From: Tetraselmis striata
Taxonomy: Eukaryota; Chlorophyta; Chlorodendrophyceae; Chlorodendrales; Chlorodendraceae
DNA: 64,000 nucleotides
NCBI GenBank assembly: GCA_006384855.1
Contig: VCJN01001728.1
Span: 1-64,000 of the forward strand
Direction: 5' to 3'
The notes below the pieces were generated by a model. It was not told where the DNA came from, did not search any database, and saw nothing but the letters and a program-made list of their open reading frames with translations. Within the stretch, counting starts at the first letter, position 1, and every line of letters starts with the position of its first letter. Positions 1 to 64,000 of the stretch are shown here, piece by piece. Both the position numbers and the translations under genes were made by a program.

Positions 1-520
1 GCATGTGGACCCACATGCTCAACGCAGGGTTGGGCCTGTAGCCCCAAGGCACCAGGCAGTCCCCGTGCTCCTCCTTGTACACCACCAGCTGCTCGTACCT
101 GCGCTGCCACTGTCCCTCTAGGGGATCCCCATCAAAGCCCAGCGCCTCCAGCGCCTCCACCCGCTCCGCCGTCAGCTTCCCCTTCTTGTGGCGTTGCCGC
201 TGCACGGAGAGCCAATTGCCCAGCGCTGGGTTGGGCATGTAGCCCTGAGGCACCAGGCAGTCCCCGTGCTCCTCCTTGTACACCACCAGCTGCTCGTACA
301 TGCGCTGCCACTGTCCCTCTAGGGGATCCCCATCAAAGCCCAGCGCCTCCAGTGCCTCCACCCGCTCCGCCGTCAGCTTCCCCTTCTTGTGGCGTTGCCG
401 CTGCATGTGGACCCAGTGGCCCAGCGCTGGGTTGGGCATGTAGCCCCGAGGCACCAGGCAGTCCCCGTGCTCCTGCTTGTACTCCTCCAGCTCCTTGCAC
501 CGCCTCCACCACCGCGCCTC
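1..520 (-). CDS. Helicase-associated (HA) domain repeat protein, partial
   Basis: The minus strand is open through the left edge and encodes three consecutive HA-type repeats (PF03457 family) of 67 residues. Each has the hallmark order W-x-RMYEQLVVYKEEHGDCLVP, G-Y-x-PNPALGxW, then QRQRHKKGKLTAERVEALEALGF. HA domains are small helical, probably nucleic-acid-binding repeats that are widely amplified in algal genomes; in other proteins they follow helicase modules. No helicase motif lies in this window, so the enzyme context is unknown. The frame upstream of about 520 turns into low-complexity Gly/Ala/Arg-rich sequence, so a splice acceptor or the start probably lies there. The gene runs off the left edge. 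The domain call is firm; gene limits are not. Confidence 0.75.
1..520. repeat. 201-bp tandem repeat (HA-domain units)
   Basis: Near-identical units begin at about 1, 203 and 404. The period is 201 bp, exactly 67 codons, so copy-number changes keep the frame. Copies differ at only a few positions, pointing to recent duplication or gene conversion. Confidence 0.85.
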
Positions 521-1549
521 AGACCCCAAGCCGCCCGCCGCGCCACCCAAGCCGCGCCACCCAGGCCGCCACTCCGCCGCGCCGCCACCCGACCAGCCAG
601 CAAAGCCAGCCACCGCTGTCGCTGCCCTGCCGCGCACCCACGACGCCCGTCGACACGACTGGACATGCCGCAGCCTCGACCCGGTTGGTCCGACGGCTGC
701 CGAGCCGACTCGCACCGCCGCCGGCCTTCCTTCCTCCCTGCGGCCCGCCATCGCCGGTGCTGCCGGCCAGGCGCAGCTTTGTATGGCCCACCACGCCAGG
801 CGGCAGTCTGCCACTGCCGGCAGCATGGCAGCGGTGCGGCCGAGGAAGGACACCGCCACAGCGCGGTTGGCCATCGCAGCGGCGCTGCTGCCGTCGAGGG
901 GAGGCGGGCGGGGGCTGCGGGGTCCGTTAGTTGTAGGTCTGTGCGAACGGAGGTGACGGGGGGCGGTCGGACAGTAGCTCCTGCTGCTGCCGTCCCCTTC
1001 GGCATGAAACGAGCGGCGCCGACGACTCTGCCTGCCGACGGTAACAGGGCAGTGATGATGACGCGAGCTGCTGCAGCTGCAGAGAGGGGTGTGGTCACAG
1101 CGTCTATCAGCAGCAGCAGTGGCTTCTGAAGCGATTAGGCTATCAGCAGCGACAGCAGCGACTAATAATTACACCCCTGCAGATGAGTTTGGGGTCCCTT
1201 TTCGGCAGTCTCAAGACTTCAGAAGTCTAGGGTACCTGAACGTAGGGCGTATGAGATGAAACCCTGGAATCTTAGAGGGTTTTATAAAACCTGCATGACG
1301 AGTGGCTCAAACCGAAGCTTAAAGACCGCCTTTGACTAGGGAATCACGCTGCACTTGGTGCGTGGATGGGCGTCGCCTGCAACTGCACCAAAAACGGGGT
1401 CGGTAATACGCACACGCCGACGCGCGTGAATAGACAACCAAAACGGCGGGATGGCCATGAACGCGTGAGGAAACACATTGGCGAGGGGCTCGGGTGCATT
1501 TGGTTGGGGTGCAGCCGCGTGGGCGGCGGCCAGTACATGTCGCGTTGCG
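521..1549. other. No gene recognised
   Basis: GC-rich sequence to about 1100 with overlapping low-complexity frames (Pro/Ala/Arg) and no family motif, then mixed sequence up to the transposon. It may hold the 5' part or introns of the HA gene. Nothing can be supported. Confidence 0.5.
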
Positions 1550-1551
1550 AT

Positions 1552-1670
1552 AGAGGAGTTCCACAATAAGGTGCCCGTACAGAATTACGGTGTTAAGCAT
1601 TCGTACCCGTATTTTCGCTACGGAGAACCGCTCCGCCGCAGCCCAGGGCCAGCGCACCGCGCCCGCGCAG
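1552..1670 (+). repeat. Left terminal inverted repeat, 119 bp
   Basis: Begins AGAGGAGTTCCACAATAAGG and is the reverse complement of 6582-6700 at 117 of 119 positions by eye. Confidence 0.92.
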
Positions 1671-1749
1671 TTGCATTGCTGACCGCCGTCGGCACATCGT
1701 CATTCCAACCCTAACCGCACCTGACCGCTCCGTGTTGGCCACCCACGAG

Positions 1750-4180
1750 ATGCGCATCCCAGGTCTCCTTACCCTCGTTGACCCCATATGCGAGAAGACC
1801 AACTTGTATGCACTGGCCCGCGGGAGGCGTTAATTTAGGCATTGACGGTCACGTTTGGATGCACCAGTTGGGCTACCACCACGCGCAATCCATTGTCTTG
1901 GACAAGGACTACGAGCCGCTCGCCAAGCACTTCCTGCAGCATACACAGTCTGTTCTCGGGCGAGGGGTAGACCTTTTGTTTGTCTTCGATGGAGCACCCA
2001 CGCCCGCGAAGCGGTCTACAGACTCCGCGCGTCAGGTTAGGCGTGCGAAAGCGTATGCCGCAGTTCAGTACGATGGCGCTGAAGCCGACCCTAAGATGCT
2101 GCGCGCCGCTGTTTCCTTGGGATGGCCGGCTGTCGTGGCAGTGTTATCACAGCTCCGCCGCGCAGGGATCCCCTACATCCCTACGTCGCCCTTTGAGGCA
2201 GACGCGCAGCTGTCTTTGCTTGCGCGCGACGGGAAGATATGGGCTGCAGTCACAATCGACAGCGACTTCATCATCCACGGCTTGCCCAGGGTTTTTTTTA
2301 AGGTCAACTGGAGGTCAGGCCGTTGTCTTCTGTACTCCAAGGCGGTGCTGCAGGATCCTGACCGGTGGCCAGAACTGCCATCCAAGTTTAAGCCCCCGCA
2401 GCAGCTTTTACCCATCGTGAAGGATGCTGGGCTGCCTGCTATGTTGTGCTTCGGGCTGCTGGACGGCTGTGATTATGGTACCAAGATAAGGGGTGTCGGT
2501 GTGGTGAAAGCCGCGGAAATCCTGGAGGATGTGGTTAAGCAGCATGGTGCTGTTGCGCTCCAAGATGTCAGAGGAGCAGTGACTCTGATGGCGCAGGAAG
2601 TTCTAAAGCACCTCAACAGGCGGGGAGGTAACCCCCCCCCCCCCCCCCCCCTTCCCAAAATGGTAACTCCAGTGCCGACTTCACATTGTGGAGTGCTATT
2701 TTTTTCTATTCTTTTTTCTTGCCAAGTGCACTTTTGACAATTCTGCATCACTATTCTGCATGCTGTGTGCTGTGCAGATTTTGATGCCGATGCATGGATA
2801 CCTACTGCACTTAACGTCATTGATGTATTTCAGCACGCGCTGGCGTATAATCCCGAAACGCGCAAAGTGGAGACTGTCGACCATATGCCAATCAACGAGG
2901 CCATCACGCGCTGGCCCTTCCTCGGCTTCAACATCAATGATTGTGATGCGGAGGGCAGGGCATTGGGCCCCATCACCCCTGCAGGGGCACCTCAGGAGCT
3001 ACCTCATGTGAGCAGTATTCGCACTCCAGCCATTGCATGGCAGCTGACAGAAGATATGGTCTTGGGCCCAGAGCTGCGGGAGCCTTTTCCATTACCAAAT
3101 GAACATGGTGAGTGGCCGGCTGACTTCCGCCCGACCGTTGCACAACTGCGGCACTGGTGCCGTACCAGGCATGGAATGCCTTTATTCTCTGGGGCATCTC
3201 GCTCCGACCTAGTGAGGCGGGTGAAGGAGCGTCAATTGGTGGAGAAAGAAATGCAGGATAAGGAAGAGCGGGTGCTATTTCGTGACCCGCATGGCCGCAG
3301 TCTCCAGGATCATATTCTGTCCAGTCACCCTGATCAGGCATGGCATTTCGCTGAGGCTACTGATGGCGAACGAGAGGAGCTGCTGCCCACAGAGGGCTGG
3401 GTGACTGGCATTCAACAGATTGGGCGCGATGCGCCCACTGTGGATCAGACGCTTTTGCTGTCGCACTGGGAGCACTGATTACACCTGCTAAATGGTGGTA
3501 CGCGTACAATCCTGGACGACGCCTTCTCCCGCGTTGCGGAGATGCAGCACCTGCCTCACTTTGCGTTTCACCCCAATGAGAACGCAACCATGCCTCGCAC
3601 TCGGCATGGAGGGAGTCAGAGGTCGGTCTTCTTCAAGTTTTCAGCCCCAGCCAGCCAGCGTATGGAGACAACCTACCACGTGTGGGTGGAGTGCGGCGTG
3701 TCAGCACTTCCAGGCTTGCGCCCTTTCATTTCCCGCATCCTGCGTTGTGGCTGCACATGCCCTCTGAGATCAAGTGCAGATTGTGTGCATTTGCTCATGC
3801 TTATGGTGGTCATTCTGAACCTGCCGCGCCCATGGGGTGAGCCACCCTGCACCTCTTTGCGATGCGCATGGCTGAATCCTGGTAACGGCGACACCTACGA
3901 CATCACCACCCCCTTGCCTTTCATTCCATTCATGCGCACCAGCTTCACTCCTCAGCGCCTCAGGGACGCAAGTGGGATGGCGAGGCGGGTGCTGCCCGTT
4001 TCAGACAATGCAGGGTGGCGCTACAAGTTCAACCCTGTGCCACTCGCGGACCGCGATGCCGTTCAACATGGCCGCAGCACTGCAGCACGTGTGGCTGCCA
4101 GGGAGGCGCTATGGGAGGAGATGCAGCGTGCCCTAAACGGAGACCGATGTGCAGCCGATGTTGCGTGGCGTGGGCTGTGA
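1750..4180 (+). pseudogene. Transposon protein: FEN1/XPG-like nuclease, SAP and SWIM zinc finger (damaged)
   Basis: The likely start is ATG 1750 (MRIPGLLTLVDP, a FEN1-like opening). That frame hits TAA at 1831 and the rest continues one frame over, so there is a 1-nt frameshift near 1830. FEN1/XPG motifs then follow in order: LGIDGHVWMHQ, LLFVFDGAPTPAKR, PFEADAQLSLLARDG, AVTIDSDFIIHG, and GCDYGTKIRGVGVVKAAEIL (the helix-hairpin part). All the expected acidic metal-binding residues are present. A 150-bp GT-AG intron (2628-2777) with a poly-C run restores the frame (RRG-D-FDADAW). Next comes a SAP-like segment (TVAQLRHWCRTRHGMPLFSG, then SDLVRRVKE). TGA at 3476-3478 interrupts the frame, which continues unchanged to 4180. 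That last part holds a SWIM-like CxCx7CxH finger (about 3748-3795) followed by PCTSLRCAW, as in ISL2EU partner proteins. Probable role: DNA cleavage or repair at transposition. No YqaJ nuclease motif is seen. Confidence 0.8.
2628..2777 (+). other. Intron with poly-C run
   Basis: Donor G|GTAACC at 2628 and acceptor TGTGCAG ending at 2777. Splicing joins the two open frames in phase. A run of about 18 C starts five bases into the intron. Confidence 0.8.
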
Positions 4181-4371
4181 GCTTGATGTTGTGGCTGCAA
4201 ACACGTACTTGTGTTGTGTGCATGCAATGCAGGGCAGAGCAACATATGGTAGGCCACATCATAGGCCGGGTGGGGCAGGGGCCCTCACCCATACCCTTCC
4301 ACAGGGTGGGGGATATGTAATCATCATCCACATTATTTTACGTGTGAGACGGTTCAGAAATAGATATTTCA

Positions 4372-5813
4372 TTACATTAGAAGTCTGCCTGAGCTGCAAA
4401 GAGGGCGCTGCAGGTTGCACAGATGTCCTACGACATTAAAGGCCTTCTCTATCATATCTACAGAGTATAGAGACAGTTTCTTACCAGAGAAGGCCCTCCA
4501 GTTATGCACGCGGCTGAAATGCCGCTCTACATGGATGCGCAGGTTAGACTTCTCTCCGTTGCCCTGCCTCTCATCCGCTGTGTAGTGACGCTGCCCCTGC
4601 CAACGCCGCGCTGGTGCAACAATGTGTGCACCGCGTGCAACAACCAACGCCTCGCACTGGTCAAACCCCTTGTCTGCTGGGATGCAGTCACCCCTCTGCA
4701 GGATCTGCAGCCAGTGGGAAACGCGTAATATGTCTGTGTCTGAGATGCGGCCAGGATATGCTTGAGAGGTACCGCAATAGGCACCCACAGGGAGGACTGC
4801 AGCCAACAGCTTGGCTGTGTGGGCTGTTTTGTAATCGGAGTAACATGTCCGAGCTGCTTTCCTGCTGCATGGCTGCTGCAACCGGAGCTCTGTGCAGTCC
4901 AGCACAAACCGGACCAACGCGCCGTACGCCTCCCTCCACTCAGGCTGCACCCGGTCCAACATATCCGCCGTGCTGGGGACGGGGAACTCCGCTTTGAAAA
5001 ACTGATCAAGGTAAGAAATCCATGTCGGGAAAATGCGGGTGAGGCACGACACCTTGATTCCTGACCACGCACTGATGACGCGGGTCCCCAGCCCAGTGCG
5101 TAGCTTCACCAGAGTGACCAGCAAAGCATTCTGCGTAGTGAAGGTCCGCTGTTCCGGTTTCCCGACTGACTCGCGTTGTGCGGTGCCATTAGCCTCCGCC
5201 TCCATGCGCTGCATGCTCTGCTTGCCGTTCCAGTAGCGCAGTCGGTCCGCCACTCCCTCGCAGTTCACCCATTCAAAGAATTTCTGCAGAGACTGGGCAG
5301 TTGGAAACCCAACAATGTGATTGATGCAAGCATTCCAGGCAGAACCTTCCTTCATCACATTCTCCCATGTGAGCCGGTCCACCAGTCCTGCAGAGACTGG
5401 GCAGTTGGAAACCCAACAATGTGATTGATGCAAGCATTCCAGGCAGAACCTTCCTTCATCACATTCTCCCATGTGAGCCGGTCCACCAGTCCATCCAGCA
5501 TGCCGTCAATCTCCGCATTTTTCCTCTCCAGCTCCTTAGCCAGGTTAGCTATCACATTGCCACATGTGTGCTGAGCAGCGCCAAGCTGCGCCTGCACGTG
5601 CTCAAGCTGCTCCATCAGCACCTCCTTCTCCCTCGCCGCCTGCCCAAGCTTCTCCCGCAGCCTCTCCGCCTCTATTTTTGCTGTTGAGTAAAGATTCTTG
5701 TTGTCCGCCAATTGTTCCTCCAACAGCTTAATTCTCGACCGCATGTGGGAAACCACCAGGGAGTCCATCTCTGATGCACCTGACCGAGGGCGAGGAGCAG
5801 GCGGTTGCTGCAT
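4372..5813 (-). pseudogene. DDE transposase (DDE_Tnp_4-like) with N-terminal coiled coil, broken by a duplication
   Basis: Two overlapping minus frames make up one protein. 5813-5355 gives a leucine-heptad coiled coil (RIKLLEEQLADN to LAKELERKNAEI) and the start of a WENVMKEGSAWN segment. 5472-4372 continues it and carries the catalytic core. Numbering in the second frame, D192 lies in VLDCTELRLQQP, D267 in CIPADKGFDQCE and E316 in LRIHVERHFSR. These are the three metal-binding acids of the RNase H-like DDE fold, with the SDYKTAHTAKLL and YPGRISDTDI segments typical of PF13359. The enzyme would cut and join transposon ends. A 104-bp tandem duplication (5284-5491) shifts the frame, so this copy cannot make the full enzyme. 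The preceding THAP-like frame (5878-6495) is probably its DNA-binding N-terminus or a partner. Confidence 0.85.
5284..5491. repeat. 104-bp tandem duplication inside the transposase gene
   Basis: The segment starting CTGCAGAGACTGGGCAG at 5284 recurs at 5388 almost unchanged. The 104-bp length is not a multiple of three and separates the two transposase frames. Confidence 0.9.
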
Positions 5814-5877
5814 GGGCTCATTTAAACCGCCGCGTGGCAGCGGCGAGCCCCAACGAGCCGGGGCACTAGGCGGCAGC

Positions 5878-6495
5878 CTAGGTGAGGGGGGGGATGTTCT
5901 CCTGCTCCCTAATGCTCGGAGACCTTGGCCTCACTCTAGAGAGGACAGAGGACGTAGCTGCTCGCTGTTGGCTGTTTGTGCTTATGCTCCTGAGCGGTGA
6001 CCGAAACGCTGCCCGCGGACCTGCCGGCGTCGACGGCTGCACACCAGTGGAGCCTACTGCGGCAGCCATGCCAGCTCCACGGGAGAGAGGGCGCTGACGC
6101 ACGGGGGTAGCAGCGCTGACGGGCGGCGGCCGCGGCGCTGCCCGTCGCGCGCAGTTTTGGTCAACTGCATCCTTGAACGGCAGAGGGGTTGCACCGGGCT
6201 TCAACGCCTTACCCACCGCGCCACCTTTTCTCTTGATGTCCCTTTTGTTGCTGTCCGCGAAGTGGGAGGTGTGTACCTTGTAGCTCCTAGGGTTCTTGAG
6301 CACCTTGTCGCGGTAAGTTGGGTCATTGAAGACGAGGATGTCGACGACCTTCCGGTAGTGGTCTGGGTCACGCGCGAGCGTGTCCATGCCATGCGCATTC
6401 TTGGTGACCGGTTTGCGACAGTTCGGGTGGTTGCAGACGCAGTATTCCCCGCGTGCATCTTTCGGGGTGGGTAGCGGAGTGTTTTGCGTCGACAT
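5878..6495 (-). CDS. THAP-like zinc-finger protein or transposase N-terminus
   Basis: Start chosen at ATG 6495 (MSTQNTPLPTP); the longer frame to 6681 only reads into the terminal repeat. Residues about 13-75 contain YCVCNHPNCRKPV and, about 50 residues later, KVHTSHF. That spacing resembles a THAP C2CH finger (C-x-C ... C-x2-HF), with His where the third Cys is usual. THAP fingers are the common end-binding domain of P-element and ISL2EU/Harbinger-type transposases. The remaining ~125 residues are Pro/Ser/Arg-rich linker and end at TAG just after an 8-C run. That run separates it from the coiled-coil frame at 5813, so a slip or splice could join the two into one transposase. Family call is moderate; the link to the transposase comes from position. 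Confidence 0.6.
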   Translation of the reverse strand: MSTQNTPLPTPKDARGEYCVCNHPNCRKPVTKNAHGMDTLARDPDHYRKVVDILVFNDPTYRDKVLKNPRSYKVHTSHFADSNKRDIKRKGGAVGKALKPGATPLPFKDAVDQNCARRAAPRPPPVSAATPVRQRPLSRGAGMAAAVGSTGVQPSTPAGPRAAFRSPLRSISTNSQQRAATSSVLSRVRPRSPSIREQENIPPLT

Positions 6496-6581
6496 GATGT
6501 GGGTATGAGAGGTAGGAGATGACGATGTGGTGACTGGCGACAAGATGTATGAGCAATGTGGGAGCGACCGAGTCAACAATT

Positions 6582-6700
6582 CTGCGCGGGCGCGGTGCGC
6601 TGGCCTTGGGCTGCGGCGGAGCGGTTCTCCGTAGCGAAAATACGGGTACGAATGCTTAACACCGTAATTCTGTACGGGCACCTTACTGTGGAACTCCTCT
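6582..6700 (-). repeat. Right terminal inverted repeat, 119 bp
   Basis: Reverse complement of 1552-1670 with two mismatches. The DNA-transposon similarity stops at AT 6701-6702. Confidence 0.92.
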
Positions 6701-6702
6701 AT

Positions 6703-7797
6703 ACTGGCATGGCATCAGCGTCGGCCACGCGCAGCAACACCCCCTTGGCTTTAAAACGCTATAACTTTTCAGGGTTTGCTCAAAAAAACTTTTTAAAAAT
6801 ACCACGCGATTCCTCGTTCAAATCTGCGTCGAAAACAATCTTCCAAAATCAAAAATCGATTTTTGGGGTCCCCGGGAAAAAATCCCCAAAGATGATCATC
6901 CAAGTTGCCCCTCACTCCCTCATGTGCCCACCCATATCGGGCTCGTGGCTTTGCGCCAAGTGCGTGTCTAAGCCCCATACTCAGTTGCGCGAGAGAGTTA
7001 TGTATGTGGATGACCACGGACCACCAACACTTGGCATGTGCCACCTCCTAGCGATACACACATCTTCCAGCCAAAACGCCATTTTCCACAGCATTTTTCA
7101 AGGAATTTCATATTAATCAAAATCCACGCCCCTACCGCGCCACCCCGCCCACGAAACGGTGCAACTGGCATTCCACCACGCGCCCCCATAGTAGAGCATT
7201 GCCCTACACCAAGGAGGCCATCGAGCGCCTCTCCTACGTGCGTTCGCCACAGAAACATCAGCATTTTCACCCCAAAACTGCTCCCCACAGTGGCCAACTT
7301 GTCATTGGGGTGTCACGTCGTGCCTATAGCGACATGCTTTCAGTGGCCTACACGCACGGTGTGTGCAACTTATGCCAAGGGCCGTATTCACCGAGTTCGG
7401 TGCGACGAGTGCCGCAATTTCCATAGGGTTGGACGGTTGGCGCAACCCACAACTTTCTGGCGCCAACGCATCATGCATTGATTTCGCGTTTTTGAAAGGG
7501 CGCCCACAAATGGTCGTGTTGTCGCGCGGGTGGGTATAAAGCGCACAATAGGAGTTCGCCCGAACCATTCCCACTGTAGTTAGCATGTATGGACATGCAG
7601 CCGGCGTTATCCTCGCCCATGCATGAGCTTTGCGATCGAAAATGCAAAACCCGGACTTATGTGGAGGGGTGTAGAACGCCGATATCCAGGCTGCTGGAGC
7701 ACGTGAATAGTCCTACCGGTACTATTGAAGTACATATCGAAAAAAGCTTCGTGTTTACGAAGACCCATGTACGAAAATGCCCTGTGTAAATGTTCAG
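6703..7797. other. No gene recognised
   Basis: Lower-GC sequence with short A/T runs at 6760-6880 and no convincing frame. GGGTATAAAG near 7531 could be a TATA box, but no gene follows it. Confidence 0.5.
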
Positions 7798-7936
7798 ATC
7801 CATGTGGACATGCGGTCCATGCGGACATGGAGCCTCCATTGACCCATGTCCACATGGCCCTTACTATTTACACATGGAGCAATTCAGGTCATATCCGTGT
7901 GGACATGGGCCGTCTGTCGCCCATGTCCACATGCTT
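7798..7936. repeat. Cluster of CATGTGGACATG-type sites in both orientations
   Basis: At least five near-copies of CATGTGGACATGG or its reverse complement lie within 140 bp (around 7802, 7822, 7847, 7897 and 7920), some arranged head to head. They abut the LINE tail end at 7938. Confidence 0.6.
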
Positions 7937-7937
7937 G

Positions 7938-8690
7938 TTTTTTTTCGCCCCCGGGACAGGACTGGCACCAGTGAAACCCTTGCAGCGTCTCTACGACGGC
8001 CGTTTAGGCAGCAATCCAGTTACGGAAAGCCCTGGGTAGGCGACGCTCCGTTATAGTCATCAAGCAAATTGCCGAAGCATTCTGCAAGACTTATTGAAGG
8101 CCAGTGACGGAATTTCCAACACTGTTGGATCACCGTCTAAAACACTGCCATCAAAATACCCGGCACTGACCACGAAAGGTCCGCCCTACCCGTTTGGGCG
8201 TCGGCCCATTCGAGTAATGCGAGTTGGGGCAAGCCCCAACCCGCGGAGCAAAGCATTTCGGGAGTGCGATACATGTGCAACAAAAAAGGCAATGTGAGGG
8301 AGGGCCCGACGCCATAGCTGGAAAAATTTCCCATTCCCAGTAAAATCCAGGGCGCCGTGAAGGGAGGGGGGGACCCCGCCCAAAATAAAGGCAGTTAAGT
8401 CCTCAGGTGTTGACGCAATTACCTGACTACTAATAAAATCCCTGAACTCCGGAACTAACAACCTAAAATTATGACGATGATACCCCCACCGCGGGCACTC
8501 CACCAACATATGTTCGATAGTCTCAGATTCACCTCCGCCACATGCAGGGCAGTGTTCAAGGAACCGCTCAGGCATGGCATGAATCCGGGCCAATCGGCGG
8601 GCAGTGGGAAATACTCGGGTGCGTAATTGTATCATAATGTGCAACCCGACAACAACCCATGCGGGGACACCCACACCGTACACATGCTAT
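7938..8690 (-). mobile_element. 5'-truncated LINE: C-terminus and 3' tail
   Basis: Minus-strand frame 8683-8186 encodes the end of a LINE ORF2: an ARRLARIHAMPERFLEHCPAC segment followed by ETIEHMLVECPRW, the CPxC...EHxLxxCP zinc-binding motif found after reverse transcriptase in L1/Tad/RTE-like elements. A 250-bp 3' UTR follows and ends in CCCGGGGGCG plus an A-run at 7930-7937. The reverse transcriptase itself is missing (5' truncation near 8690), as expected of a dead insertion. The same 3' tail occurs at 13078, 13405, 49215 and 50577. Confidence 0.8.
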
Positions 8691-8828
8691 GGGTCCTCTT
8701 CTTGAAGGTGCGCAAAAAAATGTAGGCTCCTTTCAGTCTTTCAATTGAAGTTAAGATTGGCGTAGAGAAGTAGCGAGAAATGCGTTTGCTGCTTTGGGAG
8801 TTATAGCGCGGTTACTCCCAAAGCTATG

Positions 8829-10928
8829 TCAGGAGCTTGAGGCAATACTGCGGTGCGTGGTCCAGAGCCGGTCTAGTGCCGCCGATACCCATCCCGGGTC
8901 CTCGCCCGCCTGCTGCGCCTCCACCTGCAGCTCCCGCCGCAGCTCCTCCACCGCGTCCGCGTCGTCGATCCCCAGATTGCCTGCGCATCCCGGCAAGCTC
9001 CGGGTCATGGTGGTACACGCTAGGCGGATATGCTAGGAATGACAGTCATCAAGGGCGGAGTGAGCAACATTCAGCAAGCTCTCGCCCATCCATCTGTCAC
9101 TCACACTGCACATCCAGCTGCCACAGAGCGTGGTTCACTACAACGCTGCCGTCACGGCTGTGCTCTGGCCGGACCGCTCGGACTAGTGCCTTGGCCCCGG
9201 CGTAACCTACTTGATTGCCTGCCGGATGCAGCCCGCAGCACAGCAGTCAATGCAATAGCCCGACACAATCAGCCACTGCAATCAATCAACGCAAACCGAC
9301 ACGAAGCACCGAGACGCTGCGCTGGTTTTGGCCCAGCGGCGCTCTGGCCGCACCCCATAAGCTTAGCGTTCTCAGCGCGGAGTGATGCACCCACGTGGCA
9401 TCATAACTGCGCCGTGGCGCAAGCGCCGAGGCGAGTGCCTGTGCGCCGTCATCCCCGATGGAGTTGCCTGGAGACAACATGGAAACAGCATCAGCGAGGG
9501 TTCAGCCGCAGTGTGACACCTCAGCCTTGCGGTACCAACGGCCCCAACGCATGCAATATTGAGGCCGGGGCCAGCAATATGTGTGTTTATACGCGGCGGA
9601 AGCGTCACAAAGGTGAACAGGTGACTCCGTGTAGCATTGTCCGCCTATCAACGCAAGGGGCTGAAGCGGAGAGCAGTCCTGAGCCACAAGCAACAGGAGA
9701 GAGAAGTGGAAGCGAGGCATGGGGATGGAAAAGCAGAAGGAAATACGCAACATAACCCCCACAGGATGGACCAGCTCTGTTGCATCGTACTGAACAGTGG
9801 TAGAAAAACGTGCATGCGCTTCGAATGTTCCAGTGTACCACCCAGTTTTCAGAGTGCCTCATGAAACCGTCACATGTGCGGCGTGGGTGCTCGCTGCAGA
9901 TTAAATTGAGCGGCAGGGCGGGCGGCTCGGGGCGCACACTCAAGCTGGAGATCTTCCAGCGTCCCGTTGAACGCCCAGGTGCCGTCCTCGTTCTGTCGAG
10001 GCTCCAGGATCTGCGCTATATGGCAGCATCCCGCGTCGCCCAATTCCGTGCCTGTTGCGCTGAAGCAGCATGGCCCCGTTACAACCGAAGAGCGTAGCCA
10101 GGGGGGGGGGGGGGGGGGGGGGCTCATTCCATTGCCAACCCACGACAGGTAATAAGCCAGAAAAAACGCACTGCGCACGGCTACTGGCCACCGGCTACCG
10201 ACGGGCCACTTGGCAGCCGGTAGCCGACCGGTGGTCGGTGGCCGACGGGCCGCGTGGCGCCTATGTGTAGACGAGCAGGCCAAGCCGCACCCCCGAGGTC
10301 CAGCACCGCGAGCGTGCTGTTATGCACCCACCGGCCGTCCGGGTTCATGCGGGGCCGCAGAGCATCCGACAGAGCTTGGGCGCCCTCCTCGCCCAGATGC
10401 ACTCCTGCACAGCACCGAAGATCAATTTGTCCAACAGCAACACGCTGCGTGCCCAACATCAAGGGCCCGCATCAGCGGCGGGTGGCATATTACATACTGC
10501 TATAGTAACGCACGCGTTGTTCCGCAGCAAGAAAAAGGTGAGTTCCCAACCTCTGCGACGGTTCCGGGGTGGCTTGAGGGTAAGTGATAGTGGGCAACGG
10601 ATAAGCGCGTCAGCCTAGCATTCAGGATCTCGCCGTCCCCAAAAGCGCACCACCAAACCGTTGGCAGATGTGCAAGAGCGAGTGGCCCAACTGGACTAAG
10701 CGGCCTGGGAGCAATCCGGGTAAAACACATGATGCCCCCCGCAATGTGGTGAGCTATGGCGGACAGGCGGTGGGCGGTGGCTGCCAGTCAGGGGGTTACA
10801 TGTGCGCACCATTGAGCCCCAGCCGCTGCACACAAGCGTTGTGCACCCAGCTCCCGTCCTTGCTCCGGACCGGCTGAAGCGCCTCCGCAATGGCGACCAC
10901 GCCGATGAGCGGCATGAGCACAGCCCCT
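8829..10928 (-). CDS. Leucine-rich-repeat (RNase-inhibitor type) protein, C-terminal exons
   Basis: Five minus-strand exons each carry one LRR of the ribonuclease-inhibitor/NLR type and each is flanked by AG and GT. They lie at about 10928-10810 (AIAEALQP...WVHNACVQRLGLNG), 10404-10291 (HLGEEGAQALSDALRP...WVHNSTLAVLDLG), about 10061-9943 (ELGDAGCCHIAQILEP...FNGTLEDLQLE), about 9469-9356 (NSIGDDGAQALASALAP...ALRTLSLWG) and 8980-8829 (NLGIDDADAVEELRREL, ending at TGA 8829-8831). Exons are about 114-150 nt, close to one repeat each. LRR proteins of this shape act in protein binding; nothing shows a specific partner. Upstream exons of the same gene are probably those at 11302-12926, but the link is inferred from strand and order only. 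Alternative: an NLR-like or RanGAP-like receptor whose N-terminus is not recognised. Confidence 0.65.
10100..10121. repeat. Poly-G run, 22 nt
   Basis: Uninterrupted G run on the + strand between LRR exons; poly-C on the gene's sense strand. Confidence 0.95.
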
Positions 10929-11301
10929 GCCAAACCATGCCGGTTGCACAGGAGCGTGTCAGCAACTCCAGCCAGGCAGATGCTATGTACTGTTTCCTGG
11001 GCTCTCTTCAGGAAACTCCGAACAAACACTGCCCAAAGCGACCGGTTGACAACTGATAAAAGTTTATTCATTGAAGAATGCGAGATCTGTAGAAGCTGTA
11101 AAACCCCCTAGTAACCAATTATTACATGGTAATCACCCCTGTTATAACAGTGCCCGTCGATCAGAAATCATCCAAGGCATTCAATAACAACCTGGATGAC
11201 GTTGAAACTGATTAATATATATCAGGACAGTGCCCCATGTTGCATTATGTACGTTTCAATTATATAATTGGGCGCACTGCGTGGCACTACCTACGCACCT
11301 C

Positions 11302-12926
11302 CTAGGTCTAGCTCCTGGCGCAGCCCCAGGCGCAGCTTCTCCGCCTCGTACGTTCCCACAAAGGCCCAGAAGACCTCGCCGCGCGGGTCATGCACCTCCG
11401 CCTCAAGCCGCTCCGCTGGGATGTGCCGCCGCAGCCGCTGCGCTGCCGGACCCAGCACCTCGCTGATGTTCTGTGTAGCCGAGGAAGCAGCAGCGGCGTA
11501 TTACTATTTCAGTAGAGGGCGGCGAGGACTGAGTGATTCGCGCTGCATCGGCTGGCAGCGTATAAGCGCAATCACACGTTGGCCCTAGGGCAGGTGTAGC
11601 AAGGCCTAAGCTGATTGCCACCCCAGCCTCCCCAACTCCCAGTACTATTATTGTGGAATACCTGTGTTTCCCACATGGACACTTGAGGGCGCCATGTGGC
11701 GGTATTTATAGGTGGGGACTTTGGGGGGCAGTGCGCAGCAGCGGCCTCGCCTCCATTTGCAGGAGGCTGAGGTCCGTGGAGACGAGCTTCCCGATGTCCG
11801 CGCCTGGCAGCACCGTCTTGAGCGCCACCACGCGCCGCGCCAGCTCCCGCCAGCCCAGGCCCGCCACCTGGGGCACACTGGCGCGGGGGACCGGCAGCAA
11901 TGCCGCGCCAGCCGACAACGCCAACTCGTTGTCAATCAGCCCGCATTGAATTGCATATCGATGTAATTCCTCAAAATGAATTAATAAATGCATGGCTATA
12001 GATATATTGAGTTGATTTAATCATGAAGTGGCATTTTTGGAGTGTCGCATTGCTCAAGTGCTCACTGCCCTGTTATTCCCAGGTCGGCTGGTGAGCTCCA
12101 TCCCATGTTGGATGGGTGGGCGGATCGTTTGCATAGCCTCTCAGCGCGCTAACCGTCGCCGGTCGCACCTGCTCAGGAGCTTGAGCGTCTCACTGCGCCG
12201 GCAGGCCAGCAGGTCGGTGAAGCGGTTCAGAAGGTCGATGGCATCGAACCCTGTGGCGCCCAGCACGCGGGCGCTCCCCCACTGGCCGCCCTCGGCCTCC
12301 TCCTCATCTGCGTCCTCCTGATCGCCCGATATTGAGGCCCCTGGCAACAGACTCCGCCACGGGGCCAGCGTGGGGACGTAGCCGTGCCTCGCCATCAGCG
12401 CCTCCGTCTGCACAGCCAGCCACGCCACCTCGCCGTCATCGCCGTCTCCGCGGTCCTCCGCCAGCCAGCGCGCCACATTCCGTGCCGAGTCCACCTCCTG
12501 CGCCAGATACGGGCAGTGAGGTCGCCAGTCGGCCGCCACGGACGCCTCCCAGGCGCGCTGGCTGCGCAAGCCGCTGTCGCGCAGGAACGCCGCGTACGCT
12601 GCCTCGGCGCGCTCTGCCGAGTGGAGCCACGCGCTCCGGCGGTCCCCCGCGGACGGGCCGCTTCCCAGCACCGACGCCCGTACTCTCAGCGGTGCCCGCC
12701 AATCAGCGCGTCGCCCGAGACGATTCTGTGCCACGCGCGTCGATGGCGCACGGACGCTTAGTGCTTGGAGGGAGCCGGCCGGCAATAGGGCCGAATTCGC
12801 CCGCTGGCTGCGGTTGCTGGAGTAGTACCCGTCATGGGCGAGAGATACCGCCACGCCAGCCGAGGGACTACCACGTGCTTGATAGGGCCAAGCGCCGGGG
12901 GCGCAAGACGCGGAAAAACAGCGCAT
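11302..12926 (-). CDS. Unrecognised protein, probable N-terminal exons of the LRR gene
   Basis: Three coding blocks on the minus strand have consistent codon use and splice borders. Block 12720-12141 (open further to 12926) includes EVAWLAVQTEALMARHGYVP, an acidic GDQEDADEEEAEGG stretch and DAIDLLNRFTDLLACRRSET. Block about 11925-11740 has WRELARRVVALKTVLPGADI followed by KLVSTDLSLLQME. Block about 11470-11302 follows a CTACACAG acceptor: ISEVLGPAAQRLRRHIPAER, then EVFWAFVGTYEAEKLRLGL and a GTGCGT donor. All look helical. No family is recognised; the LKTVLPGAD pattern is faintly like organelle-targeted helical-repeat proteins. That these join the LRR exons below is an inference. Confidence 0.45.
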
Positions 12927-13077
12927 GGGCCAGTGCTTTGCGGCAGCAGAGACGCCGCTGGTGGCCGCCTTCGCGCGTAAAGCGGGTGTAGGAGCGTGCC
13001 GCCGCTCCTGGCATAGTGTACCAGCGGCATCGCCAGCGCGTGCAAGTCGCCAGCTTGTTCGATAAAACGGCTCTTTC

Positions 13078-13370
13078 GGCCGACGCCTAAACGGGTAGGG
13101 CGGACCTTTCGTGGTCAGTGCCGGGTATTTTGATGGCAGTGTTTTAGACGGTGATCCAACAGTGCTGTTGGAGATTCCGTCACTGGCCTTCCATTAGTCT
13201 TGCAGAATGCTTCGGCAATTTGCTTGATGACTATAACGGAGCGTCGCCTACCCATATAAATTCCAGGGCTTTCCGTAGCTGGATTGCTGCCTAAACGGCC
13301 GTCGTAGAGACGCTGCAAGGGTTTCACTGGTGCCAGTCCTGTCCCGGGGGCGGAAAAAAAACTGCTCTTC
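13078..13370 (+). mobile_element. LINE 3'-tail copy (+ orientation)
   Basis: Reverse-complement match to 7938-8204 over about 280 bp, including ACGGGTAGGGCGGACCTTTC and the terminal CCCGGGGGCGGAAAAAAAA. It is truncated at its 5' side just before the ORF stop, as in LINE retrocopies. Confidence 0.85.
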
Positions 13371-13404
13371 GCTTCACTGGCGTCAGGTCTACTACCCACG
13401 TTTC

Positions 13405-13500
13405 TTTTTTCCACCCCCGGGACAGGACTGGCAACAGTGAAACCCTCGCAGCGTCTTTACAACGGCAGTTTTAACAACGTCTCTACAGCGTTTTAAACAG
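13405..13500 (-). mobile_element. LINE 3'-tail fragment (- orientation)
   Basis: TTCTTTTTTCCACCCCCGGG, GACAGGACTGGCAACAGTG and GCAGCGTCTTTACAACGG repeat the last ~80 bp of the LINE tail in opposite orientation, 35 bp from the previous copy. Confidence 0.7.
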
Positions 13501-13591
13501 CGTCTATACAACGGTCGTTTTTGCTATAAGGATTCGAGTCAAAAAATGAGTACATGTGCATTTCGAACCAACTCGAAATAAGGACGTCACA

Positions 13592-14778
13592 TTATTGCTG
13601 TATGATTTGTTTTACATCAGTGCTTGAACATGTGCGCACTACAAATAGAACTAACAGCAACCATGAAAGGTTGCCAGCAAAAGAGAGACATAAGCCTAAA
13701 ACCAAGGTTGAGCAGGAGGCCAGGGAGCCAAGAACCAAGGAAGAGCCAACGGAACCACGAAGTCGCCAAGCTGCCAGGAACCAAAGCGTCAAGGGAAGCA
13801 CTGAAGCCAAGGAACGACCAGAAAGACCGAAATGGGAATCAACATGAAACCAATGGGGACCACTGCCCCGGGGTAGGCCGCGGCGAGTACGCTTGCAGCC
13901 AAGCAATGACCCGGGTATTAGCAACACATGCCGAGGAGCGACGCGACGCAGGCGCATCAGCACCATCACGTGCCGCGCGCGCCCTCGACCCTGCCAAGCC
14001 CTGCCAAGAACGTTGTCTGCATGTGCCATGTTAATGAGCAAGGAGAAACGGTGGCGCCACGCAGACAAGAGCCGGCCGATTTTTTGGCCAGTGTGTGTGT
14101 GTGTGTGGCTAGCTTTCGCGAGCTCCACCAAGAAGGCCTCCGCGTGCGGGGCCAGCGAGCCGAACTCGGAGACGGCGAAAGGAACAAAGCGAAGCATGCC
14201 GGCGGCGTTTCGGACACCCTCGTCATACTTTTGGATTTTGTGGCGCTCTGCAGCCCGCAATATAGTCGTTGGATCCGACCTTGACACGCCGAGGATAGGG
14301 GCAACGGTGGTATCGACAGCAACCGTGTTCCCGCGGATACCACCATACCCAAAAAGCCCACCATCGGCCGGCCGGCCGTCGCTGCCCTTCGGAAGAGAAA
14401 CAAGCACCGACGGGTCCGTGAGGATCTGGACACCCACGCCTGGGCGGACTTCACGTTGTGACAAACGTCGGAAAGGCCATGTGCCCCCCACTCGTGTGCG
14501 GCGTGATCGGAGTCGCCCCCAGAGCAACGTGCCACGTGATCAGCGTACGCGACCGCCCAAGCTGAAGGAGTGAATTCCACGCCAGCATCCTCAAAACGGG
14601 CCAGCATGCCTTGTACCGAGGAGCAAAAAGCACAAGGGCAGGGCTCGCCACGGGAGAGGACAAGAGCCGCCGGAATGCCAAATTGGCGGCAAGCGGCAGC
14701 GCGGAACATGGAATCGTAGTACTTTGGGGAACGCTCACGGACTTCACCAAGGCGACCCTCACTTGGATGATCAGTCAC
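13592..14778 (-). pseudogene. Retroelement ORF2 C-terminal domain, frameshifted
   Basis: The frame starting at 14778 gives FGIPAALVLSRGEPCPCAFC and DHVARCSGGDSDHAAHEWG, a CxC...H...C...H zinc-binding arrangement. The frame used below about 14527 gives GRPADGGLFGYGGI, VAVDTTVAPILGV, AAERHKIQKYDEG and GMLRFVPFAVSEFGSLAPHA. This string is the C-terminal module found after reverse transcriptase in many plant and algal LINE-like elements. The two parts are in different frames, so the gene is broken near 14480-14530. Below about 14080 the frame runs into GTGTGT repeat and 3' UTR. No reverse transcriptase core is seen. Sequence at 13600-13680 recurs at 25690-25770, marking the tail of the same family. 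Confidence 0.7.
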
Positions 14779-14970
14779 CAGGAACGCTGTCGCAGCGCGT
14801 ACGAGGCGGCCCCGGAAGCAGTTACTGTCAGCGGTTACTGTAATATAGTAATACTACACGTACGTATTACACCCAGCTTGCAACCGAGGGTGCACCCCTC
14901 CCGTTGCGGCAGGCGGCTTGCCCGGCGTGCGGCAGTGGGTGCGGCCGTGCGTCGGGGTCAAACCTTGCCG

Positions 14971-17755
14971 TCAAGTCCACTCAGCTCGAGTCCCTTATGG
15001 AGCTGTTTTTCCAGGGCCATGCTCTCAAATTGCGAGGAAGCCCCTTGAGCCCCCGCTCCCACCCTCCAGCACAACACTGGAGGTTCCGAGAGGTTGAGCA
15101 ACTCGGGTATGGGCACAACGCGGGAGAGGGGCGTGGAGATACACTTCTGTGCAGCGCCTGGTTCCCCAACTACCAGCGCCACCCAAGGATTGAGCCACAC
15201 GCAGCCAAGCCCCTCCACCTACGGCTGAGTGTAGAGCCGTGCCTGGCCATGATACGCAATATGCTCGGAAGGGAAGGTTCAGAGACTAGACGGGAGCCGG
15301 TGCGGCGGGGCACCGCCGTGCTCAAAATATAGTCCCTCACCACTTGAGAGGGTGCATGTAGTAAGCTCCCCAGGGAGGGGTGAGCTACAGGGGCTGTGCC
15401 GTTCCCGGCTATGTGAGATTGTATAATATGGAGCTAGTATGGGAGTGAGCTCCGCGGCTCGGGGGTTGGTGGAACGGCATGCCGCCCTCGTGACTGCCCA
15501 TGTTCGTAAATATATGATCTCGAGGTCAAGTCCACTCAGCTCGAGTCCCTTATGGAGCTGTTTTTCCAGGGCCATGCTCTCAAACTGCGAGGAAGCCCCT
15601 TGAGCCCCCGCTCCCACCCCCCAGCACAACACTGGAGGTTCCGAGAGGTTGAGCAACTCGGGTATGGGCACAACGCGGGAGAGGGGCGTGGAGATACACT
15701 TATGTGCAGCGCCTGGTTCCCCAATTACCAGCGCCACCCAAGGATCGGGCCACACGCAGCCAAGCCCCTCCACCCACGGCCGAGTGTAGAGCCGTGCCTG
15801 GCCATGATACGCATATGCTCGATCGGAGGGGAAGGTTCAGAGACTAGACGGGAGCCGGTGCCGCGGAACACCGCCGTGCTCAAAATATAGTCCCTCACCA
15901 CCTGAGAGGGTGCATGTAGTGAGCTCCCCAGGCAGGGGTGAGCTACAGGGGCTGGGTCGTTCCCGGCTATGTGAGATTGTATAATATGGAGCTAGTATGG
16001 GAGTGAGCTCCGCGGCTCGGGGGTTGGTGGAACGGCATGCCGCCCTCGTGACTGCCCATGTTCGTAAATATATGATCTCGAGGTCAAGTCCACTCAGCTC
16101 GAGTCCCTTATGGAGCTGTTTTTCCAGGGCCATGCTCTCAAATTGCGAGGAAGCCCCTTGAGCCCCCGCTCCCACCCCCCAGCATAACACTGGAGGTTCC
16201 GAGAGGTTGAGCAACTCGGGTATGGGCACAACGCGGGAGAGGGGCGTGGAGATACACTTCTGTGCAGCGCCTGGTTCCCCAATTACCAGCGCCACCCAAG
16301 GATTGAGCCACACGCAGCCAAGCCCCTCCACCTACGGCTGAGTGCTTTTAGCCGTGCCTGGCCGTGATACGCAATATGCTCGGAAGGGAAGGTTCAGAGA
16401 CTAGACGGGAGCCGGTGCCGCGGGGCACCGCCGTGCTCAAGATATAGTCCCTCACCACCTGAGAGGGTGCATGTAGTAAGCTCCCTAGGGAGGGGTGAGC
16501 TACAGGGGCTGTGCCGTTCCCGGCTATGTGAGATTGTATAATATGGAGCTAGTATGGGAGTGAGCTCCGCGGCTCGGGGGTTGGTGGAACGGCATGCCGC
16601 CCTCGTGACTGCCCATGTTCGTAAATATATGATCTCGAGGTCAAGTCCACTCAGCTCGAGTCCCTTATGGAGCTGTTTTTCCAGGGCCATGCTCTCAAAT
16701 TGCGAGGAAGCCCCTTGAGCCCCCGCTCCCACCCCCCAGCATAACACTGGAGGTTCCGAGAGGTTGAGCAACTCGGGTATGGGCACAACGCGGGAGAGGG
16801 GCGTGGAGATACACTTCTGTGCAGCGCCTGGTTCCCCAATTACCAGCGCCACCCAAGGATTGAGCCACACGCAGCCAAGCCCCTCCACCTACGGCTGAGT
16901 GCTTTTAGCCGTGCCTGGCCGTGATACGCAATATGCTCGGAAGGGAAGGTTCAGAGACTAGACGGGAGCCGGTGCCGCGGGGCACCGCCGTGCTCAAGAT
17001 ATAGTCCCTCACCACCTGAGAGGGTGCATGTAGTGAGCTCCCCAGGCAGGGGTGAGCTACAGGGGCTGGGCCGTTCCCGGCTATGTGAGATTGTATAATA
17101 TGGAGCTAGTATGGGAGTGAGCTCCGCGGCTCGGGGGTTGGTGGAACGGCATGCCGCCCTCGTGACTGCCCATGTTCGTATATATATGATCTCGAGGTCA
17201 AGTCCACTCAGCTCGAGTCCCTTATGGAGCTGTTTTTCCAGGGCCATGCTCTCAAATTGCGAGGAAGCCCCTTGAGCCCCCGCTCCCACCCCCCAGCACA
17301 ACACTGGAGGTTCCGAGAGGTTGAGCAACTCGGGTATGGGCACAACGCGGGAGAGGGGCAAGGAGATACACTTATGTGCAGCGCCTGGTTCCCCAATTAC
17401 CAGCGCCACCCAAGGATCGGGCCACACGCAGCCAAGCCCCTCCACCTACGGCCGAGTGTAGAGCCGTGCCTGGCCATGATACGCATATGCTCGATCGGAG
17501 GGGAAGGTTCAGAGACTAGACGGGAGCCGGTGCCGCGGAACACCGCCGTGCTCAAGATATAGTCCCTCACCACCTGAGAGGGTGCATGTAGTGAGCTCCC
17601 CAGGCAGGGGTGAGCTACAGGGGCTGGGTCGTTCCCGGCTATGTGAGATTGTATCATATGGAGCTAGTATGGGAGTGAGCTCCGCGGCTCGGGGGTTGGT
17701 GGAACGGCATGCCGCCCTCGTGACTGCCCATGTTCGTAAATATATGATCTCGAGG
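14971..17755. repeat. 557-bp tandem array, five copies
   Basis: Units begin at 14971, 15526, 16084, 16641 and 17198 (TCAAGTCCACTCAGCTCGAG) with lengths of 555-558 bp. They differ at only a few sites, such as GAGTGTAGAGCC versus GAGTGCTTTTAGCC. Each unit gives a 164-residue minus frame and shorter plus frames, but none resembles a known protein and the repetition itself explains them. The last unit stops at CTCGAGG (17755), exactly where the retroelement C-terminus begins. The plus frame at the end of the unit (HAALVTAHVRKYMIS) could be the upstream part of that retroelement. Confidence 0.93.
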
Positions 17756-17756
17756 C

Positions 17757-19550
17757 ATGGAGGCTGCAATCGTTCAGATGCGTATGCCCGCGGATTTTGG
17801 CGGTCTGAATCTGGCCTTGCTGCAGTCTGAGGCCCCTGCGGCGTTTTATTCCGCGCAATCGGTTGTCCTGCCAAAGCTTGTACGGGAATACGGGCCCGCC
17901 CTTGGCCCCTTGTACGAGGCGGTACGCGCCGAGATGTTGTCTACTGTGGCTACGAGTCCTTTGCCATGGGCGCATGAGACGCGCCGCGTGTACGAGACTG
18001 TACGGGCCCTAACCACGTTACCGCAAGAAGATGTGCGGTGCGCACGCGCGGCATATGGGCACGCCCACGAGATGTTAGAGTTACTTACGGTCAGTAATGC
18101 TACGACCACCGCTGCATCGGATCTAGCAGCTGGTACTAAGACCCGTACGGGTACGAGCACCAGCGGAGGACTGTGCGTCACCACATCTCATTTTACGGCC
18201 ACTCCTCTTGGAGTTGGTACTGGTGAGGCCGCCTCTGCTGCCCAGCAATTGCTTCCTATCGGTGGTACGAGTACTGCCAATACCGTTACTACATGCGCTT
18301 TTGTAGCTCTCTGAAGATACCGTCGCCTGGCGATTTAGTGGCACTCCCTCCGTCAGCAGCGACTGTTTCCCTCCCAGACTCGCTACCAGGTTCTACTGCT
18401 CCGCCCTCGGGTACGGGTTCGGGTGCGGCCTCCGATGATCAGCCCACGACCATGGTTGTCCAACGCCACCGTAGCCGTGCGATTCGCTTGCGTGACTTCG
18501 TGGCCCTCGATCTCAGCTTCCAGCGTACTGGTGCCGCGGCCTCGCGACTTGATACCCTGCGCTTGAAAAGCGCGTGCGGGCCGGGCTCCCTATCGCTTTT
18601 CCAGTCGGATCACGACTCAGCCCGCAAGATTCCCCATGCTGCGTATTCGGCCGCCGCTGCGCGGGTGCTGGGCCTTTGCCCGCGCGGAGGTTCCGCGCTT
18701 GTCATCACTTCCTCTGGCCCCACGTCTGGTATTGATCCCTTATGGCTTCGCTCTACGGATGGCCCGAACCGGAGCGCCACGGATTTCATCGTGGATCATC
18801 TACCCTTATGCCCCGTAGCGAACTACAAGCACCACATGCATACCGCTTTGAAGAATCTGTGGGCATATGTGGCAATTGATGCGGGGGCGGTGCTTGACCA
18901 GGACCGCTCGGGAGCCGGCGACTTGACCCTTGAGACGAGTGGGCTGCGCCCAGCGGACCGCTCACGGCCGTCGGACTTGATACTGGCGGGGTGGGGGGGG
19001 GGGGGGGGGGGCGTGCGATTACATGATCGACTTCGCGTGCGTGTCCTCCACGACCCCCACTTGGAGCAACGACCCCCGCTGGTGCACCCCGGGAATCGCG
19101 GCGACCGAGGCGGAGCAGGGTAAGTTGGCAGCGGACCGGGCGTCTTCCGCCCCAGTGCATGGTGTTCACCAGTACTACACTTTTGTGGTTGAGGACCGCG
19201 GCCGTCTCGGGAAGTCCGCTTTGACGGTGGTCTACATCTTCGCGGTGCTGTTGGCTGTGCACAGCTTCCCTGGAGGTCCTTCCGCCCCGACCTCATGCTT
19301 CCTTCGTGGTCAGTCCGTTCAGGCACTTCGGAACTTTGTCGCTAGCCAACTTGCTGAGTTCCGCCGTCACCTGTCGCGCACCGCACACGGCGGGGGTTGT
19401 TACAGCGGGTTTTCTGCTTGCTTGCGTGCATGGTACCCTGGGTGGCATTCTCTCTGCCGTTGTGCAGATGGCCAAGTCTGATGCGTGGGCTCGTGCCCAT
19501 TCTGCTTCTTCTCCTGCCACTGCTTCCACCTCGCAGTCGCTGTAGAGGAC
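17757..19550 (+). pseudogene. LINE-like ORF2 C-terminus, frameshifted
   Basis: Three plus frames in order resemble the region after a reverse transcriptase. 17757-18314 has QMRMPADFGGLNLALLQSEA, the 'LP...GGLGL' segment. 18293-19010 has ALDLSFQRTGAAASRLDTLR, then RKIPHAAYSAAAARVLGLCP, a degenerate zinc-binding stretch and RPSDLILAGW. 19023-19481 has YMIDFACVSSTTPTW, TEAEQGKLAADRAS and YYTFVVEDRGRLGKSA, matching the same 'RPADVLL..W - DFTV - F.PF..D..G' C-terminal module seen at 13.9-14.5 kb. Frames change near 18300 and at the poly-G run 18992-19011. No reverse transcriptase core is seen upstream; the tandem array sits there instead. Confidence 0.65.
18992..19011. repeat. Poly-G run interrupting a retroelement frame
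   Basis: About 19 G with one T near the start; the reading frame changes across it. Confidence 0.9.
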
Positions 19551-20099
19551 CTTTCTGATTGTCCTTTTGTGGCGATTTCCTGATATCGCCTTATGCTGCT
19601 AGCTCATGTAATTAATACTACGCGTACGTACACAAAAAATTTGCCACTACCAGTATGGCAGTAGTATACGGGTAGGTACTAGTAAACATCAAGACATGGG
19701 AATCGATATACAGTACAGGGATTGTAACGGCCCAGCCTCCTTTCTCAAAGCTGCGAAGCCGCCATTCTTTTACATTTTATATTTGGAATTCTGGAAACAT
19801 CCGGTTCGGCAAAAAAGGGATTGCACGGGGTTATCCAGACGTTGGCTCCATGATGAGAAAATTGTCCTGAAAAATACTGAAACATACCCATGTCACTGGA
19901 CGGCGGAGGGCACCAAATCCGAAATGTATGGTATTTAACCGAGGATACGGAGATTTCAGGATTCTAGTGAAAAGTTTTCCGGAAATCGTATATGAACCGG
20001 AAAGGGAAAAGCATGGGGCATGCCAAAAGAAGCTGAGCGTTTTCAATTGCCGTGGATGTAGCTGTACGCAGCTTGCAAAGTACAGCTGGAGACCGGCAT
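19551..20099. other. No gene recognised
   Basis: AT-richer sequence between the LINE end and the DIRS-like element. TAATACTACGCGTACGTA at about 19616 resembles TAATACTACACGTACGTA at about 14851 and may be a target-site duplication around the LINE plus array. Confidence 0.4.
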
Positions 20100-20240
20100 T
20101 TGAAAATGCCGGTTTTCCGTGCCGTAGCCCGCCGCATATAATGCGGCGGCTGTCAGTATGATTGCTCATTCTCTCGTCGTGCTTACCGGCGCTTTGATTT
20201 ACGTCTGTTCTACTATTGATCTGCCACGAATCTGAGCACC

Positions 20241-21420
20241 ATGTCCCTCTTCCATCGCTTGCTACTACTTGCAGCCTTCGTCTTACTTGTAACCCCTTGC
20301 ATCTATGCTGGGAACGATGATCACGAGGCTGGCCCTTCGGAGCGTCCGTCCCCGTTCGACAGGCGCGTTACTCAATTAGAGGACGCTATCAAGGAAGCTT
20401 CTCGCGACATATCAAAACAGCTGAGGAGCTGCTTCTCTCTACTGAAGGAGAGAGATCTCGTGAGCACTACCGCATGCTCATGTCGACAACTACACTTTTC
20501 GCGAAGGACTGCTCGGGAGGCGCAGCTCGATGCTTTCATTCTCAAAGGCGAGGAGGCTAACATAATCCCGGAGGGAGCCGAAGGCAAGGCGGAGGCTCCT
20601 TCTGCTCCTTCTTCGCGTCGCTTGAAACGCGCTCGGCGCGGGGCGCAGGACGACGACTCTGACTCCGACGATGACGACTTCGGCAGTGACTCTAAGCTGC
20701 TTCCTCGAGAGCTTCCCCAGCCTCCTGGAGGTTTCAAGAAGAAGGTCACTGGTAAAACTCACGGTATCCGTACCCAGCAGTTTCAGTTTATGGCACTCGT
20801 TTTTTATATTACTTGGCAGCTATATGATACTATGATCCAAGCATACCCCGCCCGATATGAAGAAGGAGGTTCCCGCCAAGCGCCCCGTCCCAGTAGAGGA
20901 GATGAAGTCGTCCACTTTAGAGTGGACTGTACCTTGCTTTCTTAGGAATCTGCTTCGTACCACATACGAAGAAGCCATGATTCTATGCCTTCGGCACAAG
21001 TTTTCCTCCGATACTGCCGACATGTATCGTGGAGATGATATATGCGGCCCAGATATGACGATGTCCCCAAAAGAAAGAGCTCGTAAAGCTATGAAGCTGA
21101 CGAAGCCCTCGTATAGTAAGGCAGATCGGGCTTCCACCAACACTGGATGAGGTGGTCGTGGCGGTGGTGGTGGCCGTGGTTATTACGGCGGCAAGCGTAG
21201 TGGCCGTGGTGGCGGCGGCGGTAACCGTTTTGGAGGTCGTGGTTATTACAATGGTTTCGATCCCCTTGCTATGGCTTCAGTTATGGCCGGCAACTTATTG
21301 GCGCAACAAAATACCTATTCCGGCTTTTTACCTTCTGGTGGTCGTGTTATCGGCCCTTGCTATGGTTGTGGCGCGTTTGGCCACTTGAAGCATCACTGCC
21401 CGAATGCCAAGAATGGCTGA
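20241..21420 (+). pseudogene. DIRS gag-like protein with RGG region and zinc knuckle
   Basis: Frame 20241-20945 opens with a hydrophobic leader (MSLFHRLLLLAAFVLLV), which is unusual for gag, then has an acidic DDDSDSDDDDFGSD stretch. Near 20850 the meaningful frame shifts to 20857-21150 (LRHKFSSDTADMYRGDD). In that same frame, past a TGA at 21148-21150, a Gly/Arg/Tyr-rich RGG region (GGRGYYGGKRSGRGGG) leads to the zinc knuckle CYGCGAFGHLKHHC (CX2CX4HX4C) and a stop at 21418-21420. Zinc knuckle and RGG box indicate RNA binding, as expected of a retroelement gag. Confidence 0.7.
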
Positions 21421-21990
21421 TCTGATGTACATCTCCGGATGTGTACACGGCTTCCTACAGCATGTATTTGATACTTCGCTGTGATAATGCACCAGTGCAT
21501 TGATCCTCTGGGATTCGAGACTGTCCAAGCAGCTCTCTTTGTATTTCATCTTTTGGTTCCTGCTCTGGCTGATAGCTTCCTGAAGCTTGTGGAATATACC
21601 TTTGCTGTCCGTTCAGCATTTGGTTTGTAAGTAATGCTTCTGAGGCTGGCTGACTCTGATTCAGCTTTCATTTTGCCTTTTCTTCGCTACTGTTTCTCCA
21701 TGTCCTTTGGCTCTGATGCCTATTTGTTTTGCACTTAATTTCATGTGTATCGCTGATATTATTCATTTTTTTCCAGCTTACCTGTGCTTGAGCATATTTT
21801 TATATGTCTCTTGGAGCTTTGTATGCTCATTTTTTTGTCAGATTTCCTTTTGATATCTTTTAGTCTTTGAATTTCAAATTCGATTTTGAATTTTGGATTC
21901 TTCTCTCACCCTAATTTGCAGTAGAATATCAGCAGTTATATTCATTCCGTCTGTTTTTTCCTGCTATGTTATAGGTACCTCTTCTGGTCT
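21421..21990. other. T-rich spacer between gag and reverse transcriptase
   Basis: AT-rich with many short T runs and no coding signal. It may be an intron or internal spacer of the DIRS-like element. Confidence 0.5.
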
Positions 21991-23549
21991 TCATATTAAT
22001 CATCCTGATGATGAGTTTCACTGGGCTCTCAGAGAGCCTCTAGACAGATTTGAGATGGAGCAGGGCACACCCCTGTTCAGAGTTGGTACTTTGAAGAGGT
22101 CACTCCCGTTCTGGCGTTCTATATGCCGCCCTCGCTCACGGGTTTTGCGACGGATCGAGGATGGCTTTTCTCTTCGTTGGAAGACTGCCCCCCCCCCCCC
22201 CCCCCTGCACCAGCTGAGTTTCCCAACCTTAGAACGGCCCACCAGAATTCAGAGTTTGTGGATGAGTGTGTTGCTGAAATGGTGGCTGCTGGCCATGTTT
22301 ATGAGACATATGATAAACCTATTGTGGTTAGTCCTATAGGCGCTGTGTCTAAACCCCGCTCTGATAAGCTCCGGCTCATCATTGATATGCGTTATGTCAA
22401 TGAGGCTATTGATTGCCCTAAGTTCAAATTTGAGGGTCTCTTAGACCTTAAAGATATTATGATGAAAGGTGATCACATGATCGCTTTTGACTTGAAAACT
22501 GGTTTCAGTCACGTCGAGTTAATTCCTCTGCAAAACCTTATGTCGCCTTCCAAGGGAAGGGCAAGTATTACATGTTCAATAGCTGCTTACCTTTTGGATT
22601 GAAAATGGCTCCTTATGCCTTTGCTAAGACCATGTCTGAGCTGGTCAGATACTGGCGCAGAGAGGGTATTCGTGTCTTACCTATCTGGATGATTTTCTAT
22701 TTTGTGCCCCCACAGCTGCTGATGCATCAGTGCTCGGCAGAAGAATTATTTCTGACTTTGGTAAGTCAGGTTTGTGCCTTAATATGGAGAAGAGCACCCC
22801 AGCTCCCGTTCAATTGCTCAGGCATTTAGACTTTATGGTTGACTCTACCACCGGTACTTTTTCTGTGCCAGAAGACCGATGGGATATATAGGTTACAGCA
22901 AGGCATCGCTGAATTGTTGTATTCCCGCAGAGGCAGAGTGTCTGTCAGCAAGTTGGCTAGTATTATCGGCCAAGCTATCTCCATGAGGCTGGCTCTTGGC
23001 TCTCTTGCTCAGCTTTATACCCGGCATCTGTATGCCGTTCAAAATTCAGTGTGTACCTGGTCCTCCTGGGTTTCTCTCACACCTGAAGCTAGGAATGAAC
23101 TGTCGTTCTGGGATGGATTAGACAGAAGTTCCTCTGTGGGCAGAATCTGGTCTCGTCAGCATGTGGTGGCAATGAATTTTGAAACTGATGCCAGTGATGT
23201 TGGTTGGGGTGGTCTTCTAATAAATTGCCTGTCAGATTCCCATCAACTTATCGCTCATGAGTTCTTCACTCTGTGGGAGAGAGCCCAGTCCTCTACCTTC
23301 AGAGAGCTGGCAGGAGTTATCAGATGCATAATGTCTTTTATTACATTTTGTGTTGGCGCACTTGTAGTCATCCAGACTGATAACCAGAACCTCCTATGGA
23401 TTGTGGGGGAAGGTAGCAGATCTATCCCTATTAATGATCTGGCTATTGAATTACACCTTCTGTGTGTAAAGTATGATATCACCCTGGATTTACATTGGGT
23501 TCCCAGAGAAAGGAATGTCCGTGCTGACGCTATCATTCAGCAAATATGA
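21990..23549 (+). pseudogene. DIRS reverse transcriptase and RNase H, frameshifted
   Basis: Reverse transcriptase pieces appear in order: NHPDDEFHWALREP, then after a poly-C run (22189-22205) EFVDECVAEMVAAGHVYE, SPIGAVSKPRSDKLRLIIDM, DLKTGFSHVELIP, CLPFGLKMAPYAFAKTMSEL, and in another frame the catalytic YLDDFLFCAP (about 22684-22713). RNase H follows at 22839-23549: FETDASDVGWGGL (first Asp), SSTFRELAGVIRCI, VIQTDNQNLLWIV and LHWVPRERNVRADAI, the DIRS/Ty3-like RNase H pattern. At least three frame changes break it. The enzyme would copy element RNA into DNA. Confidence 0.85.
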
Positions 23550-25080
23550 GGACACTAGTGACTGGATGTTACACAGTTATAATTTTCAGATGCTGGATGC
23601 CCGATGGGGTCCTCACAATGCTGACCTCTTTGCGAGCAGCAGAAATGCACACTGTAGTGTGTTCTTTTCTCAGTTTTGGTGCCCTGGCACTCATGGTGTC
23701 AACTCTATGCACCATGACTGGTCTCAGTTCAATTGCTGGATTATCCCCCCTTTCAGAATGGTGGGTGATGTGCTCAGGCACATGCACACTTGTGCTGCTA
23801 CGGGCACTTTGATTATCCCCTTTTGGGACTCCTCCTCCTGGTGGCATGTCCTTGCACCTGACGGTGCTCACTTCACTGACGTTGTCATAGACTGGCTGTG
23901 GCTTCCCAAGGAGGACCCTGCCCTTTTCCTCCTGGGCCAGAACAGCGGCAACCAGAAATCAAATCGACCGCATTCTGGCATTCTGGCCATCCGGATCGAC
24001 TTTTCACGGTCAGGCGCTCCAGTTCTCCCGCTCGCGGACCGCTGCGTCCACGTACGGCGGCCGCCCACGCTGCTCCCCCTCCCGGTGGTTATGAGATGCC
24101 GGCGACCCCTTGGGATGAGTTCGGTATTAATAGGGATGACCCCATCGAGTGCTCCCTTCTGAATGACCTTCGTATTTCTGCTCGTAATACTGTCGCCGAG
24201 AGCACTGGCTCCGGCTATGCCTACGCATGGCGCCCCTTCCTGAAGTGGTGCGCCTCCCTCTCAGTTCCCAGGAACCCCCTGGCAGCCTCGGATGAGACGG
24301 TGGTTCTCTATTTACAGTTCATTGCTAATGCGGCTGAGTCGTACTCGGAAATAAAAACAGCTTCCGCTGCGATTGCGTTCCACCAACGTAGTAATCTTTA
24401 CAATCATCTTCCGACCCTCTCTCCGTGGGCCGCTATGGTGAGAGAGACGGCTAAGCGCTCTATCGGCCTCAGGGTTTCCAATCGCAAAGAGCCTTTCCTT
24501 TGGCGGGATGTTGTCGCGTTCACGTCTGCGTATACGCATGAGAGTGCTCCTTATAGTCACTTGGTAGTCGCAGTCCTATGCGTCCTGTGTTTTGGCGCAA
24601 TGTGCCGGTTCGACTGCGCGTCGGGCTTGAGACACACCGATGTCGTTTTCGCCCCGGGCGATAAATTTGTGACGATTGCATTCATTAAAAGAAAAGCGGA
24701 TCGGTATCGTCAAGGGACTCATGTTGTTATATCTGAGATTCCCGGCCGGCTGCTAGCAGCGGTTGATGAATTTGAATCGGCCTACTGGTAGGCAAGCTCA
24801 TGTTCGTCCTATTTTTCAAGGCTTTGTTGGCAAATTTGTCCGGGCTTCCCCAGGCGAAACTGATCCCAATGGCAAAATTGTTGCAGTTGCCCAGTACTTC
24901 AAGGTAATTGTCACAATGGATGGCCTCCATTATGGGCGTTACTGCTAAAGAGTTCCTAGCTACTTACGCATCACACTCTTACTTGCCGTAGTGGCGGTGC
25001 TTCGGCCGCTGCTAATGCCGGGCGGGATTGCCCGAGAGGATTGGGGCCAACATATGGGTTCCATTAGTGTTTCGTGCCAA
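23546..25080 (+). pseudogene. DIRS spacer domain and tyrosine recombinase, frameshifted
   Basis: 23546-23900, read in the 23473 frame, has RWGPHNADLFASSRNAHCSV and WWHVLAPDG, the segment that links RNase H to the recombinase in DIRS/PAT elements. 23898-24791 has the recombinase core-binding region (SGYAYAWRPFLKWCASLSVP) and the first catalytic Arg in CFGAMCRFDCASGLRHTDV. Beyond the stop at 24789 the catalytic box is still readable across frames as FLATYASHS and RSGGASAAANAG, then a W/YMK-type end near 25080. This corresponds to HSxRSGGA...A..G of DIRS recombinases. Recombinases of this type insert circular cDNA without target duplications. Confidence 0.8.
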
Positions 25081-25614
25081 GTCAGTATATGAAGAGTAGT
25101 GACGAAAGACTGCTCTCCGTATCTCGCGCAATCATGCCCGCCCCATCGGGTTCCACTGTTGTGGACGAGCGGCCGGTCGCTCCTGAAATATCGTGCACCC
25201 GTGCCTTGCGAGGCCCCCATGCCGGAATCTGAACCGGACGAGTGCACAGTTCCTGAGGTGGACGGTCGCCCAGAGAATATTTTTACTTGGTATGTTCCAG
25301 ATCATGCTAATGAGGATGATTCATGAGTTTGACTGACTCTACACTGGCTCCGCCGATCTTGCTTACGCTCGGTTGCACACTGAGGCTACGTACTAGTGTT
25401 GTCTCAGTGCCTGCCGCTCAATTGCGAGCGGGCACGGCTCGGAAAACCCAGATACTGCAAATATAGGGACCGCCGCAGTATAGATAGGGCGGGCGGAGAC
25501 AAGGATCGCATGAGTGCATTCGACCAGCATGACTAGTCCTTAATGTAAGCCTATAGGGACTTCATATCGCATTTATCATTCCATCACCGGACATCCACAT
25601 ACAACCCTGCCCTG

Positions 25615-25690
25615 GTAAAAAAGTAAAGTTCGCCCCGGGACATCGGCCGAAGCACTTGACCTATAATGCGCCAACTGCAGTCCTAGAAAT
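25615..25690. repeat. Dispersed repeat, shared with 48810-48890
   Basis: AAGTAAAGTTCGCCCCGGGA then CATCGGCCGAAGCA and GCGCCAACTGCAGTCCTAG match 48810-48890 (AAGTAAAGTTCGCTCTTGGA, CATTGGCCGAAGCA, GCGCCAACTGCAGCCTTAG). Confidence 0.75.
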
Positions 25691-25770
25691 TATTTATTAC
25701 ATCAGTCCTTTAACATATGCGCACTTTAAACACAACTCACACGAACTATTATGAAAGGTTGCCAGCATAG
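25690..25770 (-). repeat. Retroelement 3'-tail copy, shared with 13600-13680
   Basis: TACATCAGTCCTTTAACATA, TGCGCACT and TATGAAAGGTTGCCAGCA match 13614-13680 at most positions, in the same orientation as the 13.6-14.8 kb pseudogene. Confidence 0.7.
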
Positions 25771-26109
25771 GTCTGCAGTACGAACTGCGCAGTCGTAGGT
25801 CTAGCATAGCCCGTATATATACCATTGCCTCATACTGCCCTGGGCTGGTACTTTGCGCTTGTGTAGTGACTTGCCCCCCGCGCCTCCTGCCTGCTTGCCG
25901 CCCGTACCAGTAGCAGTACTTTGCCTTCATCGCCCGCGCCCGCGTAGTGCAACCAAACCCTCCACAGCACAGTCGTTATCCGGCACTGCGCCATGATTAT
26001 TGATGTCATATGGCGCACACTGCCCCTACTCCCAGCATCATCTCGCCATAGAGACCTGCGGTAGCGACCACCTGCCCCCACCTCCGAACAGTTCAGGGCT
26101 CGAAATGGT

Positions 26110-27613
26110 GCAGGCGCGCCTCAAGACGCTGCTGGTGACCCCAGCGACGGGAGCGACCCCTAGTGGCCGCCGCGCCACTGTGCTGGGCCTGAACCCAGAG
26201 TTCTCAGCAGACGTCTTCAAGTACACGGTGCGCCTCGCCGTTGGTGCTGCTTCCACGCGGTGGGCCGCTGCAACCACCGGCACCGGCTGACGACGCCTAG
26301 TTTCAGCACGGCGACCGCGCCCGCTGCGGCACAGCGGCCGAGTTCACAGAAACCGAGGCTGATGCCTTTTCGAGTAGCTGCCTTGGTCTAGACCTATAGG
26401 CCTCTCGTGGATGTTCGTTCTCTCCCATCAGGTCCGACAACCCACAGGCAAGGTGGGCAACCCGGGAAGGTGGGCGATCTGGAAAATACGAGAGCCTCAC
26501 AGCAAGGCATGCGCCGGCGCCGGTCAACTCGCGCCAGCTCAGCGCAGAGGTCGATATTTACTCGCAATGTATCCGGCTAAAATTCGCATACAGGCTAAAA
26601 GTCGCCTACAGGCCAACAGGCTTTTACGCGCGCCATACCGCGCCCAGCCACGCGGTTTTTATTAGGGGTAGTTACCCCTGGTACTTGCGACTACCGTACT
26701 ACTGATGCGGTCATCAACCCGTCCGCCATAGTCATTTAAAAAAATAAGCGACTAGCGACTCAGTGATTTATAGACGGCGCGAGGAGCAGCACATACAGTC
26801 GCTAAAGGATTATCCGCCCGCCCGCGCGCTTCCGAGTCGCTATGCCAGCTGATAGCCTCCCTGAACTCCGGAAGCAGGCAACGTCAAAAATACATTCAGA
26901 TAGTCCTTAGTTGTATGTAGTCGCTACAGCTTCTGAAGCGCCCCCTTGACCCGTTCATTTGGCGGGCAGCTGGAGGTCGGCACCGACGTCGAGGCAGTGG
27001 AGATTTCCGCGGCCGCGGGACGCATTGAGGACGATGAGGGGCTGTCGATCAAGCTACTGGTGGCGGCCGGCAATGGCGTCGTGGCGCTGACCCCCGGCCG
27101 AACCACCAAGGTACGGGTGGCCACAAGCCCCGACCCCCGGAATCTCTTGCGGCCATGTACATTTCCCGAGGCAGCCAGCGCCGCTGATGGGTGGTGCCGT
27201 TGGGGACGACACGCCCCCCACGACTGTTTTAATGGACATATTGTATCTCCTGATACCTTTGTCTGCTCCAGGCAGGTCTAATTGAATCTATAAAACCACA
27301 TGGACATGGATATCTATACTCGGTATATATGTTCATCACTTTCTGTACTGATCCATATTAACATACCTATCAGCCGGCTACTGAGCTATTCAAACAATCA
27401 TCGGCCCACCGCCTGTGCCCCTTACATGCATAGGTGGACATCGTGGTGGCGGCGGACGACCCCACGCGCGCGAGCAAGGCCACGTACTCGCTGGCCATCC
27501 GGCGCGCGCAGTGCCCCAAGACCGCCGCCAAGAACAAGAGGATGCGCCTCGGCACCGGCGCGGCCCTGGCGGCTGTGGCGGCCCTGCTGGGCGTCGCCCT
27601 GGCGCGCAAGTGA
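26110..27613 (+). CDS. Cadherin-like beta-sandwich protein with C-terminal membrane anchor (partial)
   Basis: Three plus-strand exons make a cadherin-like beta-sandwich (PF12733-like). The first, from about 26110, follows a GTGCAG acceptor: RLKTLLVTPATGATPSGRRA, then LNPEFSADVFKYTVRLAVG. The second, 26970-27110, has VEISAAAGRIEDD and LLVAAGNGVVALTPGRTTK and ends at a GTACGG donor. The third, 27434-27613, starts VDIVVAADDPTRASKATYSL and reads AIRRA. Exons two and three join in phase. The family pattern 'L..L.V..G.L.P.F...Y.V.V ... L..G.N.V...V ... YT/SL.I.R' is clear. After the domain comes a basic spacer and a 17-residue hydrophobic segment (GAALAAVAALLGVALA) ending RK-stop, a tail-anchor-like end. 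The start and end of exon one are uncertain, and the 5' part of the gene was not found. Such domains bind surfaces or carbohydrates in bacterial and algal proteins; the role here is unknown. Confidence 0.6.
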
Positions 27614-27706
27614 GGCGGGACCCCGCCCGGCCATATTGAATAAACGGAAGGAAATAAAGGGATGGGAGTGGGAGGAGGGCATGCTGGTGGTCGTGCATGC
27701 GGTGGC

Positions 27707-27711
27707 TGTAA
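27707..27711 (+). terminator. TGTAA polyadenylation-type signal
   Basis: TGTAA lies 94 bp after the stop codon at 27611-27613, the usual distance for the chlorophycean polyadenylation signal. Confidence 0.5.
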
Positions 27712-27713
27712 GG

Positions 27714-29757
27714 CAATGCCATGATGAGTCACCCGCAGGCATGGCATGACAACGGTGGCGAGTGGGGCGACCGGCATCGGTTGGGCATCCAGGCACCATC
27801 TGTCACCACTCCAGGTGAAAGCGGATTCAGAGGTGCATATGCTGGGGGCTCGCTTGGGGCTCCCAATGCACGCACCTATTGTCCGTTGTACGGCATCCTC
27901 TGCCGGGCAGATACGCGCCGTCGGAGCTACAGCCCATGTTCAGCCGTGCAGGTGCTGACGCACCTGGAACATACGTACCCGTACTACAAGCTTCAGATTA
28001 GGGTTGCACCCAACCTATACGAACATGCGCAATAGCGTTCCCGCAACAGGTGCGTCTGCGCTTGAGGCCTGGCGGGCATGGCAGGTCTTGTCCGCAGTGT
28101 TTTTGTTTCTAATACCTCGGCACCCGCACTTGAGGGGTGGGCGGTCCTCCCGCTATGGGCATCCGTCACCAAGCACGCCGAACGCGTCACCGCAGCGGCG
28201 ATGGGCCCCGTCCTTTGCAGCCTGCCATCTCAGCGCCGTTCTACACTGCTCGAGCGGATGTGCTCTGACTGGCGTCTGTGTCTTCGCCGCGCTGGGTGTG
28301 TCTATCTACACGCGGACTGTTGCTGCCGCCTCAATGTCCCGATCTTGTGAATCTCGCGGGAGCGGTGCACCTGTAGCTGATCCATCTTGTGGTGTGTGTG
28401 CTTGCTCGGTGGTAGCCGCTGACTGAGCAAGCGTACCTACATTATGTCATTCAGTCAGGTGTGACACGCGCCCTATTGAGATGTTACGCCAATTTACTTA
28501 CTATGAGCCGCGCATAAAACTGCGGATTCTCCGGGTAATGGGACAATCGTCCTCAGTATTGACTCTCCCGGGTCAACTTGTACTGCTCATACTTATGTGG
28601 CGCAAATACATAAAATGGGCATCCATGGCGGGAGATCGCCCTGTTTCACATCAGCATGCGGCGGCGTGGAGTACAACTGTGCCACTACTACCCGTACATG
28701 CGCATCTCAGAGAGGGTCCGGCACGTGAAGGCCGGGGTAGATAAGAGGAGGCGACGACACTGCAACTGGCATCGCATGCAACGGATGCACTCTGCCGGGA
28801 CTGCGCGGCGGTGTCCCTTGCCAGTGGCCGCCCTGCCCGGCCCGGTCGCGGCAATCGGAGTGAGCTGCGTCTTCGCCTCTCCGGTGCGTGTTGGGCGCCC
28901 GCGGCGGCGTCACTCCTGCTTGGCAGCGCGGTGGGTGTCCCACGAGCTTGCAGCGACGGTGATGACAGAGTGCGCGCACAGGATCGCCCACAGCCTGTAG
29001 ACGTAGAGACCCATGTGAGCGGAGGGGGGCTCAACCGCCAGCGGGCTGCCAGACCGCGCCGATCTTCCCATGCAAATCCCGCCGTCACGGGTAGTTCATC
29101 CAATGACTTGTGTAAATCTTCAAGCCTACCGTTTCCCCCAAAACCCGTGACTATATTTACACGGCCAATCGTAATGCGTTTCTTGATGATAGGACCTCTG
29201 CCACACTCACTGACCGCTGAGGAAGACGGCCGTCGACACTCGGGGCTCTGAAAACACACAGGCTGCCGAAATAGAAAGTTACCAATAAAGGGAATAATTC
29301 AGGAGCTCAAAGATCATTATGCGTCGGCTTCGATTCCGCCCCTATACTGGTTGCCATCTGTTCCAACAAACACTGCATTTGGCGAACGAAATGCGATAGG
29401 AGGGCTGCCCTGCGAACACCGGTATTCCAGGTGCTCTACCCCTGCAGGTGCACTACCAGCCTATGGGGTGGCATGACTATAGGTGCCCGTAACTGTCTAT
29501 TGATTACAATTTGGCGCTTCTAGCACATGTAATCAACTAATGTAAAAAATGCTAATAATCAACAAACGAATTGCCGAGATGTACAACAGTCCAATAAGAA
29601 TCAGCCAAGAGGGAACCGGGAACATCAAGTAAACCAAGAATCAGCAAAAAAGAGAACATATGTTTCTTGACCTCCAAATTTTTTGATGAAAGTAGGAAGG
29701 GCAAGCTAGGAGTGGGAGGCAGGGGATGGGGGTGGGGGGGGGGGGGGAGCACCGCAC
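27714..29757. other. No gene recognised; probable 3' part of the PGAP1-like gene
   Basis: Several GC-rich frames on both strands (for example 28078-28350 + and 29259-28651 -) show no family motif. By gene order the last PGAP1 exons should lie somewhere here on the minus strand, but I could not identify them. Confidence 0.4.
29731..29747. repeat. Poly-G run
   Basis: G run just after the donor of the exon ending at 29758; poly-C on the gene's sense strand. A second run lies at 29868-29892, upstream of the same exon. Confidence 0.9.
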
Positions 29758-32700
29758 CAGTGCGCCTTGCTCAAGGCAAAGGCAGCTATGCAGCTGAGAG
29801 AGGCAACGGACGCGAGCGCTCCTTCCTGCGAACAAGATAATATGAACGTGCCAGGGGCGGCACCAAAGGGGGGTGGGGGGGGGGGGGGGGGGTCAGACGT
29901 GCCAATTTCAGACGTGCTAACTAAATCTGCAGAAGTTGCGTGAGACATATTTGGGAAACACAGGCTATGAATACACTGGGCCACGAAACTCGCTGGGATA
30001 TGAGAGTTGCCGGGATGTGCTAAGGAGAGTCTGTTGCATTGAATAGCGAAAGACACTCGAGCACGCCGCTGAAATGAATAGCGGGTAGTAGCGCGTTTTA
30101 TAATTGCAGTGAAGTCTACGTCGCATATGATCAGCGTGGGTGGAGGCGCTCTTTGCCTCACCTGCCAGCCCGCGCCAGCCGCCGTTCCAAGCGCGGCACC
30201 GTGTGCCCTAGACGCCTCTGATGCGTAACGCCGCACCACGCTGGCCACCGCAACGGGCAGCGCAAGGACGACCTCCGCCGTGGACGGCGCATGGCGGCTG
30301 CCGCCCGGCAGTGCCAGCCAGGCTCCGAAGGCGGGAGCGGAGCCGATCGCCGCCAGCGCCAGCATGCCGCCCTGCAGGCTGGCGCACGGCTGCATGCCGT
30401 CCAGCAGTGCAAGACGCATGAGAGGAGATAGGGGGCGAGGAAAGGGGAGGGGAATGTGAGTGCAGATAGGTGCAGAAGAGGGCAGATGGCGACATTTGAT
30501 AATGTCAGTGCCGCATCCTATCGCCGTGGGTCAACCACAAGCGCCCTACAGGTAGCTCTAACGTGACCTACTGCCGTGGAGTGCAGAATGCTGAGCAGAG
30601 ATTCAACACCAATAAGGCATGGTGCGAGATAGTGACCGACTGCGCCTTGTGGAAGAAAAGCTCTGGACCCTGTGAGGTTACATGCCCCCATGCCCTCATG
30701 CTAGGCGGAGGCAGCGCAGCAGAAGCACCGCCGCCCCGCTCCCGCCCGCATCTGCCCCATCGCACGAGACCGCGGTTGCTCACTAGCATTCAGTCACCGA
30801 AAAGTGCTAGCATCACCAGAGTGCTACCCTACCGTTCCCTGGGATTCCGTCGTGTGTGGGTGACCTCGCACGGCCCATCATCCAGGTTTATTCCCTGATA
30901 GGACAGGTGCCACTACTGATTGACTGACATGCAGCATCCGCATTTCCCACTCGATACACTTTCCAACCTGTGCCAAAAACGCAAACACAAACACAAACAC
31001 AACTCCGTGCCCGTGCATGGCTTGTGAATGGTGAGTGAACCGATGCTCACGGATGGCACGTAGACAGGAGGCGCGCAAGGGTGGTATCCTCTTCGGTGCA
31101 CGGGGAACCGCGAGACAGGCGCCATACTGACAGGATCACCGCCAGAGTCCTACCTGCTTGGCGGACTTCGATGCCAAGGCGGCGGTTGTTTGAGTGGTGG
31201 AAACGTGGACTGAAAGTTGACACCGGGAAGCATTGGGGCGTCAGTGGGCGGCTGAAGCAATGTTGCGGCAAAGAAGCCACAGGGAGGAAGGGGAGGGGCG
31301 ACATGGGTGTAGCGTGTAGTAGGAGTAGCATGCTAGATGGAACGGTGAGAGGGCGCTGCACCTGTGAGGGCGGTGGCATAGATAAGGAAGGGATGCAGGC
31401 AAGCAGCCGACCCCAGCCACACCGCGGTGCACAGCCGCCCCGCTACAACAGACAGGGGCGCTGCTGTCGCGCCGCTGGAGTGCGCTGAGCACATCGGCGG
31501 GCGCGCCAACAGCACGCCAAGGACTGCGGCAAGGCCAGCGGCGAGCAGCGCCAGCAGCCCGGCGAGCAGCCACAGCAGGATGGCGGCCGCAACCGCAGCA
31601 ATAGCTGATGCCGACTGCCCGCTGGTGCGCACTGAGGTCCCCAGCATCGCAGCTGTGTGGAGGAAGAGCAGGGGGGGCGCTGCCAGCGCCTCTGCCAGCG
31701 CGGCTGTTGCGGAGGCGCCCCTGCCCCTGGCGGCTGCGGCTAGCAGCTGCGCAGCCGCCAGGGCGCCGGCATGCGGCAGAGCTGATTGCGCCGCCTCCGC
31801 TGCTGGCTCGAACAGGCAGGGAGCCACCCGGACCTGCCCGGGCAGAACACCGACAGCGGCCACAGCGACGCAATTACACACAGAAATATCCCTGAGGCCA
31901 CCATGAGGTCTGCAAGTGGGGTGAAGATAAGAGAGGTCGTCGATTTCCACTGAAGAAAGAAAACCACAAACAAAAGGCTTCAACAGAAAGAACGGGCGCT
32001 TTCAGAAGCTTGACGCCCGTGAACAAGGTCACACAGTACACATGTAGCCATGGCTCATCAATTGTTGTGCATGCGTGCATGCATGTACATTACTGTATTG
32101 GAATTGCTTGAGAGCCATATCATACGGAAATGGCGTCATCAGATAATCCTTGTCATCATCTGCCGTTCGCGCACCGTGGGCTGCCACGTAGACAGCGTTA
32201 ATGCATGACAAGAGACATGATTCATACGGACAAACATCAAATTCGTTGGTCTGTCATCAGATATCGCACGCCGCTTCTACTTCAGCCGCCGCCATTGCGC
32301 CCGCGAACACAGTCTTTTCAACGACACACAGGCCTGTCTCGTGTCTCCCGCCCCGTCCCTCCCACCCATTCAGACTGGACAGTCATGGAGCGTCCCAGCT
32401 TTGCCGTAGACGAAGTAGGAGGGCTTGCACGCACCTACGGCAACGCGCAGTTGGAGGGCAGCGCGTTCCCTCGGATGCTGGCCGTTGCCGGGGCCGCACT
32501 GGATGTAATGGACACACCACACACAGACGAAACGTACACCGACGAGGACAACATCGGGGCAACATGACCCTCCGTAGTGGTGAGAGGGGGGGTCACTATG
32601 TGGGTACGCCCCGCCTGGGTGTCCGTTGTGGAGATTGCTCGGTGGAGCCTACCATGGCGTCGGCGCGTGCCGGGCAGGTGGGTGGATTAGGCGAACATGT

Positions 32701-35700
32701 TTGAAAACGGGCCGGCCGAGACCGCTATCTGATGACGCGTGTGTACTGTACACGGGGGCATTTCGATTTAGAAATGCCCCAGTGTACAGTATACACGCGG
32801 GTCTGTCATCAGATAGCGGCGCGGGGCATGTCATCAGTTACGACGTGGCACGTTCCGGTGCGAGTATTTATGTGATGACAGGATTATCTGATGACGCCAT
32901 GTCCGTATGATATGGCTCTGAGCAAGATGTGGGATGACATGGCGTTTGAACAGCAAGTCACGTACTTGCAGTCTTTCATTTTCAGAACTGAATCCGTACA
33001 TAATAAAAATAAGCGCCCTTTCTGAATTACCCTATTTTGGCTTCCATGATAGAAGAGGGGGGCGGCACGTACGGTGTATGAGCAACGCGGGTCGGTGTAT
33101 AGCTCCCACTCGTCCGCGTCCGGGTTGAGCCGCACTCCCGCTGGGCCCACAGGCCGGAGCGGCCTGCCAGGTACCGCCAGCGCCGGGCTCCAGCAGCCAT
33201 CCACCTCCAGTGTCGCGTCATATGCCGTCACCGTGAGCCACAGTGGCAGCCAGTGCCAGTGGCAGCCAGCCAGTCGCAACCACACGCAACCGCCAAGTTG
33301 GAGGCGTGTTGGTGTGCCGGCTGGCAAAGCGGAAAGGCGCTGATGGCTCCAGACCGGTAACGTCAACAATGGGCGCTCTGTTTCTGGGCTGCGCGGGGCA
33401 CTCCTGGCCACTGCTTCGATGGCGAACTGCGGTACAGGTGCGGGCACGGTGTTGGTGAGTCAGAGTGCCTGTAGGCGTTTCTGAGCTACTAGGTGATTGT
33501 ATTATAGAGCGTTCAGGTCCATACGCCCGAAATCATCACATGGCTCCTAAACCAATGAAAAGGCTCCAAAACCATCACAAACGAGGCACAGATTGGTGAA
33601 AACCTCCGTAACCAGAATGAACTTGACTTGACACAAAATTGCAAAAAGCTCCGAAACCATCGCAGACCTTGCACACCCACTGAAGCAACTTCTCCGAAAC
33701 CATCATGAACTTGACTCAGTAGAGTTTTGTAAAGCTCCGAAATCATCACGGTCCTTGCACACACCGAGCAAGCAGACTGCTCCGAAACCACCACGAACTT
33801 CGACTCAAAGTTGCGAAAAGCTCCAAAACCACAACAGACCTTACACACCCATGCGAATGACTGCTTGAAAACCATAATCAACTTGGCACAGTGGAGTTGT
33901 GTAAAACTCCACTGAGTTTTCACAACCATCACGACCTTGCACACACCCACGCAAACTGCTCTGAGACCATCATGAACTTGGCACACAGTTGTAAAAAGCT
34001 CCGAAACCATCGCGGACCTTGCACACCATCGCAAGACCTTGCACAACCCACGAAGCAACTTCTCCGAACCATCATGAACTGACGTACAGTAGAGTTGTTG
34101 GTGCAGCTCCGAAATCATCACGTTCCTTGCACACCACGAGCAAGCAGACTGCTCCGAAACCACCACGAAACTTTGACTCAATTTGCGAAAGCTCCAAAAC
34201 GCGGGGGGACCTTTACACACCCACGCGAATGACTGCTTGAAAAACCGTAATCACTTGCACATGGAGTTGTGTAAAGCTCGAAACCATCACCGACCTTACA
34301 GCACCCACGCAAGACTGCTTCTTGAAAAAACCATCATATGAAACGACACAATGGAGTTATGTTAAAGATCCGAAAAACCATCGCGGACCTTGCACAAATG
34401 CGCGAAAAGCTCCGAAACAACCATGGATCTTAGACACACCGACTTAAACGCGTCATCCAAAATCATCATTGACACAGCAGAGTTTTTAAAGCTCCGAAAC
34501 CATCACGGACCTTGCACACACCCAGCACGCAAACCGCTATGAAACCATCGTGAACTTTGACTCAAAGATGCGAAAAGCTTTAAAACCACAACGGACCTTA
34601 CGCACCCACGTGAACAACTGCTTCAAAACCATGACAAACTTGACACTGACAGCGGAGTTGTGTCAAGTTCCGAAACCATCACGGACCTTGCACACACCCA
34701 CGCAAACTGCTCCGAAACCATCGTGAACTTGGTACACAGTTGCAAAAAGCTCCGAAACCATAATGGACCTTGCACATGCACGCAAAACGCTCCGAAACCA
34801 TCATAAACGTGACACAGTGGAGATAATGTAAAGATCCGAAACCATCGCGGACGTTGCACACTCCCACACAAACTGATCCGAAACCATGGCAACATTGACG
34901 CTGAGTTGCAAAAGCTCCGAAATCATCACGGACCTTGCACTCGCAGATAAAATGCCAAAACCGCCACGAAATTTACCGAAACATGCAAAAGATCCGAAAC
35001 CAAAACTGACTTATCAAACACAAATGTCAACATGTTACATGCTCTGAAACCACCACAATGCCGCCCTCATATCTTCATTACTACTGATTATTTTTTTTCA
35101 TGATTCATTATGATACTATGTCAGCAAGATAATGCAAAAGAAACTAAAATTTGACGAACATATGATGTGTCTAACACATAATAATTGACGAGGGCGAGAT
35201 TCTAACGCATTGGCCAAGCCGTGTCGTTATTAATTTATAAATACTGTTATTGTCCGTAATGCTGAACTCCCTGGTGACGGTAGTTTATCCGGATGACATA
35301 CATGTGTCAAAATTGCGTTGAGGCTGTCAGCATGACTGTCTGTCATATATATCCACATTTCCATCTGAACTTGATACTTAGCAATGAGCATGTGCTGAAT
35401 GTGAACCCCCCCCCCCCCCCCCCCAACCCGGAGTAAGTACATCACACCATGCACAACGCCGTGGTTCTATAGCCTGTGCCCGTATGGAACACTTCGTGAC
35501 AGTCAGGCTGCAGCAAGACTGCAGTAATTTGTAGCGAGGAAGGGGGACGTGCAAGACGCACCTGCGGATGTGGGTTTTCTAGCCACAACAGCAGCCGCCA
35601 GCGCCGGCCTTGAGGGGCGGCACCCAGCAGCGGTTCCGAGTGCAGAAACCACGCATCCCCAACCTGTGTTCCGCCGTGCTCAGCGGCAGAGCGCGGCGCC

Positions 35701-37670
35701 CGCTGGACCACGCGCCCAGGGACCAGCACCGCGCTGCTTGTTACCTCCCGCGTCGCTGCCGCCGATGCATCGAGCGCCCCACCTGCGCCTTTGCCCTCGC
35801 TTCCAGCCTCCAGCAGCCACGCACGGAATCCCACGCAGGGCTCCGTGTCTCCGACTCGGAGGGTCACCTCTGCCTCATGGAGGTCCCACCAGAACATGGC
35901 GCCACCGTTGCCCTGAACGTGGCAGCAACAGAAGCGCCCGGAGTTCGTGAGCTTTGATATGCCTCGACCGCGACAGGGTAGTCATACCGAGCGCAGAGAT
36001 AAGGACCGGTTTGAGACCCGTTTGCAAGCCGCGTGTTATTTGAACATGGCGCATCCAATGGTGGGGCCAATGCAGGGCCTTCCGTCGTTCACCGCTGGCG
36101 TGATTGCCCCCTCTAGTGGGAGCGTTATTCCTTGCAGCACACAGGTAGGATAATGCGACGCTCTCACCGGCATCCAATGAAAGGCGCTGCGGTGGGGCGA
36201 AAACGCGCGTCCCCTATCTGCGGCCAGCAAGCAGGCTGTCATGACGTGTGCAAATATGCGCCGCGTCATCAGGCTGCTTGACATGCCGTGCTTGCACATA
36301 TCGCTCCGTGCAGAGCACTTGTGCACGACTGCCTTGGCAGTCATTTCGGTGTGTTTGGTGCGGTGAGTTGAGCGCCACGCCGACGCTCGGCAGTTACGGT
36401 CCGGGGTTTCTAAAACCAAAACCCATAAACTCTAAAATACAAATCCTAAAATCCTAAAATGCAACTGCGTCTCCGTTGTTCTTGCACGGGAGTGGCTGCA
36501 GGACGCGCACCTCGAGCTCGCGGCTCGACAGCTCCCACTCTGCCACGGCCACGTGCTGCTGCGGTGCCTTTGGCAAACCTCCGCCGCAAGACGCCTCACC
36601 TGTCAAGATCATGGGGCAATAATCAACAAGCGTGGTCGCTTCCCCTGCCCTGTACTACTTGACAAGGCCCTGTGTGATGCTTAACAATGCTGACCGGATG
36701 AAATCCTTGCATGATTTTTAAAACTGAAGGCAAACGATCCCATTTATTTGGATGCTTGTTTTGAGGAATGAATGAACAGGAATGAAATAACTCGCACCGC
36801 CAAGAGGCGCAGGCAATTCCGAGGGCGATGTAGTATGAGTACGGGGTCGGCAGTGGTGTCCCAAGCTTATGTATGCATACGGATCGCGCAATTTATGGAT
36901 TTGAAGAGCTAGCCCCAAAAACTCTGCCTTTGCCTAAATGAAAGTTTTTACGGCAACGGCTACCGCGTGGCAATTTCGGGTGTATTGCGCTATTGCGGCA
37001 TTTCCCCTAAGCCGTACAACCCTGTGTAACATGCACCCACGTGCGCACGGCCTCAGTGTAGCCGCGCGCATGGGCAAATGTCGATTGAATTCGCAAACCC
37101 CATACTTGTGTGGAGACGTATATGCCGTGGACGATTAAGGAACAGGCAGTTTGCTCCTTCTCTCGGCTAAGTGACCACACTGGGACATTTCACCGTCCAC
37201 ATGCTGCCACCTGATGGCACACGTGTGGCATTAGAAAGAGCGGAAAGAAGGGGCCATTTGCCCACCGTTCCGCGCCAGGCGTGGGTGCGCCCCATGCTGC
37301 AGAGCGGCCTTCGCCAGCGCAGCGGCGCTCTCTGGCTCCACCGCCTTGTCCATCTCCAGGATAACGGCGCCCAAGCGCCGCACCAGCTGGTTGCACCACG
37401 CGATGGCCTGATGGTCGGCAGACACCCACACACCTGCGGTTACCCAGGGAATGGGAGGGCAGCGGAGGGTGCGCGCACGGGGGGGGATAGGCAGCACTCA
37501 ATACGGTTGTGGCGGCAGGTTGTCTGTTAGGTCTTTGTATCCCTATTTTTAATATTTACCCCTATTTTTTAAACATAATTACTTGTTTCTGGGGCAAGAG
37601 GGCTTACCAGCTCAAGGGAGGTGGTGATGACCTTGAACCTGGCTTGAACCACCTGCAGATCCGTGGCCTC

Positions 37671-37703
<33 letters not shown>

Positions 37704-40308
37704 GCCTCTCTCTCTCTCTCTCCATGTTAATGAAGCGTTGACATCTATGTGACATGTTATCGATAAGCACATTGCTGCCGCGCAGGATACACACAATCAA
37801 GTGCCACTATGAGTGCTAGTAAAGTTATGGTTTAAGCACCGGTTCCACTTGATTGAGGAAAAGTACAGTAAGCGTTTTGCATGGAACAGATAAATCCATG
37901 AATATATAGTTTATGAAGTCGCATGTCGTAGATGTATGACTTTACCTAAAGGAGGGCTAAACGTGAGTCGCTTTTCAATAACAAATGATCACATGAAAGT
38001 TCCGGGCAAATGCCCTCAGTATAGCAAGACGGAGACGTGCGGTGCCGCTGTAGGAACAAGAGGGAAGACGTTGAGGATGTGCGAGGCCATCAGCGGCTGT
38101 GTGGGGGTAAAGGTGGGGACACGGTAGATGCCGCAGCGCACCCCTTGTGGCGGTCAGCTCCAGGGAGAGCCCGCCGCCCTCGGGAAGCAGTGTAAGAGCC
38201 GTGGGCACCATGATGTCGCGCGGCCCCGCGGCCAGGGAGATCACGGGAACGCCAACCTGACACCCGCAAGTTGGAGCACATCCAGAAGGGCATTTGCGAC
38301 CAACATCAGAATATCAGGCACATACAAACATGAGACACCAGCGAAAACAGCAGAAGCGGGACAGTGATAGCAATATGTTGTTCAAGCTGTCCATGTGGGT
38401 CCAAATGACTGGGGTATACATATCACACGCATACCTAAACTGTTGTGCGCAAATGATCCACTGATGGCATTCAGAAATTGTCGGTTTAGTGCACATTATT
38501 GCATCAACTGGGCTGCTGGCATAGAATAGACTGGCCTGGTGTGTATGAAAGGGCGCAAAGGTGGCAAAGCGAAGGATAGTGGGACTGGCAGGCAAGGTAG
38601 GGCCCACCTGGGCCTCACGCTCCAGCCGGGCGTAGAACTGCAGCAGTGGCAAGCTGTAGGGCAGGACCGGCCGGACGTGTGGTGTCGCCAGGGTGATGAG
38701 CGCCAGCGCGGGCAGGATGCCACCCGAGCCAGAAAGCTGTGCGTGAAACAGGCGAGGAGTTGTAGGTGCCCCACCGATGCCTATAACTCATGATTCATGA
38801 CTCAATAAACCAGGAAAGTTTGACTGCTGGGTAGGTTTGTAAGTTTGCTACGATATCATGGCGCGTATGGAGCTCACCAGGTTTTGAAATTGAATCCTAT
38901 GGAGCTATAAATTCAGTAGTTGCTTGAGGAGATCGTATCACGCGAGAAAAGGTCGAAGTAGCAGGCGTCAACATCCAGTATTCAAGTACACCGTAAGTGT
39001 AAGTGTATCACCCAGACCCGTTGTATATAATGTCAAGCTATGAAGCCATCAATACTATTACCCCCCCCCCCCCCACACACACACACACACCCCACCCCCC
39101 CACACACACACACTTGCACAAGCGCAGTCCGCTGCCTGGCAGCAACCTGATGAATGGCCCGCCGCGCAACGAGTCCGCCCATGGAGTGCCCAACCAGGAT
39201 GGGCAGCTGGCCGGCCTGTCACCACTCGCAGTCAGCGCGGGTGTGAGTAGAGGGCCAGGCAGGCATCGGTTCATGTCAGTGCTTATCACGCAAGGCAGTG
39301 CGTGGAGAGGAAGGCGTCACCTCGCCGCCGGTTCCTAGCAGATGACGCAGGCACAGCACCGCGAAGGCTGCCTGGTGCTCCTGGGTGCGTGAGCGGAGAG
39401 GATGAGTTACGCAGAGTGTATGATAGAGCGACCCCAGGAGGTGAGGATGTTATATATCTGCAGCTCAAGCGCCCCGCCCCCACCCACCAGCAGCGCGCCG
39501 TCCAGCGCTGAAAGCTCCTCCCCGAAGTCGATGGTATACCAGGCAAGCGGACCAGATGGTGTCTTGCGATACCGCCTGGCCTGTGCCCGCGCCTGATCAG
39601 ATTGCTGCGTAGTCTCCGACGCCAGTGATCGAACCTGCCGGCGCCGGTAGGAGGTCAGCCTAGCATTGAGGCACCGCCGTACAGCTATTGTCCGAAAGAT
39701 AAGCTAGCCCCCCTGTGTGGAGTGGTGCAGGCATCCCCCCCCCCCCCCCCCCGGCGCCCGCCCTTCTCCCACTCATGTAACATTCACACGCACCTGCTTG
39801 TAGCTGCCGGCACTCCCTGGGAGAAACAGCACCGGCCGGCCTTGTATCGGCACAGGATCGCCGGTGGGGGAGACTGCAGGAAGCGGATAGCACAGCGCCT
39901 CAGCCGGGAGCTGTGGAGACCGACATAAGGCCGCATTCCTCCGGGGAAATTCTATGGTAATGGCGAGCACGTGATAGGGATGGATGTGCACAGTATAGGA
40001 ATGACCTCCGCAGCTTCGGCTTAGCATAGCGGCCATCTCGTACCCCGTGCAGGTCGACCTTCACTGTACAGGTACAGCTGGTACTTGGATAATGGCCAGC
40101 GCCCAGTGGCCCTGAGGCGAACCGCCGCGTAGTGCGGCCGCATGTAGCTCATCGCACAGCTGTGCGGTGCGGCAGCCAAAGCGGAGGCGTGGCCCGCCCA
40201 CAGGGCTGTGGCGGCTGCAAATGCCAGAGCTGCGAAGCCCGCCAGCAGTCCTGCCGCCCTCCGGGACTGCGGCTCCTCCTGTTCGACATCGGACGCGCCG
40301 CCGCGCAT
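29758..40308 (-). CDS. PGAP1: PGAP1/Bst1-like GPI inositol-deacylase
   Basis: About fourteen minus-strand exons follow the PGAP1 family from end to end. Exon 1 (40308-40059): membrane helix, then CAMSYMRPHYAAVRL and SKYQLYLYSE. Exon 2 (39873-39794): RPVLFLPGSAGSYKQ. Exon 3 (39634-39488): VRSLAS...AWYTIDFGEELSALDG. Exon 4: 39380-39321. Exon 5 (39215-39114): LPILVGHSMGGLVARRAI, the GxSxG lipase nucleophile. Exon 6 (38736-38608): ALITLATPHVRPVLP. Exon 7 (38256-38142): GVPVISLAAGPRDIMVPTAL. Exon 8 (37433-37266): VWVSADHQAIAWCNQLVRRL, with the catalytic-type DH. Exons 9-11 (36599-36511, 35912-35562, 33426-33073): luminal beta-rich part. Exons 12-14 (31833-31362, about 30400-30162, 29825-29758): hydrophobic helices. 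Exons 1-12 join in phase; the exon 12/13 phase does not fit, so that border is uncertain. The enzyme removes the acyl chain from inositol of GPI-anchored proteins in the ER. The 3' end was not found. Confidence 0.88.
31985..33027. mobile_element. MITE-like element in a PGAP1 intron
   Basis: Inverted repeats of about 50 bp are clear: 32105-32152 (GCCATATCATACGGAAATGG, CGTCATCAGATAATCC) against 32872-32925 (GGATTATCTGATGACG, CCATGTCCGTATGATATGGC). A weaker outer match (CAGAAAG...CGGGCGCTT near 31987 and AAGCGCCCTTTCTG near 33011) suggests ends at about 31985 and 33027. No transposase lies inside; one 60-codon frame (32384-32567 +) is unrecognised. It lies between PGAP1 exons 11 and 12. Confidence 0.65.
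32725..32820. repeat. Hairpin palindrome nested in the MITE
   Basis: TATCTGATGACGCGTGTGTA ... GGGGGCATTT faces AAATGCCCC ... TATACACGCGGG ... TCATCAGATA around a short loop (TCGATTTAG). Arms are about 40 nt with a few mismatches. The same TATCTGATGACG end motif is used by the outer inverted repeats. Confidence 0.85.
33520..35060. repeat. Degenerate minisatellite, about 1.5 kb
   Basis: The cores GCTCCGAAACCATC, CGGACCTTGCACAC and CCATCATGAACTTGACAC recur more than twenty times with variable spacing of about 40-70 bp in a loose higher-order order. It lies in the PGAP1 intron between exons 10 and 11. Minus frames over it (MVSEQFAWVCARSVMVSEL-like) only reflect the repeat. Confidence 0.9.
35406..35424. 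repeat. Poly-C run
   Basis: About 18 C in a PGAP1 intron, 140 bp past the donor at 35561. Confidence 0.9.
36415..36460. repeat. Degenerate telomere-like CCTAAAA motifs
   Basis: CTAAAACCAAAACCC and then TCCTAAAATCCTAAAATGC resemble the CCCTAAAA repeat of Chlamydomonas-type telomeres. There are only a few imperfect units. Confidence 0.4.
37670..37722. repeat. (TC)n microsatellite
   Basis: CT dinucleotides with one GT and one GC break, in a PGAP1 intron. Confidence 0.95.
39061..39114. repeat. Poly-C and (CA)n tract abutting a PGAP1 donor
   Basis: Fourteen C, then CA repeats, seven C and CA repeats. On the gene strand the tract begins directly at the 5' splice site of exon 5, so the donor GTGTGTG is itself part of the microsatellite. 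Confidence 0.85.
39736..39752. repeat. Poly-C run in a PGAP1 intron
   Basis: About 16 C, 42 bp downstream (gene strand) of the exon 2 donor. Confidence 0.9.
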
Positions 40309-40918
40309 CCCACCGACAATTGTATCGGCCGCCGAAGATGTTCAGTCGCGCGCAGTCGAGTTCCGGGAGCCTTGCCTCAGACACTTATTTATAGTTGGCA
40401 GATAGATTTGTGGAGGGTGGCCAGACCCGTTGTATCTGTGGAGTACCTGTATCCGCCTGGCCAGCCGATCGCTCATCGGTGCCGTCTCTGGCGAGTGCCG
40501 CCATCAGAGCACTCCTCACATGGTCGCTGCCGAACACTCGCCATCAGAGCAGACGCTCATCACACTGTAGCGGGCGTACCGGCGGTACCAGCTAGCGACT
40601 ATACATATATATATATCACATACTTTTTGGTTACAGGGAGAGCGTCAAGAGAATGCACGCAAAGTACTGGGGAAGGAAAAAGCCCATTCTGTGCCCATTC
40701 TTATACAAATATATCATCGATGATATCCGAGAAATCGATGATACGAGAAGGATCCTTCTCGTGTAGTCGCTATTTGTATAAGAATGGGCACAGAACAATC
40801 TTGATATCGGAATTATATTTGTGATATTTTTCCGGTACCTACCCTGGTAGCATAGTTTCAGTCGTTGTAGTGTCGTACCGCCGGTACGGATTTTAAATAT
40901 CAGTCGCCGACGGATAAA
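40309..40918. other. Upstream region of the PGAP1-like gene with a hairpin
   Basis: No gene recognised. It probably holds the PGAP1 promoter. A short AT microsatellite lies at about 40603-40616 and a 110-bp inverted repeat at 40686-40795. Confidence 0.5.
40686..40795. repeat. 110-bp hairpin (MITE-like)
   Basis: TCTGTGCCCATTCTTATACA (about 40686) is mirrored by TGTATAAGAATGGGCACAGA (about 40776). Inside are two further palindromes, ATATCATCGATGATAT and GAGAAGGATCCTTCTC. Confidence 0.9.
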
Positions 40919-41611
40919 ATGACGGATTGCTTCGTCCCACAATTTACACGCTGTGCCCCCCTGGCCCGCCAGGCTGGCGAGATGCATGGCTTGCAGGCCA
41001 GCAGGGGCAGTGCGAGGTGTTCGCACCGCCGGCAGGGTTCCAGCGCTGGCGGGAAGTTCTCGCCCCGAGTCGAGATGGAGCAGACCATCAGGAGAGACCG
41101 CCCGCCTCGGTCGCGCAGCCGTCCCGGTCCGATATCTGCAGTGTCTGTGCGAGGACGCGTGCGCGGAGTGGGACTTGCCTGGCCCGCGTCCGAGTTCTGC
41201 AGCATGACGAGCCCAACGGCGTCGCGCACAAACTGGATCATTGTGGCGGCCATGCTTGCGCCGTGGGTGGGCATTGCCTTGCAGAAGGTGCGCCGTCTGA
41301 CAACATGCAGCCGTTGTGCCGAATGTTAAATTCGAACCTTGGCTCTCCTACTTAGTCTGGAGCAGCTGCCATTCCTCTATATGCAATATCGCATCCCTGA
41401 GCACTGTTAAAGGATTTGACCCTCGAGAAGTGTCTGACATGCCTCACGCCGCAGGCAGTGTGGGTGTCCATCGCCGGCGACGGCGACTGGTCAACGGGGG
41501 TGGGGTTGCACACTGGCGTGTCGCCAGACGCGCAAATGCGTATGAAGCAGGGCCTGGCCCGGCTTCAGAAGGGTCAGGATACCCCAGAGGAGGGCAAGCC
41601 GTCAAGCTGAT
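40919..41611 (+). CDS. Candidate small membrane protein, two exons
   Basis: A plus frame from ATG 40919 reaches a 20-residue hydrophobic helix (NWIIVAAMLAPWVGIALQK) and a GTGCGC donor at 41289. An acceptor CACGCCGCAG near 41455 restores the frame: AVWVSIAGDGDWSTGVGLH ... QKGQDTPEEGKPSS and TGA at 41609-41611. The Arg/Ser-rich part before the helix could be an organelle-targeting peptide, or a separate upstream exon may begin at CTGCAG|CATGACGAGC (about 41203). One helix with a short acidic tail is typical of small thylakoid or mitochondrial complex subunits, but I do not recognise the family. The start is uncertain. Confidence 0.4.
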
Positions 41612-42855
41612 AACAGTCACGAAAAAGAAACCGTGTAGCGTGCGTGCCCCGGGGGGGGGGGGGGGGGGGGGGCGCTTACCCCGGGCGCTGGGCACTGGAT
41701 CAAGTGGTGAAACGCATGGACAAACAACGTGCTTATTGATGCATAGTCACTGATAAAGGAGCTGCCCTGCCTGGCACCTTGGGCGCTGCGTGATGCATCC
41801 CACAGGTACAGTGTCCATGAGCCACACTCCATGTGCTCAGCAATTAGGCATGCTAAGCAGTGCTGCATAAGGAATGGCCAACGGACGCCCATGCTGCGCA
41901 GTTGCAACAGGCCACAGGCCATTCATAACATGTATCCTATGCCATGCTTACAGTGGCAATCGTTGTAATGTAGGCAGCCATATGGCATGCAGCTGATGAG
42001 CAACATGCCGCCAAAAATAAAGCATCAGACGTCATTGGCATGCACTGCTTGCAGCTTCTAGCTCTGTGCCGTATACTCTGCATCACGTCCTCATCACCTG
42101 AGGCCACAGTTTCTGTGTGTCCAAGATCTGACAGGTAAACTCCAAGGCTCAGCATGAATTGATCAGGTAGGTGTCATTCCTTCTGCATGCGTGCGACCTC
42201 TGTTGCTCACAGAAACACCGCCAATACTCTTGTGTGACAAAGTATATTTACTTATTTACAATTTACAGAAGTAGGGCTGGACTGAAGCGGAAATTCACTG
42301 GGATGTGGGTTACATATTTCAGGTATAAGTGGTGTCCAAGCCAACGTGCTATGTGTAACCTGTGAATTGTACTCACGGCTTGAAAAAATACATGTAGCTG
42401 CTATACAGCAACCACTGTGTTAGTGATATTTAATCATGCATTTCAGCTATTGTCATGTATGAAATAATAAACGGAGAGTAAAGCCATCGCTTGAAATTGT
42501 ATTACTGAATGCAGTGAAAACATGCAAATACTCTATCCATACCAAGATTGCGAGGTCATCACTTCAGACAGCATGTCGCCCGCCCGCCGGAGTTCATTTT
42601 TTTTGACATCTTGGATATATCTGCTGTGAGACCTGCGACCCGGATAACTATCACCCGGTGACATTAGTAAATGGGCGGGAATCCTTGCGCTGCCCCAGAC
42701 AAGCGGTCAAATCTGGGTAAGGATTGCTGACAAATAGTCGCTTGTACCACCCATTACCAGCAGAAATAGGTACTCATTCAATATTATATCGCCCATCGCC
42801 GGAGCGCTTGTATCGGAGCCGGAAAAGACCGAGCGGAGGCTTGGCATGAGCGTGA
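41612..42855. other. No gene recognised
   Basis: A 24-nt poly-G run (41650-41673), then AT-richer sequence with only short frames lacking family motifs. Confidence 0.6.
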
Positions 42856-42856
42856 A

Positions 42857-43392
42857 TTCTGCATTTGAGAAGAGTTCGTGACGCGGTGTTTTGATAATGG
42901 CACAGGAGGGCGCTTACATGGGTGTGTAGGAGATGTCCTTCCACTGAGTAATAGTGGTGTCTTTTAAGGCGCCGCTGCACTCCCCAGAGCGGGTGTACGG
43001 GAGATTCTGAAAAACTGACTGTTGTGAGGAACGGCCATGGCTGTCCCCCTACAAACGCAAATCATTTCTAGACAGCCCTGGGCACAGTCCCAGGTCTGCT
43101 GGCAGCTGGATTCCCTCACGGATCCAACTGTCAATTACTAATCCATGTAAATAATCATTGGAATTGTATTTTTCTTATTTATGGTCTTGGTCTAGTCTTG
43201 CCTCATCCTTCGTCCCTGCAGAAAACCCGTGTGGCCATGGCCCGTGGGCCACCAACAAACATGCCTTTCTAAAGAGATCTTGAGGCATTGTTTGGTAACG
43301 GCACATGGGGGCGCTTACAGCCTCGTGGGTGTGTAGGAGATGTCCTGCCACTAAGTAACAGTGGTGTCTGTGAAGGCGCCGCATCACTCCCA
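42857..43392 (-). repeat. B2-A2-B1 terminal repeat block of the PAT-like element
   Basis: B2 at about 42857-42990, A2 at 43020-43265, B1 at 43266-43392. Copies of B differ by small indels (TTACAGCCTCGTGGGTGT versus TTACATGGGTGT). Confidence 0.85.
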
Positions 43393-44919
43393 TTGGTCAA
43401 GTGAAGAAGTAGTTAGAAACGGCGATGAGCCGGAGAATCTCGGTGGCAGACGTCGTGAAGTAGGCGTCCAACGCGTCCTGGAAGTTCGCCCAGTACCCGA
43501 CATGGTAGCCGAGCGGTAGCGATCCCAGAGCCATTGTGCGAGGGACTTGCGCCCTGAGTGGCTGCCGACAGGGCCTAGGGCGTCGAGAGGGTGGCCGAGT
43601 CGGGGAAGGCGCGCGCGTAGGCAGCCTTGAACGCCGATTTGAAGCCCGAGTAGGGGGTGGTGTGGGAGTTCTGGGGCCTCATTCAGAAGACATTGGGGGC
43701 GGCGAGTAGACGGCCCCCAGAGGGGGGGGGGGGGGGGGGAGGGGACACCCGGAGGTAGTCCATGAGAATGTCGACCGGGCGGATAGCCAGGCAGGGGACG
43801 TGGCCGGGAATGTAGGCGAAGCATTCGTGCATGGCGTGAACTGCCAACGCGACAACAGTTGGCATCGTGCAACGGCGATGGCGAAGTAACATCCGCAGCA
43901 GATGGAGATTGGAGCGACAGGGCGCAACATGACGAGTAGGAACTGTTCCGTAAGCACGCCTGCCCAGCACGAGCTTTTCCGGCCTGATACGAACAAGCTT
44001 CAGGCTTACCGGCACTGCTCAGTCTCTGTCGACGTCCACTACACGCAAGCGGATGTAGCGGCAGCCCAGCTCCGCGTGGAAGATCACGCGGACCGCGATG
44101 AGCTCAGTGTAGGACACGGCGCCGGAGCCGGACACATTGTAGTCGCAGGTGAGCGCCGCGGCGGCCTTGGCCGGCGGAGGCATCACCCCAGGTGTAGGAC
44201 GGTGACGCACATGCGCTGGTGCCTGCCGAAAGCCGACGACAGGGAGAAGCCGCGATGTAGCATCGCGCGGAGGTCCGGAATCTGGAGAGGGAGGCGGCCC
44301 TTGGCGGAGCGCGTGATTTGGCGCTCAAGATGGCGACTAGGGCACCGATGCTCTCGTCCTTGCATAGGTTGAGCGCAGGGCGGCCCGCAAGACGCAGGTG
44401 TGGGAGCCGGCGACGATGCGAGTCGGAGATGGCCGCCAGGCAGCCGGCAACGGTGGACGGGGCGAGCGAGCGGTCGCCCGTGTAGTGAACGATGGTATAT
44501 GTAGCCACGCATGAGGCCCAGAGTGGCGGGCAAGAGGGTGGCGCCTTGCGCGGTGCAGAAGAAGCAGTAGTCGTGCATGCTGGTGCGGTAGGTGTCGGTG
44601 GTAGACGAGCGGAGCCGGAGGTCCCCGAGGCCGTTGGCTCCCGTGAGCGGGCGGCGCCACTCTGGGAGGTGGGCGGCAGGCACCGCCGGGGCAGGGCACG
44701 AGGGGCACGTGTAAAATTCAGGCACCCTTGTGTCCGGGCGTCCTGCACACCCGGCGCACAAAACCGTCCGGCCGCTGGCGCAGGCGCAAAAGGTCCTTGG
44801 GGCCATCGCCAGACAGGCGCGGGAGCGCGCTGGCGGATTGGGCGGCTAGGGGTTGTCGATGAGACAAGGGGGACATGAATCAGTCGTACGACGCCCCAAG
44901 TGGTGGGGCCCCGGTACAC
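43392..44919 (-). pseudogene. PAT-like tyrosine recombinase, frameshifted
   Basis: Minus frames give the core-binding part (RSSTTDTYRTSMHDYCFFC, QGATLLPATLGLMRGYI, DRSLAPSTVAGCLAAISDSH). Nearer the 3' end they give the catalytic HxxR in SHSGRKSLAQWLW and, one frame over, the terminal region GYWANFQDALDAYF with the likely Tyr nucleophile. The pieces are spread over three frames and a poly-G run (43723-43740) interrupts them. The enzyme would insert the circular cDNA. Confidence 0.75.
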
Positions 44920-45207
44920 GCGGCGAGAGGGAACATGGTTGGTCCGGCTGGGGTCCCGCCACTCGGGGGAGGTGAAGAGGGCGTGGCCGCAAAGGAAGTA
45001 CGCGACGACCTACGCGCCGCCCGTGAGCCGCCACCACAAGGCCTCCGCCCATACCAAGAGCACAAAGGTGCCCGCTGTGCTTGGTTGAGGGGGCGGTGGC
45101 GTAACACGCCCAGAATTGGCGGAGGTTGTCGCGCATGGCGGCAAAGGGGGGTTGCAATAGACCCAGCGGCCCGCCCAGTAGCGGGTGAGGCAGAGCTCGA
45201 TCGCCGA

Positions 45208-45860
45208 CTAGGAGTCGGGGAAGACAGAGTTGCGGCCGAGGGGGTCGGAGCACGAGTGGTCGGAGCATGCGCCGACGTCGATGGGGCCGCATGCGGCCTC
45301 CAGCGCGCGGAAAATGTCGACGAGGAGGCGCCATTGTTGGCAGTTGATGGCGCCACAAAGCCGGGAGAAGCAGTCGGCGAGGGTATTCTCCCGGCCCGGG
45401 ATGTGACGGGCGATGAGCTCGATGTCGAAGCGCTCCGGGAAATCGAGAAGCCACATGAGCAACGCGAGGGAGTCCGGGTGAGGTGAGGCGCCCTTGTTGA
45501 CCGCACCCGCCGAAGAGGTGTTGTCGAGGCGGAAGAGGACTCTGCTGCATGTGAGGCGGGCACCGATATGCTCGATGCTCCAGGCGACTATGAAGAGCTC
45601 GCGGCTCGTGGAGGCCCCCCAGCGCTTGAGCGGCTCCGGGGTGAAGGCGTAATGGAGGCGGACATCGCCCCACTAGACGTCGCCCACCCCGATAGAGGCG
45701 TCCGACGTAATGACCTCGAAGCCCGCCGAGCCGTCCATGGGGAGCTGGGGGCGCTGGGGTGGCGGGAGATCATGGCCTTGGTCAAAAGACCGGGCGGGGA
45801 AGGAGGGGACGCGGAGATAGTTGCGCTAGAGGGGTTGGATGGGGTCCGAGGGGGAGGGGT
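45208..45860 (-). pseudogene. PAT-like RNase H domain
   Basis: One minus frame reads FEVITSDASIGVGDV, an in-frame TAG, then STSRELFIVAWSIEHIGA, VLFRLDNTSSAGAVNKGAS, IELIARHIPGRENTLADCFS and WRLLVDIFRAL. This is the RNase H order of DIRS/PAT elements (D...E...D...H..G..N..AD). The TAG near 45679 shows decay. Confidence 0.8.
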
Positions 45861-46030
45861 CCGGGCAGGACGTGCCGGCTGCGCTAGGGTGTCACGCCAC
45901 CGGAGGAGGTCCCCGCGAGCCGCCGGGTTCACATCGCAGGTTCGGCGGGATCCCAGCCGTCGGATGTTGGGCTGGTCGAAGCGGCGCTGATGAGGCAGTC
46001 ACGTGGGCGGTAGAGGATGACTAGGTGGGC

Positions 46031-47210
46031 CTATCCGGGCAGGTTGACCAGACAAGTCCATTGGACTTGTCCGATTAAAGAGGCCAAAGTACCCCAGGCA
46101 GCCGTACCCAAGATGTCGACATCGGCCATGAGATTGTCCGTGCGGGCCCGGAGCTTGTCGCATCGGGCCGCGGTGGCGGCGTCCGTGCCCCGGAGCGTGT
46201 CAATCAACGAGGACACGGACGAACTCGCAGCGGGCGGATGGCCACTCGTAGTTCTTAGCCAACTTGAGCGGGAGGCCGACCATGTGCAGCTTGATTGTGG
46301 ACGCACGGCCATTACATCAAGGGCCTGCGGCCTCGGGGACAGGGAGCTCTCAAACTTGAGGAGGAAATTGTCTAGATAAGTGCCGATGACGTCGAATTTT
46401 GCGTGGGAGGCCTCGGGGAACCCGGGTACGCAAAATTGTAGACCCCCATGCCGCAGGATGTCACGGATGACTAAGCCCATCGCTGCTGCAAGGCCGGGGC
46501 CTGGAGATGGCCAAACGGGACGTAGCGGTAGCGGTAGTACTCCTTCGTGATCGGGTGACCCAGCAAAAGATGGCGTCGATGGGATCGATCTTGCCGAGGG
46601 CGTCTCCCGGCTGTAGAGATTCAAGTACACCGTGGGTGTCGCTGACATGGCAGAAACCCCGGGCTAAAAAGTCATTAATACATGATTGTTTGAAGTCCAC
46701 GACGTTGCGACCGTGTACGCCGGAACGGTCTTGATGATGCATACGATCGGGTTGACGATCCACAGGAGGTAGTGAAAGGGTCCTTCACAGAAGCCGAGCG
46801 CAATGATGCGGAGGAAATTTATAACCTACCCGCGGCGTTGATGTTGTCGAAGCACGACTTGTAGTTGTCCTTGCGGGAGCGAGGGGGGGGCGGCCCGTCC
46901 ACAGTACACGGGCACCCTCGAGGATTTGCGCCTTCATGTCCGATGGCACGTGAGGGCACATCAGCAAGGCGACAATGTTTACTCGGAGGCTGGGCGTGTA
47001 GACGCAGGCGCGGATGTTGGCATTGACCCCAGCTTGACCCTTGATACCACTCCACCCAGCCCGCGGCATGGTCCGGGGGGGGGGGCGGGGGTGGGTCCAC
47101 GTAAGCGTGGGAGGCGCTGTCGCCGCAGTACCCCAGCTACATATAGCGGCGGTTCGTGGCCTTTTGGGTGCCGGAGGGTTTGAGGGTTTGCACGACGCGG
47201 AGCCCGTCAA
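46031..47210 (-). pseudogene. PAT-like reverse transcriptase, frameshifted
   Basis: 46785-47210 carries LRVNIVALLMCPHVPSDMKA and other N-terminal parts. About 46530-46500 reads KEYYRYRYVPFG. 46490-46031 has AAMGLVIRDILRHGGLQFCV, the catalytic box as TYLDNFLLKF (YLDN for YLDD), and ILGTAAWGTLASLIGQVQWT, the thumb 'LiG.v.w' segment. Frame changes separate the blocks. The last Asp of the YxDD motif is Asn, so this copy would be inactive even if in frame. Confidence 0.75.
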
Positions 47211-47509
47211 TGAAGGCTAGTGGCTCAGCTTCAAGAGCGCGGAGCGGAGCGGCTGTCAAGCCGAGTCCGGCAACTAGTTGGGTGAGCATCAGCTTCTAAT
47301 AGCCATGCCATCGGTACAATAGATGGGCATGCAGTCATCGCCGTCTAGGTCGGCGTAGGCAGCAAGGGTCTAAACGCGCTGCTTCGTACAACATGTAGGG
47401 CGTGGTCGATGCCGAACTTGCGCAGCACAAAACCGGGTAGCGGTGAGGTGAGGGGGGGAGAGGTTGAATCCGCGAGACCCGAGGTCCACGGGCCCCACGC
47501 TGACACTTG

Positions 47510-48292
47510 TCACGGGTCCGTGGATGGATCGGCGGGGCAGGGGGTGGCCAGGTTGCCCACTAGTGCGTGCGGCATACGGCACTTGGAGCAAGGTTGGGTG
47601 ATAGGCTTGTCCGCCGGGTGCTGGCTAGTCTTGTGGTCGCCGAGGCAGTAGGCGCAGGCCTTGGGGTCCGACGGGGCGGGGCTTGGGTCGGGCTGGCATG
47701 AGGCAAGAGGGTTATGTGCCCGGGGGCGGCCCGCGTTGCCGCGGAGCTCGTCCAACCAGCTGGTGTTGAGGAGACCGCGCGCGGCCGAGATGAGCTGACG
47801 CTAGAGGTCATCGTGCAAGTGCGGTGCCACCCCCTCGCGGAGCACGTCCATCTGCTTCGCTTCCAGCCGCGGAAACCACTGGTCGAAAAAGGACAACTTG
47901 CGGGAGGCCAGGTACGTGCGGTGGCACCGTTGCATGTACGCGTAGATCGAGGGCCAACTCGATGTGTGGCCGCCGTCACCATGCTCGTAGGCCTTCCGCA
48001 CGGCGTGCATGAAGCATATGCGGCCCATACATGAGGTTGAGGATGGTCTCCACGCGCCGTTCGCCGTCGGGGCAGGCGTCGAAGAGTGGATAGTCGACCA
48101 CGTGCGACAGCTCTTTGTGCCATGTGAGCATGTTAGTGTGGTATGCCTCCATGTGGTCGGGGTAGGTTTCCGCCGGGTTGGCGGGTGGCTGGTAGCCGTC
48201 GAGCTCGGGCCACTGCCGGGCCTGTTATCGGTCGGCTTAGCGTCCAGCAAACCGAGGCGCTGAAAAAGGTGGTTGTTGTGAGGAACAACCAT
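47510..48292 (-). pseudogene. PAT-like gag
   Basis: 48292-47801 encodes a helical region (IYAYMQRCHRTYLASRKLSF, FFDQWFPRLEAKQMDVLREG) that stops, then resumes in another frame to 47510 with CAYCLGDHKTSQH and CSKCRMPH, a paired-cysteine zinc-binding segment. Order and position next to A1 support gag. Confidence 0.65.
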
Positions 48293-48524
48293 GGCCGGCC
48301 CCTATTTTTTAACAAACGCAGATCATTTCTAGACAGCCCCGGGCACTTTCCCAGGTATGCTAGCAATTGGATCCCCTCACGGATCAAACTGCCAATTACT
48401 AATCCATGTAACTAATTAGTGTAACTGTATTTTTATAATTCTTGGTCTTGGTCTTCTCTTGCCTCATCCTTCATCTATGCAGAAACCCGTGTGGCCATGG
48501 CCCACTGGCCACCACCAAACATGC
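48272..48524 (-). repeat. A1 repeat of the PAT-like element
   Basis: About 250 bp matching 43020-43265, with CCCACTGGCCACCACCAAAC against CCCGTGGGCCACCAACAAAC near the outer edge. Confidence 0.88.
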
Positions 48525-48809
48525 CTAGCGACCATATATCGACTGTGTATCGTCCCGGCGGAAACGCACGGACCCGCCGCCGATAGTGTGCAATTATTCT
48601 CTTCCGACCAAGTGGGCGGGGCATGACGCACCGTAGCTCTATAGCGACTACACTCGCTATATATATGCCTATTAATTTAGACACACTTGGGCAGTAGTAC
48701 AAACCGACTGCTACCTGTTGGCGAAATAATGATAATGATAACTCGATAGTAAATCAAATATCAATCCTTGATTAATACCTGGTCAGATAGTCTGGACTAT
48801 CCGTACTAG

Positions 48810-48890
48810 TAAAAGTAAAGTTCGCTCTTGGACATTGGCCGAAGCAAGCCGCGCCAACACTCGACATCTTGCGCCAACTGCAGCCTTAGG
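48810..48890. repeat. Dispersed repeat, shared with 25615-25690
   Basis: See the 25615 copy; same orientation, about 75-80% identity by eye. Confidence 0.75.
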
Positions 48891-49214
48891 TCAAGCGAAT
48901 TGGCTGCCTCTTTGTCAAAATTTGGCAAATATTTTGGCATAGGAAGCTAGCATGCACTAAGACGAAATAACGTGAGGCTCTCAATGTCCCCGCAGCTCCG
49001 TGGCTTGGGCACCACGGCGACTCGGCGAGCGTGGATACGCGCGGATTTCTGTGGGCAAAAACTTGTGTGGAGCGCTATACATCACTGCCTGCCTAAGGTA
49101 ATATATTTATAATCAGGCCGTCGTAGTCCCGTCCGTATATACCCTGAACTAGGCTGCAGGGTTTCACGAGCAGCAGCAGCAGGGAGTAGCGACTAATCCT
49201 TTGACCTCTGCTAC

Positions 49215-49275
49215 TGGTTTCACTGACTGTCCCAGTCCTCCTGTCCTGGCCTGGGGGCGGAAAAGAAAAAAACGC
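49215..49275 (+). mobile_element. LINE 3'-tail fragment (+ orientation)
   Basis: TACTGGTTTCACTG, CCCAGTCCTCCTGTCCTGG and CTGGGGGCGG followed by an A-rich run match the last 60 bp of the LINE tail at 13330-13370 with small indels. Confidence 0.65.
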
Positions 49276-50098
49276 GCCTAAAACGTGAAGCAGCACGCGC
49301 TGATCATGCAGCATGATTATGACGATACGGCGATGCGCTGACGTCGGCGCGCTCTGCTCCGATCGGCGGTATTCCGGGATAGCAACACCACTCATAACGA
49401 CCAACAGCAGACATCACAACACATCCCCTTCCAGACCAGTCGCCGCTTTTCCCGGACGCCTTCTGCCAATTTGCTGATTACCCTGTATCTCCTGAACTAC
49501 CACTCCTTGCGCCGTCACCGCCTTCCCATACAAAAAGGTGAGCACGACTTGTGTGGGCCTTCCTGCCGCTTCCCATGGGACGAGGGCGCCTCCCAGTGCA
49601 GCCAGCGTCGCGACTCACCCCCGATTACAACCACCACCCATCGAGGAGCTGGCAGCGCACGCACCCAAGCGCACCGGCTCGCCGTGCCATGCCGATCAAC
49701 GGCATCCAATCATGCCAGTTGGGCCGATGTTTAGATCCTGGCCCGGCTTGCCCGGGACTGGCTAGGGCGATGTCGGTTGGCCACAAGGTTGTATGTAACA
49801 CGCTGTAACGCGGTCGTACAACCCGGATGTCGTAACGCAGCACACCGCGCGCGCCTCTGTTGCGACCCTTTGCATCCGAAGGCCCCCTCTCATTATGCAG
49901 CTTGCTATCCATATCGTTGTCCGATTTTTCCTTGAAGATTGCTGTTAAACTGCCTTTCCTCAAGTCGAGGGTGGCGGTGTGCGGAGCTGGGAACGGGAGG
50001 CGGGGGGGGGGGGGGGGGGGGGGATTCGACCAGCCGCATCACGCTGCCATCGACTGACCGCTTCCTCCCCGCTTCCCGACTACCCACGGCGCCGTCAG

Positions 50099-50962
50099 AT
50101 GGCACGTGCCAGCGGCAACTGCCTGGAAAAGTGCATTATTTCCATCTTGTGGTTCCTATTCCTCTGGTTCATCGCCTTCGCGGTCGCGTTCTTCTGCGCG
50201 CCGTGGTACATCTTCCTGCAGCCGCTCGAAGTAATCTGCCGCTGCCATCTCAACTCCTGGCTGCTCAAGGCAATCCCCCCCCCCCCCCCCCCCTTCCAAA
50301 CCTACCATGTCTCCCTCTAGGCCTGCCCACTGGGCCGTCTGAGACACCCATACGGATCCATGCTCCCTTGATACTGCCTGAATGTTGACTACCGTCCTCA
50401 TATACCCTCTGCACACCTCTAGTCTGCTCCATCCTGACCCTTCTAAGCCCTCTGGTTGCCATCCGGGATGGACACCGACATCGCCGAGCACAAGATGGCC
50501 GCAATGTATGGGTTTGTTAATAATATTTGAATGGAGTTCAAGATTGCACCGTAATCGCGAGTTGCCTACCTTGTCTCGTTTTTTTCTAGCTCCGGGGCAG
50601 GACCCCAGTGAAACCTTTATTGCAGCGTCTCTATGCCGACCTTCTCAACGACGAATCGTTTAGCCAGCAATCCAGTTACGGAAAGCCCCGGTAGGCGACG
50701 CTCTATGCCTTGCTGTGGATGACTGCAGGCCCCGGAAAGGCCATGATACATACTCTTCCTTTTGGGTGACATAGTCAATTGTCACCTCCTCGATCCTAGG
50801 TCCTCGCAAGTACTTGATTGTCTGCGGTTTCACTGATCGTTCCATGGCTTGCCTGGCTCTCTGCAGGGTGTGCAGCTGCCGGAGTATGCGACCAAGGAGA
50901 TGCTGAGGCCATGGGGATTCGAGGGTGCGTTTGAGGGCTATATGAACCTGCCGGAGCCATAA
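50099..50962 (+). CDS. Small membrane protein, 88 residues, two exons
   Basis: Exon 1 (50099-50269) starts MARASGNCLEKCIISILW, continues with about 35 hydrophobic residues (one long or two short helices) and ends CRCHLNSWLLK. Exon 2 (50867-50962) follows a CTCTGCAG acceptor and reads GVQLPEYATKEMLRPWGFEG ... NLPEP and TAA. Joining them gives LLKGVQLP, which resembles the end of small plant and algal membrane proteins with a Cys-rich loop followed by LPxxxxKxM. No named function is known to me. The 597-bp intron would start with GC (AAG|GCAATC) rather than GT and contains a poly-C run and a LINE-tail fragment. A missed middle exon is possible. Confidence 0.6.
50274..50292. repeat. Poly-C run five bases into an intron
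   Basis: About 18 C immediately after the putative GC donor at 50270. Confidence 0.9.
50577..50705 (-). mobile_element. LINE 3'-tail copy (- orientation) in an intron
   Basis: CTCGTTTTTTTCTAGCTCCG, CAGTGAAACCTTTATTGCAG, CAGCAATCCAGTTACGGAAA and GTAGGCGACGCTCT follow the tail at 7938-8055 with indels. It lies in the intron of the gene at 50099. Confidence 0.8.
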
Positions 50963-52395
50963 AGTAGCTCACTCTTGGCCCCGCTGTGGAGCCCGCATTC
51001 AGTAGAATTCCATTCAGCATGGGCCATCATGTCGACCGTGCAGAAGTCTCAGCAATGTCGGCATGTATTACGGTGCAATTCAGCAGATCTGCCATTCCTT
51101 TTTTCTTCCTCGCGCGTAGTATAGTGTTACAAGCTTACTTGTCTGCAAGCGTCAGTGCCGAGTGACGTGGTGAGCTCTCTGGACCATGCTGATCATCGAC
51201 TGATGCTGAGCGACCGCCTACCCTACCCCTCTCCCTTCAAGCCGGACAAGTGACTTCATGAAACTGTTTTGATTGCGCCTTGCTTCTCCCAATGGACGAC
51301 CAGCCCCCCATCAGTTTGTTTGCACATACATTTGCGCCACCAGGTTCAATATGCGGCGAGACATTGGACCCCCCCCCCCCCCCCCCCCCGGTGCGAAATG
51401 GCACATGGTTGTGGTTCAAGATAATCAACATTACAAAAATACCATTTGCAGCGCCATATTGAGGCAGGCCTGAAAATTGCTAAACGGCTTGCACTGTGGT
51501 GGCTATATCCACAGCTTTATTGCTTCGACAAGAAGTCGCCAGGCCTAACAGCTAGAAAAGATTGCTTCACACTTTGGAGCGGCAGAGAGATAGAAACGCC
51601 TGCTGCATGGGAAGATGGAGCGAATATGTAAGATTCTGAGATCGGATAACATCTACTACTCACGGCGAAGACAGTGCAGGGAAACATCGCATGCGCCCCG
51701 CAGGCAGCAATCACGTCGTCGTGCTGCTGTCAGCAGCGTCAGCGAGCAACTCCAGAGACGCACATATCGCCCCCATTAATACCAGTATGAGTATCAATGC
51801 GAATGTAGAGCCGCTAGCGAATACATATCTACACATGATGAAAGTACCTGTAATAAATGGGGCTGGATTGTGAACTTGTGACACAATGGCGGGCGGGCGG
51901 TCAATGTATATATCCAGAAAAACGAACCGACAAATAGATTATGAAGAATACGGCGGGTGTACAAATGGTATATCATATATATGTATATACACACATATAC
52001 ATATATGTGTATATACATATGCACACATATGTGCGAGGAATCCGCCGTAATTCTCGATAATAGTACGTTGCATACAGCGACCACATATACTTTTCCAAGA
52101 AACCAATAAAACATCACCCTTGTTCGCGTCGTCGTCTAATCGCGCTGTATAGCGACTGATCCTTACAGGGTACATCACTTCCCTGTACTGTAGCGACCTA
52201 TCGGCGGCGAAGCGCGCGTTATCGCGGATATATTAAACTCACCCGCTTCGTCAGCATGCGTGCTTCATTGATTTACTTTTTAAATTAGTATCCTGGAGAT
52301 AAAAGGATTAGGTGCTATGAGACCCGGCGTCCATTCCCCGGACGCGCCTCCCCTACTGTAACCAAACCCATTAACCTGGGCGGTGGAAGCAGACC
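50963..52395. other. No gene recognised
   Basis: Contains a poly-C run (51370-51390) and an alternating TA/CA tract (about 51968-52036, ATATATATGTATATACACAC and its mirror). Frames are short and unsupported. Confidence 0.55.
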
Positions 52396-52944
52396 TCATC
52401 CAATGGCCACGCCAACCGCGGCCCGGGCGCACCAGTTGTACTGCAGCACAAGAGCGGTGAGCAAGCCAATCACCGCGGCGACCCGACCCAGCGTTGCCGC
52501 CTCGTTGGCTCCACTCCAGCGGGGTTGCAACTGACCCCCCCCCCCCCCCCCCCCAGCGCGGCTTGGTCCCAGCGCACTGCTCCGCGCGTCCTCCGCATAC
52601 ATTATCGGCCCATCCGTCTTCTTCGCGAACGGCCCGGCAAGCCGCCAGCGCTGGTGGAGCCCAGTCCCGCTGAGGAAGCTTGGGGAGGGAAGCGGGCGCG
52701 GCGGTCGCCATGAGGGCTGCCACGCGGAGCGGGCGCGTGGCTCCTGCGGAGGAGGACGAGGAGATGGTGCGGCATGCGCATATAAACATCCGCCGAAAAA
52801 TCCGCCGAAAATCCCCCCCCCCCCCCCCCCCCCCACCCCCTCTTCACTGCACCTGCACCCGGGTTTACACCCCGGGTTTGCCCTCCGTTCACTGCAAGTG
52901 CACACCCACTCTACCCTCCTCCCCCCCCACCCCCACACACTCAC
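52396..52944 (-). CDS. Possible one-helix organelle protein
   Basis: A 182-codon minus frame is open through two poly-G/C runs that would encode polyglycine. The conserved-looking part begins near 52660: WRLAGPFAKKTDGPIMYAED, then SGANEAATLGRVAAVIGLL and TALVLQYNWCARAAVGVAIG-stop, a single hydrophobic helix at the C-terminus. The Arg/Pro/Ser-rich first half could be a transit peptide. The E...GR.A..IG pattern at the helix recalls light-harvesting-like one-helix proteins, but the spacing is off by one residue, so I do not assign it. It is divergent from the gene starting at 52983. An intron could remove one of the homopolymer runs. Confidence 0.4.
   Translation of the reverse strand: MSVWGWGGRRVEWVCTCSERRANPGCKPGCRCSEEGVGGGGGGGIFGGFFGGCLYAHAAPSPRPPPQEPRARSAWQPSWRPPRPLPSPSFLSGTGLHQRWRLAGPFAKKTDGPIMYAEDARSSALGPSRAGGGGGGGQLQPRWSGANEAATLGRVAAVIGLLTALVLQYNWCARAAVGVAIG
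52534..52554. repeat. Poly-C run
   Basis: About 20 C; another of about 20 C lies at 52814-52834. Both fall inside the 52396-52944 frame. Confidence 0.9.
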
Positions 52945-52982
52945 ACATTCCCTGTCCGAGTCTCAACCTCACCCTTCGCTCC

Positions 52983-55900
52983 ATGGCAGCTGAGCCCCCC
53001 GACGTGCGCGTTGCTCGACTGCTCGACAGCGGCTGATCCGGGAGACCGGTGCGCGCGCCAAGTTGGTGCACGGCGCGGGCCAGAAGCCCAACGCCATTCC
53101 GGTGGAGTTTGCGGACATGAGGTGGGGCCGGCTGCTCCTTCCCAACTACAAAGGGAAGGTGGCCGCTGCCTATTTTAACCGACGGAGGTGGCGAGAGGCG
53201 GTTGAAGGGGGGGGGGGGGGGGGGAATGTGGCCGACGCAGCGAAAACAGTGGTAGATTGAGCGGGGACAGCAAATGTAGCAGCAGTGGCAGTACTTGCGG
53301 CGGTGCAAGCGGCAGCAGCAACAACAGTGGAAGCAATAACAGTACTAGCTGCAACAGCACTGGTACAGCAGCAGTATCAGTAGCAGCGACAAATGTAGTA
53401 GTAGTACCAGAATTAGGGACAGTGGTGGCAACAGCAACAACAATGGTACATTGAGCAGGAAAACCATGGTAGCACGAATGGAAGTAGCACCAGCAGCAAA
53501 TAACATTGGAGGCAACAGCAGTAGTAGCAACAGCGTCAGTGGTAGCAGCACAAGGGACAGTGATGGCAACGAGGATGGCAGCAGCAGCAGCAGTAGCGCC
53601 TTGCGGGCACGCCCTGCTCACTGCTCACCGGCCCGCTGCTACCCTGTCATGCCGCGCTTGTGCACCAGGGAGCGGCTGATCGAGGACCACGAGCACGTGT
53701 TCACTGACATCTTTGGCGGCGCCTCTAAGGCGCGGCAGAGGACGTTCCGGCGCTTTGCAGACCGCATATGGATCGCTAACCACATGCGCCTGAACCGCCT
53801 ATTCCAAAAGTGCGCACCCCTCCCTGCCTGCTCGCAATCCTGCCTGAGGCTGCTGGACGCTGCCTGCTGATGCTGGGACTGCGTTGCGGCAGATGGCTGG
53901 AGTCGTACATGTACTTCAACCCCGACCATGGCGGCGTGGAGCACCCCAAGAATAAGCTCTCCAGCACGCAGTTTGACGCCATTGAGAGCAAGTGGCGCTC
54001 CATGCTGTACACGGTGCGCTCCCCCCCCCCCCCCCCCCACGCCCTCTCCTGCCGCCCCCCTATTCCCTGGCGGTCTTTGACCCATCGCGTGCATCACTTT
54101 GGACCGCTGCTCACCATGCGGCAGGTGCTCGAGAAAGGCGGCTTTGCAATGGTTGCCGACAGCGACCTGGAGGAGGCCGTCGCCTCGCGCGATCTGGGCG
54201 GGATCAACCTGCTCCCCCCGCCACCCGAGGCAGTCGAGTACGAGATTTTCTATAGGTATGGTGGGAGTGCCGCGAGTGTCCGCGGTAGCTTGGCCAGGCT
54301 TCCGCTGGGACCGGCGAGCGGTTAGCCATGACGCGGGTCTTGCTTGCTGCGGGCCGCAGGGGGGTGAAGTCGTGCAGCAAGGAGGTGCGCAGCTGGCGCA
54401 CTTGGTTCCGCCGCACCAAAATTGCGTACAAGGAGTACGGGCGCCTGATGGTGCTCTACCGCATCAAAGCTAAGCCGGAGGACGTGCAGGCAAAGCAAAG
54501 GACATGCTGCGGCCGCCCCTTCGGCATCCTCGTGCGCGTCATCAATATGTTCTGTGAGAGCCCCCGCCCCCTTCTACCAATTATTGCGCTCTCATCCAGT
54601 GCAAAGGTCGATCACTGTGTGTGTGTTGTGTGTGTGTGCACATACTATACATACGCATGTACAGCGGTATGTACAGTGGCATGTGCAGCGGTATTTACAG
54701 TGGCATGTGCAGCGGTATTTACAGTGGTATGTATATGTACTACAGCAGTGTACAGTGTATATACTAGAAATACGCGTGTACAGCGGTCTGTATGTAAAAC
54801 AGGAGGAAGTGTCAGAGAAGGGGGGGTGGAGGGGGGGGAGAGTGAGGCTGGGTTCCACAACAAACCACCAACAAAGGAATATCTCAGCTTCATGTGGCAA
54901 TCAGCAATCAGTACTGTGTAGCTGCTTGGTGACGTCATAGCGTAATGATTGATACATCATGGTGCTCATAGACACTGTTACACGGTAAACATGCAGTATG
55001 ACTGCTGTCCAATAGTGTAATGTACCATAGTGTCGCAGTATTCATCAATCTCTGCATTCCACAGAGCGGCACGATGGAAGCTTCTCATGTCGAGCGGTCA
55101 GCATATCTGTGCTGTCGGAGTATGGATTGGCAGACCAGTATAGCAGATGGCTGAATGCAACAAATCCCCACCAATGATCGACATTACTTTCGCGATGGCT
55201 GTAGCATGTATGATATTTTTGATCCCGATAGGGGGACGGTTATTACAGTATGACCAGCAGTGATGCCTCGGATGGCTTTCTACACCAAGTGAGTGGTTGC
55301 TATATCACATTGATGCCCCCCTCCTCTGACTGGGGTGACGGCCGCAGCGCTCGGAGGCGAGACGGTGACGCCCATCGAGGAGACAGACCCGCAGTTGTGG
55401 TACATGAAGATCTTCAAGGATGTGTCGTCGCTGGACGTCGACATGGTGGTGCCCGGAGGCTCCATCGACTTCAGTGAGCCGCCCCTTCCCCCTGGCGCCC
55501 CACGCTCGGCCCCTTGAGAACCCTCCATATCCTTTCGCCGAGGCTTGCCCCCGCCCCAGCTCCCCTTGCCCCTGCCTCCCTCTACTGCAGTCTTGACGCT
55601 CGTGCTTGGTCTCCTCCCCCCCTCCCCCCCCACCACTCCAACTCCCCATTGCGCGCCTCATTGGCGGCGCTCAGCCTGGTTCGATGTCGCCATGATCTGG
55701 GTCCCGACGCTCATTGGCTTTGGAAGTGCCATCAAGACGATCTATGATGTGTGGGGGCAGCAGGATTCGTGGATCGACTGGTTTGTGCTCGTGGTGCTGT
55801 TCATCTTGCCGCTCTCCTGGTGCGCCCCGCTCCCTCGCCAAACCCCATGTGATCGCCCCCCGCCTTTGCATCAGGCGGCACACTGAGACACGCGCTGAGC

Positions 55901-56642
55901 CATGCGCCCCGGCGTGCACGGATCTGCAGGGGCTTCAAAGCGTACCAGTCCATCAAGCACAAGGAGAACCAGTACATGGTGCATATAGGCAACGTGTACA
56001 TGACGCAGAACCTCAATAACAACCAGGGGGTGCGCCGCCCGACGCGAACGCCGCTCTGTGTGTCCCGCACCTCGCCCCCGTGCACCCCCTGTAACCCCCC
56101 CCCCCCCCCCTTCCAGGCCACACTTCCTCCGCCTCTGGCTGGAGTACCCTCACTTGACAGCAGAGTACTAAGTTTTGCATTCGCGTGTACAGCTCCTAAC
56201 GCCCTGCTTCCGCTTGCGATGTCAGGTGTGCGGCGACCTGCTAGAAGAGGCGCACGAGCAGGAGAACAACGAGGCGCTGCTGGCCTACTTTTTCCTGTGG
56301 AATGGCATGCAGGAGGTGGAATTCCAGGTGCTCTCCCACGCCCCTCGCTGCCTGCTCACTAGCCTCTGCAGATGACACTGAAACATGCACCTAGCCGCCG
56401 ACTCTTGGCCATCTTGTCGGCGACTGGTCCTTTGTCTCTAGGACACCCTGTGCCTTGTCTGGCCGAGTGGCTGGCTCTATGTATATCCCTGTTGGTTTAA
56501 TACAGAAAAGGTGTGAATTGCACGTTTATCACGTGTTATGTGTCCCTGCTGGCACATATCGTAATTTCATCGAAAAAAGGTGTGATGACTACTCAATCAT
56601 CTTGTTTGACCCCAAAGCCATCGCCAACAGCGCTTGCGTGCC

Positions 56643-56702
<60 letters not shown>

Positions 56703-57783
56703 CGCGCGCGCGCGCACACACACACACATAAATACACACCGAGTCTTTTTTGTTGCCATGGTACAAGTTGCCGGGTCTGCACAAAAGGGAGGGGCTCTGT
56801 GCTGACGTGGTGTGATCCACAGGAGAAGGGTGCGCTGGACCGCACTGTGGAGGCGTACCTGACGACGCTCAAGGAACACTACGACAGCGACTTTGACGTG
56901 CGCCACGCTCCCGGGGTGGTGGGGGTGGGTAGACTTGCATTGCCTGTCCGCGTCGAGGCAGCGATGTCTCTTGGCTGGATGGATTGTCCTGGACTGAGCT
57001 CTCTGTACAACTGCGGCTGTGTCGCTCCAGTGGTAGTCCCTTGTCTCTAGATGTGCTTCCAGGGTCGGATTGTTGCACGTATCACCGCATACGAAGGAGC
57101 GCCCACTTTTGTACAAGGTGCAGAACGACTGCGCCCCCATTCACTGCCGCAGGTTGCGGACGCGCTGGACAAGCTGGTCCAGATGGGCATCTGCACGCGC
57201 AAGACGTTCCCCAACGCCATGCAAATGTTCAAGGTCGCTCCCCTTCTCTCTGTCTTACACAGCCGGAGTTGTCGGGGGCCATGGCGTGGAGCTGACAGGG
57301 GGCGCATGGTCGCGTTGGCAGGTGGTCAACCTTGAGGAAGCGTGCGAGCTGATCAATCCGGTGCGCATCTCCGCGTTCATCAACTCGCTGGGCAACCAGC
57401 ACGGGCGCGGCCCCTGCGCGATGTCCGACTGGCGCGAGGCTCTCGCGCCCGGCCCGCCAGGGGAGCGCCCCGTCCGCTACTTCATCAACAGCGCCACTGG
57501 CCAGCGGTGCTACGACGTTCCCGATGATTACATTCCAATAAATTTCAACTCCTCCCTGGCACCGGGCGTCACCTCCCCAGCCCGCCGCGCCTCGTCCGTC
57601 GCCGCGGACGCCGCCAGAAACCCCGACTCCTTCGTCCCGAACCACCGCCACGCGTACGGCATCCCGCCCTCGCCGCCGCAGTCCGTGACGCCGCCCGTCG
57701 TGGGCTCCCCCGGTGGCGCGCGCCGGGCTGCTGCCGCCCCTCAAGTCGCTACCGCGGCGGTGAGGGGCACTATCCACACATAA
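52983..57783 (+). CDS. DUF3754/TMEM143-like membrane protein
   Basis: About eleven plus-strand exons follow the DUF3754 family (PF12576; human TMEM143). A likely first exon (52983 to about 53190) has PNAIPVEFADMRWGRLLLPN but contains a frame problem near 53033. Then: 53669-53809 RERLIEDHEHVFTDIF; 53893-54013 WLESYMYFNPDHGGVEHPKN; 54125-54255 VLEKGGFAMVADSDLEEAV; 54360 to about 54470 WRTWFRRTKIAYKEYGRLMV; about 55345-55473 WYMKIFKDVSSLDVDMVVPG; 55675-55818 a hydrophobic hairpin (FDVAMIWVPTLIGFGSAI, WFVLVVLFILPLSW); 55930-56029 YMTQNLNNNQG; 56226-56327 LLEEAHEQENNEALLAYFFL; 56823-56897 ALDRTVEAYLTTLKEHYDSD; 57153-57233 VADALDKLVQMGI; 57322-57783 a long C-terminal tail. Most of the exon pairs checked join in phase. 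Two membrane helices follow the KIFKD motif, as in the family. The molecular function is unknown; relatives are mitochondrial or plastid membrane proteins. Confidence 0.87.
53209..53224. repeat. Poly-G run in the first DUF3754 intron
   Basis: About 16 G shortly after the end of the first coding block. Confidence 0.9.
53260..53600. repeat. Degenerate CAG/CAA/GTA trinucleotide repeat
   Basis: Runs such as GCAGCAGCAACAACAGTGG with a triplet rhythm over 340 bp inside an intron. Translations of both strands are low-complexity (Ser/Asn/Thr; Leu/Val/Pro). Confidence 0.85.
54019..54038. repeat. Poly-C run after a DUF3754 donor
   Basis: ACG|GTGCGCT and then about 18 C; the intron starts at 54014. 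A similar run (56095-56110) lies 65 bp into the intron after 56029. Confidence 0.9.
56649..56728. repeat. (CA)n microsatellite
   Basis: CA repeats of about 45 nt, then CACGCACACACGCGCGCG and more CA, in a DUF3754 intron. Confidence 0.95.
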
Positions 57784-57826
57784 ATGCACCGGTGGGCATA
57801 AAGCACATCGTTGTGTAGCCAAGCAG

Positions 57827-57840
57827 TGTAAGCACTGTAA
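57827..57840 (+). terminator. Two TGTAA polyadenylation-type signals
   Basis: TGTAA at 57827-57831 and 57836-57840, about 45-55 bp after the DUF3754 stop. Confidence 0.5.
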
Positions 57841-58609
57841 GCCTTGTAGAAGCATTCTTCCACGGACACGGTGCACCAATGTGTGTGTCTGTTGTGCATA
57901 TGTTCCGGCATGGCGGTTTTCATCTCTCCAGAGCGGAAGCATAGAAGGGACGGGCGCAAGAGTAGAAAGCTTACAAAAAAGTGCGCTAGATGATTGAGCT
58001 CCCCAACCGCATACCGTGATTGAGCATGTCCGCATTCTGCCGATCCCAAATCACAGCTACTCGACCATATTTACCGCGCCACTGGTACACCAAAATTTGA
58101 AATTTGTTGCAGCTTTGTTCATGCCAGTCTTCCTTCTAACTACACAGGCCAGCCGTCTTACGGCCCGGCTGCATGTACCCGCATGAGATCGGGCCGCAGC
58201 CCGTAGCGTGCAGCCCCCCGAAGGCCAAGTAGTACAGTGAATGCAGTGCAGAGGAAGTCCTTATGTCCCTGTGAGGACTGCCCAGCGTTAAATAGAGCTC
58301 AAGCTGGCAGCTTGGAAACGTCGTTGGCTACCTGCTGCTCCACGTGCGGCGAAAACTTCCCGTTTGAACGTGATGACCACGCGATCCTCCCCGGACTTGC
58401 ACACGCAGTCTCAATACACCGCAACAAGTATCCGTCATCCCCAGGTTCAATTAATCCGGGCACTGCTGTGGCGCGAGCGGAGACCGCAGTGTGTCAAGTA
58501 ATGATGAGATACAGTATGTACATCTCTCTGGAATGCACAGAGTATGGGACCGTCCAATCAAAGTAACAGTGTGTGCGCGACCCTGGAAGGCCCGCTTTCG
58601 CATTGTCGG
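57841..58609. other. No gene recognised; intergenic between convergent genes
   Basis: Holds the 3' regions of the DUF3754 gene (+) and the cyanase gene (-). Frames are short and unsupported. Confidence 0.6.
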
Positions 58610-59376
58610 TCAGACGCGAGCCGAGGGTCGATCCTTTCCCGTTAGCTTCTCCACGCGTACGTAAAAGTCGATCGCCGACATGATTCCGTCGCCGAACTTG
58701 TCGATGGTGATAGCCTTGAGCGCGTCGCCGTAGTGCATGACAGCTTCGTTCAACCTGTTCCCACGCAGCCGCAAAATAGTTAGGGTCGAATCGTACGACC
58801 CTCAAAGGAAACCCCGAACAGATCGACGGCGCAGAGACTGCCGAGAGGGGTTATTACCTGTAAACCAGCGGCTCCTGGATGATGCTGGGGTCGTACCTCC
58901 GCACCGGCGCGCGCTGCATGAGCTTGAGGTCGGCCTCCGAGATACCGGGCACCGCGAGCTTCATGCCCTGCACAGAGCTCGGCTTCAGCTGGGCTTGATT
59001 GTAAAAGAGCTGCGCGCAGTAGATGTTGCACAGGCCTAGCACCGGCGATTTCGTCGAAGGTCTTGCCGGACGCTTCCTTGGCAGCCAGGAGCCGGCCGAT
59101 GAGGGCGAACTTCTCGGCGCTGCCGTTGGGCAGGCCGGGGCCGTAAGGGGCTGGACATGTTCTACTCTTGAGTAGCGGGATGTATCGGCAAGCCCCCTGG
59201 TAGTGGCGGATTCGTGGTACTAATTTCGGCTCAGCAGGACAGGTGATATTAAAAGTGCTCGTAGCTGCGCGAGACTGAGTGAGCAGAAGATGCTGCGCTG
59301 AGAACTCGCCTCGCCTGGCGTGTAGTGATGATTGTCGCCGATCGACAGTCGCTACCAGATTTGGGCGGAACTCCAA
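58610..59376 (-). CDS. CYN: Cyanase (cyanate hydratase)
   Basis: The family sequence is readable over nearly its whole length. From about 59150: [20 protein letters not shown] and TFDEIA; then [37 protein letters not shown] and [10 protein letters not shown]; a GT-AG intron (58857-58755); and exon 58754-58610 with [40 protein letters not shown] and TGA. The three catalytic residues known from E. coli CynS are present: Arg of VYR, Glu of LNE and Ser of IMSAI. The enzyme converts cyanate and bicarbonate to ammonia and CO2. The frame slips by one base between TFDEIA and LGLCN near 59038, so either this copy is mutated or a base was miscalled. The start is unclear; the minus frame is open to 59376 and may include 5' UTR or an intron. 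Confidence 0.88.
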
Positions 59377-61926
59377 TGGCAGTTCCGGCGGAACGGAACC
59401 ACGGAATTCCGTTCAGTTCCGCTCAGTTAATAGTTACTTGATAGTTTAACACTGAGCAATCGGATGCCAGCAAACTACTCTGCATACCATTGCGCGAGAA
59501 ATGCTCGGAAAATTCAGAAATAAAGCTCTCAAAAAGTCCTATCCAAGAATTTGTCCCGCAGTTCTGCCCCATCCAGGTCTTCCACACATGAACGCCCTGG
59601 CACCTAAACGCTGCGCACAAGAGAATCATTGGGGAATAAACACATTGTCTGATCGTGCCAGACTGCCAGCGCTCACAGTGGCGTGCAGATACATGTACCT
59701 TCACGCGTCGTGCATCCCAACGTGCAATACTCGGTAGCATGATAGTGTGTGCCACACTTCCGCACACACGCAACTCACACTTGGGACATGCACTCCTTGA
59801 GCGATGCTGCACGATCATTTTGTCGCATCATCATGATCATCAATTTTTCCACCAGCTACTAGACATTGTAACACACACCCGCCATTCGCCCCCGGCCACT
59901 TGGCTCATGACAACGAGTAACGGGCATGTGGGCATGCACCGCCATAGAAGAGCACCGCCCCACGGCAAGGAGGGTGCGAGGACTATCATGCTTGCACATG
60001 CAAAGATTTACCATCACAACACATTGCCGCGACTTTGCTCCTGAAGTACGTAGTTAAGCAGCGGAATTGATACAAATACCTGCTACACTTTGTCTCATGA
60101 CCTAAATGACATTTTCCCAGTCCCCAAACGTGGTACAAGTACGGCGGAAAGTACAACCGATGGCGATTAATGGACAAGTTATGGCGATTCATGACATTAT
60201 GGTTATGGGCATACGGCGCAATATTATTACGTGGTTTTATTTATACCTCCATCTGCATGTACGCACTGCTTTCGCATACTTGAAAATGTGGGTGGGGACG
60301 GCTCTTGCGTTGCACGATTTGGCCTGACATGCTGTCACAGCGATTATCCCAAGAGATCCGCCCCGCAGTGACATGCATGCACACGCGCTCTGCCCCAGTG
60401 TCGCTAGGTATGGCTGTATGGGTATATGTCGATCGAATGTGTGAAGCCCATACTTATGTTTGCGGGTGTTCAGTACTCTTAAGCGCCTCGAGCGGTTATT
60501 TTGGTATATTCCTCTGCGCGCGTTCGTCATTATATAATATACATCTGATGTACAAGGATGTCCACTTGCCTACTTGTCATGTAGAGTCATTTCATACCTG
60601 GTATCATTGCATTGACACTTTCGGTCCTTGATTCAGGACCGGTCAGGCGTCGCGAGCGGTGTCTGAGTGTTGATGCTGGTAAACATCCACATGCATGCTG
60701 CACATGCGAGCGGTACGGCGGTGAATGGCGCCCCTAAGAGTATACTTTTCAACCAATCAGATGGCTGGTCGTAGCGTCGACATGCGGCATGCAACAAGCT
60801 GGCAACGGATGGAGCGCATTACAACGAGGAGGGAGCCACAAGGAGGCAGCCTGGCGCTGCAGTAGGTGCGCAGCTGTCCCATAGGGCGCAGTCCCGCAGC
60901 AAGGCTGGTGCAAAAAGGCACCGCCAGTGTACAAACTGCGCCTGCCATGGCAGTGCTACCGTTGCGTCCGCCTCTGGCGCTAGAGAGGAGCGCCTTCCTG
61001 CATTGAGAAAGCCTCTGATGGGCAGTCGCCGCGACGCCAATACGACAGGTTGCCTCTTGGCCTGGGACACAGGCTACATCAGCCTCGATGGAGTAGCCAT
61101 TGGAGTCGCCCGTACCGGCACCCATCATTCATCATCCACTTCCCACCAGCATCGTGGGTGGCTGCATAAGACGGGACTTCCCGCTGCTGGATTCGCAGCG
61201 CATGCCAGTCTTGGGAACGCAGGCAACGGCGAGGGCGAGGCTGCCCCTGGTTTCCAGGATGGCTGCTCGCTCAGGGGGCGTAGGCGCCGCCACCCGGGTG
61301 GCCGCGGCCATCTGCCTGGCGGGAGGGTGCCTGCCCGGCGTAGCCCGTGACGCCCTGAGGTGCGGCACTGCCAGCGCGCAAGCAGATACGGTGTCAGCAA
61401 AAAATACGTGGAATAAAAAGACGCACAGCAATGGCGATTCGGCAGTGTGTTTGGTGCTGTCAGCTCTGCGTACTTATTCAAAATACAGTATAAACACCGC
61501 AAATCTTAGCTGACAGCGCCGTTCATGAGTGTTGTTGGCCTTGCCTGATTATTGTCTTTGCAACCTTAGTGGCTCAGAGACATACACACGCAAACAGTGC
61601 GGTCAGACAGACATATTGAATAAGAAGAGATACGAATGCCACCGCACCGATAAGAACTGTTAAGGTAAACCTCAACTTGGGGTTGCATGCGACCTATAGA
61701 AAAAGTCGATGTAGTTTCACTATATTTTCGTCTACATTTGACCTGCAGGCACGGCAGGTTCTTATTCGCAGTCGGCAGCCGTAGAGAAGCAAAGCCTAAC
61801 AAATAGTAAACCAGATATAGTAACGCAGAGACAGTTTAGCAATGAATCGACGCACCGTATGAGTACGCTATACTACCCACAAACACATAGTTGCGTACAC
61901 CCATTCACATATGTATGTGATTGTAC
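59377..61926. other. No gene recognised
   Basis: Mixed sequence. CGGAACGGAACCACGGAATT and CCGTTCAGTTCCGCTCAG near 59391-59427 form a small inverted-repeat cluster. GC-rich frames at 60757-61350 on both strands show no family motif; part may be an unrecognised gene. The 3' exons of the gene at 61927 may also lie here. Confidence 0.45.
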
Positions 61927-63601
61927 CTGGTGGCGCGCGCTTCGAGGGCATCCAGCCAGCCGTAGCCATCCCCGAGGTCGCTGGTGGCGGCCGCTGGTTG
62001 GGCCATCTGGGCAGCTGACAGGGAGGCGCCCGGCGGCGGCGCAGACGGTTGAAAGCCGAGGACCGTTGCGCCGCTGGAAAAGAAGCTGCCGCCGGCGGTG
62101 CCGTTTGCGGGCGGCGCAAGGGGGCCAAACGCACCGCCTGGCTGCATGTCCGGCTGGGGCGGGGCGGGGAAGGGGCTGCCTCCGGCAAGGAGGTTGCTGC
62201 TGCTGGGCAGCTTCCGAGGCGGTGCGGCGATGGGGTCCCTCTGTCAGGATGGAAGAGCGCAGACCACGGGAATGGCTTCAGGTATGGCGGACAGCGAGCT
62301 TGGCAGACTGGCAGAAAGAGGGCAATACAAGACCCAGGGGGGGGGTACAAAGAGTTTCAACTAGTACAAGATATTAGATAACCACTTAGCTCAATGTTGG
62401 TGACAGATAGTACCTAAGTGGTAGTGAAAAATGTATCTTGCATTTTCAACTCAGGATTTCGCTCTTTTTTACTAAACCATTTTTGCGGCTGGAATAGAAG
62501 TGAATACAGGTCTGTAGTTGCGGCAGCTTGCTTGTCAAACGGCAGCAGGGAGGGAAATCACTGCTGTGTCAGGAATCATGCCTGCCAACCATACAACGTA
62601 TGCGGCGCTCGCAATAATGCTTTCGGCCCGCACTGTCAGAGACGTTGACGTCTTGCCAACTCCCTTTCAGTTGGCACAGTAGGCGAGCTGTCTACGCAAT
62701 CTAGGCCGTCCTGTCGATGCAATGTGCCGTGACTGTGGTCTTGTCAATGTGGCACGAATGATGAATGGCATAACATACATGACACATTGAATATATCGGA
62801 GGCGGGGGGGGGGGGGGGGGGGGTCAACGTCCAAAGCCCAGTGGGGTGTGTGTGGGGGGGGGGGGGGGGATGGCTCACCTGCGGCTGGTTGGACTCCAGG
62901 CCGAGCCCCGCCACGAGCGAGTTCCCCATGTCCTCCATCTCCGCCGCGATGGTTGCGGCACCATTGCCCAGGAACCTGTTGATAGGACTGGCGTCGGTGC
63001 CTGCGCCGTCGGAGGGCAGGTCGGTAGCGGAGCCACCAAAGCCCAGTTGGATGCCCTGCATCCAGGGCAGCGAGTACTGCGGCTGCGGCGGGGCGCTGGC
63101 CGCGGCGGTGCCCCAGGGGTTCTTGAAGCCGCCGTCCCCAGCAGGCAGCATAACGGGAACGGCGCCGGCTGCGATGGGCGCGGTGGCGGCTGGGATGGGT
63201 TGGCCGAGGTGCTGCTGGGTCTGATGCTGCTGGGTGGCCTGGGCGGCTTGGACAGCGAGCGCTGTAGGTGCGGTGCTGGTTGGTGCTGCTACCTGGGGTG
63301 CAGCCGCCTGGGCCCGCGGCCGGAACAGGATGATCTCTTCCTCCAGCTCGTCCTCCTCCATGGGGTCCAGGGCTGGGCTGGCGGACCCGGAGGCCGTCGC
63401 CGCGACATCATTTGCCATCGCTTCCTCCCCTGCTGCTTCCGCCACGTTGTCGTTGCCACCGTCGCGGTCACCGTCGAGGCCATCACCGCCGCCGTCGGCA
63501 TCGCCGGCAACCGCCAGACGGAACTCCTCCACAGCGCTCTTCAGCGCCTTCCATTCCTTGGTGGAAGCCAGCGCCCGCCAGGAGGCCTTCTGGGAGGATG
63601 C
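61927..63601 (-). CDS. SMG7/EST1-like protein, C-terminal exons (partial)
   Basis: Exon 63601-62879 (possibly starting further upstream; the frame is open to 63757) has WRALASTKEWKALKSAVEEF, an acidic stretch, then EEDELEEEIILFRPRAQAAA. The rest is Gln/Ala/Pro-rich with FKNPWGTAAASAPPQPQYSL, and the donor CAG|GTGAGC is followed by poly-C. Exon 62240-61927 has RDPIAAPPRKLPSSSNLLAG and ATSDLGDGYGWLDALEARAT. The acidic 'EEEIILFRP' box followed by a long low-complexity tail is characteristic of plant SMG7/EST1 proteins, which act in nonsense-mediated mRNA decay. The 14-3-3-like N-terminal domain expected of SMG7 would lie beyond the right edge, so the call rests on one motif and is tentative. Confidence 0.4.
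62803..62869. repeat. Two poly-G runs after a donor
   Basis: G runs at about 62803-62822 and 62855-62869; on the gene strand they are poly-C beginning about 9 nt past the donor at 62878. Confidence 0.92.
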
Positions 63602-63756
63602 CTGCACGTGCGCAAGGCGCACGCCGCTCAGCACAGTGGTCAACTCAACCAGGCACTTTGACACATTGAGAGGACCGGAGGGTATCGGCCAATCCAACCG
63701 ACTGCACCGACTTTCCCCTTGCCCATCAAAGCACAGATGCATATTCAAGTATATAT

Positions 63757-63826
<70 letters not shown>
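63757..63826. repeat. (CA)n microsatellite, about 35 units
   Basis: Pure CA repeat of about 70 nt upstream of the SMG7-like exon. Confidence 0.97.
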
Positions 63827-63828
<2 letters not shown>

Positions 63829-64000
63829 CAACAAACCAGTGCAATAACATACAGATGCAAACGGGGGTATAAAAACACTGCAAATCAGAGCCTGCTATGC
63901 CCGCCAGAGGTCAAATGTAAACGAAACTGTAGCGAATGTTCTGACAGGTTGCATGCAAGCCCAATTTGAGGCTTATCATAAGAGTTCTTTCAGGTGCCCC

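Follow-up and report, generated by a model that had tools for sequence, protein, structure and literature searches.

A two-gene transposon with AT target-site duplications

The window analyzed here covers 64,000 nucleotides of contig VCJN01001728.1 from Tetraselmis striata. Its positions 1552-6700 hold a DNA transposon with 119-bp terminal inverted repeats (TIRs) and a 2-bp AT target-site duplication (TSD), which carries a transposase gene on the minus strand and a nuclease gene on the plus strand. The inverted ends described in the original prediction are borne out: a 121-nt inverted repeat (1550-1670 and 6582-6702, 98% complementary) consists of the left TIR (1552-1670, plus strand) and the right TIR (6582-6700, minus strand), plus the flanking AT on each side (1550-1551 and 6701-6702). 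The same ends occur at 13 loci of the 224-Mb genome (family 1), and the layout of transposase plus nuclease is common to two further families, giving three in total, with element lengths of 5.15 and 5.9 kb. In all three the TIRs start with AGAG or AGAT.

Four empty sites, with all three families represented and 57-58 of 58 bases matching, contain a single AT, indicating clean insertion with duplication of one AT. The joined flanks of one more locus (L009) match a diverged empty site (82% over a 135-bp stretch spanning the junction); none was found for those of C2683, nor, among the best 40 of 2442 candidates, for five (L011, L012, L019, L022, and C1259) of nine more joined flanks. The preferred target is T-AT-A, with T at position -3 in 26 of 39 termini and A in 7. 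The window copy is broken in both genes, and other copies are open at those points. We read the locus as one of several copies of a DNA transposon that moves by cut-and-paste and belongs to the PHIS superfamily, with ISL2EU as its nearest group by published traits.

Transposase and relation to known superfamilies

The transposase gene (4372-6495, minus strand) codes for 684 aa in a single frame in copy L016. In the window copy this frame is disrupted by an exact tandem duplication of 104 bp (5284-5491) that is single in the other aligned copies. The predicted DDE_Tnp_4-like transposase was recovered by Pfam (PF13359, E = 3.4e-26), together with HTH_Tnp_4 (PF13613, E = 1.2e-6). The catalytic domain lies at 4414-4902 (LDCTE at 4888, GRISD at 4738, RIHVER at 4522) and the HTH at 5002-5136, both on the minus strand, and 14 of 17 transposase members also match an IS5 model weakly. 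An N-terminal stretch (6259-6444, minus strand) has a THAP-like zinc-finger pattern, CxCx4C ... HxxHF. Its Pfam match is weak (THAP, PF05485, in one of seven transposase members, E = 0.043), and no THAP appears in the PDB profile search. PDB profile searches with the transposase alignments returned mostly coiled coils, and a structure model of poor quality (mean pLDDT 54.7) gave no useful fold match.

A profile search with the transposase yielded, among the best 7991 candidates, 19 matches at E<=1, all apparently belonging to the algal clade; animal ISL2EU transposases are not among these listed matches, which is no evidence of their absence. No transposase relative was confirmed in prokaryotic genomes. 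In the DDE_Tnp_4 tree, a very long branch with 100/100 support separates the element transposases from 13 other DDE_Tnp_4 transposases of the genome, whose assignment to the Harbinger type is by motif alone. This tree left out 4 of the 17 fetched loci (L080, L082, L083, and L084) and 6 of the 19 matched proteins (P0019, P0025, and P0027-P0030), and P0022 and L077 were flagged in it as long branches.

The element shares with ISL2EU, as characterized in a 2015 survey (PMC4482050), the 2-bp AT TSD, a DDE plus HTH transposase, the presence of two genes, an exonuclease-type domain in the second, and a comparable length (5.15 and 5.9 kb here, an average of about 4.84 kb there). However, the survey gives a YqaJ nuclease rather than an exonuclease 1 (EXO1)-like one, TIRs usually starting with GG rather than AG, A-AT-T rather than T-AT-A as target, and animals as hosts (all 14 species), as opposed to the green algae Tetraselmis striata and Prasinocladus. 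For the THAP domain of ISL2EU transposases, the element has only the weak match and the pattern given above. Since the TSD and transposase domains fit while partner, ends, flanks, and hosts do not, we call it, by published traits, an ISL2EU-like PHIS variant and not ISL2EU. Spy elements also have a PHIS transposase, but are reported to make no TSD and mostly to have a single ORF (PMC4482050, PMC9179366). PIF/Harbinger elements share the DDE_Tnp_4 catalytic domain but differ by a 3-bp TWA duplication and a Myb/SANT partner in place of the XPG_N/XPG_I one; Myb/SANT was not found in the Pfam results for the element proteins.

The absence of YqaJ that had been predicted holds: up to E<=10, none of 11 aligned members matches PF09588. 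YqaJ also served to look for a canonical ISL2EU elsewhere in the genome, which gave two matches, neither with similarity to either element protein in about 3.4 kb around. The originally proposed swap, in which YqaJ would be the ancestral state and the SWIM part would be homologous to that of the ISL2EU YqaJ protein, is one possible history.

In AcademX, another superfamily, the nuclease is of the XPG type. AcademX likewise is a transposon that pairs its transposase with an accessory nuclease, but PMC10045372 reports for it a TSD of 3-4 bp, against AT here. The transposase of our element matches DDE_Tnp_4, HTH_Tnp_4, and, weakly, IS5, and is of another type than that of AcademX. By these descriptions, membership in AcademX is very improbable, in line with the original placement.

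An EXO1-like nuclease joined to a SWIM-type finger

The second gene codes in an open copy for a protein of 757 aa comprising, in this order, an XPG-superfamily nuclease, a SAP-like stretch, a SWIM-type finger, and a CTSxxCxW box, all on the plus strand. Exon 1 (1750-2627) contains XPG_N (E = 1.1e-6) and XPG_I (E = 3.6e-9), and is followed by a GT-AG intron (2628-2777) and exon 2 (2778-4180). An identical spliced transcript (P0001), from which the corresponding intron is removed, attests to transcription of the gene. In the window copy, translation starting with the ATG at position 1750 runs into a stop at 1831-1833, and a premature TGA follows at 3476-3478, where copy L013 is open.

The prediction of a FEN1/XPG nuclease in place of YqaJ held in part: a PHIS-type transposase, the AT duplication, and an XPG-superfamily partner are found in all three families, but this partner resembles EXO1 more than FEN1 or XPG themselves. 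In the PDB profile search EXO1 is closest (E = 3e-37, against 2e-20 for FEN1), and it is closest by structure too, with 22-23% identity in structural alignments. The catalytic-motif codons (1838-2476) are those of GIDG (1838), VFDG (1982), FEADA (2192), TIDSD (2252), and GCDY (2465). All seven catalytic acids of EXO1 are kept, as D31, D79, E147, D149, D168, D170, and D239 of the L013 protein, whose counterparts with catalytic roles in EXO1 we take to be D30, D78, E150, D152, D171, D173, and D225. The nuclease alignment (A1) consists of 8 of the 11 matched proteins (without P0009-P0011) and the L013 protein. To our knowledge, EXO1 itself has no SWIM/CTS part.

Concerning that part, the predicted CxCx7CxH finger is present at 3752-3790, but its Pfam SWIM score (PF04434) is below the cut-off (12.5 against 19.6 bits, E = 0.11), and the matches in 4 of 11 alignment members are likewise sub-threshold (best E = 0.13). 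By pattern, CxCx(6-12)CxH is found in 19 of 20 entries (all except P0009), and CxCx7CxH in 17 (absent from L018, P0007, and P0009); both the CxCx7CxH finger and the box are missing as patterns from L018, which is a family-1 copy, and from P0009, a remote relative. In the structure model, the finger region takes the form of three strands and a helix, predicted there with low confidence. The CTSxxCxW box was correctly recognized (CTSLRCAW, 3848-3871). The SAP-like stretch (3131-3229) has no Pfam SAP match; weak, sub-threshold Ish1 matches occur in 2 of 11 members, and relative P0007 has such a match in the corresponding stretch. Support for the SWIM, SAP, and THAP parts is weaker than originally stated. 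A second SWIM/CTS-like match in L017, considered as a nested relative, is located in an insert with apparently unrelated ORFs.

A nuclease kept with the element

The possibility that the XPG gene is a passenger, missing from copies with the same ends, is contradicted by its presence in all 10 non-truncated family-1 loci; among the fetched family-1 loci with a whole transposase gene, none is without it. Its relatives include three families of this genome, Prasinocladus and metagenome proteins at 45-55% identity, and a most distant full-length relative at 27% that has a similar finger and box. No IMG/VR relative was confirmed with the nuclease and transposase alignments. Between families, dN/dS is low, indicating purifying selection, with a rough omega estimate because dS is near saturation (1.3-2.5 for families 1 and 2). 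For comparisons inside a family, most omega values lie around 0.5-1.1, with extremes of 0.26 and 2.6, which is the pattern of dead copies. Retention in all non-truncated family-1 copies, relatives down to 27% identity, and purifying selection together argue that the nuclease is not a passenger. Transposons do capture host genes, and cellular EXO1 has a closely similar domain, but a captured gene carried with no role in transposition is very improbable given the same distribution, the low dN/dS between families, and the constant association with whole transposase genes in the fetched family-1 loci.

On balance we regard the second gene as a fixed part of the element that joins an EXO1-like 5' nuclease to a SWIM-type finger, with a predicted function in resection of the donor break. 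The transposase would bind the TIRs, excise the element, and insert it at TATA by cuts staggered by 2 nt; the SWIM/SAP-like part may recruit the nuclease to element DNA or to the transposase; and the nuclease would then resect the 5' ends of a break, most likely that of the donor. Such resection could steer repair towards copying from a sister or homologue still holding the element, so that the donor site would regain its copy and the element would multiply. Other roles of a 5' nuclease also fit.

FEN1/EXO1-type enzymes can trim 5' flaps and gaps, and the element nuclease, which has the same domain and catalytic residues, might do so at the new insertion site after strand transfer instead of acting on the donor break. 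We consider this a less probable alternative. In its favor, PMC10045372 discusses for Academ lineages a different TSD length with a different accessory enzyme; against it, the element makes a normal 2-bp duplication, and most of the related Spy elements are reported to have a single ORF (PMC9179366). Still less probable is a protective function, in which the nuclease, guided in trans by a finger that binds DNA or protein, might degrade competing mobile DNA or interfere with host silencing or repair; this has no specific support, and a gene so steadily linked and conserved is more likely to serve a core step.

YqaJ is a lambda-type 5'-3' exonuclease, with a fold unrelated to that of EXO1. As the algal nuclease is EXO1-like and not FEN1/XPG, the parallel with YqaJ in animal ISL2EU is closer than first thought, and the shared need would be for 5'-3' resection and not for a particular protein. 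In searches of open-licence PMC text we found no report of an XPG or EXO1 nuclease joined with PHIS elements. Tentatively, the second gene of ISL2EU-type elements might be a slot for a 5'-3' exonuclease that nucleases of unrelated fold have come to occupy independently: YqaJ in animals, the EXO1 type in green algae, and each of them linked with a targeting part of the SWIM/CTSxxCxW kind. The algal families extend ISL2EU-like elements beyond animals, the only hosts in the 2015 survey (PMC4482050). With the same duplication and transposase type and a nuclease of another fold, of the same polarity by homology and by what is generally held of these enzymes, the question narrows to the role of a 5'-3' exonuclease in transposition. 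The algal element offers a way to learn why such transposons need a nuclease, and recent copies with open frames are available in the alga as test material. If the slot hypothesis is true, resecting transposition breaks would be an inherent part of how such elements transpose.

Anatomy and copies of the element

The element is bounded by an inverted repeat of 121 nt (1550-1670 and 6582-6702, 98% complementary), made of a terminal inverted repeat (TIR) proper of 119 bp, as originally predicted, with AT flanking it on each side. Two genes lie in convergent orientation inside these ends. Domain searches confirmed the proposed FEN1/XPG motifs, in the plus-strand gene (XPG_N, E 1.1e-6; XPG_I, E 3.6e-9), and the proposed DDE_Tnp_4-like transposase, in the minus-strand gene (DDE_Tnp_4, E 3.4e-26; HTH_Tnp_4, E 1.2e-6). 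In this copy, the nuclease frame is broken by stops at 1831-1833 and 3476-3478, and the transposase gene is interrupted by an exact 104-bp tandem duplication (5284-5491). We consider this anatomy very probably right. Nearby in the window are a 201-bp unit in tandem (1-520, about 2.5 copies, 81-93% identical), a palindrome at 7780-7877 whose 33-nt arms pair imperfectly (82% complementary), and a minus-strand ORF (8186-8680) that resembles zf-RVT weakly, below threshold (E 0.0043), and may be a retroelement's end.

Searching the assembly that contains the window (224 Mb in 2903 contigs) with the TIR produced 35 matches, corresponding to 13 loci with the same ends including the window copy (family 1), plus a second family, with ends 82-88% like those of family 1 across the first ~60 bp; 19 stretches around these matches were taken for comparison. 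The original prediction took absence of the XPG gene from other copies with these ends as the sign of a passenger. Sequence from both genes is present at 10 of the 13 family-1 loci (window, L009-L013, L016-L019), in some with internal deletions. The other three are truncated: L014 has a single end with a 5' fragment of the nuclease gene, L015 (787 bp) has both ends with a 5' fragment of each gene, and L023, at a contig start, has the transposase side only. In family 2, L020 and L021 have both genes, L022 has the transposase together with the beginning of the nuclease gene, L026 and L027 retain pieces, and L024 and L025 have neither gene within the stretch fetched. A third family (contigs C2683, C1259 and C2011; 5.94 kb long, with ends of 35-36 bp, 98.7-99.0% identical) shows this gene layout too, with protein identities of 36-46% by segment for the nuclease and 41-42% for the transposase. 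Two jgi/Tetstr1 proteins correspond to these elements: P0019 and the family-3 transposase agree at 420 of 429 residues, and P0027 is 98% identical, over its match, to an element copy of the window's genome. The family-1 copy L017 is split by a 4.7-kb insert (about 4072-8786) that has inverted ends of 14 bp, CGCACAGCGTACGG, and several unclassified ORFs.

Insertion sites

Among 39 distinct termini, A is present at -2 in 35, T at -1 in 36, and T at -3 in 26. Five termini depart from AT: in L010, L016, L020 and L026 the end itself is altered, and in L018 the end is intact with different adjoining bases. In a single search with nine insertions (best 40 of 2442 candidates scored), the joined flanks with one AT were found uninterrupted elsewhere in the genome for at least four (window, L013, L021 and C2011). 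A base-by-base reading, one site each, gives 57, 57, 58 and 57 matches in 58 positions if one AT is assumed; with two ATs the figure is 37-39 of 60 and with none 34-37 of 56. This match with one AT demonstrates that elements of all three families have moved in the past and duplicate 2 bp, AT. The insertion site of the window copy lies inside a high-copy repeat: 29 of the 40 candidates listed are empty copies of that site, matching at 97-98%, and in C1231, C498, C2405 and C1399 these are spaced ~1520 bp apart, as in a tandem array.

Pairing of nuclease and transposase

By tblastn, 25 of the 29 XPG_I matches in the genome are most like the element nuclease, the other four (L030, L031, L032, L055) fitting cellular-type proteins better. 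A DDE_Tnp_4 match lies on the other strand within about 5 kb at no fewer than 16 of these 25 loci, as compared by eye using the DDE_Tnp_4 candidates that were scored, the best 150 of 187. Each of the ten HTH_Tnp_4 matches falls inside an element that carries this nuclease (nine assigned from contig and position, C663 from tblastn). The metagenome proteins P0003/P0015 and P0006/P0014 are probably also co-located, since the contigs within each pair are equal in size (5736 and 8284, respectively). The pairing is stable.

The transposase of L016 is a single open frame of 684 aa. In a tree, a very long branch with 100/100 support sets 16 transposases of this clade apart from 13 further DDE_Tnp_4 transposases encoded in the genome; the IS5 model NF033581 matches 14 of 17 clade members, under its cut-off (best 3.5e-7). 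The N-terminus (CxCx4C ... VHxxHF) is THAP-like, with a Pfam THAP match in only one of seven members (E 0.043). The motifs LDCTE, SDYK, ADKGF and RIHVER presumably resemble those of animal ISL2EU transposases.

Between families 1 and 2, dN/dS over codons alignable as DNA is ~0.04 for the nuclease exon, 0.10-0.11 for the second exon and 0.13-0.16 for the transposase, values that are rough because dS is 1.3-2.5. Comparisons inside one family mostly give 0.5-1.1 (range 0.26-2.6), like dead copies.

More diverged relatives of the nuclease gene in the same genome (L035, L046, L051, L053, L056, L057 and L058; about 24-52% identity by segment) suggest further families. The 991-aa protein P0009 shares the nuclease domain (31% over one third of the query), and its finger region is altered. 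The two ORFs of the genome with a YqaJ domain (L028, L029) have adjoining ORFs that are alike between the two loci, and this region might conceivably be an integrated viral one.

Relation to known transposons and possible role of the nuclease

In a survey of PHIS transposons, ISL2EU elements are about 4840 bp, occur in animals only, have an AT target site duplication (TSD) with target A|AT|T and usually GG ends, and pair a DDE, HTH and THAP transposase with YqaJ (PMC4482050). The algal elements share the AT TSD and the DDE/HTH transposase, as the original prediction of an ISL2EU-like element held, but show neither YqaJ nor GG ends and differ in flanking target bases and host range; on these four grounds we file them as an ISL2EU-like variant within PHIS, not as ISL2EU. 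One 2021 table annotates ISL2EU in an oomycete (PMC8204020), so that non-animal annotations exist. AcademX TSDs, where described, are 3-4 bp (PMC10045372), in contrast to the 2-bp AT duplication here. Searches of open-licence literature that combined transposons with XPG, FEN1 or EXO1 turned up no relevant paper.

The two genes move as a pair, insertion of the element duplicates AT, and the nuclease is conserved and transcribed. The DDE transposase would excise the element and insert it into TATA, and the SWIM-type part would target the nuclease. The nuclease might act where the element inserts, or in trans. Tentatively, and with somewhat less than an even chance in our estimate, we favour donor-break resection, in which the nuclease would resect the break 5'-3' and thereby favour repair that restores the element by copying from the sister or homologue.
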